From assembly GCF_029846115.1 (NCBI RefSeq), contig NZ_JARVZZ010000001.1, positions 1,364,001 to 1,428,000 of the forward strand: a DNA stretch of 64,000 nt, in the 5' to 3' direction. This DNA comes from Serratia marcescens (GTDB lineage Bacteria; Pseudomonadota; Gammaproteobacteria; Enterobacterales; Enterobacteriaceae). This document shows, piece by piece, positions 1 through 64,000 of this stretch (positions are counted from its first letter, which is position 1; each line of letters begins with the position of its first letter). The notes under the pieces were generated by a model. That model was not told where the DNA came from, ran no database searches, and worked only from the letters and a program-made list of their open reading frames with translations. The translations under genes were made by a program, and so were the position numbers.

Positions 1-3000
1 TGTTGTTGCAGGCCAGCACGCAGGATCAACATATCCAGCTGGAGAACTTCGACGTGAAGTCGCCGCAGGGCACGCTGTCGGTGCAGGGGCAGGCGACCCT
101 GACCGGCGGCTGGCCGGTGGCCCTGACCGCCAATAGCGCGCTGAACATTGAGCCGCTGAAGGGCGAGAAGGTGAAGCTGAACATCGGCGGCGGGCTGCGC
201 GACGAGCTGAAGGTCGCGCTGAACCTGTCCGGCCCGGTCGGCGCCCAGCTTGATGTGCAAACCCGGCTGGCCGAAGCCGGCCTGCCGCTGGCGCTGACGC
301 TGCAGAGCAAACAGCTGAAATGGCCGCTGAGCGGTGAGGCGCAATACCAGGTCAACGATTTCCGCCTGCGTTTTAACGGCAAGGCGACCGACTATGCGCT
401 GTCGACGCGTGCCAATCTGAAAGGCCAGGATCTGCCGTCGGCGGTGCTGACGCTGGACGGCAAAGGCAACGTCGAGCAGTTCAAGCTGGAGCGACTGCGG
501 CTGGCGGCGCTGCAGGGCAATACCGATCTCACCGCGCTGGTGGACTGGAGCAAAGCCATCAGCTGGACCTCGCAATTGACGCTGAGCGGCATCAATACCG
601 CCAAGCAGTGGCCGGAATGGCCGGCGAAACTCGACGGCAAGATCACCACGCGCGGCAGTTTGCACGGCGGCAGCTGGCAGCTGCAGGTGCCGGTGCTGCA
701 GCTGGACGGCAACGTGAAGCAGAACAAGGTCACGGCGCGCGGTACGCTGAGCGGCAACGCCGCCGGGCAGTGGAAAATCCCCGGCATCGATCTGGCGCTG
801 GGGCGTAACCAACTGAACGTCAAAGGGCAATTGGACGAGAAGAGCTGGAACCTGGACGCCAACATCGACGCGCCGCGTCTGGACGGCGCGCTGCCGGGCC
901 TGGGCGGCACCGCCAAAGGGCTGCTGAAGCTGCGCGGCAATCTGCAGGCGCCGCAGCTGCTGGCAGATTTGACCGCTTCCGGCTTGCAGTGGCAGGCGCT
1001 GCGCATTAACCGCGTGAAAATAGACGGCGACGTGCGCTCCACGGATCAGATCCAGGGGCAGTTGGCGGTACGCGTCGAACAGCTGAAGCAGGACGCGCTG
1101 GAGGTCAGCTTGCTGACCCTCGACGCCAAAGGCAGCGAGAAGCAGCACCAGCTGCAGCTGAAGATTGACGGCAAGCCGGTCTCCGGCCAGTTAGCGTTGC
1201 AGGGCAGTTTCGATCGTCAGCAGCAGCGTTGGCGCGGCAATCTGAACAACACCCGCTTCGATACGCCGGTCGGGGAATGGCGCCTGACGCGCGCCATCGC
1301 GCTGGACTACCTGAACACCGAGCAGAAAATCAGCGTCGGGCCGCACTGTTGGCAGAACCCGAACGCCGAGCTGTGTGTGCCTAAGACCATTGAAGCCGGC
1401 CAGAGCGGCCAGGCCAGCGTGGTGCTCAACCGGTTCGACCTGGCGATGATCAAGCCGTTCCTCGGCCCGGAAACCGCTCTGAGCGGCGTGTTCACCGGCC
1501 GGGCCGACGTCAGCTGGAAGCCGGGCGGCGCGCTGCCGGAGGCGAAAGTCACGCTGGCCGGCAACGGCGTCAAGGTGGTGCAGCAGGTGCAGGGCAACGC
1601 GCTGCCGATCGCCTTCGATACGCTGACCCTCAACGCCGGCCTGAACAACGGCCGCGCGCAGGCCGACTGGCGGATCAAGCTGACCAACAACGGCCAGTTC
1701 GACGGCAATATCCAGGTGGCGGATCCGCAGGTGCGGCGCACCATTAGCGGCAACGTCAATATCACCAATATCTCGCTGGCGCTGATCAACCCGGCGCTGA
1801 TGAAGGGCGAAAGCGCGGCGGGCATGCTGAATGCCAACCTGCGCCTGGGCGGCAGCGCGCAGAAGCCGCTGGTGTTCGGGCGCCTGGCGTTGGATCGGGC
1901 GAAGGTGCAGGGGCACTGGATGCCGTTCGACATGACCGACGCGCGGCTGGCGGTAAATTTCAACGGCATGACCTCGACGCTGGAAGGGTTGCTCAGCACC
2001 ACGCGCGGCCAGCTGAATTTGGCGGGCGACGCCGACTGGCGTGACATCAACGCCTGGCGTGCGCGGATTGCCGCCAAAGGCGACAAGCTGCGGGTGACGG
2101 TGCCGCCGATGATCCGCATCGATGTGTCGCCGGATCTGGTGTTTGAAGCCACGCCGCAGCTGTTCTCGCTCAACGGCAAGGTCGACATTCCCTGGGCGCG
2201 CATCACGGTGCAGGAGCTGCCGGAAAGCGCGGTGGGCGTTTCTTCCGATGAGGTGATGCTGGACGACCAACTCAAGCCGATTCAACCGAAGACCGCCTCG
2301 ATCCCGATCAACAGCAACCTGATGATCCACGTCGGTAACGACGTGCGGCTGGATGCCTTCGGCTTGAAAGCCCGGCTGAAGGGCGATTTGAAAGTGGTGC
2401 AGGACAAGAAAGGGTTGGGCCTCAATGGCCAGATTGACATCCCTTCCGGTCGCTTCCATGCTTATGGTCAGGATTTGATCGTGCGTAAAGGGCAACTGAT
2501 GTTCTCCGGCCCGCCGGATCAGCCGCTGCTCAATATCGAAGCGATCCGCAACCCGGAATCTACCGAGGATGATGTGACCGCCGGCGTGCGCGTGACCGGC
2601 CTGGCGGATGCACCGAAGCTGGAAGTGTTCTCCGATCCGGCCAAATCGCAGCAGGAAGCCTTGTCTTATCTGCTGCGCGGTCAGGGCTTGAGCAGCTCCG
2701 GCGCCGACGGCAACGCCATGACGTCGATGTTAATCGGCATGGGGGTTGCACAAAGTGGTCAACTTGTGGGTAAAATCGGCGAGGCATTCGGCGTGAGTAA
2801 TTTGGCTCTGGACACCCAAGGGGTTGGCGACAATTCCCAAGTTGTCGTGAGCGGCTATGTCCTCCCAGGCTTACAAGTAAAATATGGGGTGGGCATTTTC
2901 GACTCGCTGGCCACGCTGACGTTGCGTTATCGCCTGATGCCTAAGTTGTATCTTGAAGCGGTGTCTGGTCTCGACCAGGCATTAGATTTGCTCTATCAGT

Positions 3001-3011
3001 TTGAGTTTTAG
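1..3011 (+). CDS. tamB: Translocation and assembly module subunit TamB, 5'-truncated by window edge
   Basis: The frame is open from the first base and ends with TAG at 3009-3011, giving about 1,002 residues. E. coli TamB is about 1,260 residues, so roughly the first 250, including the inner-membrane anchor, lie upstream of the window. The visible part is the repetitive beta-rich AsmA/DUF490-like body, with many short beta repeats rich in Gly, Leu and Asp. It ends in the conserved C-terminal DUF490 region with an aromatic last residue (YQFEF). TamB spans the periplasm and works with TamA in assembly of outer-membrane proteins and in lipid transport. ytfP starts two bases after the stop, as in E. 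coli tamA-tamB-ytfP, so the two are probably co-transcribed. Any start codon seen at base 3 is an artefact of the window edge. Confidence 0.96.
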
Positions 3012-3013
3012 CG

Positions 3014-3361
3014 ATGCGAATAATTGTCTACGGCAGTTTACGGCGCAAACAGGGAAACAGCCATTGGATGACCAACGCCCAATGGCTCGGCGAGCACGAG
3101 CTCGAAGGCTACCAGATTTATAATCTGGGCCATTACCCGGCGGCGATCCCTGGAGAGGGCACGATACATTGCGAGGTGTATCGTATTAACTCATCGATTC
3201 TGGCAGAGCTGGACGAACTGAAAAGCAACACCAAGGACTATAAGCGCGAGCTGATTCAGACGCCTTATGGGAGTGCGTGGATCTACCTGTATAAACACAG
3301 CGTGGATGGTTACCCGCGAATTACCAGCGGTGACTGGCTGAAACGCCTCGAAGAACAGTAA
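3014..3361 (+). CDS. ytfP: Gamma-glutamylcyclotransferase-fold protein YtfP
   Basis: This 115-residue protein opens with the family signature YGSLR at residues 5-9 and shows the small beta-barrel layout of the AIG2/GGCT fold. The length matches E. coli YtfP. Members of the fold act on gamma-glutamyl amines, but the cellular substrate of YtfP is not established. It begins two bases after the tamB stop, so translation is probably coupled. A strong bidirectional hairpin follows directly. Confidence 0.93.
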   Translation: MRIIVYGSLRRKQGNSHWMTNAQWLGEHELEGYQIYNLGHYPAAIPGEGTIHCEVYRINSSILAELDELKSNTKDYKRELIQTPYGSAWIYLYKHSVDGYPRITSGDWLKRLEEQ

Positions 3362-3370
3362 GAAAAAAAA

Positions 3371-3396
3371 ACACCGCTCAATGAGCGGTGTTTTTT
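3371..3396. terminator. Bidirectional terminator between ytfP and ppa
   Basis: A nine-base-pair stem (ACACCGCTC / GAGCGGTGT) with a three-base loop is flanked by an A run on the left and six T on the right. It can therefore end both the tamB-ytfP transcript and the convergent ppa transcript. Confidence 0.9.
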
Positions 3397-3414
3397 CATC
3401 GGACGGCGGCGAAA

Positions 3415-3945
3415 TTACTTCTTGGCGGCGCGTTCGAAGGAGGCGATGATTTCCGCTTTAGCCGCGGCAGCGTCTGCCCAGCCTTCCACTTTCACCCATT
3501 TGCCTTTTTCCAGATCTTTGTAGTGCTCGAAGAAGTGAGCGATCTGGGCTTTCAGCAGTTCCGGCAGGTCGTTCACGTCTTTCACGTGATCGTACTCTTT
3601 GGTCAGCTTGCTGTGCGGTACCGCAACCAGCTTGGCGTCTTCACCGGCTTCGTCGGTCATTTTCAGCACGCCAACCGGACGGCAGCGGATCACGGAGCCC
3701 GGCTGCAGCGGGTATGGGGTTGGAACCAGCACGTCAACCGGGTCGCCGTCCAGAGACAGGGTGTGGTTGATGTAGCCGTAGTTGCACGGGTAGAACATCG
3801 CGGTGGACATGAAACGGTCAACGAACAGCGCGCCGGTTTCTTTGTCGATTTCGTATTTGATTGGATCGGCGTTGGCCGGGATTTCGATTACTACGTAGAT
3901 GTCTTCCGGCAGGTCTTTGCCAGCAGGGACCAGATTCAAGCTCAT
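3415..3945 (-). CDS. ppa: Inorganic pyrophosphatase
   Basis: This 176-residue family I soluble pyrophosphatase hydrolyses PPi to two phosphates in the cytoplasm and so pulls biosynthetic reactions forward. The signature DGDPVDVLV, with its metal-binding aspartates, lies near residues 66-74. The length equals that of the E. coli enzyme (176). The gene is monocistronic: it converges on ytfP, and its upstream region (3946-4080) separates it from the chemoreceptor gene. The start codon has a purine-rich ribosome-binding site (AAAGGAAA) at the usual distance. Confidence 0.97.
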
Positions 3946-4085
3946 GTCGGTTTCCTTTAATCATCAAACCAGAAATGGAGTGGCGGCTATTATAGCGGAC
4001 TCTTTTGCGATTTCCTGCCCTTTTCATCGTTGAAAACCCAGCGTGCCGGCGCACGGAGAATTTCCAGATTAATCCCGCCGCGGCA

Positions 4086-4112
4086 TGAAGTTTTGCCTCC
4101 GCCTGCCGATAA
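4086..4112 (+). promoter_or_regulatory. Sigma-28 (FliA) type promoter for the chemoreceptor gene
   Basis: TGAAGTTT, an 11-base spacer and GCCGATAA match the FliA consensus TAAAGTTT-N11-GCCGATAA at 15 of 16 fixed positions with the exact spacing. It lies about 94 bp upstream of the chemoreceptor start and reads towards it. This places the receptor in the late flagellar regulon by inference. Confidence 0.75.
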
Positions 4113-4129
4113 CTTCAACAAACAATAAT

Positions 4130-4148
4130 GAGCCAGCAAAGCTGGCTC
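4130..4148 (+). other. Stem-loop in the 5' leader of the chemoreceptor mRNA
   Basis: A perfect eight-base-pair stem (GAGCCAGC / GCTGGCTC) with an AAA loop begins about ten bases after the start point predicted from the sigma-28 element. It has no T tract directly after it, so it reads better as a 5' mRNA hairpin than as a terminator. Confidence 0.5.
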
Positions 4149-4205
4149 CGCGTTTTGCCACCCCTACTACGTCTGATCTCACTATTCTGAAGCCGGGAAG
4201 AACTC

Positions 4206-5759
4206 ATGCTAAAAAAGATTACGGTGAAGGCTGGGCTGATCGCCCTGCTGAGCCTGATGACCATGCTGCTGATCATGGTCAGCGTTATTGGCGTCAACGC
4301 GATTAACGAAGGATCGCGCTCGATCCATACCTTGAACCAGATCCTCGGCGAAGAGCTGGGCTCGCTGGCCAACAGCTCCAATCTGACGCTGCGCGCCCGA
4401 ACCGCCGCCTCGCTGGCGGTGCGCCAACGGGAGATAGGCCAGACCGATGTGTCCGATGCCACCGTGGGCCGCATCTACGGTTACCTCGAACAGTCGAACA
4501 AGGAAATGGCGCGCTTTGTCGGCGTCGGCACCGTGACCGATCGCGGCCGCGAACTCTCCAATCGTCTGCAAAACAGCTATCACGCCTATCTGGAGCAGGG
4601 CGTGAAGCCGATGGCCGCCGCTATCAAAGCCGGCAAGATTGATGAGTATTATCACATTCAGGAGACGCGCATCTCCGCGTTGAGCATCGCGTTTGAAAAG
4701 GATCTCAGCGATTTCCGCAGCTTTGCCATGAAGCTCGGCGCGCAGCAGGTGTATGACGCGGAAAGCAACGCCAACACCAAGATCTCGTTGATCGTGGTGG
4801 CGGGCCTGCTCAGCGTGCTGCTGGCGGTGCTGACCTGGTTCGCGCTGCGGGTGATCATTCTGCGTCCGCTGGACGAATCCATCGCGCAGCTGGAACACAT
4901 CGCCGGCGGCGATCTGACCCATGAGATCCGCGGCGAGGGCGATACCGAGATGGGCCGCCTGGTGCGAGCGATGCAGCGCATGCAGCAGGCGCTGGCCAGT
5001 TCGGTCAGCAAAGTGCGCGACGCCAGCAGCCAGATCGACACCGGTTCACGCGAACTGGCGGCCGGCAACCTGCATCTGGCGCAGCGCACCGAAGAATCGG
5101 CCGCTTCGCTGGAAGAAACCGCCGCCAGCATGGAACAGCTGACTTCGACGGTGAAAATGAACGCCGAGAACTGCGAGCAGGCCAATCAGCTGGCGCTGAG
5201 CGTGTCTGATATCGCCAACCAGGGCAGCGACGTGGTCAGCCAGGTGATGAGCAAGATGCAGGCGATCACCGACAGTTCGCGCCGCATCGCCGACATCATC
5301 AGCGTGATGGACGGCATCGCCTTCCAAACCAATATCCTGGCGCTGAACGCGGCGGTAGAAGCGGCGCGGGCCGGCGAACAGGGCCGCGGTTTCGCGGTGG
5401 TGGCTGGCGAAGTGCGCAGCCTGGCGCAGCGCAGCGCCCAGTCGGCGAAAGAGATCAAAGGGTTGATCGAAGCGTCGCAAAACCGGGTGCAGGAAGGCGA
5501 GCAGATGGTGGAATCGGCGGCGCAGACCATGAGCGGCATTACCGGCGAAGTAGGCCGGGTGACGGCGTTGATGCGTGAGATCTCGGCAGCGACGCGCGAA
5601 CAAAGCAGCGGTATCGAACAGGTGAACCTGGCGGTGGCGCAGATGGATCAGGTGGCGCAGCAGAATGCGGCGCTGGTGGAAGAGTCGGCGGCGGCGACGC
5701 GCTCGCTGGAAGATCAGGCTCAGCTGCTGGCGCAGAGCATGGCGGCGTTCAAGCTGTAA
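4206..5759 (+). CDS. Methyl-accepting chemotaxis protein
   Basis: A 517-residue transmembrane chemoreceptor. It has a short cytoplasmic start, TM1 at about residues 11-31, and a periplasmic four-helix (TarH-like) sensor domain to about 190. TM2 (194-214) and a HAMP domain (about 216-268) follow, then the methylation helices and the highly conserved hairpin tip ([20 protein letters not shown]). It would signal to the CheA/CheW array. The protein ends ...MAAFKL and lacks the C-terminal NWETF-type pentapeptide that tethers CheR and CheB on Tar/Tsr, so it is probably a minor, low-abundance type receptor. The ligand cannot be read from the sequence. E. coli has no receptor at this locus (the ytfQRT-yjfF genes lie there), so it is a lineage-specific insertion between ppa and fbp. 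Confidence 0.95.
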
Positions 5760-5765
5760 GGCGAT

Positions 5766-5792
5766 AAGGGTTCGGCGCGGCGCCGAACCCTT
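5766..5792. terminator. Hairpin between the chemoreceptor gene and fbp
   Basis: A perfect 12-base-pair stem (AAGGGTTCGGCG / CGCCGAACCCTT) with a three-base loop lies between two convergent genes. Only short T tracts flank it, but the position and stability suit a shared terminator. Confidence 0.7.
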
Positions 5793-5804
5793 GCCAGAAA
5801 TGCG

Positions 5805-6809
5805 TTACTCGTCCGGGTTTTCGGCGATGAAGCGTTCCGCGTCTTCTACCATCGACTTGGTGCCGACGAAGAATGGTGCGCGCTGGTGCAGTTTCACCGG
5901 CGTGATGTCCAGAATGCGGTTTTTGCCGTCGCTGGCCTTACCGCCGGCCTGTTCGGCCAGGAACGCCATCGGGTTGCATTCGTACAGCAGGCGTAGCTTG
6001 CCTTGCGGGTGGCTGGCGGTGCTTGGGTAGATGTAGATGCCGCCTTTCAGCAGGTTGCGGTGGAAGTCCGCCACCAGGGAACCGATGTAGCGCGAGGTGT
6101 AAGGGCGCTGCGTCGCTTCATCCTGCTCCTGGCAGTACTTGATGTATTTCTTCACGCCGAGAGGGAACTTGATGTAGTTGCCTTCGTTGATGGAATACAT
6201 GTTGCCGCTCGCCGGGAAGCGCACTTTCTCGTGGGAGAGGCAGAATACGCCCAGAGACGGGTCGTAAGTAAAGGCGTGGACGCCGTAACCGGTGGTGTAC
6301 ACCAGCATGGTGGACGAACCGTAAACCACATAACCCGCTGCGACCTGGGCGCTGCCCGGCTGCAGGAAGTCTTCTTCGGTCACCGGCGTGCCGACCGGCG
6401 TGATGCGACGGTAGATAGAGAAAATCGTACCGACCGAGACGTTGACATCGATGTTGGACGAACCGTCCAACGGATCCATCAAAACGACATACTTGGCATT
6501 TTCAGCTCGCTCGCCGTCGAATATCACGATTTCATCTTCTTCTTCGGAAGCGATACCCGCAACTTCACCACGCGCTTTCAACGCCGCTTTCAGTTTTTCG
6601 TTCGCGTACAGGTCCAGTTTCATCTGAACTTCGCCCTGTACGTTGGACACCCCGCTGGTTCCCAGAATATCAACCAGGCCGGCCTTGTTGATGTCGCGGT
6701 GGATGATTTTGGCGCCCAGTTTAATTGCAGAAAGTAACGCGGTCAGCTCGCCGGTGGCGTGAGAGAAGTCGTGCTGTTTCTCGACGATAAATTCGCCTAA
6801 CGTTTTCAT
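5805..6809 (-). CDS. fbp: Fructose-1,6-bisphosphatase class I
   Basis: A 334-residue gluconeogenic enzyme that converts fructose 1,6-bisphosphate to fructose 6-phosphate and phosphate. It shows the metal-binding signature DPLDGSSN and following residues, and a C-terminal substrate-binding region. The length is close to the E. coli enzyme (332). It is transcribed away from mpl; the 169-bp region 6810-6978 must hold promoters for both genes. Confidence 0.97.
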
Positions 6810-6978
6810 GACACAATCCCTGAATCTACGGATGGATAGCGGCCTGTTAACAAACCGCCAACGTTTTCGCGTGCAGTGTAGCCCAAAGATGCGCGTTATT
6901 CATAGGCAAATCCATTTCTTCTGGACGATTCTGAGCGTTAGAATATGCCGACATTCGATGCACTCACATGAGAAACCT

Positions 6979-8358
6979 ATGCGCATTCACATTCTTGGGA
7001 TCTGTGGCACCTTTATGGGCGGGCTGGCGATGCTGGCGCGTTCACTGGGGCATGACGTCACCGGTTCGGACGCCAACGTCTATCCGCCGATGAGCACGCT
7101 GCTGGAGAACCAGGGGATCGATCTTATTCAGGGTTATGATCCAGCCCAGCTGGATCCGGCACCGGATCTGGTGATCATCGGCAATGCCATGACGCGCGGT
7201 AACCCGTGCGTGGAGGCGGTGCTGGAGCGTGGTATCCCTTACGTTTCCGGCCCGCAGTGGCTGCACGACGCCGTATTGCGCGATCGCTGGGTACTGGCGG
7301 TCGCCGGCACCCACGGCAAAACCACCACCGCCGGCATGGCGACCTGGATCCTCGAGGCCTGCGGCTATCAGCCCGGCTTCGTCATCGGCGGTGTGCCGGG
7401 CAACTTCGACGTATCGGCCCGCCTCGGCGGCAGCCCGTTCTTCGTGATCGAGGCCGACGAGTATGACTGCGCGTTCTTCGACAAGCGTTCCAAGTTCGTG
7501 CACTACAGCCCGCGCACGCTGATCATGAACAACCTGGAGTTCGACCACGCCGATATCTTCGACGATCTGAAAGCCATCCAGAAACAGTTCCACCACCTGG
7601 TGCGCCTGGTGCCGGGCAAAGGCAAGATCATCCTGCCGGACAACGACAGCCACCTGAAGCAGGTGATGGCGATGGGCTGCTGGAGCGAGCAGGAGCTGGT
7701 GGGGGAAGAGGGTACCTGGCGCGCGCAGAAGCTGACGCCGGACGCCAGTCATTACGCGGTGTTCCTCGACGGCGAACAGGTCGGTGAAGTGAACTGGGCG
7801 CTGGTGGGCGAGCACAACATGCATAACGGCCTGATGGCCATCGCCGCCACCCGTCATGTCGGCGTACAGCCGGCGGACGCCTGCCGCGCGTTGGGCGATT
7901 TCATCAATGCCCGCCGCCGCCTGGAGCTGCGTGGCGAAGCCAACGGCGTCACGGTTTACGACGACTTCGCGCACCACCCGACGGCGATCCTCGCTACCCT
8001 GGCCGCGCTGCGCGGCAAGGTCGGCGGCACGGCGCGCATTCTGGCGGTGCTGGAACCGCGCTCCAACACCATGAAAATGGGCATCAGCAAAAACGATCTG
8101 GCGCCTTCGCTCGGCCGTGCCGACGAAGTGTTCCTGTTCCAGCCGCACCACATTCCGTGGCAGGTGGCGGAAGTGGCGGATGCCTGCGTGCAGCCGGCGC
8201 ACTGGAGCGCGGATCTCGACACGTTGGTGGACATGGTGGTGAAAACCGCACAGCCGGGCGATCACATTCTGGTGATGAGCAACGGCGGTTTCGGCGGTAT
8301 TCACGATCGTCTGCTGGACGCGCTGGCGAAAAAGCAGGAACCGAAAGTCACCTACTGA
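6979..8358 (+). CDS. mpl: UDP-N-acetylmuramate:L-Ala-gamma-D-Glu-meso-DAP ligase
   Basis: This murein-recycling ligase joins the recovered tripeptide L-Ala-gamma-D-Glu-mDAP to UDP-MurNAc. At 459 residues it is close to E. coli Mpl (457). The nucleotide-binding Mur ligase P-loop reads AGTHGKTTTAG. I chose the ATG at 6979 because the protein then opens with MRIHILGICGTFMGG as in the family; upstream in-frame starts would add a non-homologous 57-residue leader that runs into the fbp promoter region. A strong terminator follows. Confidence 0.96.
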   Translation: MRIHILGICGTFMGGLAMLARSLGHDVTGSDANVYPPMSTLLENQGIDLIQGYDPAQLDPAPDLVIIGNAMTRGNPCVEAVLERGIPYVSGPQWLHDAVLRDRWVLAVAGTHGKTTTAGMATWILEACGYQPGFVIGGVPGNFDVSARLGGSPFFVIEADEYDCAFFDKRSKFVHYSPRTLIMNNLEFDHADIFDDLKAIQKQFHHLVRLVPGKGKIILPDNDSHLKQVMAMGCWSEQELVGEEGTWRAQKLTPDASHYAVFLDGEQVGEVNWALVGEHNMHNGLMAIAATRHVGVQPADACRALGDFINARRRLELRGEANGVTVYDDFAHHPTAILATLAALRGKVGGTARILAVLEPRSNTMKMGISKNDLAPSLGRADEVFLFQPHHIPWQVAEVADACVQPAHWSADLDTLVDMVVKTAQPGDHILVMSNGGFGGIHDRLLDALAKKQEPKVTY

Positions 8359-8376
8359 TCGCTCAACCACATCAAG

Positions 8377-8399
8377 GGCCGCGTTCGCGGCCTTTTTTT
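8377..8399 (+). terminator. Terminator of mpl
   Basis: A GGCCGC / GCGGCC stem with a short loop is followed by seven T, 18 bases after the mpl stop codon. Confidence 0.88.
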
Positions 8400-8404
8400 C
8401 GCCC

Positions 8405-8430
8405 ATAAAAAAGCCCTCGCGAGCGAGGGC
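8405..8430 (-). terminator. Minus-strand terminator downstream of the yhcN-like genes
   Basis: A GCCCTCGC / GCGAGGGC stem is preceded on the plus strand by a run of A, so read on the minus strand it is a stem followed by U. It would end transcripts from the two yhcN-type genes. Confidence 0.8.
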
Positions 8431-8546
8431 AACGGGGTTCGTCGGATAGGACGACGAGAGGGTCTCTGGGAAATCGGCGTTTGCGTCAGAACTCGGCAGT
8501 GGCAGTGACGAGGGTAATCAGCTCTGCAAAGCCGTTCCCAGAGTTG

Positions 8547-8810
8547 TTATTTGTAAATCTCGGCGGTGGCGTGGTAGTTGCCTTCGTTACGCGCTTCGAT
8601 CACGCGGTAGGCGGTCGCGCCTTTAGCGTCGGCTTTCTCCGACAACGCCTGGCGAATGTCGGTCGGCGCGCCGTCGATGCCGCTGACGGTAATGGTGCCG
8701 ATAGATTGCAGGTTGGCGGTCTGATCGTTAGTCACCAGCTGGGCGGCAGACGCGCCGAAGGCGATGACAGACAGCAGGCCGAATGCAGCAAGAGTAGTTT
8801 TCATGTTCAT
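8547..8810 (-). CDS. YhcN-like DUF1471 (YdgH/BhsA/McbA family) periplasmic protein, distal copy
   Basis: An 87-residue protein with an N-terminal signal peptide (hydrophobic residues 5-18, cleavage likely after the ASA at 20-22). A single DUF1471 domain follows, ending in the conserved GATAYRVIEARN...HATAEIYK block. Family members are small stress-responsive periplasmic proteins linked to biofilm, acid or peroxide response; no biochemical activity is established. It is a close paralogue of the next gene: the C-terminal 40 residues are almost identical, while signal peptide and linker differ. A good ribosome-binding site (AAGGA, eight bases) supports the start at 8810. The 120-bp gap to the upstream copy could hold a separate promoter. 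Confidence 0.88.
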   Translation of the reverse strand: MNMKTTLAAFGLLSVIAFGASAAQLVTNDQTANLQSIGTITVSGIDGAPTDIRQALSEKADAKGATAYRVIEARNEGNYHATAEIYK

Positions 8811-8930
8811 GGTAGCGATCCTTGGTCATAACAGCCTGGAAGGGCTTGGCAGCGATTTTTATTCTTGAAGGCCGTTACGACAGCGTTTGATTCCAGAGAT
8901 GTATTGCCCGTTGCCGGGTAATGCCGGTAC

Positions 8931-9194
8931 TTATTTGTAGATTTCAGCGGTTGCGTGGAAGTTGCCTTCATTGCGGGCTTCGATCACGCGGTAAGCGGTC
9001 GCCCCTTTGGCGTCAGCTTTGTCGGACAGCGCCTGACGAATGTCAGAAGGCGCAGCGGCGACGCCGCTCACGGTGATCACACCGGCCGGCTGCAGTTTTG
9101 CGGCCTGAGTTGCGTCAACAGATTGTGCTGCGAATGCACCAAATGAAAGCATGGACAGAACGCTCAGGGTTGCAACGGTAGTTTTAATTTTCAT
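8931..9194 (-). CDS. yhcN: YhcN, DUF1471 (YdgH/BhsA/McbA family) periplasmic stress protein
   Basis: An 87-residue secreted protein. Its signal peptide (KIKTTVATLSVLSMLSFGAF) is almost the same as that of E. coli YhcN, and its place next to argR is also the E. coli position, so I assign this copy as yhcN. The DUF1471 domain occupies the mature part. E. coli YhcN has been linked to cytoplasmic acid and peroxide stress. Two adjacent ATG codons exist (9197 and 9194); the second is better spaced from the GAGGTGAG ribosome-binding site. A dyad with CRP-like character lies about 40-55 bp upstream. Confidence 0.9.
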   Translation of the reverse strand: MKIKTTVATLSVLSMLSFGAFAAQSVDATQAAKLQPAGVITVSGVAAAPSDIRQALSDKADAKGATAYRVIEARNEGNFHATAEIYK

Positions 9195-9230
9195 CATCTC
9201 ACCTCATCGTATTCTTTTATCAGTTCCAAC

Positions 9231-9250
9231 GAACTGTGATTCAGTTCACG
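9231..9250. promoter_or_regulatory. Overlapping dyads upstream of yhcN (CRP-like site and GAACTG repeat)
   Basis: TGTGATTCAGTTCACG (9235-9250) matches the CRP core TGTGA-N6-TCACA at nine of ten bases. Overlapping it is a perfect dyad, GAACTG-TGATT-CAGTTC (9231-9247). Either could be an operator for yhcN, whose start codon lies about 40 bp away. The close distance would suit repression or a very short leader. No experimental basis is available here. Confidence 0.4.
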
Positions 9251-9550
9251 GAAATGAGTATACAGCTAGTAACGTGAAAAATTAATAGTTCGCTAACAGT
9301 TGCTAGTGAAACTTTAACCTCATGATCCTTATTTTTTATAACCACAAGGAATAAAAAACGCTCATAAAACGATCTTTTGATGTTAAATTTATGTAATTTC
9401 AATGAGGTAAGTGCTTTTGACCAAAAGTGCGGAAGATCACAGTGGGTACTGCTGGTTACATGGAGATGTCATGGAAATGTGTTGCTGAGGGATAAAAAAG
9501 CAGTGTTAAACGCGGTGGCGGGTAGGAAAGGTAAGGCGAAGGTTAAAGAA

Positions 9551-9591
9551 GCGCTAACAAAGTGCGGGCTACAGCCGTACTTTGTTAGCGC
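9551..9591 (-). terminator. Long stem-loop downstream of argR
   Basis: A perfect 13-base-pair stem (GCGCTAACAAAGT / ACTTTGTTAGCGC) with a 15-base loop starts six bases after the argR stop codon. On the minus strand it is followed by a weak U-rich stretch (TTCTTT), so it is probably the argR terminator or a 3' stabilising hairpin. Confidence 0.65.
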
Positions 9592-9597
9592 CAGGTT

Positions 9598-10338
<741 letters not shown>

Positions 10339-10413
10339 CTATTTTTGATTAGTGTGCGCTATGCCCTTCATGCGTAAGCGATTTAATCTAAAATGGGCGC
10401 GACAGCGGCCGTT

Positions 10414-11471
<1,058 letters not shown>

Positions 11472-11498
11472 TCGTTGCCGATAGTCAGCCGATAAACG

Positions 11499-11528
11499 CC
11501 GCCGGACGCTGTTCCGGCGGTTTTTTTT
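11499..11528 (+). terminator. Terminator of mdh
   Basis: A CCGCCGG / CCGGCGG stem with an eight-base loop is followed by eight T; a canonical intrinsic terminator. Confidence 0.92.
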
Positions 11529-11537
11529 GCTCCGCGT

Positions 11538-11798
11538 TCACGATTTTATGCGTGCCTTACGATCCAGGAGGCAATCGTTGTGCGGATCGTAATAGCGGCT
11601 TGGCCAGATTTCCGAAGGGTGGATGCCTATCGCTTCGGCGATCAGCCATTCCCCCTTCGGCCACGGGCGCGATAGCGCGTTGGCCAGCGTCGATGAGCTC
11701 AATCCGGCCTTGCGCGACACTGCCGCCAGCGTGGTGCCCTGCTTGCGTAGCGCCGCGATGATATCTGCCGGGTGCCAATCTGGGTTCCTTGAATTCAT
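11538..11798 (-). CDS. sfsB: Ner-like transcriptional regulator SfsB (Nlp)
   Basis: An 86-residue DNA-binding protein of the phage Mu Ner family. The core is nearly that of E. coli SfsB/Nlp: DWHPADIIAALRKQGT, then SSSTLANALSRPWPKGE, then IWPSRY. In E. coli the gene lies just downstream of ispB. SfsB/Nlp is reported to influence maltose fermentation genes. The start at 11798 (MNSRNPDW...) has AAAGGA eight bases upstream; a start nine codons earlier would add residues with no family match. Here a divergent Mu-type HTH gene separates it from ispB. A perfect inverted repeat (11831-11850) lies directly upstream and is a good candidate for its own operator. Confidence 0.9.
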   Translation of the reverse strand: MNSRNPDWHPADIIAALRKQGTTLAAVSRKAGLSSSTLANALSRPWPKGEWLIAEAIGIHPSEIWPSRYYDPHNDCLLDRKARIKS

Positions 11799-11830
11799 GT
11801 TTACATTCCTTTTCTGATTAGCCAAAGTTG

Positions 11831-11850
11831 CGTTAGTGGTATAACTAACG
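11831..11850. promoter_or_regulatory. Operator-like inverted repeat upstream of sfsB
   Basis: CGTTAGT and ACTAACG form an exact seven-base inverted repeat with a six-base spacer, 33 bp upstream of the sfsB start. The size and spacing suit a dimeric HTH repressor site. Confidence 0.55.
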
Positions 11851-11887
11851 GGTCAAGGTTAAGTGCTTGAACAACGTGAAACGCTTA

Positions 11888-11942
11888 TTAGGAAACCAGA
11901 ATACCATTAAATTTCCTAAAAAATACCCGAGTAATTTCCAAA
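11888..11942. promoter_or_regulatory. Phased TTTCCTAA-type repeat array in the sfsB/Mu-HTH intergenic region
   Basis: Three copies of an eight-base motif occur at regular spacing: TTAGGAAA (inverted) at 11888, TTTCCTAA at 11912 and TTTCCAAA at 11935. The copies are 24 and 23 bp apart, close to two DNA turns each. The array ends about 37 bp before the Mu-type HTH gene and looks like a cooperative operator. Confidence 0.5.
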
Positions 11943-11979
11943 AAATGACGTTGCCCACTATTGCCCAGAGATGATGGCT

Positions 11980-12336
11980 ATGAAAAACGAGTGGTTTGCC
12001 GCCAAGGAACTGACAGGCATCGCAGGATTACCCTCCTCACCACAGGGAATCAATCTGATGGCCCGGCGCGAAGGCTGGGTCAGCCGCAGGCGTAAAGGCG
12101 TGCAGGGAAAAGCGTTGGAGTACCATATCGACAGCCTGCCTTCAGGTGTGCGTAACCTGCTGGTGCTGAAGGAAGACGGGGCGGCATATGACGTAGAACG
12201 CCAGGAACCGTTGGCGGTCTGGATCGAGTATTACTACCATTTGACGGAGAGCGAGCGCGAGAAAATGGTGGCTTTCCTGATGCGGGAAGGGATCGGCGGC
12301 CTGTTGGCGCGCATCGACGAAGAGAGCAATAGCTAG
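11980..12336 (+). CDS. Mu-type helix-turn-helix DNA-binding protein
   Basis: A protein of about 118 residues. Its N-terminal half has the pattern of the Mu repressor/MuA N-terminal DNA-binding domain (HTH_Tnp_Mu type): EWFAAKELTGIAGLPSSPQG, then a basic winged-helix stretch with EGWVSRRRKGVQGKALEY. The C-terminal half is helical and acidic and has no transposase catalytic domain. In-frame ATG codons lie at 11971, 11974 and 11980; the last is best spaced from the GAG purine tract. It is divergent from the Ner-like sfsB gene, which is the arrangement of the Mu c repressor and ner, and it carries its own terminator. It may be a domesticated phage regulator; targets are unknown. Confidence 0.75.
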   Translation: MKNEWFAAKELTGIAGLPSSPQGINLMARREGWVSRRRKGVQGKALEYHIDSLPSGVRNLLVLKEDGAAYDVERQEPLAVWIEYYYHLTESEREKMVAFLMREGIGGLLARIDEESNS

Positions 12337-12338
12337 GC

Positions 12339-12368
12339 AGGCCCGCGTACGCGGGCCTGATGTTTTTT
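12339..12368 (+). terminator. Terminator of the Mu-type HTH gene
   Basis: A perfect nine-base-pair stem (AGGCCCGCG / CGCGGGCCT) with a two-base loop is followed within four bases by six T, directly after the stop codon. Confidence 0.85.
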
Positions 12369-12391
12369 AAGAAATATTTATTTCTTAAAAA
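12364..12391 (-). terminator. AT-rich hairpin overlapping the ispB stop codon
   Basis: A perfect 12-base-pair stem with arms at 12364-12375 and 12380-12391 and an ATTT loop. On the minus strand the A-rich and T-rich arms resemble a terminator, and the ispB TAA (12385-12387) lies inside one arm. The T tract overlaps that of the convergent upstream terminator. Confidence 0.6.
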
Positions 12392-13356
12392 TCGCGTTGC
12401 ACCGCCAGATGGGCCAGGCCTTCCAGCGCCGTACGGTGCTCCGATGCCGGCAAGACCTGCAGCGCGGCGATCGCCTTGTCGGCTTCTTCTTCGGCGCGTT
12501 TGCGGGTGTACTCCAGTGAACCGCATTGTTGCATCGCCTGCAGTACCGGCTCCAACAGGTGACGACCGTTGCCTTGCTCAATCGCACCGCGGATCATGTC
12601 ACGCTGCGCGTCGTCGCCGTTGTGCATCGCGTGCAGCAGCGGCAGGGTCGGTTTCCCTTCGTTCAGATCGTCGCCGGTGTTTTTACCCAGGGTGCTGCCG
12701 TCGGCGCTGTAGTCGAGCAGATCGTCGATCAGCTGGAAAGCGGTGCCGAGGTAGCGGCCATAGTCTTGCAGCGCCTGCTCCTGTTCGGCGCTGGCGCCGG
12801 ACAGGATCGCCGACGATTGCGCCGCCGCCTCGAACAGGCGGGCGGTTTTGCTGTAGATCACCCGCATATAGCTTTCTTCGGTGATGTCGGGATCGTGCAC
12901 GTTCATCAACTGCAGCACTTCACCTTCGGCGATGACGTTGACCGCCTCCGACATCAGCGCCAGCACGCGCAGGGATTCCAGGCTGGTCATCATCTGGAAG
13001 GCGCGGGTATAGATAAAGTCGCCGACCAGCACGCTGGCGGCGTTGCCGAACGCCGCGTTGGCGGTGGCTTTGCCGCGGCGCATGTCCGATTCGTCGACGA
13101 CGTCGTCATGCAGCAGCGTGGCGGTATGGATGAATTCGATCAGGGCGGCCACGGTGACGTGCTTGTTGCCTTCATAGCCCAACGCCCGCGCCGCCAGAAC
13201 GGCGATCATCGGCCGGATGCGCTTACCGCCACCACTGATAATGTAATAGCCAAGCTGATTGATGAGCGTGACATCGGAATTCAGCTGTTCGAGAATTGTT
13301 GCGTTCACGGCCGCCATATCTTGCGCGGTTAACTCGGTAATTTGCTCTAGGTTCAT
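12385..13356 (-). CDS. ispB: Octaprenyl diphosphate synthase
   Basis: A 323-residue trans-prenyltransferase that builds the C40 side chain of ubiquinone and menaquinone from FPP and IPP. The first aspartate-rich motif is LLHDDVVDESD and the second is QLIDDLLDYSAD. The length equals E. coli IspB. The chosen ATG gives MNLEQITELTAQDMAAVN as in the family; an upstream in-frame ATG adds 17 unrelated residues. It is divergent from rplU, sharing a 270-bp promoter region. Confidence 0.97.
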   Translation of the reverse strand: MNLEQITELTAQDMAAVNATILEQLNSDVTLINQLGYYIISGGGKRIRPMIAVLAARALGYEGNKHVTVAALIEFIHTATLLHDDVVDESDMRRGKATANAAFGNAASVLVGDFIYTRAFQMMTSLESLRVLALMSEAVNVIAEGEVLQLMNVHDPDITEESYMRVIYSKTARLFEAAAQSSAILSGASAEQEQALQDYGRYLGTAFQLIDDLLDYSADGSTLGKNTGDDLNEGKPTLPLLHAMHNGDDAQRDMIRGAIEQGNGRHLLEPVLQAMQQCGSLEYTRKRAEEEADKAIAALQVLPASEHRTALEGLAHLAVQRDF

Positions 13357-13569
13357 TGTGTTTTTTTCAGCTGTGTTTCTCTTCACCGCGTTGAGATCGC
13401 TGCTCACATCGGTACATGGCGGTAACTGTCCCTATGATTGTACTTGAAAAACGGTTCAGATAAACGCCACGAAAGAAACTGCGCTTTTTTTCTTCTTTTT
13501 TCTTGTTCTGGTCTTATTCTGCTCTTGTCATGCGCTGCTTTTTTGCGTAGAATTCGCGCCCTATTGTGA

Positions 13570-13938
<369 letters not shown>

Positions 13939-13943
13939 GTTAG

Positions 13944-14213
<270 letters not shown>

Positions 14214-14240
14214 TTTTTCGAGCCTTACGAAATAGATGTA

Positions 14241-14269
14241 AGCCCCGCAATTCGTTGCGGGGCTTTTTA
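14241..14269 (+). terminator. Terminator/attenuator after rpmA
   Basis: A stem AGCCCCGCAA / TTGCGGGGCT with a short loop is followed by TTTTT, just downstream of the rpmA stop. Confidence 0.88.
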
Positions 14270-14318
14270 CATTTATGGGTTGCCTGAGGGCAGGCCCGTC
14301 AGCGTTGGCGAAGGTGAT

Positions 14319-15290
14319 ATGGATACGAAGCAGCAGGTCGGCGTTGGCATTTCTCTGGCGTTAACCACGGCGGTTTGCTGGGGCGCGTTGCCGATCGCGA
14401 TGAAAGAAGTGTTGGTGGTGATGGAGCCGTTTACCGTTGTCTGGTATCGCTTTACCATGGCCGCCATCGGCTTGGGCGTGATCCTCGCGGTGCGCGGCAA
14501 GCTGCCGCCGCTGACGATGTTCCGCCAGCCGCGTTGGCTGCTGCTGTTGGCGATCGCGACGGCGGGGCTGCTGGGCAACTTTGTGTTCTTCAGTTCCTCG
14601 CTGCAATACCTGAGCCCGACGGCGTCGCAGGTGATTGGCCAGCTGTCGCCGGTCGGCATGATGTTCGCCAGCGTGCTGATTTTAAAAGAACGCATGCGTA
14701 TCACCCAGGTCATTGGCGCCCTGATGCTGATTTGCGGACTGATGCTGTTTTTCAACGTCAGTCTGATAGAGATCTTCACCCGGCTGACGGACTACACGCT
14801 GGGCGTCATGCTGGGCGTGTGCGCGGCGATGGTCTGGGTGAGCTACGGCGTGGCCCAGAAGGTGTTGCTGCGCCGACTGGCTTCGCCGCAGATCCTGGTT
14901 ATGTTGTACACTTTATGTGCGATAGCGTTGTTCCCTCTGGCCAAACCCGAGGTGATTTTCCAGCTGAGCGGCTGGCAATTGGCGTGTCTGCTGTTTTGCG
15001 GCGCCAACACGCTGATCGGCTATGGCGCGCTGGCAGAGGCGATGGCGCGCTGGCAGGCGGCGCAGGTGAGCGCGTTGGTTACGCTGACCCCGCTGTTTAC
15101 CCTGCTGTTTTCAGATTTATTGGCGCTGGCCTGGCCCCAGACTTTCGCCGCGCCGACGCTGAACATCGTCGGCTATGTCGGTGCGTTTGTGGTTGTGGCG
15201 GGCGCCATGTTTTCCGCAATTGGTCACCGGTGGTGGCCGCGACGGGCAGAACCCCCCCTGGTTGCTCCTTTGAAGCAGCCCGGTGAATGA
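14319..15290 (+). CDS. yhbE: EamA-family inner-membrane transporter YhbE
   Basis: A 323-residue hydrophobic protein with about ten predicted membrane segments in two EamA (drug/metabolite transporter) repeats. It includes CWGALPIAMKE near the start and SYGVAQKVLLRRL in the second half. E. coli YhbE is 321 residues and sits at the same place between rpmA and obgE. The substrate is unknown. The ATG at 14319 gives a normal N terminus; a TTG 13 codons upstream lies in the rpmA terminator tail and is unlikely. Confidence 0.93.
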   Translation: MDTKQQVGVGISLALTTAVCWGALPIAMKEVLVVMEPFTVVWYRFTMAAIGLGVILAVRGKLPPLTMFRQPRWLLLLAIATAGLLGNFVFFSSSLQYLSPTASQVIGQLSPVGMMFASVLILKERMRITQVIGALMLICGLMLFFNVSLIEIFTRLTDYTLGVMLGVCAAMVWVSYGVAQKVLLRRLASPQILVMLYTLCAIALFPLAKPEVIFQLSGWQLACLLFCGANTLIGYGALAEAMARWQAAQVSALVTLTPLFTLLFSDLLALAWPQTFAAPTLNIVGYVGAFVVVAGAMFSAIGHRWWPRRAEPPLVAPLKQPGE

Positions 15291-15306
15291 TTTACGGAGA
15301 CGGTAA

Positions 15307-16479
<1,173 letters not shown>

Positions 16480-16489
16480 TTCGGTGATA

Positions 16490-16517
16490 AAGGGCTCAGC
16501 AACGCTGGGCCCTTGTT
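16490..16517. terminator. Terminator between obgE and pmrB
   Basis: An 11-base-pair stem with one G-U pair (AAGGGCTCAGC / GCTGGGCCCTT) and an AAC loop is followed by GTTATTT. It lies between the convergent obgE and pmrB, overlapping the pmrB stop region. Confidence 0.75.
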
Positions 16518-17577
16518 ATTTAAGCGCCTTTTCCGGCAGCCAACACTGGGCGTTCAGGCCGCGCACATCGCGGCGGTTTTCCAGCGTCAAACGGCCCTGA
16601 TGCAGTTGCGCGATGCGGATCACGATATTCAAGCCCAGTCCGCTGCCGCCGTAGCGTTGATCCATGCGGCGAAACGCCTGTGTCAGCTCCCCGACCATCT
16701 CCTCCTTGATACCTGGGCCATCGTCGATGACCTGCAGCAGATAGCCGTTGTCTTGCGGCGTTAACCGCACCTGTATCGCCCCGCCTTCCGGGCCGTAACG
16801 GTGGGCGTTTTCGACCAGGTTGCGCAGCAGCAGCCGCAGCAGCACCGGATCGCCGTTCACCGCGGCGACGGCCGGCAATTGCCAATCCAGCGTCTGCCCG
16901 CGTTGGGCGGTCATTTCGTCGAGCTCTTCACGCAGCGGTTGAATCACATCGGCTACCCAATCGAAATGCTGATAATGGCCGCTGGCGAAGTCTTGCCCGG
17001 CGCGCGACAGCATCAGCAACTGCTCGACGGTGTGCATCAGCTGATCGATGCGGGCGATCAGCGCCTGGCTGCCCTTGACGCCCTGCTTTTCCATCAGTTC
17101 CAGATGCAGGCGGATGCCGGCCAGCGGCGTGCGCAGCTCATGGGCGGCGTCGGCGGTGAACAGGCGTTCCTGTTGAATGGTGTTATCCAGCCGTGAAAAC
17201 AGCTGATTGAGTGCATTGGTGACCGCCACCATTTCCTGGCTGTCGCTGGTGATTGGCAGCGGCGTCAGGTTATCGGCAGAGCGCTTTTCCAGCCGCTGCT
17301 GCAATTGGTTGAGCGGGCGGATGATCCAACTGATGGCCCAAAACGACGCCAGCAGCGTGACGACCATCATGATCAGCGAAGGCGCCAGCAGCGACGCGAT
17401 GGCCTCGGCGATCTCGGTATCGACGCGTTCGGTACGCACTTTGGCGGACAGGGTTTCGTCCACCAGGAAGCTGATCTGCTCCTGGCTTTCGTGCCACAGC
17501 CAAAAGGCGCTGATGAGTTGCGTGACCAGCAGGATCAGCGCCAGCATCAGCAGCAGGCGGCGGCGCATGCTGATCAT
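16516..17577 (-). CDS. basS: Two-component sensor histidine kinase PmrB (BasS)
   Basis: A 353-residue membrane kinase. TM1 is at about residues 8-26, followed by a short periplasmic segment rich in acidic residues (about 30-66), then TM2 (67-86). A HAMP linker, the phospho-acceptor H-box ADAAHELRTPLAG (His146) and an HATPase domain (NLVENAHRYGPEG, DDGPGI, GGSGLGLNI) complete it. PmrB senses ferric iron, aluminium and low pH and phosphorylates PmrA, which controls lipid A modification and polymyxin resistance. The FWLWHESQEQI segment matches E. coli BasS closely. The start overlaps the pmrA stop by four bases (ATGA), so translation is coupled. Confidence 0.93.
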   Translation of the reverse strand: MISMRRRLLLMLALILLVTQLISAFWLWHESQEQISFLVDETLSAKVRTERVDTEIAEAIASLLAPSLIMMVVTLLASFWAISWIIRPLNQLQQRLEKRSADNLTPLPITSDSQEMVAVTNALNQLFSRLDNTIQQERLFTADAAHELRTPLAGIRLHLELMEKQGVKGSQALIARIDQLMHTVEQLLMLSRAGQDFASGHYQHFDWVADVIQPLREELDEMTAQRGQTLDWQLPAVAAVNGDPVLLRLLLRNLVENAHRYGPEGGAIQVRLTPQDNGYLLQVIDDGPGIKEEMVGELTQAFRRMDQRYGGSGLGLNIVIRIAQLHQGRLTLENRRDVRGLNAQCWLPEKALK

Positions 17578-18236
17578 GACGAGGGTTCCAGGCGGTAGCC
17601 GATGCCGCGCACGGTGCGGATGCGATCCTTGCCCAGTTTGCGGCGCAGGTTGTGGATGTGCACTTCCAGCGTGTTGGAACCCAAGTCGTCCTGCCAGGTG
17701 TAGAGGTCCTGTTGCAGGAGTTCGCGGTTGACCGTTTGGCCGGCACGCATGATAAGACGCGCCAGAATGGCGAACTCTTTCGGCGTGACCTCCACCGGCT
17801 GCTGCTGCAGATAGACCTGCTGGCTGGAGAGGTTCAACTGCAGGTCATCCACCTGCATCAGATTGTCGCTGTGGCCCTGGTAGCGCCGCAGGAGGGCGCG
17901 CACGCGCGCCTGCAATTCGACCAGCGCGAAGGGTTTGACCAGGTAGTCATCGGCGCCGGCATCCAGCCCGTCGACGCGGTCTTCCAGCGCATCGCGGGCG
18001 GTCAGGATCAGCACCGGCAGATCGATCTGCTGGCGGCGCCACTGACGCAGCAGCGCGGCGCCGTCCATGTCCGGCAGGCCGAGATCCAGGATCACCATGC
18101 TGTATTGGCTGGTGATGAGCAGGCTGTTGGCCTCCGCCGCCGTGGCGGCGCAGTCGCAGACGTAGCCTTCGCCGGTCAGCGCCAGCGCCAGCCCCTGTTG
18201 CAGCAGTTCATCATCCTCAACGACCAGCAGCTTCAT
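17574..18236 (-). CDS. basR: Two-component response regulator PmrA (BasR)
   Basis: A 220-residue OmpR-family regulator. The receiver domain has the acidic pocket at residues 8-9, the phospho-acceptor Asp51 in VILDLGLPDMDG and the lysine in DDYLVKPFAL. The C-terminal winged helix ends EVHIHNLRRKLGK...RTVRGIGYRLE. It is closely similar to E. coli BasR. It starts eight bases after the dacB stop and overlaps pmrB, forming the operon dacB-pmrA-pmrB. This differs from E. coli, where basRS lies elsewhere with eptA. Confidence 0.94.
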   Translation of the reverse strand: MKLLVVEDDELLQQGLALALTGEGYVCDCAATAAEANSLLITSQYSMVILDLGLPDMDGAALLRQWRRQQIDLPVLILTARDALEDRVDGLDAGADDYLVKPFALVELQARVRALLRRYQGHSDNLMQVDDLQLNLSSQQVYLQQQPVEVTPKEFAILARLIMRAGQTVNRELLQQDLYTWQDDLGSNTLEVHIHNLRRKLGKDRIRTVRGIGYRLEPSS

Positions 18237-18244
18237 GGCGATCC

Positions 18245-19678
18245 TCAGTTGTTTTGGTAAATATCCCGATACAGGCGGCTTTCGAAGCGTACCAGCGGTG
18301 CGCGGCGCTGTTTCTGATCTTCCGGCGGTACGGCGTAACCGGAAAGATACTGCACGAACGCCATGCGCTGGCCGCTGGCGGTGGTGATGAAGCCCGCCAG
18401 GTTGTACACGCCCTGCAGCGCGCCGGTTTTGGCCGACACTTTGCCGTCGACGCCGGCTTCGTGCAGGCCGCCGCGGTAGCGCAAGGTGCCGTCATAGCCG
18501 GACAGCGGCAGCATCGAGATGAAGTTCAGCTCGTTGTCGTGCTGCGCGATGTACTGTAACGCTTGCATCATGGTCGCCGGCGCCAGCAGGTTGTGGCGCG
18601 ACAGGCCGGAACCGTCGGCGATGATGGTATTGCCCAGATCGATGCCGGCCTTCTGGCGCAGCACCTGCCGCACCGCATCGGAACCCGCTCGCCAGGTGCC
18701 CGGTACGCCGAAGCGTTCGTGGCCGATGGTGCGGAAGACGGTATCGGCGATCATGTTGTCCGATTTCTTCAGCATAATCTTCAACAGATCGTGCAGTGGC
18801 GCCGACTGGGTTTGCGCGATCACCGTGCCGGTGATGCCAGGGCGCGTCTGGCGTTTCAAATGCCCGTCGATCTGGATACCGGCCTGCGTCAGTTCGTCTT
18901 TCAAGATGGCGCCCGCATAGCTGGCGCCGTCCTGGATGGCGAAGGCCAGCGGCAGCGGTTCGCTGCGCTGCGTCAGGCAGCCGGTCAGGGTAAAGCGGTT
19001 CAGCTCGCCCGGCACCACGTCCAGCTCGCAGTACTGCGCGTCTGCAGAGCCGCGCGCCAGGGTGCGCACCTGGCTAAACATATTGACGGGATAATAGGAG
19101 GCGACGCGGATAAACGCCATGTCGCCCGGATTCGGCGCGCTGTAGAGCGAGACCGAGAAACAGTTGCGATCGACGATGGCGGCGGCCGGCGGTGCGCTGA
19201 AGCACTGCGTTAGATCGTTCCACGGCCAGCCGGGCGCCTTGTCATGGCTGGCGAAGACCGAGGTGTCGACCAGCACGTCGCCGCTGATTTGGCGCACGCC
19301 CTGTTTCTTCAGGACGGCCACCATATTGCGCAGGCTCTGGCGTTTGAAGGTCGGATCGCCGCTGAAGCGGGCGATCAGGTTGCCGCGCAGCACGCCGTCG
19401 CGGATATCGCCCTGGCTCTCCAGCGTGGTGGTGAAACGGTAATCGGGCCCGAGTTGCAGCAATGCCGCCAGCGCCGTCAGCACTTTTTGGGTACTGGCCG
19501 GCAGCGCCATCTGCTGAGAGTGATAATCGATCGTCGGCGCGCCGGCACCGATTTTCTGAACGACCAGGGCAAGGTTGGCCCCATCAGGCAGATATTGTGT
19601 GTACTCTTCAACCGGGGCCGCATTCGCATTCAGAACAAATGCGCAAGCCAATGCACTGACAATTCGTGAAAAACGCAT
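18245..19678 (-). CDS. dacB: D-alanyl-D-alanine carboxypeptidase/endopeptidase (PBP4)
   Basis: A 477-residue periplasmic peptidoglycan hydrolase of the S13 family. A signal peptide covers residues 1-20 (cleavage after ANA). Active-site motifs are STQK (Ser62-Lys65), SDN, and KTG in SAKTGALQG. The long insertion between the SxxK and SxN motifs is typical of PBP4. The length equals E. coli DacB (477). First gene of an operon with pmrA-pmrB and divergent from greA. Confidence 0.97.
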   Translation of the reverse strand: MRFSRIVSALACAFVLNANAAPVEEYTQYLPDGANLALVVQKIGAGAPTIDYHSQQMALPASTQKVLTALAALLQLGPDYRFTTTLESQGDIRDGVLRGNLIARFSGDPTFKRQSLRNMVAVLKKQGVRQISGDVLVDTSVFASHDKAPGWPWNDLTQCFSAPPAAAIVDRNCFSVSLYSAPNPGDMAFIRVASYYPVNMFSQVRTLARGSADAQYCELDVVPGELNRFTLTGCLTQRSEPLPLAFAIQDGASYAGAILKDELTQAGIQIDGHLKRQTRPGITGTVIAQTQSAPLHDLLKIMLKKSDNMIADTVFRTIGHERFGVPGTWRAGSDAVRQVLRQKAGIDLGNTIIADGSGLSRHNLLAPATMMQALQYIAQHDNELNFISMLPLSGYDGTLRYRGGLHEAGVDGKVSAKTGALQGVYNLAGFITTASGQRMAFVQYLSGYAVPPEDQKQRRAPLVRFESRLYRDIYQNN

Positions 19679-19743
19679 AATCTCGGGATAACAGCTGGAT
19701 AACGTGCCGTCATACTACGGTGCAATCAGGGAAAAAGTAAACG

Positions 19744-19772
19744 ATGACCCTCAAGGAACTCTAGGCTAAAAT
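19744..19772 (+). promoter_or_regulatory. Sigma-70 promoter of greA
   Basis: ATGACC (19744-19749), a 17-base spacer and TAAAAT (19767-19772) form a good vegetative promoter reading towards greA, leaving a leader of about 155 bases. Confidence 0.55.
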
Positions 19773-19782
19773 GCGTATCAAA
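19755..19782 (+). promoter_or_regulatory. Sigma-E type promoter of greA, overlapping the sigma-70 promoter
   Basis: GGAACTC (19755-19761), a 16-base spacer and TCAAA (19778-19782) match the RpoE consensus GGAACTT-N15/16-TCTGA-type pattern. E. coli greA is also known to have a sigma-E promoter, which supports the call. Confidence 0.5.
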
Positions 19783-19934
19783 ATGCAAAACCAATCTTGG
19801 CTTGGGCCTCGTTCCGAGTCAGGTTTCTTTTGTTTGTCGCCTGGAGGCGGGTGGCGGTATGCCAACCGTGTTTTCATACGAATACGTCAGGATGACGGTT
19901 ATTTGAACAGGAAAGATTTAGAGGTATTTATACG

Positions 19935-20411
19935 ATGAACCAAATTCCGATGACCTTGTTTGGCGCTGAAAAACTGCGCGAAGAGCTCGAATATCTGAAA
20001 AGCGTGCGCCGCCCGAAAATCATTGCGGATATCGCTGACGCCCGTGAGCACGGCGATTTGAAAGAGAATGCCGAGTACCACGCCGCCCGCGAACAGCAGG
20101 GTTTCTGCGAAGGCCGCATTCAGGAAATCGAAGCCAAGCTGTCCAATGCTCAGGTGATCGATATCACCAAGATGCCGAACACCGGCCGAGTGATCTTCGG
20201 AGCCACCGTATCGGTGATGAATCTGGACAGTGAAGAAGAAGTGACTTACCGCATCGTTGGTGACGATGAGGCCGATTTCAAGAAAAATCTGATTTCGGTA
20301 AACTCACCGATGGCGCGCGGCCTGATCGGCAAAGAGCAAGACGACGTAGTGGTGATCAAAACCCCCGGCGGCGACGTTGAGTATGAGATCCTGAAGGTCG
20401 AGTATCTCTGA
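19935..20411 (+). CDS. greA: Transcription elongation factor GreA
   Basis: A 158-residue factor that rescues backtracked RNA polymerase by stimulating transcript cleavage. The N-terminal coiled coil carries the acidic tip ([20 protein letters not shown]), and the C-terminal FKBP-like domain contains [11 protein letters not shown]. The length equals E. coli GreA. It is preceded by a roughly 155-base leader and followed by a bidirectional terminator shared with yhbY. Confidence 0.98.
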
Positions 20412-20456
20412 TCGAGGCCGTTGGTCACTAATGCGCCAACGTTTTGTAAAGATAGG

Positions 20457-20480
20457 AAAAAGGCCGCGAGCGGCCTTTTA
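20457..20480. terminator. Bidirectional terminator greA/yhbY
   Basis: An A-flanked stem AAAGGCCGC / GCGGCCTTT followed by TT lies between the convergent genes, so it can act in both directions. Confidence 0.82.
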
Positions 20481-20523
20481 TCTTGGTCAGGCGCATGGCA
20501 CCTTTTCGTTAACCTGATGGTTA

Positions 20524-20817
20524 TTAACGCGGTAGACTGATCTTGCGCTCTTTCGACGGGCGGTAAAGAATAAGCGTACTGCCGATAACTTGCACATTGC
20601 AGGCACCCGTTTCACGCACGATAGCATCGGCGATCAGGGTTTTGGTTTCGCGATCTTCAGCGGCGATTTTTACCTTGATCAGCTCATGATGCTCCAGAGC
20701 CTGTTCAATTTCAGCCAGCACCCCTTCGGTAAGACCGTTATTGCCCAGCATCACCACCGGTTTTAACGGATGCGCCAGGCCTTTCAGGTGCTGTTTTTGT
20801 TTATTATTCAGATTCAT
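20524..20817 (-). CDS. yhbY: Ribosome assembly RNA-binding protein YhbY (CRM domain)
   Basis: A 97-residue CRM-domain protein that associates with pre-50S particles. It starts MNLNNKQKQHLKGLAHPLKP and carries the RNA-binding GxxG loop in MLGNNGLTEG. The length equals E. coli YhbY. It is divergent from rlmE, and its promoter must overlap the heat-shock promoter of the other strand. Confidence 0.96.
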   Translation of the reverse strand: MNLNNKQKQHLKGLAHPLKPVVMLGNNGLTEGVLAEIEQALEHHELIKVKIAAEDRETKTLIADAIVRETGACNVQVIGSTLILYRPSKERKISLPR

Positions 20818-20840
20818 TGTCTTTTTTGCTTAAGTTGGGA

Positions 20841-20868
20841 TTGAAAACGGTACATTCTACCGCCATCT
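20841..20868 (+). promoter_or_regulatory. Sigma-32 heat-shock promoter of rlmE-ftsH
   Basis: TTGAAA (20841-20846), a 14-base spacer and CGCCATCT (20861-20868) match the RpoH pattern (TTGAAA, CCCCATNT) with one mismatch in the -10 element. It lies about 90 bp before rlmE. The E. coli rlmE(ftsJ/rrmJ)-ftsH operon is known to be heat-shock controlled. Confidence 0.68.
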
Positions 20869-20960
20869 CATGTATATCACCAAATCGGTCTTCACCGGTG
20901 TGAGTCTACGTGAGCAGCGACCCTGACATAAGACTCTTTTTATGATAGTTGGAAAACGAG

Positions 20961-21590
20961 ATGGCTAATAAAAAGCGTTCGGCTAGCTCCAGTCGCTGGT
21001 TACAAGAACACTTTAGCGATAAATATGTACAGCAGGCGCAGAAAAAGGGACTGCGTTCCCGTGCCTGGTTTAAACTTGATGAAATACAGCAGAGCGACAA
21101 ACTGTTCAAACCGGGCATGACCGTGGTTGATCTCGGTGCCGCGCCGGGTGGCTGGTCGCAGTATGTGGTCACCCAAATCGGCGGTACCGGGCGTATCATC
21201 GCCTGTGATATTTTGCCAATGGATCCTATCGTTGGCGTCGATTTCCTTCAGGGCGATTTTCGTGATGAACTGGTGCTGAAGGCGCTGTTGGAACGAGTAG
21301 GCGAGAGTAAGGTTCAGGTGGTCATGTCCGATATGGCCCCGAATATGAGTGGCACCCCGGCGGTCGATATTCCAAGGTCGATGTATCTGGTGGAGTTGGC
21401 GCTGGATATGTGTCGTGATGTCCTCGCACCAGGTGGAAGTTTCCTGGTGAAGGTGTTCCAGGGAGATGGCTTTGACGAGTACCTACGGGAAATTCGCTCC
21501 CTGTTTACGAAGGTTAAGATTCGTAAGCCAGACGCTTCCCGCGCTCGTTCGCGCGAAGTGTACATTGTAGCGACAGGGCGCAAACTGTAG
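20961..21590 (+). CDS. rlmE: 23S rRNA (uridine2552-2'-O)-methyltransferase
   Basis: A 209-residue SAM-dependent enzyme that methylates U2552 of the ribosomal A loop late in 50S assembly. SAM-binding motif [13 protein letters not shown]; catalytic K-D-K-E residues are present, including the MAPNMSG and LVKVFQG regions. The ATG at 20961 gives the same length as E. coli RlmE; an upstream TTG adds four residues only. First gene of rlmE-ftsH. Confidence 0.97.
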
Positions 21591-21637
21591 TACCCTAACG
21601 CTGTTTGTTAACACAGTTGTAAGATGAGGTTAATCCC

Positions 21638-23578
21638 TTGAGTGACATGGCGAAAAACCTAATTCTCTGGTTAGTCATCGCGGTAGTGTTGATGTCTGTA
21701 TTCCAGAGCTTTGGGCCCAGCGAGTCGAATGGCCGTAGGGTGGATTACTCTACCTTCATGTCCGAACTGACCCAAGATCAGGTTCGCGAAGCGCGAATCA
21801 ACGGACGTGAAATTAACGTTACCAAGAAAGACAGTAACAAATACACGACCTACATCCCTGTCAACGATCCTAAGTTGCTGGATACGTTGTTAACGAAGAA
21901 TGTGAAAGTTGTCGGCGAGCCGCCTGAAGAGCCGAGCCTGCTGGCTTCTATCTTTATCTCTTGGTTCCCGATGCTGTTGCTGATCGGGGTCTGGATCTTC
22001 TTTATGCGGCAAATGCAGGGCGGCGGCGGCAAGGGCGCGATGTCCTTCGGCAAGAGCAAGGCCCGCATGCTGACGGAAGACCAGATCAAGACCACTTTCG
22101 CCGATGTCGCCGGTTGTGACGAAGCGAAAGAAGAGGTGAGCGAACTGGTGGAATACCTGCGCGAGCCGAGCCGTTTCCAGAAATTGGGCGGCAAGATCCC
22201 GAAAGGCGTGTTGATGGTTGGCCCGCCGGGGACCGGTAAAACGCTGTTGGCGAAAGCGATCGCCGGCGAAGCGAAGGTACCGTTCTTCACCATTTCCGGT
22301 TCCGACTTCGTCGAAATGTTCGTCGGCGTGGGTGCATCCCGCGTGCGCGACATGTTCGAACAAGCGAAGAAAGCCGCGCCGTGCATCATCTTCATCGATG
22401 AAATCGACGCCGTCGGCCGCCAGCGTGGCGCCGGCCTGGGTGGCGGTCACGATGAGCGCGAGCAGACTCTGAACCAGATGCTGGTTGAGATGGACGGTTT
22501 CGAAGGCAACGAGGGCATCATCGTCATCGCGGCTACCAACCGTCCGGACGTGCTTGACCCGGCGCTGCTGCGCCCGGGCCGTTTCGACCGTCAGGTCGTG
22601 GTCGGGCTGCCGGATGTGCGTGGCCGTGAGCAGATCCTGAAGGTGCACATGCGCCGCGTGCCGTTAGCCGCAGACATCGACGCCTCCGTCATTGCGCGCG
22701 GTACGCCGGGCTTCTCCGGTGCTGACCTGGCTAACCTGGTCAACGAAGCGGCGCTGTTCGCCGCCCGTGGCAATAAGCGCGTGGTGTCGATGGTGGAGTT
22801 CGAGAAAGCCAAAGACAAGATCATGATGGGTGCGGAACGCCGCTCCATGGTGATGACCGAAGCGCAGAAAGAGTCGACCGCGTATCACGAAGCGGGCCAC
22901 GCCATCATTGGCCGCCTGGTTCCCGAACACGATCCGGTACACAAGGTGACGATCATTCCTCGTGGCCGTGCGCTCGGCGTGACCTTCTTCCTGCCGGAAG
23001 GGGATGCGATCAGCGCCAGCCGTCAGAAGCTGGAGAGCCAAATCTCCACCCTGTACGGCGGCCGTCTGGCGGAAGAGATCATCTACGGGCCGGAAAAAGT
23101 CTCTACCGGTGCGTCGAACGACATCAAAGTGGCGACCTCCATCGCCCGCAACATGGTGACCCAGTGGGGCTTCTCCGAGAAGCTGGGTCCGCTGCTGTAT
23201 GCGGAAGAAGAGGGCGAAGTGTTCCTGGGCCGTTCCGTGGCCAAGGCGAAGCACATGTCGGATGAAACCGCGCGTATTATCGACCAGGAAGTGAAGTCGC
23301 TGATCGAGCGTAACTACACGCGTGCTCGCTCGCTGTTGATGGAAAACATGGACATCCTGCACTCGATGAAGGATGCGCTGATGAAGTATGAAACCATCGA
23401 TGCGCCGCAGATCGACGATCTGATGAACCGCAAAGACGTGCGTCCGCCGGCGGGCTGGGACGATGCGAACAAAGGCAACAGCTCTGACAACGGTGGCACC
23501 CCGAAAGCCCCGACGCCGGTAGATGAGCCTCGCACCCCAACGCCGGGCAACACCATGTCCGAACAGCTCGACAAGTAA
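21638..23578 (+). CDS. ftsH: ATP-dependent zinc metalloprotease FtsH
   Basis: An essential inner-membrane AAA+ protease that degrades LpxC, sigma-32, SecY and other substrates. Two transmembrane segments (about residues 8-25 and 100-120) flank a periplasmic domain. The AAA domain has GPPGTGKT, the Walker [10 protein letters not shown] and the second-region [15 protein letters not shown]. The zinc site is HEAGH near residue 420. The TTG at 21638 is eight bases from a GAGG ribosome-binding site, better than the ATG nine bases later (protein then 643 residues). Only the C-terminal tail differs visibly from E. coli. Confidence 0.97.
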
Positions 23579-23600
23579 CAGCGGCTGTGTAATAACATCA

Positions 23601-23628
23601 AACCCCGGCATGCCGGGGTTTTTTTTTG
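23601..23628 (+). terminator. Terminator of ftsH
   Basis: A perfect palindromic AACCCCGGCA / TGCCGGGGTT stem is followed by a long T run. It separates the heat-shock operon from folP-glmM. Confidence 0.92.
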
Positions 23629-23670
23629 CCCGGCGGGCAGTGAACCAGGCAACAGTAAGGTGGACCAACC

Positions 23671-24507
23671 ATGCAGTTAACCGTGCGCGACATGACGCTC
23701 AATCTCTCCCATCCGCAGGTGATGGGTATCCTCAACGTGACGCCGGATTCGTTTTCCGACGGCGGCCGCCACAACACCCTGAACCAGGCACTGGTGCATG
23801 CGCATGCGCTGATTTCGGCCGGCGCCACGATGATCGATATCGGCGGTGAATCGACAAGACCGGGGGCGGCGGAAGTGAGCGAAGAGGAGGAACTTGAGCG
23901 GGTCGTGCCGGTGGTGGAAGCGCTGGCGCAGCGTTTTGAAGTCTTTATCTCTGTCGATACCTCGAAAGCGGGCGTGATCCGCGAATCGGCGCACGCCGGC
24001 GCACATCTGATCAACGACATTCGTTCGCTGCAGGAGCCGGGTGCCCTGGCGGCGGCGGTGGAAAGCGAGCTGCCGGTCTGTCTGATGCATATGCAAGGGC
24101 AGCCGCGCACCATGCAACAGGCGCCGCACTACGATGACCTGATTGCCGACGTTCAGGCGTTTTTCGAGCACCATATCCGGCGCTGTAACGAGGCGGGGAT
24201 AACAAATCAGAAATTGCTGCTCGACCCAGGCTTCGGTTTCGGTAAAAATTTGGCGCACAACTATCAGCTTCTGGCACGGTTGTCGGAGTTTCATCGTTTC
24301 GGTTTGCCGCTGTTGGTCGGCATGTCGCGCAAATCGATGGTAGGACAACTGCTGAACGTACCACCGGATCAACGGGTTATCGGCAGCGTGGCCTGCGCGG
24401 TAATCGCGGCGATGCAGGGCGCGCAGATTGTCAGAGTGCATGACGTTAAAGAAACCGTCGAGGCGATGCGTGTCGTCGAGGCAACACTTTCAGCTAAGGG
24501 ACAGTAG
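23671..24507 (+). CDS. folP: Dihydropteroate synthase
   Basis: A 278-residue folate-pathway enzyme that condenses p-aminobenzoate with dihydropterin pyrophosphate; it is the sulfonamide target. TIM-barrel motifs are [22 protein letters not shown] and [14 protein letters not shown]. coli FolP is 282 residues. A later ATG (23689) is possible but would trim the N terminus. glmM begins four bases after the stop, so the two are one operon. Confidence 0.97.
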
Positions 24508-24511
24508 AGAC

Positions 24512-25849
24512 ATGAGCGAGCGCAAATATTTTGGCACCGACGGCATCCGTGGCAAGGTCGGGGACAGCCCCATCACGCCGGACTTCGTGCTGAAGCTGGG
24601 CTGGGCGGCCGGTAAAGTGCTGGCGCGTCACGGTTCCCGCAAGATCATCATCGGTAAGGATACGCGCATCTCCGGCTATATGCTGGAGTCCGCTCTGGAA
24701 GCCGGCCTGGCGGCTGCAGGGTTGTCCGCCTCTTTCACCGGGCCGATGCCAACCCCGGCGGTGGCTTATCTGACGCGCACTTTCCGCGCTGAAGCGGGCA
24801 TCGTCATCTCCGCTTCGCATAACCCGTTTTATGACAACGGCATCAAGTTCTTCTCGATCGACGGGGCCAAGCTGCCGGACAACGTCGAAGAAGCTATCGA
24901 AGCCGAGATGGAAAAGCCGCTGACCTGCGTGGAGTCCGCCGAGCTGGGTAAAGCCAGCCGCATCATCGACGCCGCCGGCCGCTACATCGAATTCTGCAAA
25001 GGCACCTTCCCGAGCGAGCTGAGCCTGAAGGGGCTGAAAATTGTGGTCGACTGCGCCAACGGAGCGACTTACCACATCGCACCGAGCGTGCTGCGCGAGC
25101 TGGGCGCCACGGTGATCGCCATCGGCGTTGAGCCGGACGGCATGAATATCAACGAAAAATGCGGCGCTACCGACGTGCGTCAGCTGCAGGAGCGCGTGCT
25201 GCAGGAAAAAGCGCACGTGGGCCTGGCGTTTGACGGCGACGGCGACCGCGTGATGATGGTGGATCACCTGGGCAACAAGGTGGACGGCGATCAGATCCTG
25301 TACATCATTGCCCGCGAAGGCCTGCGTCAGGGCCAGCTGCGCGGTGGTGCAGTCGGCACTCTGATGAGCAATATGGGGCTGGAGCTGGCGCTGAAACAGC
25401 TGGGCATTCCGTTCGCTCGCGCCAAAGTGGGCGACCGCTATGTGTTGGAGAAGCTGCAGGAGCTGGGCTGGCGCATCGGTGCGGAAAACTCCGGTCATGT
25501 GATCCTGCTGGACAAAACCACCACCGGCGACGGCATCGTGGCCGGGCTGCAGGTGCTGACCGCCATGGTGCGCAACCACATGAGCCTGCATGACCTGTGC
25601 AGCGGCATGAAGCTGCTGCCGCAGATTCTGGTCAACGTGCGCTTCGCCGGCGATCACAATCCGCTGGAGTCTGAAGCGGTGCGTAAAGTCACCGAGCAGG
25701 TGGAAGCCGAACTGGCCGGCCGCGGCCGGGTGCTGCTGCGCAAATCGGGTACCGAACCGCTGATCCGCGTAATGGTGGAAGGCGAGGACGAGCAGCAGGT
25801 GACCACGCTGGCGCATCGCATCGCCGACGCGGTGAAATCCGCCGGTTAA
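24512..25849 (+). CDS. glmM: Phosphoglucosamine mutase
   Basis: A 445-residue enzyme that interconverts glucosamine 6-phosphate and glucosamine 1-phosphate for UDP-GlcNAc synthesis. The phosphoserine loop reads [13 protein letters not shown], the metal loop is DGDGDR, and the sugar-phosphate loop lies near the C terminus ([12 protein letters not shown]). The length equals E. coli GlmM. The ATG at 24512 is used; a longer frame overlaps folP in another frame and has no family match. Confidence 0.98.
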
Positions 25850-26069
25850 AACAGTCAGTTAGCCGCCGGGCTCGGTAAAGCTGAGCCCGGAGAGGCGATT
25901 GTTGGCGTTTTTTTCCGCAAACGCGCCGGCGGCTGCAAATTGCCCTTGCGCGGGTTGGCGGCTTTGGTTAGTATTCACACCCGCTTCAGTAGGCAGTTTA
26001 TAAAAACGCCTGCTTGATGAGTGTGAAGCATTTGGCATGCGGTGAGGCCGCAAGGATACGGGTACTACT

Positions 26070-26405
26070 ATGTACGAAGCTCTTCTGGTAATTTTCCTGC
26101 TGATTTCAATCGGGCTGGTTGCTCTGATTATGTTGCAGCAAGGTAAAGGCGCTGACATGGGAGCCTCTTTCGGAGCAGGTGCATCAGGCACATTGTTCGG
26201 TTCGAGTGGTTCCGGTAACTTTATGACCCGCATGACTGCTGTGCTGGCGACGCTGTTCTTCGTCATCAGCCTGATTCTGGGCAACCTCAGCAGCAACCAA
26301 AGCAAGAAAGGCAGCGAGTGGGAAAACCTGGGTCAGCCAGTGAAAACTGAGCAGACAACCGCGCCGGCAGCACCTGCCAAGCCGAGCAGCGACATCCCGC
26401 AGTAA
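26070..26405 (+). CDS. secG: Protein-export membrane protein SecG
   Basis: A 111-residue auxiliary subunit of the SecYEG translocon with two transmembrane segments (about residues 3-22 and 53-73). They are joined by the conserved loop IMLQQGKGADMGASFG. The C-terminal tail is Pro/Ala-rich. The length is close to E. coli SecG (110). It is followed by tRNA-Leu, as in E. coli. Confidence 0.97.
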   Translation: MYEALLVIFLLISIGLVALIMLQQGKGADMGASFGAGASGTLFGSSGSGNFMTRMTAVLATLFFVISLILGNLSSNQSKKGSEWENLGQPVKTEQTTAPAAPAKPSSDIPQ

Positions 26406-26475
26406 GCCGCAAAAAAGTTTGTAAACGGTGGTTGTGAACTCGAAAAAACAACGGCCGTTAGCAGTAAGAATCAGT

Positions 26476-26562
26476 ACCGAGGTGGTGGAATTGGTAGACA
26501 CGCTACCTTGAGGTGGTAGTGCCCTAACGGGCTTGTGGGTTCGAGTCCCATCCTCGGTACCA
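26476..26562 (+). tRNA. leuU: tRNA-Leu (GAG)
   Basis: An 87-nt class II tRNA with an encoded CCA end (26560-26562). The acceptor arms are ACCGAGG and CCTCGGT, and the anticodon stem CTACC/GGTAG encloses the loop TTGAGGT, so the anticodon GAG is at 26510-26512. A long variable arm (GTGCCCTAACGGGCT) and the GGTTCGAGT T loop are present. The position after secG matches E. coli leuU. Confidence 0.97.
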
Positions 26563-26622
26563 AATCCCAGAGATAACTTGCAATTTTGCGATTATCGGCG
26601 TAGTATTTGCCACGTTTTCGGA

Positions 26623-26699
<77 letters not shown>

Positions 26700-26832
26700 C
26701 TTTCCTTTAAGTGTTTATTTTCAAATACACTTTTCGATTGAAACCCGCTTTTCTCGATCAACATTTGAAAATGACACTTGCTCGAAAGTTGTACCGAGGC
26801 CGCCTAGCGGCAAACAGGGTCCAGTTGCATAA

Positions 26833-26856
26833 AGCCCCGATTTTTCGGGGTTTTTT
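26833..26856 (+). terminator. First terminator after metY
   Basis: A GCCCCGA / TCGGGG stem with a T-rich loop is followed by six T. It would release most transcripts after the tRNA and leave partial read-through into rimP-nusA-infB. Confidence 0.85.
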
Positions 26857-26878
26857 GTTATTTGGCAACAGAATCACT

Positions 26879-26899
26879 GGGCTATTTAGCCCTTTTTTT
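26879..26899 (+). terminator. Second, tandem terminator before rimP
   Basis: A GGGCTA / TAGCCC stem with a two-base loop and seven T lies 18 bp before the rimP start. Tandem terminators at this place are known in E. coli, where NusA regulates read-through. Confidence 0.82.
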
Positions 26900-26916
26900 A
26901 TGTCTTGGGGGTGGGC

Positions 26917-27369
26917 TTGTCCACATTAGAGCAACAGTTAACAGAGATGCTTTCGGCACCGGTAGAAGCGTTGGGCTTTGAGCTTGTAGGCATCGAATTC
27001 ATTCGTGCGCGCCAATCGACGCTCCGCATCTATATTGATAGTGATAACGGCATCAATGTTGATGATTGCGCTGATGTCAGCCACCAGGTCAGCGCTGTAT
27101 TGGACGTCGAAGATCCAATCACGGTCGCTTACAACTTGGAAGTCTCCTCTCCTGGCCTTGATCGCCCGATGTTCACCGCAGAACACTATACGCGTTACCT
27201 CGGTGAAGAAGTCAGCCTGGTCCTGCGCATGGCGGTACAGAACCGTCGCAAGTGGCAGGGTATTATCAAGTCTGTCGAAGGCGAGATGATCACGGTTACT
27301 GTGGAAGGGAAAGATGAAGTGTTCGCGCTGAGCAACATCCAGAAAGCGAACCTGGTACCCCACTTTTAA
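26917..27369 (+). CDS. rimP: Ribosome maturation factor RimP
   Basis: A 150-residue 30S assembly factor. I use the TTG at 26917, which gives [19 protein letters not shown] as in E. coli RimP (150 residues) and sits behind a GGGGGTG ribosome-binding site. Earlier TTG/GTG codons would lie in that site. The second terminator ends just upstream, so the site is close to the hairpin. First protein gene of the nusA operon. Confidence 0.96.
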
Positions 27370-27390
27370 AGTTTGGAAGAGGCAACTAGG

Positions 27391-28899
27391 ATGAACAAAG
27401 AGATTCTGGCTGTTGTTGAAGCAGTTTCCAATGAAAAATCCCTTCCGCGCGAGAAGATTTTCGAAGCGCTGGAAACTGCATTAGCCACCGCAACCAAGAA
27501 AAAATACGAGCAGGAAATCGACGTGCGCGTCAGCATTGACCGCAGAACCGGCGATTTCGACACCTTCCGCCGTTGGGTCGCCGTAGACGAGGTGACTCAG
27601 CCAACGCGTGAAATCACGCTGGAAGCCGCTCAGTTTGAAGATCCGAGCATCGAGCTCGGCGGCTACGTCGAAGATCAGATCGAATCCGTGACCTTTGACC
27701 GTATCACCACCCAAACCGCCAAGCAGGTTATCGTGCAGAAAGTGCGTGAAGCCGAGCGTGCGATGGTGGTCGACGCTTTCCGTGAGCACGAAGGTGAGAT
27801 CGTCACCGGCGTGGTGAAGAAAGTGAACCGTGACAGCATCGCGCTGGATCTGGGCAACAACGCTGAAGCGGTGATTGGCCGTGAAGACATGCTGCCGCGC
27901 GAAAACTTCCGTCCGGGCGACCGCATTCGCGGCGTACTGTACGCCGTGCGTCCTGAAGCTCGCGGTGCGCAGCTGTTCGTCAGCCGTTCCAGCTCGGAAA
28001 TGCTGAAAGAGCTGTTCCGCATCGAAGTGCCGGAAATCGGCGAAGAAGTGATCGAAATTAAAGCGGCAGCCCGCGATCCAGGCTCCCGCGCGAAAATTGC
28101 AGTGAAAACCAACGACAAGCGCATCGACCCGGTCGGCGCCTGCGTAGGTATGCGCGGTGCGCGCGTTCAGGCCGTGTCGAGCGAGCTCGGCGGCGAACGC
28201 ATCGACATCATCCTGTGGGATGATAACCCAGCGCAATTCGTCATCAACGCCATGGCGCCGGCCGACGTCGCGTCGATCGTGGTAGATGAAGATAACTGCA
28301 CCATGGATATCGCCGTTGAAGCCAGCAACCTGGCACAGGCGATCGGCCGTAACGGCCAAAACGTGCGTTTGGCTTCCCAGCTGCTGAAACAACACCGCGG
28401 CGACGATCGTTGGGAACTGAACGTGATGACGGCGGACGACCTGCAGGCCAAGCACCAGGCCGAGGCTCATGCCGCTATTGATACCTTCACCAAGTATCTT
28501 GATATCGACGAAGATTTCGCCACCGTACTGGTTGAAGAAGGCTTCTCCACGCTGGAAGAACTGGCCTACGTGCCGATCAAAGAGCTGTTGGAAATCGACG
28601 GTCTGGATGAAGATACGGTTGAAGCATTGCGCGAACGCGCCAAAGCTGCATTGACCACGCTGGCCCTGGCACAAGAAGAAAGCCTGGGCGACAACAAACC
28701 GGCCGACGATTTGCTCAACCTGCCGGGTCTTGAGCGCAGCATGGCCTTTAAACTGGCCGCGCGTGGGGTTTGTACGCTGGAAGATCTTGCCGAGCAGGGT
28801 GTTGACGATCTGGCTGATATTGAAGGGCTTAGCGACGAGCAAGCCGGTGAGCTGATCATGGCTGCACGCAATATCTGTTGGTTTGGCGACAACGCGTAA
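27391..28899 (+). CDS. nusA: Transcription termination/antitermination factor NusA
   Basis: A 502-residue RNA polymerase-binding factor that promotes pausing and termination and takes part in antitermination complexes. Domain order: N-terminal polymerase-binding domain (1-135), S1, KH1/KH2 (including [12 protein letters not shown] and [13 protein letters not shown]), and two C-terminal acidic repeats with HhH character. E. coli NusA has 495 residues. The gene lies 21 bp after rimP, and infB follows 23 bp later. Confidence 0.98.
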
Positions 28900-28922
28900 T
28901 AACTGTAGCAGGAAGGAACAGC

Positions 28923-31610
28923 ATGACGACAGATGTAACCGTAAAATCGCTGGCAGCAGAGATTCAGACTCCGGTTGATCGCCTGGTACAGCAGTTTGCT
29001 GATGCAGGGATCAACAAGTCCGAGTCGGACTCTGTTACCCAGCAAGAAAAAGAAACATTGCTGGCGCACCTGAACCGTGAACACGGCAGCGCGCCGGGTA
29101 AACTCACTTTGCAGCGCAAAACGCGCAGCACCTTGAATATCCCGAGCACCGGCGGTAAAAGTAAATCGGTGCAAATTGAGGTCCGCAAGAAACGCACTTA
29201 TGTAAATCGCGATACGCAGGAAGCCCAGTTGGCTGAAGCGGCAGAGCAGGCACAGCGTGAAGCGGAAGAGCAGGCACGGCGCGAAGCGGAAGAGCTCGTA
29301 AAACGCGAAGCGGAAGCGAAGCGCGCAGCCGAAGAGCAAGCCAAACGTGAGGCCGCGGAGATTGCTAAGCGTAATTCAGCGGAAAAAGAAAAAGTGACCA
29401 ATCAACATACCGACGAAATGACCAAGCCAGCTCAGGCGGAAAAAGCACGCCGTGAAGCCGAAGCCGCGGAACTGAAACGCAAAGCGGAAGAGGAAGTGCG
29501 CCGCAAGGTTGAAGAGGAAGCCAAGCGCGTGGCGGAAGAAGCCCGCCGCATGGCCGAAGAGAACGGCGAGAAGTGGGCCCAGGCAGACGCGGCAAGCGCC
29601 GCGGTTGAAAGCGCCGACTATCACGTGACCACCTCTCAGCACGCCCGTGCCGCTGAAGACGAAAACGACGCCAAAGTTGAAGGCGATCGTCGCAGCCGCA
29701 CCCGCGGCGGCAAAGCCACCAAGCAGAAGAAAGGCAACAAGCTGTCCGAATCCAAAGCGGATCGTGAAGAGGCGCGTGCCGTTACCCGTGGCGGTAAAGG
29801 CAAACGCAAGCCTAGCGCTCTGCAGCAGGGCTTCAACAAGCCGGCGCAGGTGGTTAACCGTGACGTGGTGATCGGCGAAACCATCACCGTGGCCGAGCTG
29901 GCCAACAAGATGGCGGTAAAAGGTTCTCAGGTCATCAAAGTGATGATGAAGCTGGGCGCCATGGCCACCATCAACCAGGTTATCGACCAGGAAACCGCAC
30001 AGCTGGTTGCCGAAGAGATGGGGCACAAAGTTATCCTGCGCCGTGAAAACGAGCTGGAAGAAGCGCTGATGAGCGACCGTGATACGGGCGCTGCGGCCGA
30101 GCCGCGCGCGCCGGTCGTGACCATCATGGGCCACGTTGACCACGGTAAAACCTCTCTGCTGGACTACATCCGCTCCACCAAAGTGGCGGCGGGCGAAGCC
30201 GGCGGCATTACCCAGCACATCGGTGCCTACCACGTAGAAACCGAGAACGGCATGATCACCTTCCTGGATACTCCGGGCCACGCCGCGTTTACCTCGATGC
30301 GTGCTCGCGGTGCTCAGGCGACTGACATCGTGGTTCTGGTGGTGGCGGCCGACGACGGCGTGATGCCACAGACCATCGAAGCTATCCAGCACGCGAAAGC
30401 GGCGCAGGTGCCGTTGGTGGTTGCGGTGAACAAAATCGACAAGCCGGAAGCCGATCCGGACCGCGTTAAGCAGGAACTGTCTCAGTACGGCGTTATGCCG
30501 GAAGAGTGGGGCGGCGAAGCGCAGTTCGTCCACGTGTCCGCGAAAGCCGGTACCGGTATCGACGAGCTGCTGCAGGCTATCCTGCTGCAGGCCGAAGTTC
30601 TGGAACTGAAAGCAGTTCGCAGCGGCATGGCGAGCGGCGTGGTGATCGAGTCCTTCCTGGATAAAGGCCGTGGCCCTGTGGCTACCGTGCTGGTTCAGGA
30701 AGGTACGCTGAACAAGGGCGATATCGTTCTGTGCGGCTTCGAATACGGCCGTGTGCGTGCGATGCGCGACGAATTGGGCCGTGACGTGACCTCCGCCGGT
30801 CCGTCTATCCCTGTGGAAATCCTGGGTCTGTCCAGCGTGCCTGCAGCGGGTGACGAAGCGACCGTGGTGCGTGATGAGAAGAAAGCGCGTGAAGTGGCGC
30901 TGTACCGTCAGGGCAAATTCCGCGAAGTCAAACTGGCGCGTCAGCAGAAGTCCAAGCTGGAAAACATGTTCGCCAACATGACCGACGGCGAAGTGTCCGA
31001 GCTGAACATCGTACTGAAGTCCGACGTACAGGGTTCTTGCGAAGCGATCAGCGACTCGCTGCTGAAACTCTCCACCGACGAAGTGAAGGTGAAGATTGTC
31101 GGCTCCGGCGTAGGTGGTATCACCGAAACCGACGCGACGCTGGCTGCGGCATCCAACGCCATCATCCTGGGCTTCAACGTGCGTGCCGACGCTTCTGCGC
31201 GCCGCGTAATCGAAGCGGAAAGCCTGGATCTGCGTTACTACTCCGTGATCTATAACCTGATCGACGAAGTGAAGCAGGCGATGAGCGGTATGCTGGCGCC
31301 GGAATACAAGCAGCAGATCATCGGCCTGGCCGAAGTGCGCGACGTGTTCAAATCGCCTAAGTTCGGTGCTATCGCCGGCTGTATGGTTACCGAAGGGACC
31401 ATCAAGCGTCACAACCCAATCCGTGTACTGCGCGACAACGTGGTTATCTATGAAGGCGAGCTGGAATCCCTGCGCCGCTTCAAGGATGACGTTAACGAAG
31501 TCCGTAACGGCATGGAATGTGGTATCGGCGTTAAGAACTATAACGACGTGCGCGTCGGCGACATGATCGAAGTGTTCGAAATCATTGAGATCCAACGCAC
31601 CATCGCTTAA
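28923..31610 (+). CDS. infB: Translation initiation factor IF-2
   Basis: An 895-residue GTPase that places initiator tRNA on the 30S subunit. It has an N-terminal IF2_N domain, a long charged repeat region (about residues 100-215 with [17 protein letters not shown] heptads), a second IF2_N domain, and the G domain ([21 protein letters not shown]). Domains II-IV follow, ending IQRTIA. Internal in-frame codons GTG158 (29394) and ATG166 (29418) sit where E. coli starts the shorter IF2-2 forms, so several isoforms are likely. The ATG at 28923 has AAGGAA upstream. Confidence 0.98.
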
Positions 31611-31638
31611 CGATTGCACATCTGCTTATATCTGTTTA

Positions 31639-31660
31639 CGGGGGGCCTTTGTGCCCCCCG
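31639..31660 (+). terminator. GC-rich stem-loop between infB and rbfA
   Basis: An eight-base-pair stem (CGGGGGGC / GCCCCCCG) with a six-base loop lies in the 70-bp gap. It has no proper T tract, so it is more likely a partial attenuator or processing site than a full terminator. Confidence 0.5.
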
Positions 31661-31680
31661 ATTTGTCTGGAGAATCCAAA

Positions 31681-32091
31681 ATGGCAAAAGAATTCAGCCG
31701 CGGTCAACGCGTGGCGCAAGAGATGCAGAAAGAGATTGCGATCATTCTGCAGCGTGAAGTGAAAGATCCGCGCGTCGGCATGGCGACCGTTTCCGGCGTG
31801 GAAGTGTCCCGTGACCTGGCGTATGCCAAGGTTTACGTCACCTTCCTGAACGTGCTGACCGAGAACCACGATCCGGATCTGGTCACCAACGGCATTAAAG
31901 CGTTGCAGGACGCTTCCGGTTACATCCGCACCCTGCTGGGCAAAGCGATGCGCCTGCGCGTGGTGCCGGAGTTGACCTTCGCCTACGACAACTCCCTGGT
32001 GGAAGGCATGCGCATGTCCAACCTGGTGACCAACGTGGTGAAGAACGACGCCGAGCGCCGTTCCGCCTCAGGCGATGACAAGGAGGATTAA
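31681..32091 (+). CDS. rbfA: 30S ribosome-binding factor RbfA
   Basis: A 136-residue single-KH protein needed for 16S rRNA 5'-end maturation and cold adaptation. It starts [20 protein letters not shown] with GGAG upstream. The length is close to E. coli RbfA (133). Its stop codon overlaps the truB start by one base (TAATG), so translation is coupled. Confidence 0.97.
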
Positions 32092-33035
32092 TGAGTCGCC
32101 CTCGTCGCCGCGGCCGTGATATCCACGGCGTGCTGTTGCTGGACAAGCCACAGGGCTTGTCGTCCAACGATGCGCTGCAAAAAGTAAAACGCCTGTACAA
32201 CGCCAACCGGGCGGGCCATACCGGCGCGCTCGATCCGTTGGCGACCGGCATGCTGCCTATCTGCCTGGGCGAAGCAACCAAGTTTTCGCAATACCTGCTC
32301 GATTCCGACAAGCGTTATCGGGTGATCGCCAAGCTGGGGCAGCGTACCGATACCTCCGACGCCGACGGCCAGATCGTGCAGGAGCGCCCGGTGAATTTCA
32401 CTCAGGCGCAGCTCGATGCGGCGCTGGACACCTTCCGCGGTGATATCCAGCAGGTGCCGTCGATGTATTCGGCGCTGAAATACCAGGGCAAGAAACTCTA
32501 CGAGTATGCGCGCCAGGGCATTGAAGTGCCGCGCGAAGCGCGCAGCATCACGGTGTACGAGCTGCAGTTTATCCGCTGGGAAGGGGATGAGCTGGAGCTG
32601 GAGATCCACTGCTCGAAAGGCACCTACATCCGCACCATCACCGACGATCTCGGCGAGCTGCTGGGCTGCGGCGCGCACGTGATCTATCTGCGCCGCCTGC
32701 AGGTGGCGACTTACCCGATCGCGCGCATGGTGACGCTGGAACAGCTGAACGCCTTGCTGGCGCAGGCGCAGGAACAGGCGATCGCGCCCGGCGAGCTGCT
32801 CGATCCGCTGCTGATGCCGATGGACAGCCCGGTTGAGAACTATCCGGAAGTGAATTTGCTGCCGGTGGTAGCGGGCTACGTCAAGCAGGGGCAACCGGTG
32901 CAAGTGGCCGGCGCGCCGGCTTCCGGCCTGGTGCGCATCACCGAGGGTGAAGAGCGAAAATTCATCGGCGTTGGCGACATCGCCGAGGATGGTCGCGTGG
33001 CGCCGCGCCGCCTGGTGGTCGAGCATTTCGACTGA
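32091..33035 (+). CDS. truB: tRNA pseudouridine(55) synthase TruB
   Basis: A 314-residue enzyme that makes pseudouridine 55 in the T loop of tRNAs and also acts as a tRNA chaperone. The catalytic motif [12 protein letters not shown] carries the active aspartate; a C-terminal PUA-like domain follows. The length equals E. coli TruB (314). It overlaps rbfA by one base and has an AGGAGG ribosome-binding site. Confidence 0.98.
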
Positions 33036-33055
33036 CGGCGGGGCACTGCGTCGCC

Positions 33056-33084
33056 TTGCGATCGCACTGCGCTAAGAGTAGAAT
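33056..33084 (+). promoter_or_regulatory. Sigma-70 promoter of rpsO
   Basis: TTGCGA (33056-33061), a 17-base spacer and TAGAAT (33079-33084) lie in the truB-rpsO gap, leaving a leader of about 70 bases. In E. coli this leader folds into the pseudoknot by which S15 represses its own translation; the same is expected here. Confidence 0.7.
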
Positions 33085-33159
33085 GGCGCAGCTTATGCAT
33101 TGGGTTGCTGAATTAGAGATCGGCGCCTGTTTTTATTATCTATAATCTGGAGTATTACA

Positions 33160-33429
33160 ATGTCTCTAAGTGTTGAAGCTAAAGCTCAAATCGTAGCTGA
33201 TTTCGGTCGTGGTACTAACGACAGCGGTTCTACCGAAGTTCAGGTTGCCCTGCTGACTGCGCAGATCAACCATCTGCAAGGCCACTTCTCCGAGCACAAA
33301 AAAGATCACCACAGCCGTCGTGGTCTGCTGCGTATGGTTTCTCAGCGTCGTAAGCTGCTGGACTACCTGAAGCGTAAAGATGTAGCACGTTACACCAGCC
33401 TGATCGAGCGTCTGGGTCTGCGTCGCTAA
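33160..33429 (+). CDS. rpsO: 30S ribosomal protein S15
   Basis: An 89-residue S15 protein ([17 protein letters not shown]...) that binds 16S rRNA helices 20-22 early in assembly. It shows the conserved basic [25 protein letters not shown] segment in overlapping blocks. The length equals E. coli S15. It has its own promoter and terminator and also forms part of read-through transcripts into pnp. Confidence 0.99.
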
Positions 33430-33446
33430 TCTAGCAAGTTTCAGTG

Positions 33447-33477
33447 GAAAGGGGCCTATTTTGGCCCCTTTCTTCTA
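33447..33477 (+). terminator. Terminator of rpsO
   Basis: A ten-base-pair stem (GAAAGGGGCC / GGCCCCTTTC) with a six-base loop and a short T-rich tail lies 18 bases after the rpsO stop. Confidence 0.85.
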
Positions 33478-33547
33478 GGAAGCATAAGCAAATCAGGTTA
33501 ATGTATTACTGATGTTTCCAAACAGGTTCTTCCGTTACAGAGGTTCG

Positions 33548-33603
33548 CGCGGCTAATGAGAGGCTTTATCTCCCGCCTGAGATAAGGATTGTCATTAGTC
33601 GCG
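33548..33603 (+). promoter_or_regulatory. RNase III-type stem-loop of the pnp leader (SraG/PsrO locus)
   Basis: An outer 12-bp stem pairs 33548-33559 with 33592-33603 (one G-U), and an inner stem pairs TTATCTC (33566-33572) with GAGATAA (33579-33585). This is the long duplex that in E. coli is cut by RNase III so that PNPase can destabilise its own mRNA. In E. coli the small RNA SraG maps to the same rpsO-pnp interval. Confidence 0.78.
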
Positions 33604-33685
33604 AGGATGTAGTGAGAAGGCAAATCGAGTCACAGGCGTGTCGAGTCGTCAATGCGATTGCGCGCCGCTAATCAAGGATATAATT

Positions 33686-35803
33686 TTGCTGACACCGATC
33701 ATTCGCAAATTCCAGTATGGCCAGCATACCGTCACCATCGAAACCGGTATGATGGCTCGTCAGGCCACCGCCGCCGTTATGGTGAGCATGGATGACACCG
33801 CCGTATTCGTTACCGTCGTTGGCCAGAAAAAAGCCAAACCGGGCCAGAGCTTCTTCCCGCTGACCGTTAACTACCAAGAGCGTACTTACGCCGCCGGCCG
33901 TATCCCAGGCAGCTTCTTCCGTCGCGAAGGCCGTCCGAGCGAAGGCGAGACGCTGACTTCCCGTCTGATTGACCGTCCGATCCGCCCACTGTTCCCGGAC
34001 AGCTTCCTGAACGAAGTTCAGGTGATCGCGACCGTGGTTTCCGTTAACCCGCAGGTGAACCCGGACATCGTTGCGATGATCGGCGCCTCTGCCGCCCTGA
34101 GCCTGTCCGGCATTCCGTTCAACGGCCCGATCGGCGCAGCGCGCGTAGGTTACATCAACGATCAGTACGTGCTGAACCCGACGACTGACGAGCTGAAAGA
34201 AAGCCGTCTGGACCTGGTGGTTGCCGGTACTGCCGGCGCGGTGCTGATGGTTGAATCCGAAGCGGAAGTGCTGAGCGAAGATCAGATGCTGGGCGCCGTG
34301 GTGTTCGGCCACGACCAGCAGCAAGTGGTTATTGAAAACATCAACTCCCTGGTTGCCGAAGCCGGTAAGCCGAAGTGGGATTGGCAGGCCCCAGCGGTCA
34401 ACGAAGCGCTGCACGCGCGCGTGGCTGAACTGGCTGAAGCTCGCCTGGGCGACGCTTACCACATCACCGAAAAACAAGAGCGTTACGCTCAGGTTGACGC
34501 GATCAAAGACAGCGTTGTTGAAACCCTGCTGGCGCAGGACGAAACGCTGGACGCCGGCGAAATCCAGGATATCCTGGGCAACGTCGAGAAGAACGTGGTG
34601 CGTAGCCGCGTACTGCGTGGCGAGCCGCGTATCGACGGCCGTGAAAAAGACATGATCCGTGGCCTGGACGTGCGCACCGGCGTACTGCCGCGCACCCACG
34701 GTTCCGCGCTGTTCACCCGTGGTGAAACTCAGGCGCTGGTTACCGCGACCCTGGGCACCGCGCGCGACGCGCAGAACCTGGACGAGCTGATGGGCGAGAA
34801 GACCGACAGCTTCCTGTTCCACTACAACTTCCCTCCGTACTCCGTAGGCGAAACCGGCATGGTCGGTTCTCCTAAGCGTCGTGAAATCGGTCACGGTCGC
34901 CTGGCGAAACGCGGCGTATTGGCTATGATGCCTAAACCGGAAGATTTCCCGTACACAGTTCGCGTAGTGTCTGAAATCACCGAATCCAACGGTTCTTCTT
35001 CCATGGCTTCCGTGTGCGGCGCGTCTCTGGCGCTGATGGACGCCGGTGTGCCAATCAAGGCTGCCGTTGCGGGTATCGCGATGGGCCTGGTGAAAGAAGC
35101 CGATAACTTTGTGGTTCTGTCAGACATTCTGGGTGACGAAGATCACCTGGGTGACATGGACTTTAAAGTGGCCGGTAGCCGCGACGGTATCACCGCGCTG
35201 CAGATGGACATTAAAATCGAAGGCATCACCCGCGAAATCATGCAGGTGGCTCTGAACCAGGCCAAGGGCGCGCGTCTGCACATCCTGGGCGTGATGGAAC
35301 AGGCTATCAGCTCCCCGCGCGGCGATATCTCCGAATTCGCACCGCGTATTCATACTATCCGCATCAACCCGGATAAAATCAAAGACGTGATCGGTAAGGG
35401 CGGTTCCGTTATCCGCGCGCTGACCGAAGAGACTGGCACTACCATCGAAATCGAAGATGATGGTACAGTTAAAATCGCTGCGACCGACGGTGAGAAGGCG
35501 AAATTCGCTATCCGTCGTATCGAAGAGATCACGGCAGAGATCGAAGTGGGCCGTATCTACCAGGGTAAAGTGACCCGTATCGTTGATTTCGGCGCATTCG
35601 TCGCCATCGGCGGTGGTAAAGAAGGTCTGGTACACATTTCTCAGATCGCCGACAAGCGCGTCGAGAAAGTGACCGACTATCTGCAGATGGGTCAGGAAGT
35701 GCCGGTTAAGGTACTGGAAGTTGACCGTCAGGGCCGCGTGCGTCTGAGCATCAAAGAAGCGATGGCGCCAGAAGCGGGTTCACCTGCGCCTGAAGCAGAA
35801 TAA
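33686..35803 (+). CDS. pnp: Polyribonucleotide nucleotidyltransferase (PNPase)
   Basis: A 705-residue phosphorolytic 3'-5' exoribonuclease and degradosome subunit. It has two RNase PH domains separated by a helical linker, then KH (including [12 protein letters not shown]) and S1 ([20 protein letters not shown]). E. coli PNPase has 711 residues; the variable end is the short acidic C terminus. I use the TTG at 33686, which corresponds to the E. coli TTG start and follows AAGGA. Earlier in-frame codons fall in the regulatory leader. The RNase III hairpin upstream points to autoregulation. Confidence 0.97.
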
Positions 35804-35819
35804 CTGTATAGATAGTTTT

Positions 35820-35849
35820 ACAGCTCCCCGCCACGGGGTTGGGAGCTGT
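35820..35849 (+). terminator. Stem-loop between pnp and nlpI
   Basis: A nine-base-pair stem (ACAGCTCCC / GGGAGCTGT) with a twelve-base loop lies 16 bases after the pnp stop. The T tract is weak, so it may be a partial terminator or a processing/stability hairpin. Confidence 0.55.
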
Positions 35850-35931
35850 TCGTATCGCGCGGGTAGGATGCCCGCGTATTAGCAAACGGAGGACAGGACG
35901 TTCATCCAATGTTTGTCTTCGGGAGTGGGAA

Positions 35932-36816
35932 ATGAAGCCTTTCTTGCGCTGGTGTTACGTTGCGACAGCACTCATGCTGGCAGGATGCAGCAACCATGAT
36001 TGGCGTAAAGACGAAGTTTTGGCAATCCCGTTGCAGCCTACGTTGCAGCAGGAAGTGATCCTGGCGCGCATGGAACAAATTCTTGCCAGTCGGGCACTGA
36101 CGGACGACGAACGCGCACAGCTTTTATATGAGCGCGGTGTGCTGTATGATAGCCTCGGGTTACGTGCATTAGCGCGCAATGATTTCTCGCAGGCGCTGGC
36201 GATACGTCCCGACATGCCGGAAGTTTTCAACTACCTGGGCATTTACTTAACGCAGGCAGGCAATTTTGATGCTGCCTATGAAGCGTTTGATTCTGTACTA
36301 GAGCTTGATCCAACTTACAATTACGCGCGTTTAAACCGGGGCATCGCACTGTATTATGGCGGCCGCTTCCCGTTGGCGCAGGATGATCTGCAGGCGTTTT
36401 ATCAAGACGACCCAAACGATCCCTTCCGTTCGTTATGGCTGTATCTGGTGGAGCGAGAAATCGATCCCAAGAAGGCCGAGGTAGCGCTTCAGCAGCGCTA
36501 TGACAAAGCGGACAGAGGGCAATGGGGATGGAATATTGTCGAATTCTACCTGGGCAAGATCAGCGAAAAAACGCTGATGGAACGCCTCAAGGCAGATGCA
36601 ACGGATAACACTTCGCTCGCTGAGCATCTCAGTGAAACTGACTTCTATTTGGGTAAACACTACCTGAGTCTGGGGGACAAGGACACCGCTTCGGCGCTGT
36701 TCAAACTGACGGTGTCTAACAACGTTCATAACTTCGTTGAGCACCGCTATGCATTGTTGGAATTGGCGCTTTTGGGCCAAGAGCAAGACGACCTATCGGA
36801 ATCGGACCAGCAATAG
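35932..36816 (+). CDS. nlpI: Lipoprotein NlpI
   Basis: A 294-residue outer-membrane lipoprotein with TPR repeats. The lipobox LMLAGC ends at Cys19. NlpI is an adaptor for the protease Prc/Tsp and controls the endopeptidase MepS, and so cell-wall expansion. TPR-like helices run from about residue 60 to 280, for example [20 protein letters not shown]. The length equals E. coli NlpI. The ATG at 35932 gives a normal signal peptide. The gene sits between pnp and deaD as in E. coli. Confidence 0.97.
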
Positions 36817-37002
36817 CTGACGAACACCAATCAGCCTGATGAACATTGGTTTTTAACCAAAGTTATCGCCTTAACGGGCGAGGGCTTTTTTGTTCGTTTT
36901 ATAATCTAATTTGAGCCGGTTCACACTTTTCAATGAAAATGACTGAAAATTTTCTCGACGAGTTATGTAGACTGGCTGCCATTATTAATGAGGCACGTGT
37001 AC

Positions 37003-38940
37003 ATGACGACTGAGTTTGAAACCTCTTTTGCTGATCTGGGGCTGTCTGCTCCAATCATTTCCGCCCTGAACGATCTGGGCTATGAAAAACCATCTCCGAT
37101 CCAGGCTGAGTGTATTCCTCACCTGTTGAACGGCCGCGACGTGCTGGGCATGGCACAGACCGGTAGTGGTAAAACTGCAGCGTTCTCGCTGCCGCTGCTG
37201 CACAACCTGCAGGCAGACCTGAAAGCACCTCAGATCCTGGTGCTGGCACCGACCCGCGAACTGGCGGTTCAGGTTGCCGAAGCGATGACCGATTTCTCCA
37301 AACACATGAACGGCGTCAACGTGGTAGCCCTTTACGGCGGCCAGCGTTACGACGTGCAGCTGCGCGCTCTGCGTCAGGGCCCGCAAATCGTTGTGGGTAC
37401 CCCAGGCCGTCTGCTGGACCACCTGAAGCGCGGCACCCTGAACCTCTCTAACCTGAGCGGTCTGGTGCTGGATGAAGCCGACGAAATGCTGCGCATGGGC
37501 TTTATCGAAGACGTAGAAACCATCATGGCTGAGATCCCGGCTGAACATCAGACCGCGCTGTTCTCCGCCACCATGCCGGAAGCGATCCGTCGCATCACCC
37601 GCCGCTTCATGAAAGAGCCGCAGGAAGTGCGCATCCAGTCCAGCGTGACCACCCGTCCGGACATCAGCCAGAGCTACTGGTCGGTGTATGGCATGCGTAA
37701 AAACGAAGCGCTGGTGCGTTTCCTGGAAGCTGAAGACTTTGACGCGGCGATCATCTTCGTCCGTACCAAGAACGCGACCCTGGAAGTGGCCGAAGCGCTG
37801 GAGCGCAGTGGTTACAGCAGCGCCGCGCTGAACGGCGACATGAACCAGGCGCTGCGTGAGCAGACCCTGGAGCGCCTGAAAGACGGTCGTCTGGATATCC
37901 TGATCGCGACCGACGTTGCGGCCCGTGGCCTGGACGTTGAGCGCATCAGCCTGGTTGTTAACTACGACATCCCGATGGACTCCGAGTCTTACGTTCACCG
38001 TATCGGCCGTACCGGTCGTGCGGGCCGCGCCGGCCGCGCGCTGCTGTTCGTGGAAAACCGCGAACGCCGCCTGCTGCGCAACATCGAACGCACCATGAAG
38101 CTGACCATCCCGGAAGTGGAACTGCCGAACGCAGAACTGCTGGGCGAGCGTCGTCTGGCCAAGTTCGCCGCGAAAGTTCAGCAGCAGCTGGAAAGCAGCG
38201 ATCTGGATCTGTACCGCGCACTGCTGACCAAACTGCAGCCGGAAGAAGAGCTGGATATGGAAACCCTGGCCGCCGCGCTGCTGAAAATGGCACAGGGCGA
38301 ACGTCCGCTGATCCTGCCGCCGGATCCGGTCTTCAAACCGCGCCAGCGCCGCGAGTTCAACGACCGTGACGATCGTCGCGGTGATCGTGGCGACCGTCGC
38401 GACAGCCGCGATAGCCGTGACGGCGACCGTCCGCGTCGCGAACGTCGTGACGTTGGCGAAATGCAGCTGTACCGCATCGAAGTGGGCCGTGACGATGGCG
38501 TAGAAGTCCGTCACATCGTTGGCGCGATCGCTAACGAAGGCGACATCAGCAGCCGTTACATCGGTAACATCAAGCTGTTCGCTTCCCACTCCACCATCGA
38601 GCTGCCAAAAGGCATGCCGGGCGAGATCCTGAATCACTTCACTCGCACTCGCATCCTGAACAAGCCGATGAACATGCAGCTGCTGGGCGATGCACAGCCG
38701 TTCGAACGTCGCGAGCGTCGTGACGGTGGCAACGGTGGCGAGCGTCGCGGCAACGGTAACGGTCGTCCGTTCAACGGCGAACGTCGCGAAGGCGGCCCAC
38801 GTCGTTCCTTCGGCGAACGTCGTGAAGGCGGTAACGGCGGCGAGCGTCGTGGCGGTAACTTCAACCGTGACGGCAAGCCGGCACCACGCCGTGATGACGC
38901 AGCACCTGCTGCACCTCGTCGTCGTTTCGGCGACGCGTAA
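37003..38940 (+). CDS. deaD: ATP-dependent RNA helicase DeaD (CsdA)
   Basis: A 645-residue DEAD-box helicase for 50S biogenesis and mRNA decay in the cold. Motifs: AQTGSGKT (I), PTRELA (Ia), DEAD (II), SAT (III), [11 protein letters not shown] (VI). A DbpA-type RNA-binding domain follows at about 480-555. The tail is an Arg/Gly-rich low-complexity region made of repeated [13 protein letters not shown] units. The second ATG (37003) has a GAGG ribosome-binding site nine bases upstream, so it is chosen over the ATG five codons earlier. Confidence 0.97.
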
Positions 38941-38980
38941 TTGCCGACGCATCGTTCGCGATGAATGAAGCGCTCTGAAA

Positions 38981-39005
38981 AACCAGCCTGCGGGCTGGTT
39001 TTTTT
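38981..39005 (+). terminator. Terminator of deaD
   Basis: An AACCAGCC / GGCTGGTT stem with a TGCG loop and a T tract. Confidence 0.9.
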
Positions 39006-39090
39006 ATGCCTGAAAGTTGCCGTCAAACGTCCCTGAATGGCGTATCATTCATAAGGTTTTTTCTTACGGATGATATGCACGGGAGATGCC

Positions 39091-40305
39091 ATGAGTTGGC
39101 AGCAGTTCAAATCTCAATACCTGGTGCGCTTTTGGGCGCCGCTGCCGGCGGTGATCGCCGCCGGGATCCTTTCTACCTACTACTTCGGCATGACCGGCAC
39201 CTTCTGGGCGGTGACCGGCGAGTTCACCCGCTGGGGCGGCCATGTGCTGCAGTGGTTCGGCCTGCACCCCGAGCAGTGGGGCTATTTCAAGGTTATCGGC
39301 CTGCAGGGCACGCCGCTGGAGCGCATCGACGGTCGCATGATCATCGGCATGTTCGCCGGCTGCATCGCTGCCGCGCTGTGGGCCAACAACATCAAGCTGC
39401 GCCAGCCGCAGCACCGCATTCGTATCGTGCAGGCGCTGCTGGGCGGCATCATCGCCGGTTTCGGCGCGCGCCTGGCGATGGGGTGCAACCTGGCGGCGTT
39501 TTTCACCGGTATTCCTCAGTTTTCGCTGCACGCCTGGTTCTTCGCGCTGGCGACCGCTGCAGGTTCGTACTTCGGCGCTAAATTCACGCTGCTGCCAATG
39601 TTCCGCATCCCGGTCAAATTGCAAAAGGTGAAGGCCGCCGCGCCGCTGACGCAGAAGCCTGAGCAGGCGCGCCGCCGCTTCCGTCTGGGCATGGCGGTCT
39701 TCGGCCTGGCGGTGGCCTGGTCGCTGTGGACGCTGTTCGATGCGCCGAAGCTCGGCATCGCCATGCTGTTCGGCATCGGCTTCGGTCTGCTGATCGAACG
39801 CGCGCAGATCTGCTTCACCTCGGCGTTCCGCGATCTGTGGATCACCGGCCGCACCCACATGGCGAAAGCCATCATCATCGGCATGGCGGTGAGCGCCATC
39901 GGCATATTCAGCTATGTGCAGCTCGGCGTGGCGCCGAAGATCATGTGGGCCGGCCCGAATGCGGTGCTGGGCGGCTTGCTGTTCGGCTTCGGCATCGTGC
40001 TGGCCGGCGGTTGCGAGACCGGCTGGATGTACCGCGCGGTGGAAGGGCAGGTGCACTACTGGTGGGTGGGGCTGGGCAACATCATCGGCGCCACGCTGCT
40101 GGCCTATTACTGGGACGATCTGGCGCCGGCGCTGGCGACCGACTACGACAAGATAAACCTGCTCGACACCTTCGGCCCGATCGGCGGCCTGCTGGTGACC
40201 TACCTGCTGCTGGCGCTGACTTTCGCCGCCATGCTGTGGTGGGAGAAACGCTTTTTCCGCGCCCGGCCTGAGGCGCAGGTGGTGAATTTGAGGAGCCTGC
40301 CATGA
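39091..40305 (+). CDS. yedE: YedE-type selenium/sulfur membrane transporter
   Basis: A 404-residue polytopic membrane protein of the YeeE/YedE (DUF395) family, linked to thiosulfate or selenium compound transport and seen beside YedF in selenium metabolism. Conserved cysteine loops are present: MGCNLAAFF, the ICFTSAFRD segment, and AGGCETGW. E. coli YedE has 401 residues. The ATG at 39091 gives MSWQQFK...; an upstream ATG adds seven residues. It overlaps yedF by four bases. In E. coli this interval holds mtr, and yedEF lies elsewhere, so the pair is inserted here or moved. Confidence 0.93.
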   Translation: MSWQQFKSQYLVRFWAPLPAVIAAGILSTYYFGMTGTFWAVTGEFTRWGGHVLQWFGLHPEQWGYFKVIGLQGTPLERIDGRMIIGMFAGCIAAALWANNIKLRQPQHRIRIVQALLGGIIAGFGARLAMGCNLAAFFTGIPQFSLHAWFFALATAAGSYFGAKFTLLPMFRIPVKLQKVKAAAPLTQKPEQARRRFRLGMAVFGLAVAWSLWTLFDAPKLGIAMLFGIGFGLLIERAQICFTSAFRDLWITGRTHMAKAIIIGMAVSAIGIFSYVQLGVAPKIMWAGPNAVLGGLLFGFGIVLAGGCETGWMYRAVEGQVHYWWVGLGNIIGATLLAYYWDDLAPALATDYDKINLLDTFGPIGGLLVTYLLLALTFAAMLWWEKRFFRARPEAQVVNLRSLP

Positions 40306-40541
40306 AAGAGACGACGATAGTGCCGGACTACCGGCTGGACATGCTGGGCGAGCCTTGCCCGTACCCGGCGGTGGCGACGCTGGAGGCGATGCCGCAGCTG
40401 AAGCCGGGGGAAATCCTGGAGGTGATCAGCGATTGTCCGCAGTCGATCAACAACATTCCGCTCGACGCGCGCAACCACGGCTATAAGGTGCTGGATATCC
40501 AGCAGGACGGGCCGACCATCCGCTATCTGATCCAGCGTTAA
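40302..40541 (+). CDS. yedF: TusA-family sulfur-carrier-like protein YedF
   Basis: A 79-residue SirA/TusA-fold protein. The thiol-carrying motif GEPCPYPAVATLEAM holds the conserved cysteine at residue 19. It is almost the same as E. coli YedF through QSINNIPLDARNHGY. TusA proteins carry persulfide sulfur; YedF is associated with selenium metabolism, though its exact role is not settled. The start overlaps the yedE stop (ATGA), giving a two-gene operon. Confidence 0.94.
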   Translation: MKETTIVPDYRLDMLGEPCPYPAVATLEAMPQLKPGEILEVISDCPQSINNIPLDARNHGYKVLDIQQDGPTIRYLIQR

Positions 40542-40546
40542 CGCCG

Positions 40547-40573
40547 AGGCGGTGGAGCTCCCCACCGCCTTTT
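40547..40573. terminator. Bidirectional terminator yedF/yhbW
   Basis: A nine-base-pair stem (AGGCGGTGG / CCACCGCCT) with a six-base loop and TTTT on the right lies between convergent genes. Confidence 0.8.
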
Positions 40574-40579
40574 CGCGTT

Positions 40580-41593
40580 TTATCCCTTCACGATGTCGCC
40601 TTGCACCCCGGCGACAATCTCGAACGAACGCAGCCGCGCCTGATGATCGAAGATCTGGCCGTTGACCATGATCTCGTCGGCATCGGTTTCACGCAGCAGC
40701 GTTTGCAGCCCGTGGCGCACGGTTTTTTCATCGCCGACGATCGACATCCGTAGTGCCTGCTCGACGCCGTATTGCTCACCGGCGGTCCACAGCGCGTGGA
40801 TGTTATCCACCGGCGGCGGCAGCGGGCCGGGCGAACCGCGGCGCAGGTTGATGAACTGCTGCTGCATCGAGCTGAACAGGAAGCGCGCATCGCTATCGCT
40901 GTCGGCGGCGATCACGTTGACGCACACCATGGCGTGCGGCTGTGCCAGCTGTTTGGACGGTTTGAAGTTCTCGCGGTACAGCTGGAGCGCCTGGAACAGC
41001 ATATCCGGGGCGAAGTGCGAGGCGAAGGCGAACGGCAGGCCGAGCTGCGCCGCCAGCTGCGCGCTGTAGAGGCTGGAGCCGAGCAGCCAGAGCGGCACGT
41101 GCAGCCCCTGGCCCGGCACCGCCTGCACCGGCTGACCGGGCTGCGCGTCGCAGAAGTAGTTTTGCAGCTCCTGCACGTCGCGCGGGAAGGTATCCACATC
41201 GCCGGACAGGTGGCGGCGCAGCGCCATCATAGTGCGCTGATCGGTGCCGGGCGCGCGGCCCAGCCCCAGATCGATGCGGCCGGGATAGAGCGACTCCAGC
41301 GTACCGAACTGCTCGGCGATCACCAGCGGCGCATGGTTCGGCAGCATCACGCCGCCGGAGCCGAGGCGAATGCTCTGGGTGCCGGCGGCCAGATAGCCCA
41401 GCAGCACCGAGGTGGCGGCACTGCCGATGCCGGTCATGTTGTGATGCTCGGCCAGCCAGTAGCGCCGGTAGCCCCAGCGTTCGGCATGCTGCGCCAAATC
41501 CAGCGAACAGTGGAAAGCGTCGCGCGCTTTGGCCCCTTGCGGGATTGGCGATAAATCCAGTACCGACAGCGGTACGGCAGTGTTTTCAGTCAT
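40580..41593 (-). CDS. yhbW: Luciferase-like flavin-dependent monooxygenase YhbW
   Basis: A 337-residue protein of the bacterial luciferase-like (LLM) family, group 1, without an LuxB partner. Conserved stretches are [32 protein letters not shown] and [14 protein letters not shown]. coli YhbW (335) is very similar; the substrate is unknown. The ATG at 41593 (MTENTAV) is preferred over one four codons upstream, though neither has a strong ribosome-binding site. Confidence 0.93.
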
Positions 41594-41823
41594 GACATCG
41601 TCCATCAGAGAGTGGATCGCTTAAAGGGCGATTGCAGGAGTCTGCATACCAAAAAGCCGAAAATGATGCTTTTTAGTGTTAAAAGCATAATCCAATTTAT
41701 AGTTATAAAAGAGGAGATATGTGCTTGTGATATCCTCATGAGAGCAATGGTGTTTTTTGGAGCAATTTGAGACATGGAAATGATGATCCCCGCCCGCCGC
41801 TTACCGTTCCGGGAGCCGACATA

Positions 41824-42795
41824 ATGAAAAAAAAGACGCTGTTTACCCTGTTGCTGATGATGGTGGCGATCGCATTGGCGATCTTGTTCCGCGCACACAA
41901 TCAGGATCTGTTACTGCAGGGTGAAGTGGATGCCCCCGAAGTGATCGTCGCTTCCAAGGCGAAAGGCCGGGTGGTTGAACGCCTGATTGAACGCGGCGAC
42001 GACGTGAAAAGCGGCCAGCTGATTATCCAGCTCGACAGCCCCGAACTGATGGCGCAGCTGCGTTCCGCGCAGGCCACGCGCGACGAGGCCAAGGCGCAGC
42101 TTGAGCTGTCGCTGCACGGCACCCGTGAAGAGAGCATCCGCAACCTGCGCGCCAACCTGGCGCAGGCCGAGGCGCAGTACCGCAATGCGCAAAACGACTA
42201 CAACCGCAATCTGAGCGTGGCCGGCAAGGGCTATATCTCGAAGTCCGAGCTGGACGCTTCGCGCCGGGCGCGCGACACCGCTTTCCAGCAGGTGCAGGCC
42301 GCCAAGGCTAACCTGGATGAAGGCATTAACGGCGACCGCGTCGAGCAGCGGCAGCAATATGCGGCGGCGCTGCGGGCGGCGGAAGAGAACCTGCTGCAGA
42401 TCCAGGCGCAGAGCGACGATCTGCAGGTGAAAGCGCCGGTGGACGGCGAAGTGGGGCCGATTCCGGCCGAAGTGGGCGAGCTGCTGAACGCCGGCAGCCC
42501 GCTGGTGACGCTGATCCGGGTACCGGATGCCTATTTCGTGTTTAACCTGCGCGAAGACATCCTGGCCCACGTGCGCAAAGGTGACAAGGTCAAGCTGCGG
42601 GTGCCGGCGCTGAAGGATAAAATGATCGACACCGAGGTGCGCTACATCGCGCCGCTGGGGGATTACGCCACCAAACGCGCCACCCGCGCCACCGGCGACT
42701 TCGACCTGAAAACCTTCGAAGTGCGCCTGTATCCGTCACAGCCGGTGGACGGCCTGCGTCCGGGGATGAGCACCTTATGGCAATGGAAAGAGTAA
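41824..42795 (+). CDS. HlyD-family periplasmic adaptor (membrane fusion protein)
   Basis: A 323-residue protein with one N-terminal transmembrane helix (residues 6-22) and a short biotinyl-lipoyl barrel starting EVDAPEVIVASKAKGRVVE. A long alpha-helical hairpin (about 75-205) and a second barrel half with VKAPVDGEVGPI follow. It resembles E. coli YhiI/YbhG-type adaptors. It overlaps the next gene by 19 bases and would link two ABC-2 permeases to an outer-membrane channel that is not encoded here. Cargo is unknown. Confidence 0.88.
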   Translation: MKKKTLFTLLLMMVAIALAILFRAHNQDLLLQGEVDAPEVIVASKAKGRVVERLIERGDDVKSGQLIIQLDSPELMAQLRSAQATRDEAKAQLELSLHGTREESIRNLRANLAQAEAQYRNAQNDYNRNLSVAGKGYISKSELDASRRARDTAFQQVQAAKANLDEGINGDRVEQRQQYAAALRAAEENLLQIQAQSDDLQVKAPVDGEVGPIPAEVGELLNAGSPLVTLIRVPDAYFVFNLREDILAHVRKGDKVKLRVPALKDKMIDTEVRYIAPLGDYATKRATRATGDFDLKTFEVRLYPSQPVDGLRPGMSTLWQWKE

Positions 42796-43931
42796 GGGCC
42801 GGCTGGCGCTGCTTCAGTCACGCGTTCGATAAAGAGTGCCGCGTCGCCTTTCGCAGCCCGGTAGTGCACTGGCTGAGCTGGATCTTTCCGCTGATCCTGT
42901 TTGGGCTGATCAGCAGCAACTTCTCCGAAGGCACGCTGCTCGATCTGCCGGTCTCGGTGGTGGACAGCGATCATAGCCCGCTCTCCAAATCGCTGACGCG
43001 GCGGCTGGACGCCGGGTCGCACGCCCACGTCGAGGCCTACGGCGGTGGGCTGCCGGAGTCGCTGAGCCGCCTGCGCAGCGCACAGGATTACGCGTTGCTG
43101 TACATCCCGCCGGACTTTGAGGCCAACGCGCTGTCGGGCAAACAGCCGAGCGTGGTGATGTACTACAATGCGCTGTTCTACGGCGCCGGGCTGTACTCCA
43201 CCCAGGACTTTGGCGGCCTGATGAACGAAATCAACGCCAGCACCCGCAGCATCATCGCCACCGAGATGGGCAAAACGCTGCCGCCCTTGGCGGACGTGAC
43301 GCTCTCCTACGGCAGCCTGTTCAACGCCAGCGGCAGCTATATCTATTACCAGCAGTTCGCCGCCACCATCCATTTGCTGCAGCTGTTCGCGGTGACCTGC
43401 ATGATCTACGTGCTGGCGCGCAGCAAGTCGCTGCTGCAGGCCAAGCCGTTCAGCCTGGCGCTGCTCGGCAAGCTGGCGCCTTACACGCTGTGTTTCACCA
43501 CCCTGCTGATGGTGGAGATCGCGGCGCTGGTGGGCATCTTTGACGCCCGCGTCAGCGGCAATCCGCTGTTTATGCTGATGATCGGCCTGTTTTACGTGAT
43601 GGCGGCGCAGAGCATCGGCCTGCTGCTGTATACCTTTACCGGCAGCACTATCACCGCTTACAGCCTGATCGGTATTTTGGTCAGTATCGCGATGACCTTC
43701 TCCGGCATGGCGGTGCCTGAGCTGTCGATGCCGCTGCCGGCGCGTATCATTTCCAACATCGAGCCGCTGACCCACGCGCTGTACGCGATGTTCGACGTGT
43801 TCCTGCGGCAGGTGCACGCCAGCGCCATCTTCAGCGTGTGTGCGCTGCTGGCGGTCTATCCGCTGGTGGCCGCGCTGCTGGTGCGTAATCGCCTGCCGGC
43901 GCGGCTGGCAAAAGAGGGGAACGCCGGATGA
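42777..43931 (+). CDS. ABC-2 type transporter permease (first of two)
   Basis: A 384-residue membrane protein. TM1 is at about 33-50, followed by a large extracytoplasmic domain to about 185, then five closely spaced membrane helices ending near 375. This is the ABC2_membrane_3 layout of YhhJ/YbhS-type exporters. Overlaps on both sides indicate one operon. The exact start is uncertain (ATG at 42777 or 42783). No ATP-binding subunit is encoded in the operon. Confidence 0.85.
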   Translation: MAMERVRAGWRCFSHAFDKECRVAFRSPVVHWLSWIFPLILFGLISSNFSEGTLLDLPVSVVDSDHSPLSKSLTRRLDAGSHAHVEAYGGGLPESLSRLRSAQDYALLYIPPDFEANALSGKQPSVVMYYNALFYGAGLYSTQDFGGLMNEINASTRSIIATEMGKTLPPLADVTLSYGSLFNASGSYIYYQQFAATIHLLQLFAVTCMIYVLARSKSLLQAKPFSLALLGKLAPYTLCFTTLLMVEIAALVGIFDARVSGNPLFMLMIGLFYVMAAQSIGLLLYTFTGSTITAYSLIGILVSIAMTFSGMAVPELSMPLPARIISNIEPLTHALYAMFDVFLRQVHASAIFSVCALLAVYPLVAALLVRNRLPARLAKEGNAG

Positions 43932-45070
43932 AGCTCTATTGGCAAACCTTCGTTAAGGTGCTGCTCGGCATGCTCGAGCGGCCGGTGTGGCTGATGCTGA
44001 TCCTGTCGCTGTGCATCATGAGCATGGTGTACGCCAATCGCACGGTGTGGGATCTGCCGGTGGGGGTGGTCGATCAGGATCACAGCACCGCCAGCCGGCA
44101 GCTGATCCGCCAGCTGGACGCCACCTCCAAGATCGCGATTGAAACCTACGACAGCCTGGAGCAGGCGCAGCGCGATCTCAGTTGGCGCAAGCTGTTTGCG
44201 GTGATCATCATGCCGGTGGATCTGGAGAAGAAGATCCTCAGCGGGCAGAACATCGTGGTGCCGGTGTACGGCGATGCCACCAACCGCCTGGCCAACGGCC
44301 AGATCCAACAGGACGTGGTGGCGGCCTACCAGCAGCTGCTGACGGAGTACAATAACGGCCTGCTGCTGCGCAGCGGCTTCAGCGAACGGCAGGCGCAGAT
44401 ACTGCTGACGCCGATACTGGGGCAAACGCTGGACGTGTTTAACCCCGGCATCAGCTTCGCGGCGATCATTTTCCCCGGCCTGCTGGTGATGCTGTTGCAG
44501 CACTCGCTGCTGATCGCCTGTATCCGCGTCAACATCGCCATGAAGAGCATGCCCGGCGGCAAGGCGCCGCTGGCGGCGCACCTCGGCGGGCTGACGGCGC
44601 TGCTGCCGATCTGGCTGTTCCTGTCGATCGTGCTGTTCGTGCTGTGGCCGTGGGTATTGGGCTATCGGCAGACGGCGAACATCGCCGAACTGCTGCTGCT
44701 GACCTTCCCGTTCCTGCTGGCGGTACTGGGGCTGGGCAAGCTGGTGACCGAGTGCCTGCGCAGCGTCGAAATGATCTACCTGACGTTGGCGTTCATCACC
44801 ACGCCGATCTTCTACCTGTCCGGCACCATCTGGCCGCTGCAGTCGATGCCGGCCTGGGTGCGCGCCATCTCGTACAGCATTCCTTCCACCTGGGGCACCA
44901 AGGCGATCGCCGGCGTCAACCAGATGGGGCTGTCGCTGAACGAAGTGTGGGGCGACGTGATGATGATGCTGGTGCTCGGCGTGGTCTACACCCTGCTGGG
45001 CTTTGGCGTCGGCTTCTTGCGCAACAGCGTGGCGCTGCGCGGGATGTTCAGGAAGCGTCGGGCGAATTGA
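43928..45070 (+). CDS. ABC-2 type transporter permease (second of two)
   Basis: A 380-residue paralogue of the previous protein with the same topology. The N-terminal anchor is followed by a DLPVGVVDQDHSTASRQLIRQ segment that parallels DLPVSVVDSDHSPLSKSLTRR of its partner, and five or six C-terminal helices complete it. The start overlaps the upstream stop by four bases. The pair probably forms a heterodimeric membrane channel. Confidence 0.86.
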   Translation: MKLYWQTFVKVLLGMLERPVWLMLILSLCIMSMVYANRTVWDLPVGVVDQDHSTASRQLIRQLDATSKIAIETYDSLEQAQRDLSWRKLFAVIIMPVDLEKKILSGQNIVVPVYGDATNRLANGQIQQDVVAAYQQLLTEYNNGLLLRSGFSERQAQILLTPILGQTLDVFNPGISFAAIIFPGLLVMLLQHSLLIACIRVNIAMKSMPGGKAPLAAHLGGLTALLPIWLFLSIVLFVLWPWVLGYRQTANIAELLLLTFPFLLAVLGLGKLVTECLRSVEMIYLTLAFITTPIFYLSGTIWPLQSMPAWVRAISYSIPSTWGTKAIAGVNQMGLSLNEVWGDVMMMLVLGVVYTLLGFGVGFLRNSVALRGMFRKRRAN

Positions 45071-45073
45071 TTG

Positions 45074-45099
45074 AAAACTCCCCTCCGTGAGGAGGGGAG
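45074..45099 (-). terminator. Terminator of ubiU-ubiV (minus strand)
   Basis: A nine-base-pair stem (CTCCCCTCC / GGAGGGGAG) with a GTGA loop is preceded on the plus strand by AAAA, so on the minus strand it is a stem plus U tract. It may also act on the convergent permease operon. Confidence 0.75.
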
Positions 45100-45105
45100 C
45101 GAGGA

Positions 45106-45984
45106 TCACCCCACCAACTCCAACCCCGCCACCCGGCGCCAGTAGCCGTTGCAGTCGGCGTGGTCGGTCAAGGCCAGCGGTTGCTCGCCGCGTTCGTTGG
45201 CGCGGAAGGCATCGATTTGCGCCAGCGTCTCGGCGCCCTGCGGCGACAGCCGCACGATGTCTACCAGTCCTTGCATGCTCGGCAGCTCGTTGCCGAGGTT
45301 GTAGCAGTAGCCGCTCATGGTCTGAATGCCGTTGAGCACGAACACCTGCTGTTGCTCCTGTGAGCGCATCATGCGGCCCTGCGGATACTTGATGCAGCAG
45401 GTTTCGCACTCGTCCTTGCCGCGGTTCTCCGAACGCGCGGTGAAGCAGCGCGCCGAGTAGGCCAGCGGCAGATGGCCGTAGCTCAACACCTCCACCTCGA
45501 AATCGTGGCGGAAGCCCAGCTCGTCGCACTGCGCCAGCAGGTTGGCCAGCCAGTCGCGCGACAGTTCGACCGGCATGCACCAGCGCATCATGCCCTGGCG
45601 GCGCAGCAGGCGCAGGGTATAGGCGTTGTAGCAGTTCAGCGCATGGCCGGCGACGAACGGCAAGCCGCGTTCCGCCGCCATGTTCACCGCGCCCAGATCG
45701 TTGGCTTCCAGCAGGAACTCGCCGTTCTCCACATAGCGTTTCAGCTCATTCAGTTCGGACGGCGCCTGCAGCAGCGCCAGCGTGGAGATCACCACCTGCT
45801 TGCCGCTGCGGGCGATCTCGCGCGCCAGCGCCAGCCAATCGCCGACCTTCATCTCGCGCCGCTTGGTGCAGACGCTCTCGCCGAGGTAAATGATGTCGGC
45901 GCTGCTCTCCGCCGCCTGTTGATAGAACGCCGCGATGTCGTTTTTCGGCCAGTAGTAGAGTACCGGCCCCAGTGCGTATTTCAT
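45106..45984 (-). CDS. ubiV: O2-independent ubiquinone hydroxylation protein UbiV
   Basis: A 292-residue U32-family protein. With UbiU it forms a 4Fe-4S heterodimer that hydroxylates ubiquinone precursors without oxygen. The conserved cysteines are present: Cys39 in LGESVC, and the CETC pair with the upstream cysteine of SARCFTAR. The start at 45984 (MKYALGPVLYYWPK) matches E. coli YhbV/UbiV; a longer frame is antisense to conserved ubiU sequence and not used. It lies 11 bp after ubiU. Confidence 0.95.
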   Translation of the reverse strand: MKYALGPVLYYWPKNDIAAFYQQAAESSADIIYLGESVCTKRREMKVGDWLALAREIARSGKQVVISTLALLQAPSELNELKRYVENGEFLLEANDLGAVNMAAERGLPFVAGHALNCYNAYTLRLLRRQGMMRWCMPVELSRDWLANLLAQCDELGFRHDFEVEVLSYGHLPLAYSARCFTARSENRGKDECETCCIKYPQGRMMRSQEQQQVFVLNGIQTMSGYCYNLGNELPSMQGLVDIVRLSPQGAETLAQIDAFRANERGEQPLALTDHADCNGYWRRVAGLELVG

Positions 45985-45995
45985 GTTTCCTCCGG

Positions 45996-46991
45996 CTACT
46001 GCCATTTGCGGTGATAGGCGCCCAGCGTGGTTTGGGTGCCCTCGGACATCGCGCCCAGCGTCTCCATCCAGGCGGCGTCGGCGCGGTAGGCGGCCGGATC
46101 GGCCTGGCAACGGTCGATCGCCTGGCGCCAGACGCGTGCCACCTGGCTGACGTAAGCCGGGCTGCGCTGGCGGCCTTCGATCTTCACCGAGGCGATGTTG
46201 GCGGCCAGCAGCTCCGGCAGCAGCTCCAGCGTATTGAGGCTGGTGGGCTCTTCCAGCGCGTGGTAGCGCACGTCATCCACCAGATAGCGGCCCTTGCACA
46301 GCGTCGGGTAACCGGCGTTTTCATGATCCTGATAGCGGTCGATTAGCACGTCGTTCAGGCGCGACTCCATGCCCTGCGGGGTTTGCTGCCAGCGCACGAA
46401 GCGCGCCGGCGAACAGGCGCCGACGGTGTTCGGCGACTCGCCGGTCAGGTAGGAAGAGAGATAGCAGCGCCCCTCAGCCATGATGCACAGGCTGCCGAAG
46501 GCGAACACTTCCAGCGGCACCGGGCTGGTGCGCGCCAGCTGTTTCACCTGATGCATCGACAGCACGCGTGGCAGCACCACCCGGCCCACCTCGAAGTTGC
46601 GTTGGTAGAAGCGGATCGCTTCCTCGTTGGTGGCGGAGGCCTGCACCGAAACGTGGCGCTCCAGCTGCGGGTAGCGCTGGGCGGCGTATTCCAGCATCGC
46701 CAGATCCGCCAGAATCAGCGCGTCGGCGCCCAGTTGGGCCGCCATATCCACCGCGCGCTGCCAGCGGGCGTAGCCGTCGGGATGGGCGAAGGTGTTGATG
46801 GCGATATGCAGCTTGCGGCCGTGGCGGTGTACGTAATCGACCGCTTCCTGCAGCTTTTTCTCGGTGAAGTTGAGGCCGGCGAAGTGGCGCGCGTTGGTAT
46901 CGTCTTTCAGGCCGATGTAAACGGCGTCGGCGCCGTTATCCACCGCGGCCTTCAGGGCCGGCAGGTTGCCGGCGGGACAAAGCAGCTCCAT
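45996..46991 (-). CDS. ubiU: O2-independent ubiquinone hydroxylation protein UbiU
   Basis: A 331-residue U32-family partner of UbiV. It starts MELLCPAGNLPALKAAVDNGADAVY and holds the iron-sulfur cysteines in GSLCIMAEGRCYLSS, GACSPARF and TLCKGRYL. The length equals E. coli UbiU (331). It is divergent from ubiT, across a 259-bp region with a striking palindrome and TTGAT half-sites. Confidence 0.96.
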   Translation of the reverse strand: MELLCPAGNLPALKAAVDNGADAVYIGLKDDTNARHFAGLNFTEKKLQEAVDYVHRHGRKLHIAINTFAHPDGYARWQRAVDMAAQLGADALILADLAMLEYAAQRYPQLERHVSVQASATNEEAIRFYQRNFEVGRVVLPRVLSMHQVKQLARTSPVPLEVFAFGSLCIMAEGRCYLSSYLTGESPNTVGACSPARFVRWQQTPQGMESRLNDVLIDRYQDHENAGYPTLCKGRYLVDDVRYHALEEPTSLNTLELLPELLAANIASVKIEGRQRSPAYVSQVARVWRQAIDRCQADPAAYRADAAWMETLGAMSEGTQTTLGAYHRKWQ

Positions 46992-47010
46992 AGATTTATC
47001 CTGGCTTAGC

Positions 47011-47032
47011 CGTGCGCCCGGCCGGGCGCACG
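47011..47032. promoter_or_regulatory. Perfect 22-bp palindrome just upstream of ubiU
   Basis: CGTGCGCCCGG joined to its exact reverse complement without spacer, GC-rich, ends 20 bp before the ubiU start codon. It could fold in the ubiU 5' leader next to the ribosome-binding site, or be a protein-binding site. Confidence 0.6.
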
Positions 47033-47119
47033 CTGTCTTTTAAAGGTTGCCGACGGCGGTGTTCCGCCGGCAAACGCGAATCGGGGAGGCCATTTTAGGC
47101 AAAGGGGCGCACACAGGTT

Positions 47120-47181
47120 TTGATTTGAGGCAGCTTATGGCGTATTGATAAACATGGCGGTGAAATGCACTATTTGTTGAT
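47120..47181. promoter_or_regulatory. Cluster of TTGAT half-sites in the ubiU/ubiT promoter region
   Basis: TTGAT occurs at 47120, 47145 and 47177. E. coli ubiUV and ubiT are linked to anaerobic growth and FNR control, and TTGAT is the FNR half-site. None has a good ATCAA partner at four bases, so the call is weak. Confidence 0.3.
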
Positions 47182-47250
47182 ATAGACCGCTGAAGCCGCG
47201 CGCCAGTGTGGCAAAATAGCGGTAGTCCGTATTGAAAGGAGTGGATGACC

Positions 47251-47772
47251 GTGTTGGAACAACTACGAGCACGCCTTGTGCGCCAGGGGCCGTCGCTGCT
47301 GCGCATCCCGCTGAAATTCACGCCGTTCGCCCTGCAGCGTCAGCTGCTGCAACAGGTGCTGAGCTGGCAGTTCCGCCAGGCGTTGGCGGATGGGGATCTG
47401 GAATTTCTCGAATCGCGCTGGCTGAAGATCGAAGTTCGCGATCTGGCGCTACAATGGTTTATGACGGTAGAAAACGACAAACTGGTGGTCAGCCAGCACG
47501 CCGAAGCGGACGTCAGCTTCAGCGGTGACGCCAACGATCTGATCCTGATCGCGGCGCGCAAGCAAGATCCGGATACGCTGTTCTTTCAGCGTCGGCTGCA
47601 GATTGAAGGGGATACCGAATTGGGCCTGTATGTGAAAAATTTGATGGACGCCATCGAGCTGGAAAGCATGCCCGCGCCGCTGCGCATGGGGCTGTTGCAG
47701 TTGGCTGATTTTGTCGAAGCAGGGTTGCAGGAGGGCACGGCGTCGGCTTCCCGTGTGGCGGTATCATGCTGA
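47251..47772 (+). CDS. ubiT: Ubiquinone biosynthesis accessory factor UbiT (SCP2 domain)
   Basis: A 173-residue SCP2 sterol-carrier-fold protein needed for O2-independent ubiquinone synthesis, probably binding the lipid intermediates. Conserved: LTPFALQRQLLQQVLSWQF-like segment, ADVSFSGDANDLILIAARKQD, and FFQRRLQIEGDTELGLYVKN. I choose the GTG at 47251: it lies nine bases from AGGAG and gives the E. coli-like start (M)LEQLRARL. The ATG two codons earlier is too close to the site. It overlaps yhbS by seven bases. Confidence 0.93.
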   Translation: MLEQLRARLVRQGPSLLRIPLKFTPFALQRQLLQQVLSWQFRQALADGDLEFLESRWLKIEVRDLALQWFMTVENDKLVVSQHAEADVSFSGDANDLILIAARKQDPDTLFFQRRLQIEGDTELGLYVKNLMDAIELESMPAPLRMGLLQLADFVEAGLQEGTASASRVAVSC

Positions 47773-48269
47773 TCCGCGTAGAGATCCCGGTAGACGCGGC
47801 GGGCATCGACGCCTTGCTGCGCCGCGCCTTTGGCCGCGACGACGAAGCCGATCTGGTGCAGCAGCTGCGGGAAGACGGCCTGCTGACGCTGGGCGTGGTC
47901 GCCACTGACGACGAAGGCGGGGTAGTGGGTTATGCCGCGTTCAGCCCGGTGGACGTGGCCGGCGAAGACCGCCAATGGGTGGCGCTGGCGCCGCTGGCGG
48001 TAGACGAAAGCCTGCGCCGCCAGGGGCTGGCTGAAAAGCTGGTGTATGAAGGCTTGGATTCGCTGAACGAATTCAGCTACGCCGCGGTGGTGGTGCTGGG
48101 CGAGCCGGCCTACTACGGCCGCTTCGGCTTTAAACCGGCCGCCGCCTATGGCCTGCACTGCCGCTGGTCGGAGACGGAAAACTCGTTCCAGGTGTATCCG
48201 CTGGCGGAAGATGCCCTGAATGGCGTCAGCGGCGAAGTGGCTTTTTCGGCGCCGTTTAATCGCTTTTAA
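47766..48269 (+). CDS. yhbS: GNAT-family N-acetyltransferase YhbS
   Basis: A 167-residue acetyltransferase with the acetyl-CoA binding motif [21 protein letters not shown] and the C-terminal [11 protein letters not shown] motif typical of the family. The substrate is unknown; E. coli YhbS is the same size. It overlaps ubiT upstream and converges on yhbQ, overlapping it by 14 bases at the 3' ends. Confidence 0.93.
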
Positions 48270-48564
48270 CGACGACGGGTAATAGATACTCCAACGACAG
48301 CGGCGGGTGATTCACCAGCCGCTCTTTTTGTATTTTGCTCAGCTGTTTGACGCGGTATTCCAGCTTCAGCGCCGTTGAGCGATCCCCCACCTGGCAGTGA
48401 AACGCCAGCGTTAATTCCCCTTTGCCGCGCAGCGCCTTGGCGCCTTTGCCGGCCTGATGCTGCGCCAGGCGGCGCGCCACGTCGGTGGTGATGCCGGTAT
48501 ACAGCATGCCACTCGGTAAACGCAGCATGTAGAGGTGCCAGGGAGTGGGGGAGTTGTCGGTCAT
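48256..48564 (-). CDS. yhbQ: GIY-YIG nuclease superfamily protein YhbQ
   Basis: A 102-residue small single-domain nuclease with the signature LYMLR...[16 protein letters not shown] (GIY-YIG in the form LYM/YTG). E. coli YhbQ (100) is reported as a DNA endonuclease. It ends inside the 3' end of yhbS. It is on the same strand as potE-speF but 86 bp further on. Confidence 0.93.
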
Positions 48565-48650
48565 CGTACGCCGTTTTGGTGGCCAGGGTCGGCGTATGAT
48601 GGCATGTTCGCCATCACAATCCCATCCCCGGCCGCCGGTGCCCTACCGCT

Positions 48651-49967
48651 TTACCCCTTTTTTCCCGCCAGCTCAAATCGCGGCGAGACGATGCCGTACA
48701 GCGTCCAGCCGAGGAAGGTGGCGATGGCGCCCCACATCATCGCTTCCTCACCGGAGCTGTAGAGCGCGTAGAAGCTGTACAGCGCGCCGATGCCGGCGAT
48801 GATATTGGCGATGCGCGCCTTGTTGTCCGGCACTTTCGCCACTTTTTGAATAATGACCAGCGCCGCCATCGACAGGATATAAGGGATGATGTTGGTCACC
48901 ACCGCCAGGTTCACCAGCACGTTGAACTGCTTGTTCAGCGACGGGCTGATGGTCATCAGCGACAGGCCGCTCTGGATGACGACGATGGTCAGCATGCCTT
49001 TAACCGGCGCGTCGGCCTTGCTCAGCTTGGAGAAGATTTTCGGGAAGAAGCCGCTGTCGGCGGAGGATTTGAACACCTGAGCGATGGTGAACTGCCAGCC
49101 GAGCAGCGAGCCGACGCAGGACATGACCATCAACGCCATGATGATCTTGCCGACCGTCGGGTTGAACATGTGGGAGAACGCCAGCCCGAACGGGGCGGTG
49201 GAGTTGGCCAGATCCATGTTCGGCACGATGCCGGCGATCACGTTGGTCGAAATGATATAGATCACCGCCGCGCTGAGGGTGCCGCCCAGTACGGCGATCG
49301 GCACGTTGCGCTCCGGATTTTCCACCACGTCGGTGTTGGCGCAGGCGGATTCCAGCCCCAGAAACGCCCACAGGGTCATCGAGATCGAGGCGCCGATGGC
49401 TTCGAAGGTCGGCACCTGATGTGGGTTCCAGGCGGCGACGTAGGCGCTGCCGCTGAACCAGTACCAACCGACAACCGAGATGCCCACCACCGGAATGATC
49501 ACGCCCCAGACGGTGATGCCGCTGATTTTGCCGGTGATGCGCGCACCGCCGAAGTTGGCGACGGTCGCCAGCCACAGCACGCCGATGGTGGCGATACAGA
49601 TCCCGAGCGGGCTGAGCGTAGCGCCAAACAGCTCGGTGCCGTAGCCGACGGCGGAAATGGCGATGGCGATGTTGGCGATCAGCAGCGAAACGCCGTAGGT
49701 GTAGTTCGCCATAAAGTTGCCTGATTTGCCGAAGGCGTATTCGGCGTAGCCGCCCATGCCGCCGGATTTACGGCTGAACATGCCACATTTGGCGAACGCG
49801 TAGGCCAGCGCCATCGAGCCGACGGCGGTCACCAGCCAGGAAACGATCGAAATCGTGCCCACTTCGGCCAGCTTGGTCGGCAGCATAATTATGCCGGAAC
49901 CCATCATATTCACGGCGGTCAGGATCGTTAATTGCACGACCCCCATTTTATTATTGGACTTACTCAT
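48651..49967 (-). CDS. potE: Putrescine/ornithine antiporter PotE
   Basis: A 438-residue APC-family antiporter with 12 membrane helices. The N-terminal NMMGSGIIMLPTKLAEVG and the CANTDVVENPERNVPIA segment are almost the same as in E. coli PotE (439). It exports putrescine in exchange for ornithine at acidic pH. It lies 62 bp after speF, with a hairpin in between. The start could also be two codons upstream. Confidence 0.97.
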   Translation of the reverse strand: MSKSNNKMGVVQLTILTAVNMMGSGIIMLPTKLAEVGTISIVSWLVTAVGSMALAYAFAKCGMFSRKSGGMGGYAEYAFGKSGNFMANYTYGVSLLIANIAIAISAVGYGTELFGATLSPLGICIATIGVLWLATVANFGGARITGKISGITVWGVIIPVVGISVVGWYWFSGSAYVAAWNPHQVPTFEAIGASISMTLWAFLGLESACANTDVVENPERNVPIAVLGGTLSAAVIYIISTNVIAGIVPNMDLANSTAPFGLAFSHMFNPTVGKIIMALMVMSCVGSLLGWQFTIAQVFKSSADSGFFPKIFSKLSKADAPVKGMLTIVVIQSGLSLMTISPSLNKQFNVLVNLAVVTNIIPYILSMAALVIIQKVAKVPDNKARIANIIAGIGALYSFYALYSSGEEAMMWGAIATFLGWTLYGIVSPRFELAGKKG

Positions 49968-49995
49968 GATCATTTTCTCTTTTAGGATGCGATCC

Positions 49996-50019
49996 GGGCG
50001 GCGAGAATAATCGCCGCCC
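49996..50019 (-). other. Stem-loop in the speF-potE intergenic space
   Basis: A nine-base-pair stem (GGGCGGCGA / TCGCCGCCC) with a six-base loop, lying 10 bases after the speF stop. There is no strong U tract on the minus strand, so partial termination or mRNA stabilisation of the upstream cistron are both possible. Confidence 0.6.
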
Positions 50020-50029
50020 CGTAAGGTGA

Positions 50030-52192
50030 TTAATTTTTCATGACGTAGCCGTAAGCGCGGTTCCAGCCGTCCTCATCCTGTTGGATATAAACGCCCTGCA
50101 ATTCCGGTGCGAATCCCGGCAATAAGTTGATGCCTTCTTCCAATGCCAGGAAATAACGCTGCGCGGCGCCACCCCAAATTTCACCGGGCACGACGCACAG
50201 CACGCCAGGCGGGTAAGGCAGGGCGCCTTCGGCGGCGATGCGGCCCTCGGCTTTTGCCAGCGAGACCAATTCCACATTGCCGCGCACGAACTCGGTATTG
50301 GCGTCCTGAGGATTCATCACCACGCGCGGGAAATAACTTTTGCGGAACATCTCTTTTTGCAGCTCTTTAACGTCGTAGCTGACGTAAAGGTCGTGCATTT
50401 CCTGGCACAGCTGGCGGATGGTGTAGTTTTTGTAGCGCTGCTGGTGGTTTTTATAGACCGCAGGCAGCACCTCGCTGAGCAGGGAGTTCTGCTCGATGTG
50501 CTTCTCGAAGCGGGCGATCAGGGCCACCAGATGCTGCATCTTGGCGATGTCTTCCGCCGGCGTCAGCAGGAACAGGATCGAGTTGAGATCGCATTTTTCC
50601 GGCACGATGCCGTTTTCACGCAGGTAGTTGGCCAGAATGGTCGCCGGGATGCCGAACTCGCTGTAGCTGCCGGTGGCGGTATCGATGCCCGGCGTGGTGA
50701 GCAGCAGTTTGCACGGATCGACGAAGTACTGCGATTCGGCATAGCCCTCAAAGGCGTGCCATTTTTCGCCGGGCACGAAGTTGAAGAAGCGCAGATCGTT
50801 GGCCATCGCCGCGGTGTCATAGGCCTGCCACGGTTTGCCGTCGATCTGATCCGGCACGAAGGGTTTGATCATCGTGCAGGTGTCCAGCAGCATTTTGCGC
50901 GCTTCGATCCCCACGCGCACGCACTCCTGCCACAGGCGCTGGCCGCTTTTGCCCTCGTGCATCTTGGCGTTGACGTCCAGTGCGGCGAACAGCGGATAGA
51001 ACGGGCTGGTGGAGGCGTGCAGCATAAAGGCGTTGTTGAAGCGCTTGTGGTTGCAGTAGCGGCTCTGCCCTTTGATATGCTTGTCTTTTTTGTGGATCTG
51101 CGAGGTCTGCGAGAAACCGGCCTGCTGTTTGTGCACCGACTGGGTGACGATGATGCCAGGATCGTTCTCGTTCAGCTCCAGCAGCAGCGGCGAGCAGTCT
51201 TTCATCATCGGAATGAACTGCTCATAGCCCACCCAGGCGGAGTCGAACAGGATGTAGTCGCACAGGTGGCCAATCTTGTCGACCACCTGGCGGGCGTTGT
51301 AGATGGTGCCGTCGTAGGTGCCGAGCTGGATGATCGCCAGGCGGAACGGGCGGGCTTCGTTGGCGCGTTCCGGCGCCACTTCGCGGATCTGTTGGCGCAG
51401 GTAGCGTTCGTCGAAGCAGTGCGCGTCGATGCCGCCGATAAAGCCGAACGGGTTGCGGGCGGTTTCCAGGTAAACCGGCGTGGCGCCGGCCTGGATCAAC
51501 GCGCCGTGGTGGTTGGATTTATGGTTGTTGCGGTCGAACAGCACCAGATCGCCGCGCGTCAGCAGGGCGTTGGTCGCCACCTTGTTCGAGGCCGAGGTGC
51601 CGTTGAGCACGAAGTAGGTCTTGTCGGCGTTGAACACCTTGGCGGCGTGCTGCTGAGCGGCGCAAGGCGCGCCTTCGTGGATCAACAGATCGCCCAGTTT
51701 GACGTCGGCGTTGCACATGTCGGAGCGGAAAAGCGTTTCGCCGTAGAAGTCAAAGAACTGGCGGCCCGCCGGGTGTTTGCGGAAGAACTCGCCGCCCTGG
51801 TGGCCGGGGCAGGCGAAGGTGGCGTTGCCCATTTCCACATACTGCGTCAGCGTGTTGAAGAACGGCGGCAGCAGCTCGCTCTCATATTTGGCGGCGGCGG
51901 CCTCCAGCTGTTTGCCGTAGAACTGGGTATTCTTGCCGCACAGCTCAAACACGCCGTGCAGCGCCGGCAATACGGCGTTATCCAGCTCTTCTTCGCAGCA
52001 GACGGCGACGAACAGCGGAATGTTCAGGCCGTGTTCTTCGATGCGCGCCAACATACCTTGCGTGACATCATCTACCGACAGCACGATGGCGGCGACGTCA
52101 TTAAAATCGCTGTGATGCACATCGACGATGTCGCGTTCAGTTTCAAAGCAGCCGAGGGTTTGGGTGTTGGCGGCAATTTTTAATTTTTTCAT
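50030..52192 (-). CDS. speF: Inducible ornithine decarboxylase SpeF
   Basis: A 720-residue PLP enzyme of the Orn/Lys/Arg decarboxylase class that turns ornithine into putrescine and consumes a proton. An N-terminal wing domain (1-105) is followed by the PLP domain: CPGHQGGEFFRKHPAG, the HEGAPC region, DSAWVGYEQF, and the Schiff-base lysine in SVHKQQ at about residue 355. The C-terminal domain contains PYPPGVLCVVPGEIWGG. Pairing with potE and an upstream speFL leader identify it as SpeF rather than the constitutive SpeC. ATG 52192 is better spaced than ATG 52201. Confidence 0.96.
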   Translation of the reverse strand: MKKLKIAANTQTLGCFETERDIVDVHHSDFNDVAAIVLSVDDVTQGMLARIEEHGLNIPLFVAVCCEEELDNAVLPALHGVFELCGKNTQFYGKQLEAAAAKYESELLPPFFNTLTQYVEMGNATFACPGHQGGEFFRKHPAGRQFFDFYGETLFRSDMCNADVKLGDLLIHEGAPCAAQQHAAKVFNADKTYFVLNGTSASNKVATNALLTRGDLVLFDRNNHKSNHHGALIQAGATPVYLETARNPFGFIGGIDAHCFDERYLRQQIREVAPERANEARPFRLAIIQLGTYDGTIYNARQVVDKIGHLCDYILFDSAWVGYEQFIPMMKDCSPLLLELNENDPGIIVTQSVHKQQAGFSQTSQIHKKDKHIKGQSRYCNHKRFNNAFMLHASTSPFYPLFAALDVNAKMHEGKSGQRLWQECVRVGIEARKMLLDTCTMIKPFVPDQIDGKPWQAYDTAAMANDLRFFNFVPGEKWHAFEGYAESQYFVDPCKLLLTTPGIDTATGSYSEFGIPATILANYLRENGIVPEKCDLNSILFLLTPAEDIAKMQHLVALIARFEKHIEQNSLLSEVLPAVYKNHQQRYKNYTIRQLCQEMHDLYVSYDVKELQKEMFRKSYFPRVVMNPQDANTEFVRGNVELVSLAKAEGRIAAEGALPYPPGVLCVVPGEIWGGAAQRYFLALEEGINLLPGFAPELQGVYIQQDEDGWNRAYGYVMKN

Positions 52193-52223
52193 TTTTCTCA
52201 TTCTTCAGGCAAAGGCCGTCCGC

Positions 52224-52245
52224 CGGCAAATAATTCCATTTGCCG
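52224..52245 (-). promoter_or_regulatory. Hairpin in the speF leader, proximal to the speF start
   Basis: A perfect eight-base-pair stem (CGGCAAAT / ATTTGCCG) with a six-base loop ends 32 bases before the speF start codon. It may hide or expose the speF ribosome-binding region as part of the SpeFL control. Confidence 0.5.
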
Positions 52246-52272
52246 CTAACGCCTTCACGAAAATAAAGGTGT

Positions 52273-52313
52273 GCGAGAACCCAGTGATGCCGAAAGGCAT
52301 TAACTGTGTTCGC
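52273..52313 (-). promoter_or_regulatory. Long imperfect hairpin in the speFL-speF leader
   Basis: On the minus strand AATGCC-TTTC-GGCATC forms the apex, and GCGAAC...GTTCTCGC forms a bulged lower stem. It lies midway between speFL and speF, where a leader-peptide arrest would be expected to alter mRNA structure or Rho access. Confidence 0.5.
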
Positions 52314-52466
52314 TGTTTTATTTAGCTTGGATGCGCTTGGCCGAAATTAAGAATGAATTGCGTGTCCTTCCCGGTTAGCGAGAAAGAGGTATTATCACCG
52401 GAGTGCGGAGAATAAATAAAAACGCAATGACACTCTTATTAACGGCGTAAGAGCGAGGGGGGAGGG

Positions 52467-52571
52467 TTATCTGTAGTTGAAGAATGCGAAGCTAAAGCAG
52501 CTGCGATGAGCCATCATCATAATATGGGTTGTGCGCCTGATATGCGCCATTTTGCGGTTATTGTTTTCCAT
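52467..52571 (-). CDS. speFL: Ornithine-sensing leader peptide SpeFL
   Basis: A 34-codon ORF, MENNNRKMAHIRRTTHIM... ending FAFFNYR, 274 nt upstream of speF on the same strand. It has the same length as E. coli/Salmonella SpeFL (Orf34) and the same HIRRTTHIM sensor segment, and the Phe-rich effector end FxFxFFNxR is kept with three substitutions. The ATG at 52571 follows AAGGTGG at nine bases. In E. coli the nascent peptide binds ornithine in the exit tunnel, stalls the ribosome and prevents Rho-dependent termination, which switches on speF-potE. The same role is inferred here. The gene is too short for most gene finders. Confidence 0.93.
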   Translation of the reverse strand: MENNNRKMAHIRRTTHIMMMAHRSCFSFAFFNYR

Positions 52572-52607
52572 TTTCTAATCCACCTTGCTGAGTGAAAAGA
52601 TGGCGCT

Positions 52608-52613
52608 ATTTTA
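52608..52613 (-). promoter_or_regulatory. -10 element of the speFL-speF-potE promoter
   Basis: TAAAAT on the minus strand predicts a start near 52601, about 30 nt upstream of speFL. No good -35 box is present, as expected for a CRP-dependent promoter. Confidence 0.5.
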
Positions 52614-52633
52614 ACGCAAGGCGGGCTAAAAAT

Positions 52634-52649
52634 TGTGATGGTAGTCACA
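52634..52649 (-). promoter_or_regulatory. CRP-binding site upstream of speFL
   Basis: TGTGATGGTAGTCACA is a perfect match to TGTGA-N6-TCACA within AT-rich flanks. Its centre is about 41 bp upstream of the inferred start point, the classical class II activation distance. Confidence 0.75.
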
Positions 52650-53004
52650 TAAATGCCGGTATTTATAAATAACTATTCACCTGTTATGCAATGAGTTGCA
52701 TAAACAGCGTTCTGGCGGGCTAGCGGGCATGTAAACGAATTGATAATCGGCTCCGGACGGGGGCACTAAATTTACGTACCATCAGGATGGGAACAATAAA
52801 ATCGCTCGATTAACCGGTTGCATAACGATCAAATAAATCCGTCTTGTATTTTTTATGTTATAAAGCCGCTTTGGGCTTAAATTGATAAAAATGCATTTAT
52901 TGTGTTTTTATATTCATTTTTAGTTTTTGATGATTATCGTTATTTGTGACTCGCCTCAACAACGCAGGGTAAGATGAAGTGAGTGAACAGGGAGGCGAGT
53001 AACC

Positions 53005-53445
53005 TTGAATACCCCAGAACAACGGCAGCAGATTGCGGATTTCATCGGCAAACAGCACGTGTTGACGCTGTGCGCCGGCGACGGTCTCGACATGTGGTGC
53101 GCCAACTGTTTTTACGTGTTCGACGCCGCGACGATGGCGCTGTGGCTGATGACCGAACCGCACACCCGCCACGGCGGGCTGATGCTGAACAACGGCCGGG
53201 TGGTCGGCACCATCGCGCCGAAGCCGAAAAGCATCGCGCTGATCCGCGGCGTGCAGTACCGCGCCGAGGCGGTGCTGCTGAGCGGCGAAGAAGCCGAGGC
53301 GGCGCGCGCGCGTTACTGCAAGCGCTTCCCGATCGCCAGGGCGATGAAGGCCTCGGTTTGGCGGCTGGATCTGCACGAGGTGAAGATGACCGACAACACC
53401 CTCGGCTTCGGCAAGAAGCTGCATTGGGCGCGGTCTATACTTTAA
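53005..53445 (+). CDS. yhbP: YhbP (UPF0306) split-barrel flavin-binding-like protein
   Basis: A 146-residue protein of the pyridoxamine-phosphate-oxidase-like split-barrel fold. Conserved features are [35 protein letters not shown] and the C-terminal [13 protein letters not shown]. coli YhbP has 147 residues. Function unknown. I use the TTG at 53005, nine bases after GGAGG; no ATG is nearby in frame. yraR follows 30 bp later. Confidence 0.92.
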
Positions 53446-53475
53446 GTCGACGTATTGATTACAACGGGAGATTGC

Positions 53476-54108
53476 ATGGCGCGAGCACTGTTAGTCGGCG
53501 CAACCGGGCTGGTGGGGCGCGAGTTGTTGCAGTTGTTGCAAAGCGATCCGCAGATAACGGCCATCGTGGCGCCGACGCGCACGCCGCTGCCGCCGCACGG
53601 CAAGCTGACCAATCCGATCGGCGATGCGCTGTTCGAGTTGCTGAGTAGCCTACAGCAACCGGTTGATCTGGTGTTCTGCTGCCTGGGCACCACCCGCCGG
53701 GCGGCGGGCAGCGCCGATGCCTTCCGCTACGTCGATTATCAACTGGTGGTGGAGAGCGCGCTGACCGGCCGCCGCTTGGGGGCGCAGCACTGCCTGGTGG
53801 TGAGCGCGTTGGGTGCCAACGCGGATTCCACCTTCCTGTATAACCGCACCAAAGGCGAGATGGAGCAGGCGCTGCGCGAACAGCACTGGCCGCGCCTGAC
53901 GCTGGTGCGGCCTTCCATGCTGGTGGGGGATCGCCCCGCGCCGCGCCTGATGGAGCGTCTCACGCTGCCGCTGTTCAGGCTGCTGCCCGGTAAATGGCGT
54001 GCCGTCTCCGCCAAAGACGTGGCGCAAACGCTGCTGCAACAGGCGTTCACGCCGGGCGAAGGGGTCAGGGTGCTGGAGTCGGATCGGCTGCACTGCTACC
54101 GAGGCTGA
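53476..54108 (+). CDS. yraR: NAD(P)-binding Rossmann-fold protein YraR
   Basis: A 210-residue short-chain dehydrogenase-like protein with the N-terminal nucleotide-binding motif LLVGATGLVGREL. The family stretches FCCLGTTRRAAGS and TLVRPSMLVGDR are also present. E. coli YraR is 211 residues. The substrate is unknown. The ATG at 53476 has GGGAG upstream. The 3' end overlaps the convergent phnP coding region by 44 bases. Confidence 0.92.
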   Translation: MARALLVGATGLVGRELLQLLQSDPQITAIVAPTRTPLPPHGKLTNPIGDALFELLSSLQQPVDLVFCCLGTTRRAAGSADAFRYVDYQLVVESALTGRRLGAQHCLVVSALGANADSTFLYNRTKGEMEQALREQHWPRLTLVRPSMLVGDRPAPRLMERLTLPLFRLLPGKWRAVSAKDVAQTLLQQAFTPGEGVRVLESDRLHCYRG

Positions 54109-54847
54109 CGCTGAGGTGATCGAACGCCAGCTCCAGCCCGGCGGGCAGTTCGTTGTCCAGCAGCCACAGATCGAGATGATGGCTGATGTGCGTCAGCAGC
54201 GTGCGTTTGGGCTGCAGCAACCGCTGCGTCTCCTGCGCGCGGGTCAGGTCGTTGTGGTTGCGCGGCGCCTGCGGCTGAGGCGGCAGGCTGCAATCGAGCA
54301 CCAGCAGATCCAGCGCCACGTTTTGCAGATAGTCGGCGGTGGCCGGCGGCAGGCCGACGGTGTCGGTCAGGTAGGCCAGCGCAGCGCCCGCCGCCTGGAT
54401 CAGATAGCCGTGGGTCAGTTTGGAGTGTTGCAGCGGCAGCGGGGTGATGCGCATGCCGCCCAGCTCGACGGTGGCAAAGGGCGCCAGCGGCGGCTGAAAC
54501 GCCAGAATGCCGGGGTGTTTGAACAGGTCGTCGCAGCCCTGTTCATCCGGCGGGCCATACACCGGAATGGAATTTCCGCACCCCCAACGCAAAGGAAATA
54601 ACCCCTGAACGTGATCCATGTGGTAATGTGTCAGTAAAAAACGTTGAATTTGCCCCGCCGAAAATCGCCGCTCCAAAGCCGGCAATCCCGCATCCAATAA
54701 GGTCGTTTCCCCCTGATAGTTAAGCATGGCGCTGCACGCTCGCCGCCGAAATGCCGGTTCGCGCCGCGCCCGTTGGCAGATCAGGCAGTCGCAGCCGAAC
54801 ACCGGCACCTGCTGCGCGCCGCCGGTGCCGAGAAAGGTCAGTTGCAT
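54065..54847 (-). CDS. phnP: Phosphoribosyl 1,2-cyclic phosphate phosphodiesterase PhnP
   Basis: A 260-residue metallo-beta-lactamase-fold enzyme that opens the 5-phosphoribosyl 1,2-cyclic phosphate released by C-P lyase. The metal motif is THYHMDHVQG; an N-terminal cysteine cluster FGCDCLICQRA forms the structural zinc site; a late LTHISHHLD follows. Last gene of the phn operon, 12 bp after the hexapeptide transferase. The C-terminal tail (SSAADPTPAP) runs 44 bases into antisense yraR. Confidence 0.95.
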   Translation of the reverse strand: MQLTFLGTGGAQQVPVFGCDCLICQRARREPAFRRRACSAMLNYQGETTLLDAGLPALERRFSAGQIQRFLLTHYHMDHVQGLFPLRWGCGNSIPVYGPPDEQGCDDLFKHPGILAFQPPLAPFATVELGGMRITPLPLQHSKLTHGYLIQAAGAALAYLTDTVGLPPATADYLQNVALDLLVLDCSLPPQPQAPRNHNDLTRAQETQRLLQPKRTLLTHISHHLDLWLLDNELPAGLELAFDHLSVSLGSSAADPTPAP

Positions 54848-54859
54848 CGCTCCCCTCCG

Positions 54860-55462
54860 TTAAAGGTACTTCTGGGCAAAGCGGTTGATGTCGCGAAAAT
54901 CCACCAGCCGCGCCTGCAGCGTGGCGTGATCCCAGTGCCACCACTGGCTGCGTTCGATGCGTTCTATCAGCGCGTCGTCAAAGCGCATGCCGATCTTCTT
55001 GGCCGCCACGCCGGCGACGATGCTGTAAGGCTCCACGTCCTTGGTGACCACCGCCGCGCTGCCGATCACCGCGCCGTTGCCGACGCTGACGCCCGGCATC
55101 AGGATGGCGTTATGGCCGATCCACACGTCGTGGCCAACGGTGACGTGGTGCTCGCGCCGCCAGTCGAAGAACGCCGCGTCGTCTTCCCCCAGCCCGTATT
55201 CAGAGGCGCGGTAGGTAAAGTGGTGCTGCGCGATGCGCTGGTAGGTCGGGTGGTTGCCGGGATTGATGCGCGCATAGGAGGCGATGGAGACGAACTTGCC
55301 GATGGTGGCGTAAAAGATCTGGTTGTGCCCGGCGGTGTAGGAGTAGTCCCCCATTTCCACCTCTTCCAGGATCGCATCGTCGGCCAGATGCACATATTGG
55401 CCGAGCCGGGTGCGGTTAAGGGTCACGTTGTCGCCGATTTTCGGCTGGGCAAAGTCGTTCAT
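54860..55462 (-). CDS. Hexapeptide-repeat acyltransferase-like protein of the phn operon
   Basis: A 200-residue left-handed beta-helix transferase of the CatB/XAT type. Hexapeptide repeats run from about residue 8 to 165, including IGKFVSIASYARINPGNHP and VTVGHDVWIGHNAILMPGVSVGNGAVIGSAAV with the usual catalytic-type histidines. It matches the phosphonate-operon-specific hexapeptide family and takes the place that phnO (a GNAT acetyltransferase) has in E. coli. Its substrate is not established; acetylation of aminoalkylphosphonates would be a guess. It overlaps phnN by four bases. Confidence 0.88.
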   Translation of the reverse strand: MNDFAQPKIGDNVTLNRTRLGQYVHLADDAILEEVEMGDYSYTAGHNQIFYATIGKFVSIASYARINPGNHPTYQRIAQHHFTYRASEYGLGEDDAAFFDWRREHHVTVGHDVWIGHNAILMPGVSVGNGAVIGSAAVVTKDVEPYSIVAGVAAKKIGMRFDDALIERIERSQWWHWDHATLQARLVDFRDINRFAQKYL

Positions 55463-56028
55463 GGCGTCGCGTCCTGAGCTTGTCGGGTGGCGGTAGGCAG
55501 CAGCGCCAGCAGCGCCGCCAGAGTGTCGTCGAGTGGGCCGTCGTTGTGCAGCACCCGGCAGCCGGCGGGCAGACTCTGCTGATATTCCGCCGCCCGCGCC
55601 AGGCGCTGCTCGATCTGTTCGGCGCTTTCTCGTCCGCGATCCTGCAGGCGCCGGCGCAGGATCGCGGCGCTGACCTGCAGGCACACCGGCAGCAGCTGCG
55701 CACCATAGCGCTGCTGCGCCTGCGGCAGGTGGGCGCGCGAACCGTTGACCGCCACGTCGATCCCCTGCAGCAGCCAAAGATCCACTTCGATCCCGAACGC
55801 GTAGCGCTGCTGGTGCGCTTGCCAGTCGAGCGCGAACAGCCCCTTGGCGCGGCGGCGCAGAAATTCCGGTTCGCTCAGCGCGATATGATTCTCGCAGCCG
55901 GCGTCCGCCGGCCGGGTGATGTAACGGTGCGCCACCAGCGGCGCGCGGTCGGCGTCGGCCCGCAGCGCGGCCAGCAGGCTGTCCTTGCCTGCGCCGGAAG
56001 GCCCCATCAGGTAGATGAGCTGCGCCAT
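55459..56028 (-). CDS. phnN: Ribose 1,5-bisphosphate phosphokinase PhnN
   Basis: A 189-residue guanylate-kinase-like enzyme that phosphorylates ribose 1,5-bisphosphate to PRPP, returning the C-P lyase product to metabolism. The P-loop is GPSGAGKDSLL, followed by HRYITRPADAG. The start at 56028 overlaps the phnM stop by one base. Alternative upstream starts inside phnM are not needed. Confidence 0.95.
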   Translation of the reverse strand: MAQLIYLMGPSGAGKDSLLAALRADADRAPLVAHRYITRPADAGCENHIALSEPEFLRRRAKGLFALDWQAHQQRYAFGIEVDLWLLQGIDVAVNGSRAHLPQAQQRYGAQLLPVCLQVSAAILRRRLQDRGRESAEQIEQRLARAAEYQQSLPAGCRVLHNDGPLDDTLAALLALLPTATRQAQDATP

Positions 56029-57164
56029 CAGAACACCTGCCTGCCCTGGCGCCACACGTTCTGCACATAAACGTGCTCACCGTGCGGCCGCGCCAGCACC
56101 AGATCCGCCCGCAGCCCTTCGGCGAGGGTGCCGCGATCCTGCAGATCCAGCGCCCGCGCCGGGTTGCGGGTGATCATGCGCACCGCCTGGGGCAGATCGT
56201 AGGCGTTGCGCTCGTCCGCCGCGAGGCGAAACGCCGCGTCCAGCAGGCTGGCCGGGTAATAATCGGAAGAGAGGATATCCAGCACCCCCAGCGCCGCCAG
56301 ATGGTGCGCCGCCACGTTGCCGGAGTGGGAGCCGCCGCGCACGATGTTCGGCGCGCCCATCAGCACCTGCAGGCCCTGCTGGTGCGAGGCGCGGGCGGCC
56401 GCCTCGGTGGTGGGGAACTCGGCGATGGCGCTGCCCAGCGCGCAGGATTCGGCCACGTGCGCGGCGGTGGCGTCGTCATGGCTGGCCAGCGAGATGCGGC
56501 GCGCGCGGCAGTGGGCGGCGATCGCCTCGCGGTTCGGCGCGGCCCAGCGGGCGGACAGGGCGACCTGCTCCTCCTCGTACTCGCTCATCTGCTGGTCGTT
56601 GAGGTGGTATTTGCCCTGATAGTATTCGCGATACTTTTCGCGCGAGGCGAACTGACGCTGGCCCGGCGAGTGGTCCATCAGCGACACCAGCGACACGCCC
56701 GGCTTGTCCATCAGCTGTTCGAACAGCGGCAGGGTGCTCTCGTGCGGCAGCTCGCAGCGCAGGTGCAGCCGGTGCTCGGCGCGGTTCACCCCGGCGCGCT
56801 GGCTGTGGATCACCGCGTCGATCATCTTCTGCAGGTTTTCCAGCCGGTGGCCGCCGTCGCGCACGTCGCCGATCGCCACCGCGTCCAATACCGTGGTGAT
56901 GCCGTTGGCCACCATCAGCGCGTCGTGGCTGCTCATCGCGGAATGGGCCGGCCAGTCAACGTTCGGGCGCGGGGTAAAGAACTTGTCCAGGTTGTCGGTA
57001 TGCAGCTCGATCAGCCCCGGCAGCAGCCAGCCGCCGTCGCCGTCCAGCGCCTGCGGCAGCCGGCTCGGGCCGTCGGCGAAGCTGCGGATCACGCCGTCCT
57101 GCATCTCCAGCGAGCCTTGCACCACCTGGTCATCCAGCACCAGCTTAACGTTATTGACGATCAT
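56028..57164 (-). CDS. phnM: Alpha-D-ribose 1-methylphosphonate 5-triphosphate diphosphatase PhnM
   Basis: A 378-residue amidohydrolase-fold enzyme that removes pyrophosphate from the triphosphate intermediate. Metal-site segments are LIELHTDNLDKFF near residue 55 and the SLASHDDATAAHV segment. The length equals E. coli PhnM (378). It overlaps both neighbours by one base, typical of a tightly coupled operon. Confidence 0.97.
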   Translation of the reverse strand: MIVNNVKLVLDDQVVQGSLEMQDGVIRSFADGPSRLPQALDGDGGWLLPGLIELHTDNLDKFFTPRPNVDWPAHSAMSSHDALMVANGITTVLDAVAIGDVRDGGHRLENLQKMIDAVIHSQRAGVNRAEHRLHLRCELPHESTLPLFEQLMDKPGVSLVSLMDHSPGQRQFASREKYREYYQGKYHLNDQQMSEYEEEQVALSARWAAPNREAIAAHCRARRISLASHDDATAAHVAESCALGSAIAEFPTTEAAARASHQQGLQVLMGAPNIVRGGSHSGNVAAHHLAALGVLDILSSDYYPASLLDAAFRLAADERNAYDLPQAVRMITRNPARALDLQDRGTLAEGLRADLVLARPHGEHVYVQNVWRQGRQVF

Positions 57165-57868
57165 CAGAGGGCCTCCAGCGCCTGCGGCGCCTGCATGTCA
57201 TAAAGCCGGTCGGCGACCTGTTGGCGGACGCCTTCATCGTGAAAAATGCCGACGATCGCCGCGCCGCGCGCCTTGGCGCGTTCGATAAGCTGCACCACCG
57301 CCGCGCTGTTGCGGCTGTCGAGCGAGGCGGTCGGTTCGTCCAGCAACAGAATGGGGTAATCGACGATAAAGCCGCGCGCGATGTTCACCCGCTGCTGCTC
57401 GCCGCCGGAGAAGGTGGACGGCGCCAGCGGCCACAGGCGCTGCGGCACGTTGAGCGCGGCGAGCAGCGCTTCGGCGCGTTCACGGCACTCGGCGCGCTCG
57501 ACGCCCTGTTCCAGCAGCGGCTGCATCACCACCTCCAGCGCGCTGATGCGCGGGATCACCCGCAGGAACTGGCTGACCCAGCCCAGCGTATGGCGGCGCA
57601 CCGCCAGAATTTGACGCGCATCGGCGCTGACCATGTCCAGCCAGTCGCCCTGGTGGTTGATCCAGATATGGCCGCTGTCCGGCAGGTAGTTGGCGTACAG
57701 CGAGCGCAGCAGGGTGGATTTGCCGCTGCCGGAGTGGCCGTGCAGCACCACGCATTCGCCGCCGTGGACCGTCAGGTTGGCGTCGTGCAGCACCGGCAGG
57801 CGGGTGCCGTACTGCTGATGCAGCACAAAGGTTTTACTGAGATGTTCAACTCGGATTTGCATAGTCAT
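57164..57868 (-). CDS. phnL: C-P lyase system ABC-type ATPase PhnL
   Basis: A 234-residue ABC ATPase associated with the C-P lyase core rather than with import. Walker A is [10 protein letters not shown], the signature motif [15 protein letters not shown], and Walker [10 protein letters not shown]. With PhnI, G, H it makes ribose 1-methylphosphonate 5-triphosphate in vitro. ATG 57868 has AAGG nine bases upstream; ATG two codons later is possible. It lies 16 bp after phnK. Confidence 0.96.
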
Positions 57869-57884
57869 CTGTTATCGCCTTGGG

Positions 57885-58673
57885 TTACGACAGCACCGAA
57901 GAAACCAGCAACTGGGTGTAGGGATGGTGCGGATCGTCCAGCACCCGGTCGGTCAGGCCGCTCTCCACCACTTCGCCCTGTTTCATCACCAGCAGGCGGT
58001 GGGCCAGCAGCCGCGCCACGCCGAGATCGTGGGTGACGATCACCGCCGCCAGCTGCATCTCCACCACCAGGTTGCGCAGCAGATCGAGCAGGCGCGCCTG
58101 CACCGACACGTCCAGCCCGCCGGTCGGCTCATCCATAAACACCAGCTTGGGGTGGGTCACCAGATTGCGGGCGATCTGCAGCCGCTGCTGCATGCCGCCG
58201 GAGAAGGTGGTCGGCAGATCGTCGAGGCGCGACAGCGGGATTTCGACGTCTTCCAGCCACTGGCCGGCCTGGCGGCGAATGTCGCCATAGTGGCGCTGGC
58301 CGATGGCCATCAGCCGCTCGCCGATGTTGCCGCCGGCGGAGACCTGCGGCCGCAGCCCGTCGAGCGGGTGCTGGTGCACCACGCCCCAGTCGGTGCGCAG
58401 CAGGCGGCGGCGATCGCTCTCCGCCATGGCGTACAGATCCTGTTCCTGGCCCGCCTGCGGGCGGTAAAGGATCTGCCCGCGCTGCGGTGCCAGCCGCGCC
58501 GAGATCGATTTCAGCAGCGTGGTTTTGCCGGAGCCGGATTCGCCGACGATGCCCAGCACTTCGCCGGGGTAGATGTCGAACGACACGTCGCTGAAGCCCT
58601 TGCCGGGGGCGTACAGGTGGGTGAGCCGGTTCACCGACAGCTGCGGGGTGGTGCTCAAAGGGGTGGAAGTCAT
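57885..58673 (-). CDS. phnK: C-P lyase complex ATP-binding protein PhnK
   Basis: A 262-residue ABC-type ATPase that docks on the PhnGHIJ core. Walker A is GESGSGKTT, the signature TFSGGMQQRLQIARN, and Walker B KLVFMDEPTGGLD. The C terminus resembles oligopeptide-type ATPases. E. coli PhnK has 252 residues; the extra residues are at the N terminus. The start overlaps the phnJ stop by one base. Confidence 0.96.
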   Translation of the reverse strand: MTSTPLSTTPQLSVNRLTHLYAPGKGFSDVSFDIYPGEVLGIVGESGSGKTTLLKSISARLAPQRGQILYRPQAGQEQDLYAMAESDRRRLLRTDWGVVHQHPLDGLRPQVSAGGNIGERLMAIGQRHYGDIRRQAGQWLEDVEIPLSRLDDLPTTFSGGMQQRLQIARNLVTHPKLVFMDEPTGGLDVSVQARLLDLLRNLVVEMQLAAVIVTHDLGVARLLAHRLLVMKQGEVVESGLTDRVLDDPHHPYTQLLVSSVLS

Positions 58674-59533
58674 CAGTGCTGCGCCTCTTGCGAAGATTGC
58701 GCCAGCTGCTGCCGGCAGTAGTCGGTGTCCGAACAGACGAACATGCGGTTGCCCCGATCGTCGAGCACCACCTCGTCCAGGTAGCTGTGGCGCGAGCCGC
58801 ACAGCGCGCAGGGTTCGTCCCACTGCTGCACGCTGAACGGGTGGTCGTCGAAGTCCAGGCTCTCCACCTTGGTGAACGGCGGCAGGGCGTAGATGCGTTT
58901 CTCGCGCCCGGCGCCGAACAGCTGCAGCGCCGGCATCATGTGCATTTTCGGGTTGTCGAATTTCGGGATCGGCGACGGATCCATCACGTAGCGATCGTTG
59001 ACCTTCACCGGGTAGGCGTAGGTGGTGGCGATATGGCCGTAGCGCGCGATGTCTTCATACAGCTTCACCTGCATCACGCCGTACTCCTCCAGCGCGTGCA
59101 TCTTGCGGGTCTCGGTTTCGCGCGGTTCGATAAAGCGCAGCGGCTCCGGGATCGGCACCTGATAGATCAGGATCTGGTCTTCGCGCAATGCGGTTTCCGG
59201 GATGCGGTGACGGGTCTGGATCAGCGTAGCCTCCGGCGTGCGTTCGGTGGTTTCCACCCCGGCGACACGCTGGAAGAAGCGGCGGATCGACACCGCGTTG
59301 GTGGTGTCGTCGGCGCCCTGGTCGATCACCTTCAGCACGTCGGCGCGGCCGATGACGCTGGCGGTGAGCTGAATGCCGCCGGTGCCCCAGCCGTAGGGCA
59401 TCGGCATCTCGCGGCCGCCGAACGGCACCTGATAGCCGGGGATCGCCACCGCCTTGAGGATGGCGCGGCGGATCATGCGCTTGGTCTGCTCGTCCAGATA
59501 GCCGAGGTTATAGCCGGTCAATACTTCACTCAT
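58673..59533 (-). CDS. phnJ: Carbon-phosphorus lyase PhnJ (radical SAM)
   Basis: A 286-residue catalytic subunit that breaks the C-P bond of ribose 1-alkylphosphonate 5-phosphate using S-adenosylmethionine and a 4Fe-4S cluster. The four essential cysteines are at 242, 245, 267 and 273, each one position later than in the E. coli enzyme, with the CALC pair in place. It overlaps phnI by eight bases. Confidence 0.97.
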   Translation of the reverse strand: MSEVLTGYNLGYLDEQTKRMIRRAILKAVAIPGYQVPFGGREMPMPYGWGTGGIQLTASVIGRADVLKVIDQGADDTTNAVSIRRFFQRVAGVETTERTPEATLIQTRHRIPETALREDQILIYQVPIPEPLRFIEPRETETRKMHALEEYGVMQVKLYEDIARYGHIATTYAYPVKVNDRYVMDPSPIPKFDNPKMHMMPALQLFGAGREKRIYALPPFTKVESLDFDDHPFSVQQWDEPCALCGSRHSYLDEVVLDDRGNRMFVCSDTDYCRQQLAQSSQEAQH

Positions 59534-60617
59534 CGCGGGCCTCCTGACGCTCGCTGTATTCCTGTCGCAGCCGCTTGAGCAGTTCCAGTTCGGCCTGGAA
59601 GTCGACGTAGTGCGGCAGCTTGAGATGGGAGACGAACCCGGCGGCCTCGACGTTGTCGGCGTGGGCCAGCACGAACTCTTCGTCCTGCGCCGGGCCGGCG
59701 ACGCCTTCGCCGTAGTCCGGGCTTTGCAATGCGCGGTCCACCAGCGCCATCGCCATCGCCTTGCGTTCGGCGCGGCCGAACACCAGCCCGTAACCGCGGG
59801 TGAAGTGCGGCGGGTGATCCTTTGGATCGACGAAGCCGTTGACCATTTCGCACTCGGTCAGCAGGATTTCGCCGATATCGATGGCGAAACCGAGCTCTTC
59901 AGGCACGATCTCCACCGAAACGTGGCCGGTGCGGATCTCGCCGGCGAACGGGTGGTTGCGGCCGTAGCCGCGCTGGGTGGCGTAGCCGAGTGCCAGCAGA
60001 AAACCTTCGTCACCGCGCACCAGCTGCTGCAGGCGCGCCGAGCGCGAGCAGGGGTAAACCGGCGGGTTGCGGGTGATGTCGTCCGGCGTACTGCCGTCGT
60101 CCTGTTCCTCCCGCGCCAGCTGTTGGCGACACAACAGATCGAACACGTGGCTGCAGTTGTCCGGCAGCGGTTCGTCGGCCTGCGGCGCACGCGGCGCCTC
60201 GCCTTCCGCCAGCAGCGCGAAGTCCAGCAGCCGGTGGGTGTAGTCGTAGGTCGGCCCCAGCACCTGCCCGCCGGGCAAGTCCTTGTAAACCGCCGAGATG
60301 CGCCGCTCCAGCCGCATGTTTTCGCTGGCCAGCGGCTCGCTGACCGCCAGGCGCGGCAGGGTGGTGCGATAGGCGCGCAGCAGGAAGATCGCCTCCACCA
60401 GATCGCCGCTGGCCTGTTTGATGGCCAGCGCCGCCAGCTCGCGATCGTAGATGCCGCCTTCGGTCATCACCCGATCCACCGCCAGCCCCAGCTGCTGTTC
60501 GATTTGTTCCGCGCCGATCGCCGGCAGCGCGTCGTCGCCGCGCCGCAGCTGTTCCTGCAGCTGATGGGCGGCCTCAATGGCTTTTTCGCCCCCTTTTACC
60601 GCTACGTACATCAGCAC
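59526..60617 (-). CDS. phnI: C-P lyase core subunit PhnI
   Basis: A 363-residue subunit of the PhnGHIJ core; with PhnG, H and L it attaches the phosphonate to the ribose of ATP. It starts MLMYVAVKGGEKAIEAAHQL and has the conserved QLGLAVDRVMTEGG and TRGYGLVFGRAERKAMAMAL segments. Length close to E. coli PhnI (354). It overlaps phnH by seven bases. Confidence 0.96.
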   Translation of the reverse strand: MLMYVAVKGGEKAIEAAHQLQEQLRRGDDALPAIGAEQIEQQLGLAVDRVMTEGGIYDRELAALAIKQASGDLVEAIFLLRAYRTTLPRLAVSEPLASENMRLERRISAVYKDLPGGQVLGPTYDYTHRLLDFALLAEGEAPRAPQADEPLPDNCSHVFDLLCRQQLAREEQDDGSTPDDITRNPPVYPCSRSARLQQLVRGDEGFLLALGYATQRGYGRNHPFAGEIRTGHVSVEIVPEELGFAIDIGEILLTECEMVNGFVDPKDHPPHFTRGYGLVFGRAERKAMAMALVDRALQSPDYGEGVAGPAQDEEFVLAHADNVEAAGFVSHLKLPHYVDFQAELELLKRLRQEYSERQEARDE

Positions 60618-61192
60618 ACCTCCACGCGGGTGGTCCGCGGGATCGCCAGCAGGCGATCGCCGCAGGTCAGCAAAATATCCAGCCCCAGCGGGAAGCGCTG
60701 CGGGCGGTTGACCAGGTAATCCAGCAGCGCCGGCGGCAGGCGTGGCGCGATCAGGCGTTGGCTCTCGATGCCGGGGCCGGTCAGGCGCAGCGCGGCGCCG
60801 TTCTCCAGCTCGGTGAGCTGCACGATGACCGTGGCGCCGAACTCCGGCGAGATTTCAGTGCCGTGCGGCAACGCCTGCAGATCGGCGGCCTGCAGCTGCT
60901 CATCGAACAGGGCAAAACAGACCTCCTGCGCCGTGGCGGCCAGCGGCGCACCGCTGTGAAAACGAATGTTTGTTAGCACTTGCTCACTTTTTAGCGCAGT
61001 GCACAGCTGCAGCGGCGTTTCCTGATCGGCCAGCGTCAGCAGCGCGGCGGTGCTGGCGGCGTTCAGCGGCGCCCAGGCCGGGCCGTTCGGCAGCGTCACC
61101 CGGTGGCCCGGTTCGCTCAAGGCTTTAAGAATCAAACGGAAAGCGTGCTGCGATTGGTCTATCGGTTGCTCAAAACCGGTCAATAAACTCAT
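60611..61192 (-). CDS. phnH: C-P lyase core subunit PhnH
   Basis: A 193-residue core subunit with a PLP-transferase-like fold that has lost PLP binding. Conserved features are AFRLILKALSEPGHRVTLP and GPGIESQ. E. coli PhnH has 194 residues. It begins three bases after phnG. Confidence 0.95.
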   Translation of the reverse strand: MSLLTGFEQPIDQSQHAFRLILKALSEPGHRVTLPNGPAWAPLNAASTAALLTLADQETPLQLCTALKSEQVLTNIRFHSGAPLAATAQEVCFALFDEQLQAADLQALPHGTEISPEFGATVIVQLTELENGAALRLTGPGIESQRLIAPRLPPALLDYLVNRPQRFPLGLDILLTCGDRLLAIPRTTRVEVC

Positions 61193-61195
61193 GGC

Positions 61196-61639
61196 TTAAT
61201 CCCCTCGCACCAGCGTAAAGAAATCCACCCGGCTGGCGGCGATCGCCCGGGCGCGCAGCTGGCGCTGCTCGTGCTGCAGCGCGGCCAGCGGCGCGATCAG
61301 CTGTTGTTGCAGGCGTTCGCCGTGTTCCGGCTGTTGCAGCAGCGCATCGGCCAGCGCGCACAGCTCGGCGTGCGCCTTGTCGCGCCCGGCGATATAGCTG
61401 TAGCCGTAGCCGCCGTTGTCCAGCTGCACCACCGCGCGGGTGACCGTCATGTCCCCCAGCACGAAGCGGCGGCCGGTGGCGCCCATGCGCCCCTGCAGCT
61501 GGGCCAGGCCGATCTCCGGCGCGCGGATGCTGCGGTAACCCGGGCTGAGGTTCAGCGCCTGCCAGTGGCTGCGCAGCTGCTCGGGCCGACTGTGCGCCAG
61601 CACCGACATCCAGCGTTGTCTCGACTCTAAGGCTTGCAT
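61196..61639 (-). CDS. phnG: C-P lyase core subunit PhnG
   Basis: A 147-residue core subunit with the conserved RQRWMSVLAHSRPEQL start and RFVLGDMTVTRAVVQLDNG middle. E. coli PhnG has 150 residues. Its ATG directly abuts the phnF stop codon, so regulator and structural genes are co-transcribed. Confidence 0.95.
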   Translation of the reverse strand: MQALESRQRWMSVLAHSRPEQLRSHWQALNLSPGYRSIRAPEIGLAQLQGRMGATGRRFVLGDMTVTRAVVQLDNGGYGYSYIAGRDKAHAELCALADALLQQPEHGERLQQQLIAPLAALQHEQRQLRARAIAASRVDFFTLVRGD

Positions 61640-62368
61640 TCAGTGCTCCATCGTCAGTTCAATCATGTCGGCGCGGGCCAGGCTGACGGAGTATTCCGCC
61701 ACGTCTTCGCCGCCGCTGCGGACGTTAAGGGTGCGCACGCACAGCAGCGGCGCGTGGGTGGCGATCTCCAGCAGCCGGCTCTCTTTGGCCTGCGCGCGGC
61801 GCGCGCTGATGCGCGTCTGGCGACGGGTCAGCGGCTGCTGGAGGTGCTGTTCGATAAACTGGTGCAGCGAACCGCTGTGGAACTGCTGCAGCGCTGGCCA
61901 CCAGTCCAGATCGGGCAGATAGTGGTCGATCACGCTCATCGGCACGCCGTTGACCCGGCGCAGGGTGCGCAGGTGGATCACCATTTCGCCTTCTTCACGC
62001 GAGAGTGCGCTGGCGACATGCCCATTGCACGGGCGCAAGACAGCGAGTAAGCGCTCACTGGTGGGGTGGCTGCCCTGCTCGAACAGGTTCTGGCTGAAGC
62101 GGGTATTGGCGTGCAGCGGGTAGTCGTAAGGCCGCATCAGCACCAGAATGCCGACGCCGTGGCGGCGCTGCAGCCAGCCGCGCTCCACCAGCTGATCCAC
62201 CGCGCGGCGCAGGGTGTGGCGATTGACCTGGTAACGTTCGGCCAGCTGCTGTTCCGAAGGCAGGTAGTCGCCGCAGCGGTACTGCGTGCGCAGCTCCTGT
62301 TCCAGCTGCGCGGCGATCTGCTGATAGCGGGTGGGGTAAGTGGTCGGATGTCTAGATAACTCCATCAT
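61640..62368 (-). CDS. phnF: GntR/HutC-family phosphonate operon regulator PhnF
   Basis: A 242-residue regulator. An N-terminal GntR winged helix (LPSEQQLAERYQVNRHTLRRAV at about residues 37-58) is followed by a UTRA effector domain. It heads the phn operon and presumably represses it in answer to a phosphonate-pathway ligand; the ligand is unknown. ATG 62368 has GAGG eight bases upstream. A possible Pho box lies about 140 bp upstream. Confidence 0.95.
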   Translation of the reverse strand: MMELSRHPTTYPTRYQQIAAQLEQELRTQYRCGDYLPSEQQLAERYQVNRHTLRRAVDQLVERGWLQRRHGVGILVLMRPYDYPLHANTRFSQNLFEQGSHPTSERLLAVLRPCNGHVASALSREEGEMVIHLRTLRRVNGVPMSVIDHYLPDLDWWPALQQFHSGSLHQFIEQHLQQPLTRRQTRISARRAQAKESRLLEIATHAPLLCVRTLNVRSGGEDVAEYSVSLARADMIELTMEH

Positions 62369-62509
62369 AATAAAAACCTCGTCATACCGATGGCTGTGCG
62401 ATGAAGGCGGAAGCGGTGCGTTTCATCGTGCGTCTACCCTGTGGTTTTCAAGTTGGCATCATGGTGCCGGGCACAGATGACAATCGCGTTACGCCTCGGT
62501 GGCGAACAG

Positions 62510-62527
62510 ATGAACTATTTAGGACAG
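62510..62527 (-). promoter_or_regulatory. Candidate Pho box upstream of phnF
   Basis: Minus strand CTGTCCTAAATAGTTCAT matches the 18-bp PhoB consensus CTGTCATAAAACTGTCAT at 13-14 positions, best in the first heptamer. A good -10 at the proper distance is not obvious. Confidence 0.35.
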
Positions 62528-62595
62528 CCCGGGCGTGCACGGGCGGCGGCGGCGCGCTATGCTGGCGCCACTGTTGACTGACTCTGGCCGCTACC

Positions 62596-63651
62596 ATGCC
62601 GCAATCTCTGAACGCCCCTGAACACGCCCCACGCGCCTGGCCGCTGTGGAAACCGATCCTGTTTCTGCTGGTGGTGGCCGTCGGCCTCTACTACGTCAAA
62701 TGGCAGCCTTACTACGGCAAGGCCTTCGTGGCGGCGGACAGCCACTCGATCGGCAAATCGATCCTGGCCGACGGCGCCGCGAGCCCCTGGCTGGCGGCCT
62801 GGCAGTACGCGCTGGTCTACTTCACCGCGGTATGGAAGGCGGCGCTGCTCGGGGTGCTGTTAGGTTCGCTGGTGCAGGTGCTGATCCCGCGCGACTGGCT
62901 GGCGCGCACGCTTGGCCACCGGCGTTTTTCCGGCACCGTGCTGGGGGCGCTGATCGCGCTGCCGGGCATGATGTGTACCTGCTGCGCCGCGCCGGTCGCC
63001 GCCGGCATGCGCCGCCAGTCGGTATCCAGCGGCGCCGCGCTGGCCTTTTGGCTCGCCAACCCGGTACTGAACCCGGCGACGCTGGTATTCATGGGGTTTG
63101 TGCTCGGTTGGCCGTTCGCCGCCATCCGCCTGGTGGCGGGCGTGGTGATGGTGCTGGGCATCGCCTGGCTGGTGCAGCGCATGACCGCCAACGATCCGCA
63201 GCCTGCCGCGCCGCAGCCGCTGGTGATGACGGCGCAGAGCGACGAGCGGCCGTTCCTTGCCCGCTGGGGCAAAGCGCTGTGGGCGCTGTTTTGGTCGACC
63301 ATCCCGATCTACGTGCTGGCGGTGCTGGCGCTGGGCGCGGCGCGAGTCTGGCTGTTCCCACACGCCGACAGCGCCGTCGACAATAGCCTGCTGTGGATCA
63401 TCGCGCTGGCGATCGTCGGCTGCCTGTTCGTTATCCCCACCGCGGCGGAAATCCCGATCGTACAGACCATGATGCTGGCGGGCATGGGCGCCGGCCCGGC
63501 GCTGGCGCTGCTGATGACCCTGCCGGCAGTCAGCCTGCCTTCGCTGCTGATGCTCAACAAGGCCTTCTCCGCCCGGGCGCTGTGCCTGACGGCGGCGCTG
63601 GTGGCGCTGTGCGGCGTACTGACCGGCGTGGTGGGGATGGGGTTGGTGTAA
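62596..63651 (+). CDS. yraQ: Permease YraQ (DUF318/ArsP-like)
   Basis: A 351-residue membrane protein with about eight to ten helices and the conserved double-cysteine motif PGMMCTCCAAPVAAGMRR. The repeated half near the C terminus has PTAAEIPIVQTMMLAGMG. This family includes ArsP-type organoarsenical permeases, but the substrate of YraQ is unknown. E. coli YraQ has 346 residues and adjoins yraR; here the phn operon separates them. Confidence 0.94.
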   Translation: MPQSLNAPEHAPRAWPLWKPILFLLVVAVGLYYVKWQPYYGKAFVAADSHSIGKSILADGAASPWLAAWQYALVYFTAVWKAALLGVLLGSLVQVLIPRDWLARTLGHRRFSGTVLGALIALPGMMCTCCAAPVAAGMRRQSVSSGAALAFWLANPVLNPATLVFMGFVLGWPFAAIRLVAGVVMVLGIAWLVQRMTANDPQPAAPQPLVMTAQSDERPFLARWGKALWALFWSTIPIYVLAVLALGAARVWLFPHADSAVDNSLLWIIALAIVGCLFVIPTAAEIPIVQTMMLAGMGAGPALALLMTLPAVSLPSLLMLNKAFSARALCLTAALVALCGVLTGVVGMGLV

Positions 63652-63701
63652 CTTACCGCTGTTGCTGAGTGGCCCGATGCTGTCTCAAGGAGGAGATGGC
63701 A

Positions 63702-63893
63702 ATGGAACAGCGGAATAAATCTGAAATGGACGTAGAGGCGATGTTCCTGGAGCAAGCGTTGCGTGAAAGGGTAGATGCCGCCCTTGAACGCTTAAGAAAC
63801 GGCACCGCGGTTTATCTCAGCCATTCGGAGGTAGAAAAACGAATGGCTATCTTTAAAGCGAAAGTCCGGGGGCGTTATTGGCGGGGGGATTGA
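63702..63893 (+). CDS. Small antitoxin-like protein, family uncertain
   Basis: A 63-residue, helical, charged protein. The core RERVDAALERLRNG is followed by AVYLSHSEVEKRMAIFKAK, a pattern like the ParD/PaaA2 'stability determinant' antitoxins, in which a helix precedes an xPHxEVxxxM motif. A strong AAGGAGG site lies at the right distance from ATG 63702; ATG 63696 is too close. No partner toxin can be recognised in the last 107 bases, though one frame there stays open to the window edge. Function is an inference. Confidence 0.6.
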   Translation: MEQRNKSEMDVEAMFLEQALRERVDAALERLRNGTAVYLSHSEVEKRMAIFKAKVRGRYWRGD

Positions 63894-64000
63894 GGGGGAT
63901 TTGTGCAGGGCTGGCAGGTTCTGTGGATAGAGCAGAATTTTATCTGGCAGCAGGTTTGAGTGAGAAGCCGACGCTGCATATAAAAGAAATTATATTATTT

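Follow-up and report, generated by a model that had tools for sequence, protein, structure and literature searches.

A SpeFL-like leader ORF ahead of speF-potE in Serratia, with its predicted promoter and leader RNA

The locus and the identity of the ORF

The window, by which we mean the whole stretch of 64,000 nucleotides from Serratia marcescens contig NZ_JARVZZ010000001.1, carries on one strand a short ORF followed by speF and potE (Table 1). The ORF translates as MENNNRKMAHIRRTTHIMMMAHRSCFSFAFFNYR (34 aa), followed by TAA. The sequence-only reading had proposed a 34-codon ORF here without giving a strand, and its position was borne out exactly. It had also placed the ORF before speF-potE, and speF does follow, 274 nt after the end of the ORF. 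We put the start of speF at 52192 and not at 52201 because the S. proteamaculans locus (L122) has no upstream ATG.

Table 1. Features of the speFL-speF-potE region, in positions of the window.
Feature	Position	Strand	Basis or remark
CRP-like palindrome TGTGAN6TCACA	52634..52649		centred near -40.5, 20 nt upstream of the -10 box
TAAAAT, -10 box of a predicted promoter for speFL-speF-potE	52608..52613	minus	alignment, 23/23 Serratia leaders
Shine-Dalgarno of speFL	52580..52586	minus	AAGGTGG, starts 15 nt before the ATG
speFL leader ORF	52467..52571	minus	ATG at 52571, TAA stop 52469-52467, 34 codons
CAUUCUUCA over codons 29-32	52478..52486	minus	predicted partner UGAAGAAUG at the speF start, 52207-52199
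C-rich, G-poor stretch, candidate Rho utilisation site	52447..52486	minus	spans the stop codon
Second leader hairpin, moderate support	52277..52311	minus	82.8% paired vs at most 44.2% when slid
Covarying hairpin just before the speF ribosome-binding region	52213..52254	minus	covariation in aligned leaders
speF, inducible ornithine decarboxylase, 720 aa	50030..52192	minus	TIGR04301 1428.5 bits, cut-off 1310
potE, putrescine-ornithine antiporter	48651..49973	minus	TIGR04299 793.2 bits, cut-off 560

The SpeFL profile PF10940 matches the ORF with 43.1 bits, against a Pfam curated cut-off of 25, and with an E-value of 1.5e-10 in a whole-genome search. Searching the genome with the peptide returned the peptide alone, with the next candidate at only E 0.87. 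Because of these two results we do not consider the ORF a chance frame. NCBIfam gave no match for it. Among solved structures, the sole sequence match is the E. coli SpeFL of PDB entries 6tbv and 6tc3, which aligns end to end (residues 1–34 on 1–34, E 2.9e-11). The HIRRTTHIM segment is identical between the two, and the Phe-rich effector end is complete (F26, F28, F30, F31 and N32 are all there). The description of a close homologue of the same length, with the same sensor block and a Phe-rich end, is thus confirmed, and that the ORF is a SpeFL orthologue linked to speF is strongly supported by the sequence comparisons.

The ribosome-binding site had been called strong. The AAGGTGG is present and good, with a duplex energy of -7.3 kcal/mol against the anti-Shine-Dalgarno, but it is not extreme, as 8.4% of random 16-mers from the window equal it. 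The Shine-Dalgarno of speF itself is weak (-1.5 kcal/mol).

The ORF had further been described as un-annotated, and at the level of the family this is doubtful because current public annotation frequently uses the names SpeFL or DUF2618. Ten plasmid records have a match, and in their incomplete gene table three are named SpeFL, two DUF2618 and five nothing. Out of five E. coli records listed, three have the gene name speFL, and of these three one has SpeFL as the product and two have "hypothetical protein". Parts of PMC6386406 already document the family, where it sits relative to speF and how widely it occurs in gamma-proteobacteria. For E. coli and Salmonella the family, its position and its mechanism are published, and the Serratia peptide is a new member. 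Our literature search, made mostly at the level of search listings, found no study of SpeFL in Serratia and no paper that combines speF, leader peptide, ornithine and Serratia. The present analysis adds the CRP-like palindrome, the covarying hairpin, the AGG bias at Arg12, the lack of UGA stops among the 122 distinct leaders and the apparent losses of speFL. The main SpeFL paper is Herrero del Valle et al. 2020.

Conservation of the peptide and its linkage to speF

Comparisons between genomes used a set of 168 loci. We skipped seven (one chance hit, three duplicates, two sub-cut-off matches and one plasmid copy lacking a start), another 13 had no ORF under the motif filter and were read apart, and one had no room for speF. 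This left 147 loci, 122 of them distinct in DNA; the sequences counted are relatives of one another, not independent samples.

In 147 of the 148 loci with a parsed ORF a SpeF follows in the same orientation, and the 148th ends 342 nt past the ORF. The same holds for 11 of 11 divergent or odd SpeFL members. The search of Serratia genomes with the peptide, which had been suggested as a check, found SpeFL in 21 of the 30 genomes in our genus sample, and these are the same 21 that have SpeF at 94–100% identity. Of the other nine, five are ordinary genomes that have only a 75–76% paralogue and four are small genomes that have neither (E up to 1e-100). In the SpeF tree the window falls beside S. nevei and one strain labelled S. 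marcescens, at 85% support. Further out, the family sample has PF10940 matches in 44 genomes out of 198 (43 above the cut-off), and the order sample, which overlaps it, has them in 31 of 394. The class sample gave three in 369, namely the window's own genome and two matches below the cut-off (L053 and L054) that have no SpeF adjoining.

TIGR04301 does not separate SpeF from its paralogue, since the paralogue also exceeds the cut-off of the model. In the window's genome the second ornithine decarboxylase (G000:C1:180804-182963) is 76% identical to SpeF, and the sole speFL found in this genome does not adjoin it.

There are cases where speF appears to have been kept and speFL lost. Using a line of 1360 bits, which is our own choice and falls just below the score of G040, 48 of the 198 family genomes have a SpeF match. 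A PF10940 match is present in 43 of these, and reading G040 revealed the peptide there. The remaining four (G038, G186, G224 and G104, loci L169-L172) have no speFL ORF in approximately 1 kb upstream of speF. Instead, the end of another ORF lies 256–268 nt upstream of speF, and this end presumably resembles KdpE. In these four speFL looks to have been lost naturally while speF was retained, although the search that overlooked G040 may have overlooked a copy elsewhere. With an apparent absence in four of the 48 relatives that have SpeF, the peptide is not indispensable, and these genomes offer ready comparisons. The next genome below the line, G143 (1352.3 bits), has no speFL upstream either, and its SpeF match may be the paralogue. 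G056, which is 49% complete, has the peptide, and a SpeF search of it at E up to 1e-300 gave nothing. As a separate case, the speFL of Kluyvera genomosp. 3 (L103, around 3620-3780) is frameshifted between the start and the HIRR segment.

Such losses raise the question of whether the Serratia ORF is the remnant of a leader peptide that has ceased to function, and the weak Shine-Dalgarno of speF points the same way. We find this highly improbable, because the ORF is open and 94–100% identical in 21 of 21 speF-bearing genomes of the genus.

Selection on the peptide is visible within the genus. The 23 distinct Serratia leaders contain 18 DNA versions of the ORF, which encode just four peptides. 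Out of 26 variable columns, 22 are third positions, three are first and one is second. The changes are silent in 21 of the 23 variable codons, compared with 16.5% expected for single changes made at random. The two non-silent codons are 21 (Ala/Ser) and 33 (Tyr/Phe/Cys). Across 39 distinct 34-mers, 29 of which occur in a locus that came from a model or similarity search, H10-R13, H16, M18, R23, F26 and F28 are invariant; for residues 10-19 the search itself enforces part of this constancy, because the filter demands RR and the scan demands HIRRTTHIMM codons, and R23, F26 and F28 lie outside the search motif. These patterns support the conclusion that the Serratia ORF has been selected as a translated peptide.

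They also bear on whether conservation acts on the leader as RNA or as DNA and merely carries the ORF along. A covarying hairpin, perhaps a second one, and conserved promoter elements (all discussed in the next section) would fit such a view. Against it, changes in the ORF are mostly silent, no insertions or deletions fall inside it in the 23 Serratia leaders and many fall past the stop, and the leader has no Rfam match. We give this explanation very little credence and read the ORF as a selected peptide.

We found no SpeFL match among 50,697 phage records. The ten matching plasmid records include three of more than 4 Mb. The Pantoea agglomerans plasmid NZ_CP143416.1 (L056), which is typed as mobilizable, carries a speFL-speF-potE unit with an IS21-like gene about 2.6 kb away, and the sensor and the operon might thus travel together. 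Eight members from another family of the order (f3, L058-L065) have C-terminal tails after the effector region. They score highest on PF10940 and all eight have speF downstream.

Predicted promoter and leader RNA

A plain sigma-70 scan called no promoter, and the promoter is visible by comparison alone. The CRP-like palindrome is the one perfect TGTGAN6TCACA in the 64-kb window, where 0.01 would be expected. All 23 Serratia leaders have at least 8 of its 10 core bases (tested against shuffles, p does not exceed 0.015 in 22 of them and is 0.065 in L167), and in all 23 the TAAAAT lies at a constant spacing from it, with variable bases in between. We take this spacing to fit the rule for a class II CRP promoter. 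In the 98 non-Serratia leaders (the count omitted one of the 122), 25 have 9 of 10 core bases and 49 have 8 of 10; shuffles of the first 60 of these leaders reach 9 in 0.6% of cases. When we also required the position and the spacing to the -10 box, 66 of the 98 had at least 8 core bases. The predicted transcription start is near 52601, which puts speFL from about +31. The same count puts speFL at +32 in S. enterica diarizonae (L139), and the start mapped in Salmonella also puts the ORF at +32, according to part of PMC6386406. The word CRP is absent from the main text of that paper. Transcription of speFL-speF-potE probably also needs CRP.

The leader as a whole folds with a z of -2.55. In 24 aligned leaders (21 distinct) the hairpin nearest speF has 93.2% of its cells paired, where sliding it gives no more than 54.4%, and in 9 of 12 pairs both sides have changed; the percentages for both hairpins are flattered because the structures were derived from these same sequences. 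On four of five covariation measures 0 of 500 shuffles scored as high, and on the fifth, the pair types, 71 of 500 did. For the second hairpin, shuffles match the number of changed pairs in 79 of 500 cases and the pair types in 456 of 500, and on these two of the five measures it does not beat the shuffles. We found no known RNA element in the leader, with no Rfam match at the gathering threshold or at E up to 1. Elsewhere in the window there are four: the greA leader (19709-19830), the rimP leader (26798-26899), the S15 leader (33100-33216) and SraG (33446-33619).

The minimum-energy fold includes a pairing between CAUUCUUCA, at the 3' end of speFL, and UGAAGAAUG, at the start of speF. We evaluated this pairing in 102 distinct pairs, skipping leaders without H[IVL]M. 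It is insignificant in Serratia (mean z -1.17, median p 0.165), and we keep it as a possibility. The same pairing beats mononucleotide shuffles in two groups of Enterobacteriaceae (mean z -2.06 and -2.11), with the rest at -0.37. With a longer segment and dinucleotide shuffles the mean z is -0.43 in Serratia and -1.66 in the others. The pairing registers differ among Serratia species. When ends were swapped, Serratia ends paired best with Serratia start regions, and one Enterobacteriaceae group paired about equally with the Serratia start region and its own.

The C-rich stretch is a candidate Rho site. In all 23 Serratia leaders the 40-nt segment with the highest C-minus-G starts between 26 nt and 1 nt ahead of the point where the stop codon ends. 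Compared with shuffles, the stretch reaches p of at most 0.05 in only 7 of the 23, and p is 0.07 in the window. For Salmonella, the sections of PMC6386406 used here propose a CU-rich stretch before the stop as a Rho site and an anti-Shine-Dalgarno.

Proposed regulation and comparison with known systems

We are confident, short of certainty, that Serratia has in this ORF its own orthologue of the arrest peptide SpeFL, which acts in cis as the sensor of the speF-potE operon. The best inference from sequence and from the better-known relatives is that capture of ornithine by the ribosome controls speF in Serratia too. In a ribosome translating SpeFL, ornithine would be trapped between the exit tunnel and the HIRR..H segment of the peptide, and on reaching UAA the ribosome would then be unable to let the completed chain go (parts of this mechanism are taken from sections of PMC8429421 and PMC7815308). 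The arrested ribosome would sit over the C-rich stretch around the stop and keep Rho off the nascent RNA, and its stalling may free the ribosome-binding region of speF. With plentiful ornithine, speF-potE would then be expressed. For Serratia, we infer the arrest and the actions of Rho and CRP from relatives together with the sequence. The comparisons give ornithine control of putrescine synthesis in Serratia a firm comparative footing and supply a compact set of testable parts.

The Salmonella work complicates this picture. Excerpts of PMC6386406 report a six- to seven-fold increase of speF fusions with ornithine and a requirement for translation of orf34. They also report no effect of ornithine on speF mRNA in exponential phase, and the study, as far as these excerpts go, accounts for orf34 chiefly through arginine. 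Ornithine may therefore not be the sole input of SpeFL, because the Salmonella orf34 also has an arginine-dependent role. If the leader were chiefly an arginine attenuator, a ribosome short of arginine would slow at Arg12-Arg13 and let a stable leader RNA form, and with ample arginine the mRNA would adopt a fold that RNase G cleaves, which is what was reported for orf34 in the same excerpts.

The codons are in keeping with this. Counting 112 of the 122 leaders (filtered for MENN at the start), Arg12 is AGG in 93, and over the opening 1150 nt of speF at the same loci AGG makes up only 18 of 2007 Arg codons. Arg23 is CGC, CGT or CGA only, never AGG or AGA. The 23 Serratia leaders use AGG 17 times, AGA four times and CGA twice at Arg12, and all 23 have AGA at Arg34; in the window codons 12-13 are AGG CGC. 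Two points argue against this reading. Frequent Arg codons at positions 12-13 still gave arginine regulation in Salmonella (PMC6386406, in part), and the constant effector end (F26, F28) would have no role in a pure attenuator. We think it unlikely that the leader works mainly as an arginine attenuator. Next to ornithine sensing, which remains our preferred reading, arginine attenuation at Arg12-13 may act as well. Since frequent codons kept the regulation in Salmonella, the strong preference for a rare codon at Arg12 is a testable feature of the family for which the Salmonella experiments do not account.

The stop codons have a pattern of their own. Not one of the 122 distinct leaders uses TGA: 71 stop with TAG and 51 with TAA. 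TGA does close one (L077) of the 11 divergent or odd members, the other ten having TAA or TAG. By comparison, speF itself ends in TGA in 43 and in TAA in 12 of 55 of those loci, and open frames of at least 250 codons in the named loci, chance frames included, end in TGA in 135 of 244 cases. On the SpeF tree (116 rows) the TAG/TAA pattern needs nine changes, eight of them forced by well-supported branches. A legend in PMC6386406 gives a UGA stop for Salmonella, and the sole named Salmonella locus in our analysis has TAG.

SpeFL is reported to block RF1 (PMC8429421, in part). The stop codon could be part of the sensor, such that ornithine arrest would work against RF1 alone and UGA would be barred. 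We hold this only tentatively, leaning slightly against it. L077 ends in TGA. Among 17 loci whose speFL has a TAA stop, 11 have a TAA speF as well, and shared ancestry thus explains part of the pattern. If it were true, the apparent bar on UGA, a second testable feature of the family, would make the choice of release factor part of a metabolite sensor.

The alpha-proteobacterial speF RNA element mentioned in PMC6386406 likewise lies before a gene named speF. The Serratia leader differs in that it has no Rfam match at the gathering threshold or at E up to 1. Salmonella orf34, according to excerpts of PMC6386406, is like Serratia speFL in its position, its length and its two consecutive Arg codons, the first of them AGG. 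In both, the transcription start lies about 31 nt before the ORF. The candidate Rho site is before the stop in Salmonella and across it in Serratia, and the distance from the ORF to speF is 274 nt in Serratia and 379 in S. enterica diarizonae.

The E. coli peptide is like that of Serratia in having 34 residues, HIRRTTHIM, a Phe-rich end, a place before speF-potE on the same strand and a stop readable by RF1. The two differ in the C-terminal end (FSFAFFNYR-TAA in Serratia, FDFHFFNAR-TAG in E. coli L055) and in the distance to speF (309 nt in L055). The CRP-like palindrome, which is perfect in Serratia, has 8 of 10 core bases and a weak left half in E. coli.

To our knowledge, TnaC of E. coli is unrelated to SpeFL in sequence. 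It is similar in that binding of a free amino acid makes the leader peptide block its own release, and it differs in that it senses tryptophan and acts against RF2 (PMC8429421, from the sections used here). If the stop codon is indeed part of the sensor, SpeFL with RF1 would be the mirror image of TnaC with RF2.
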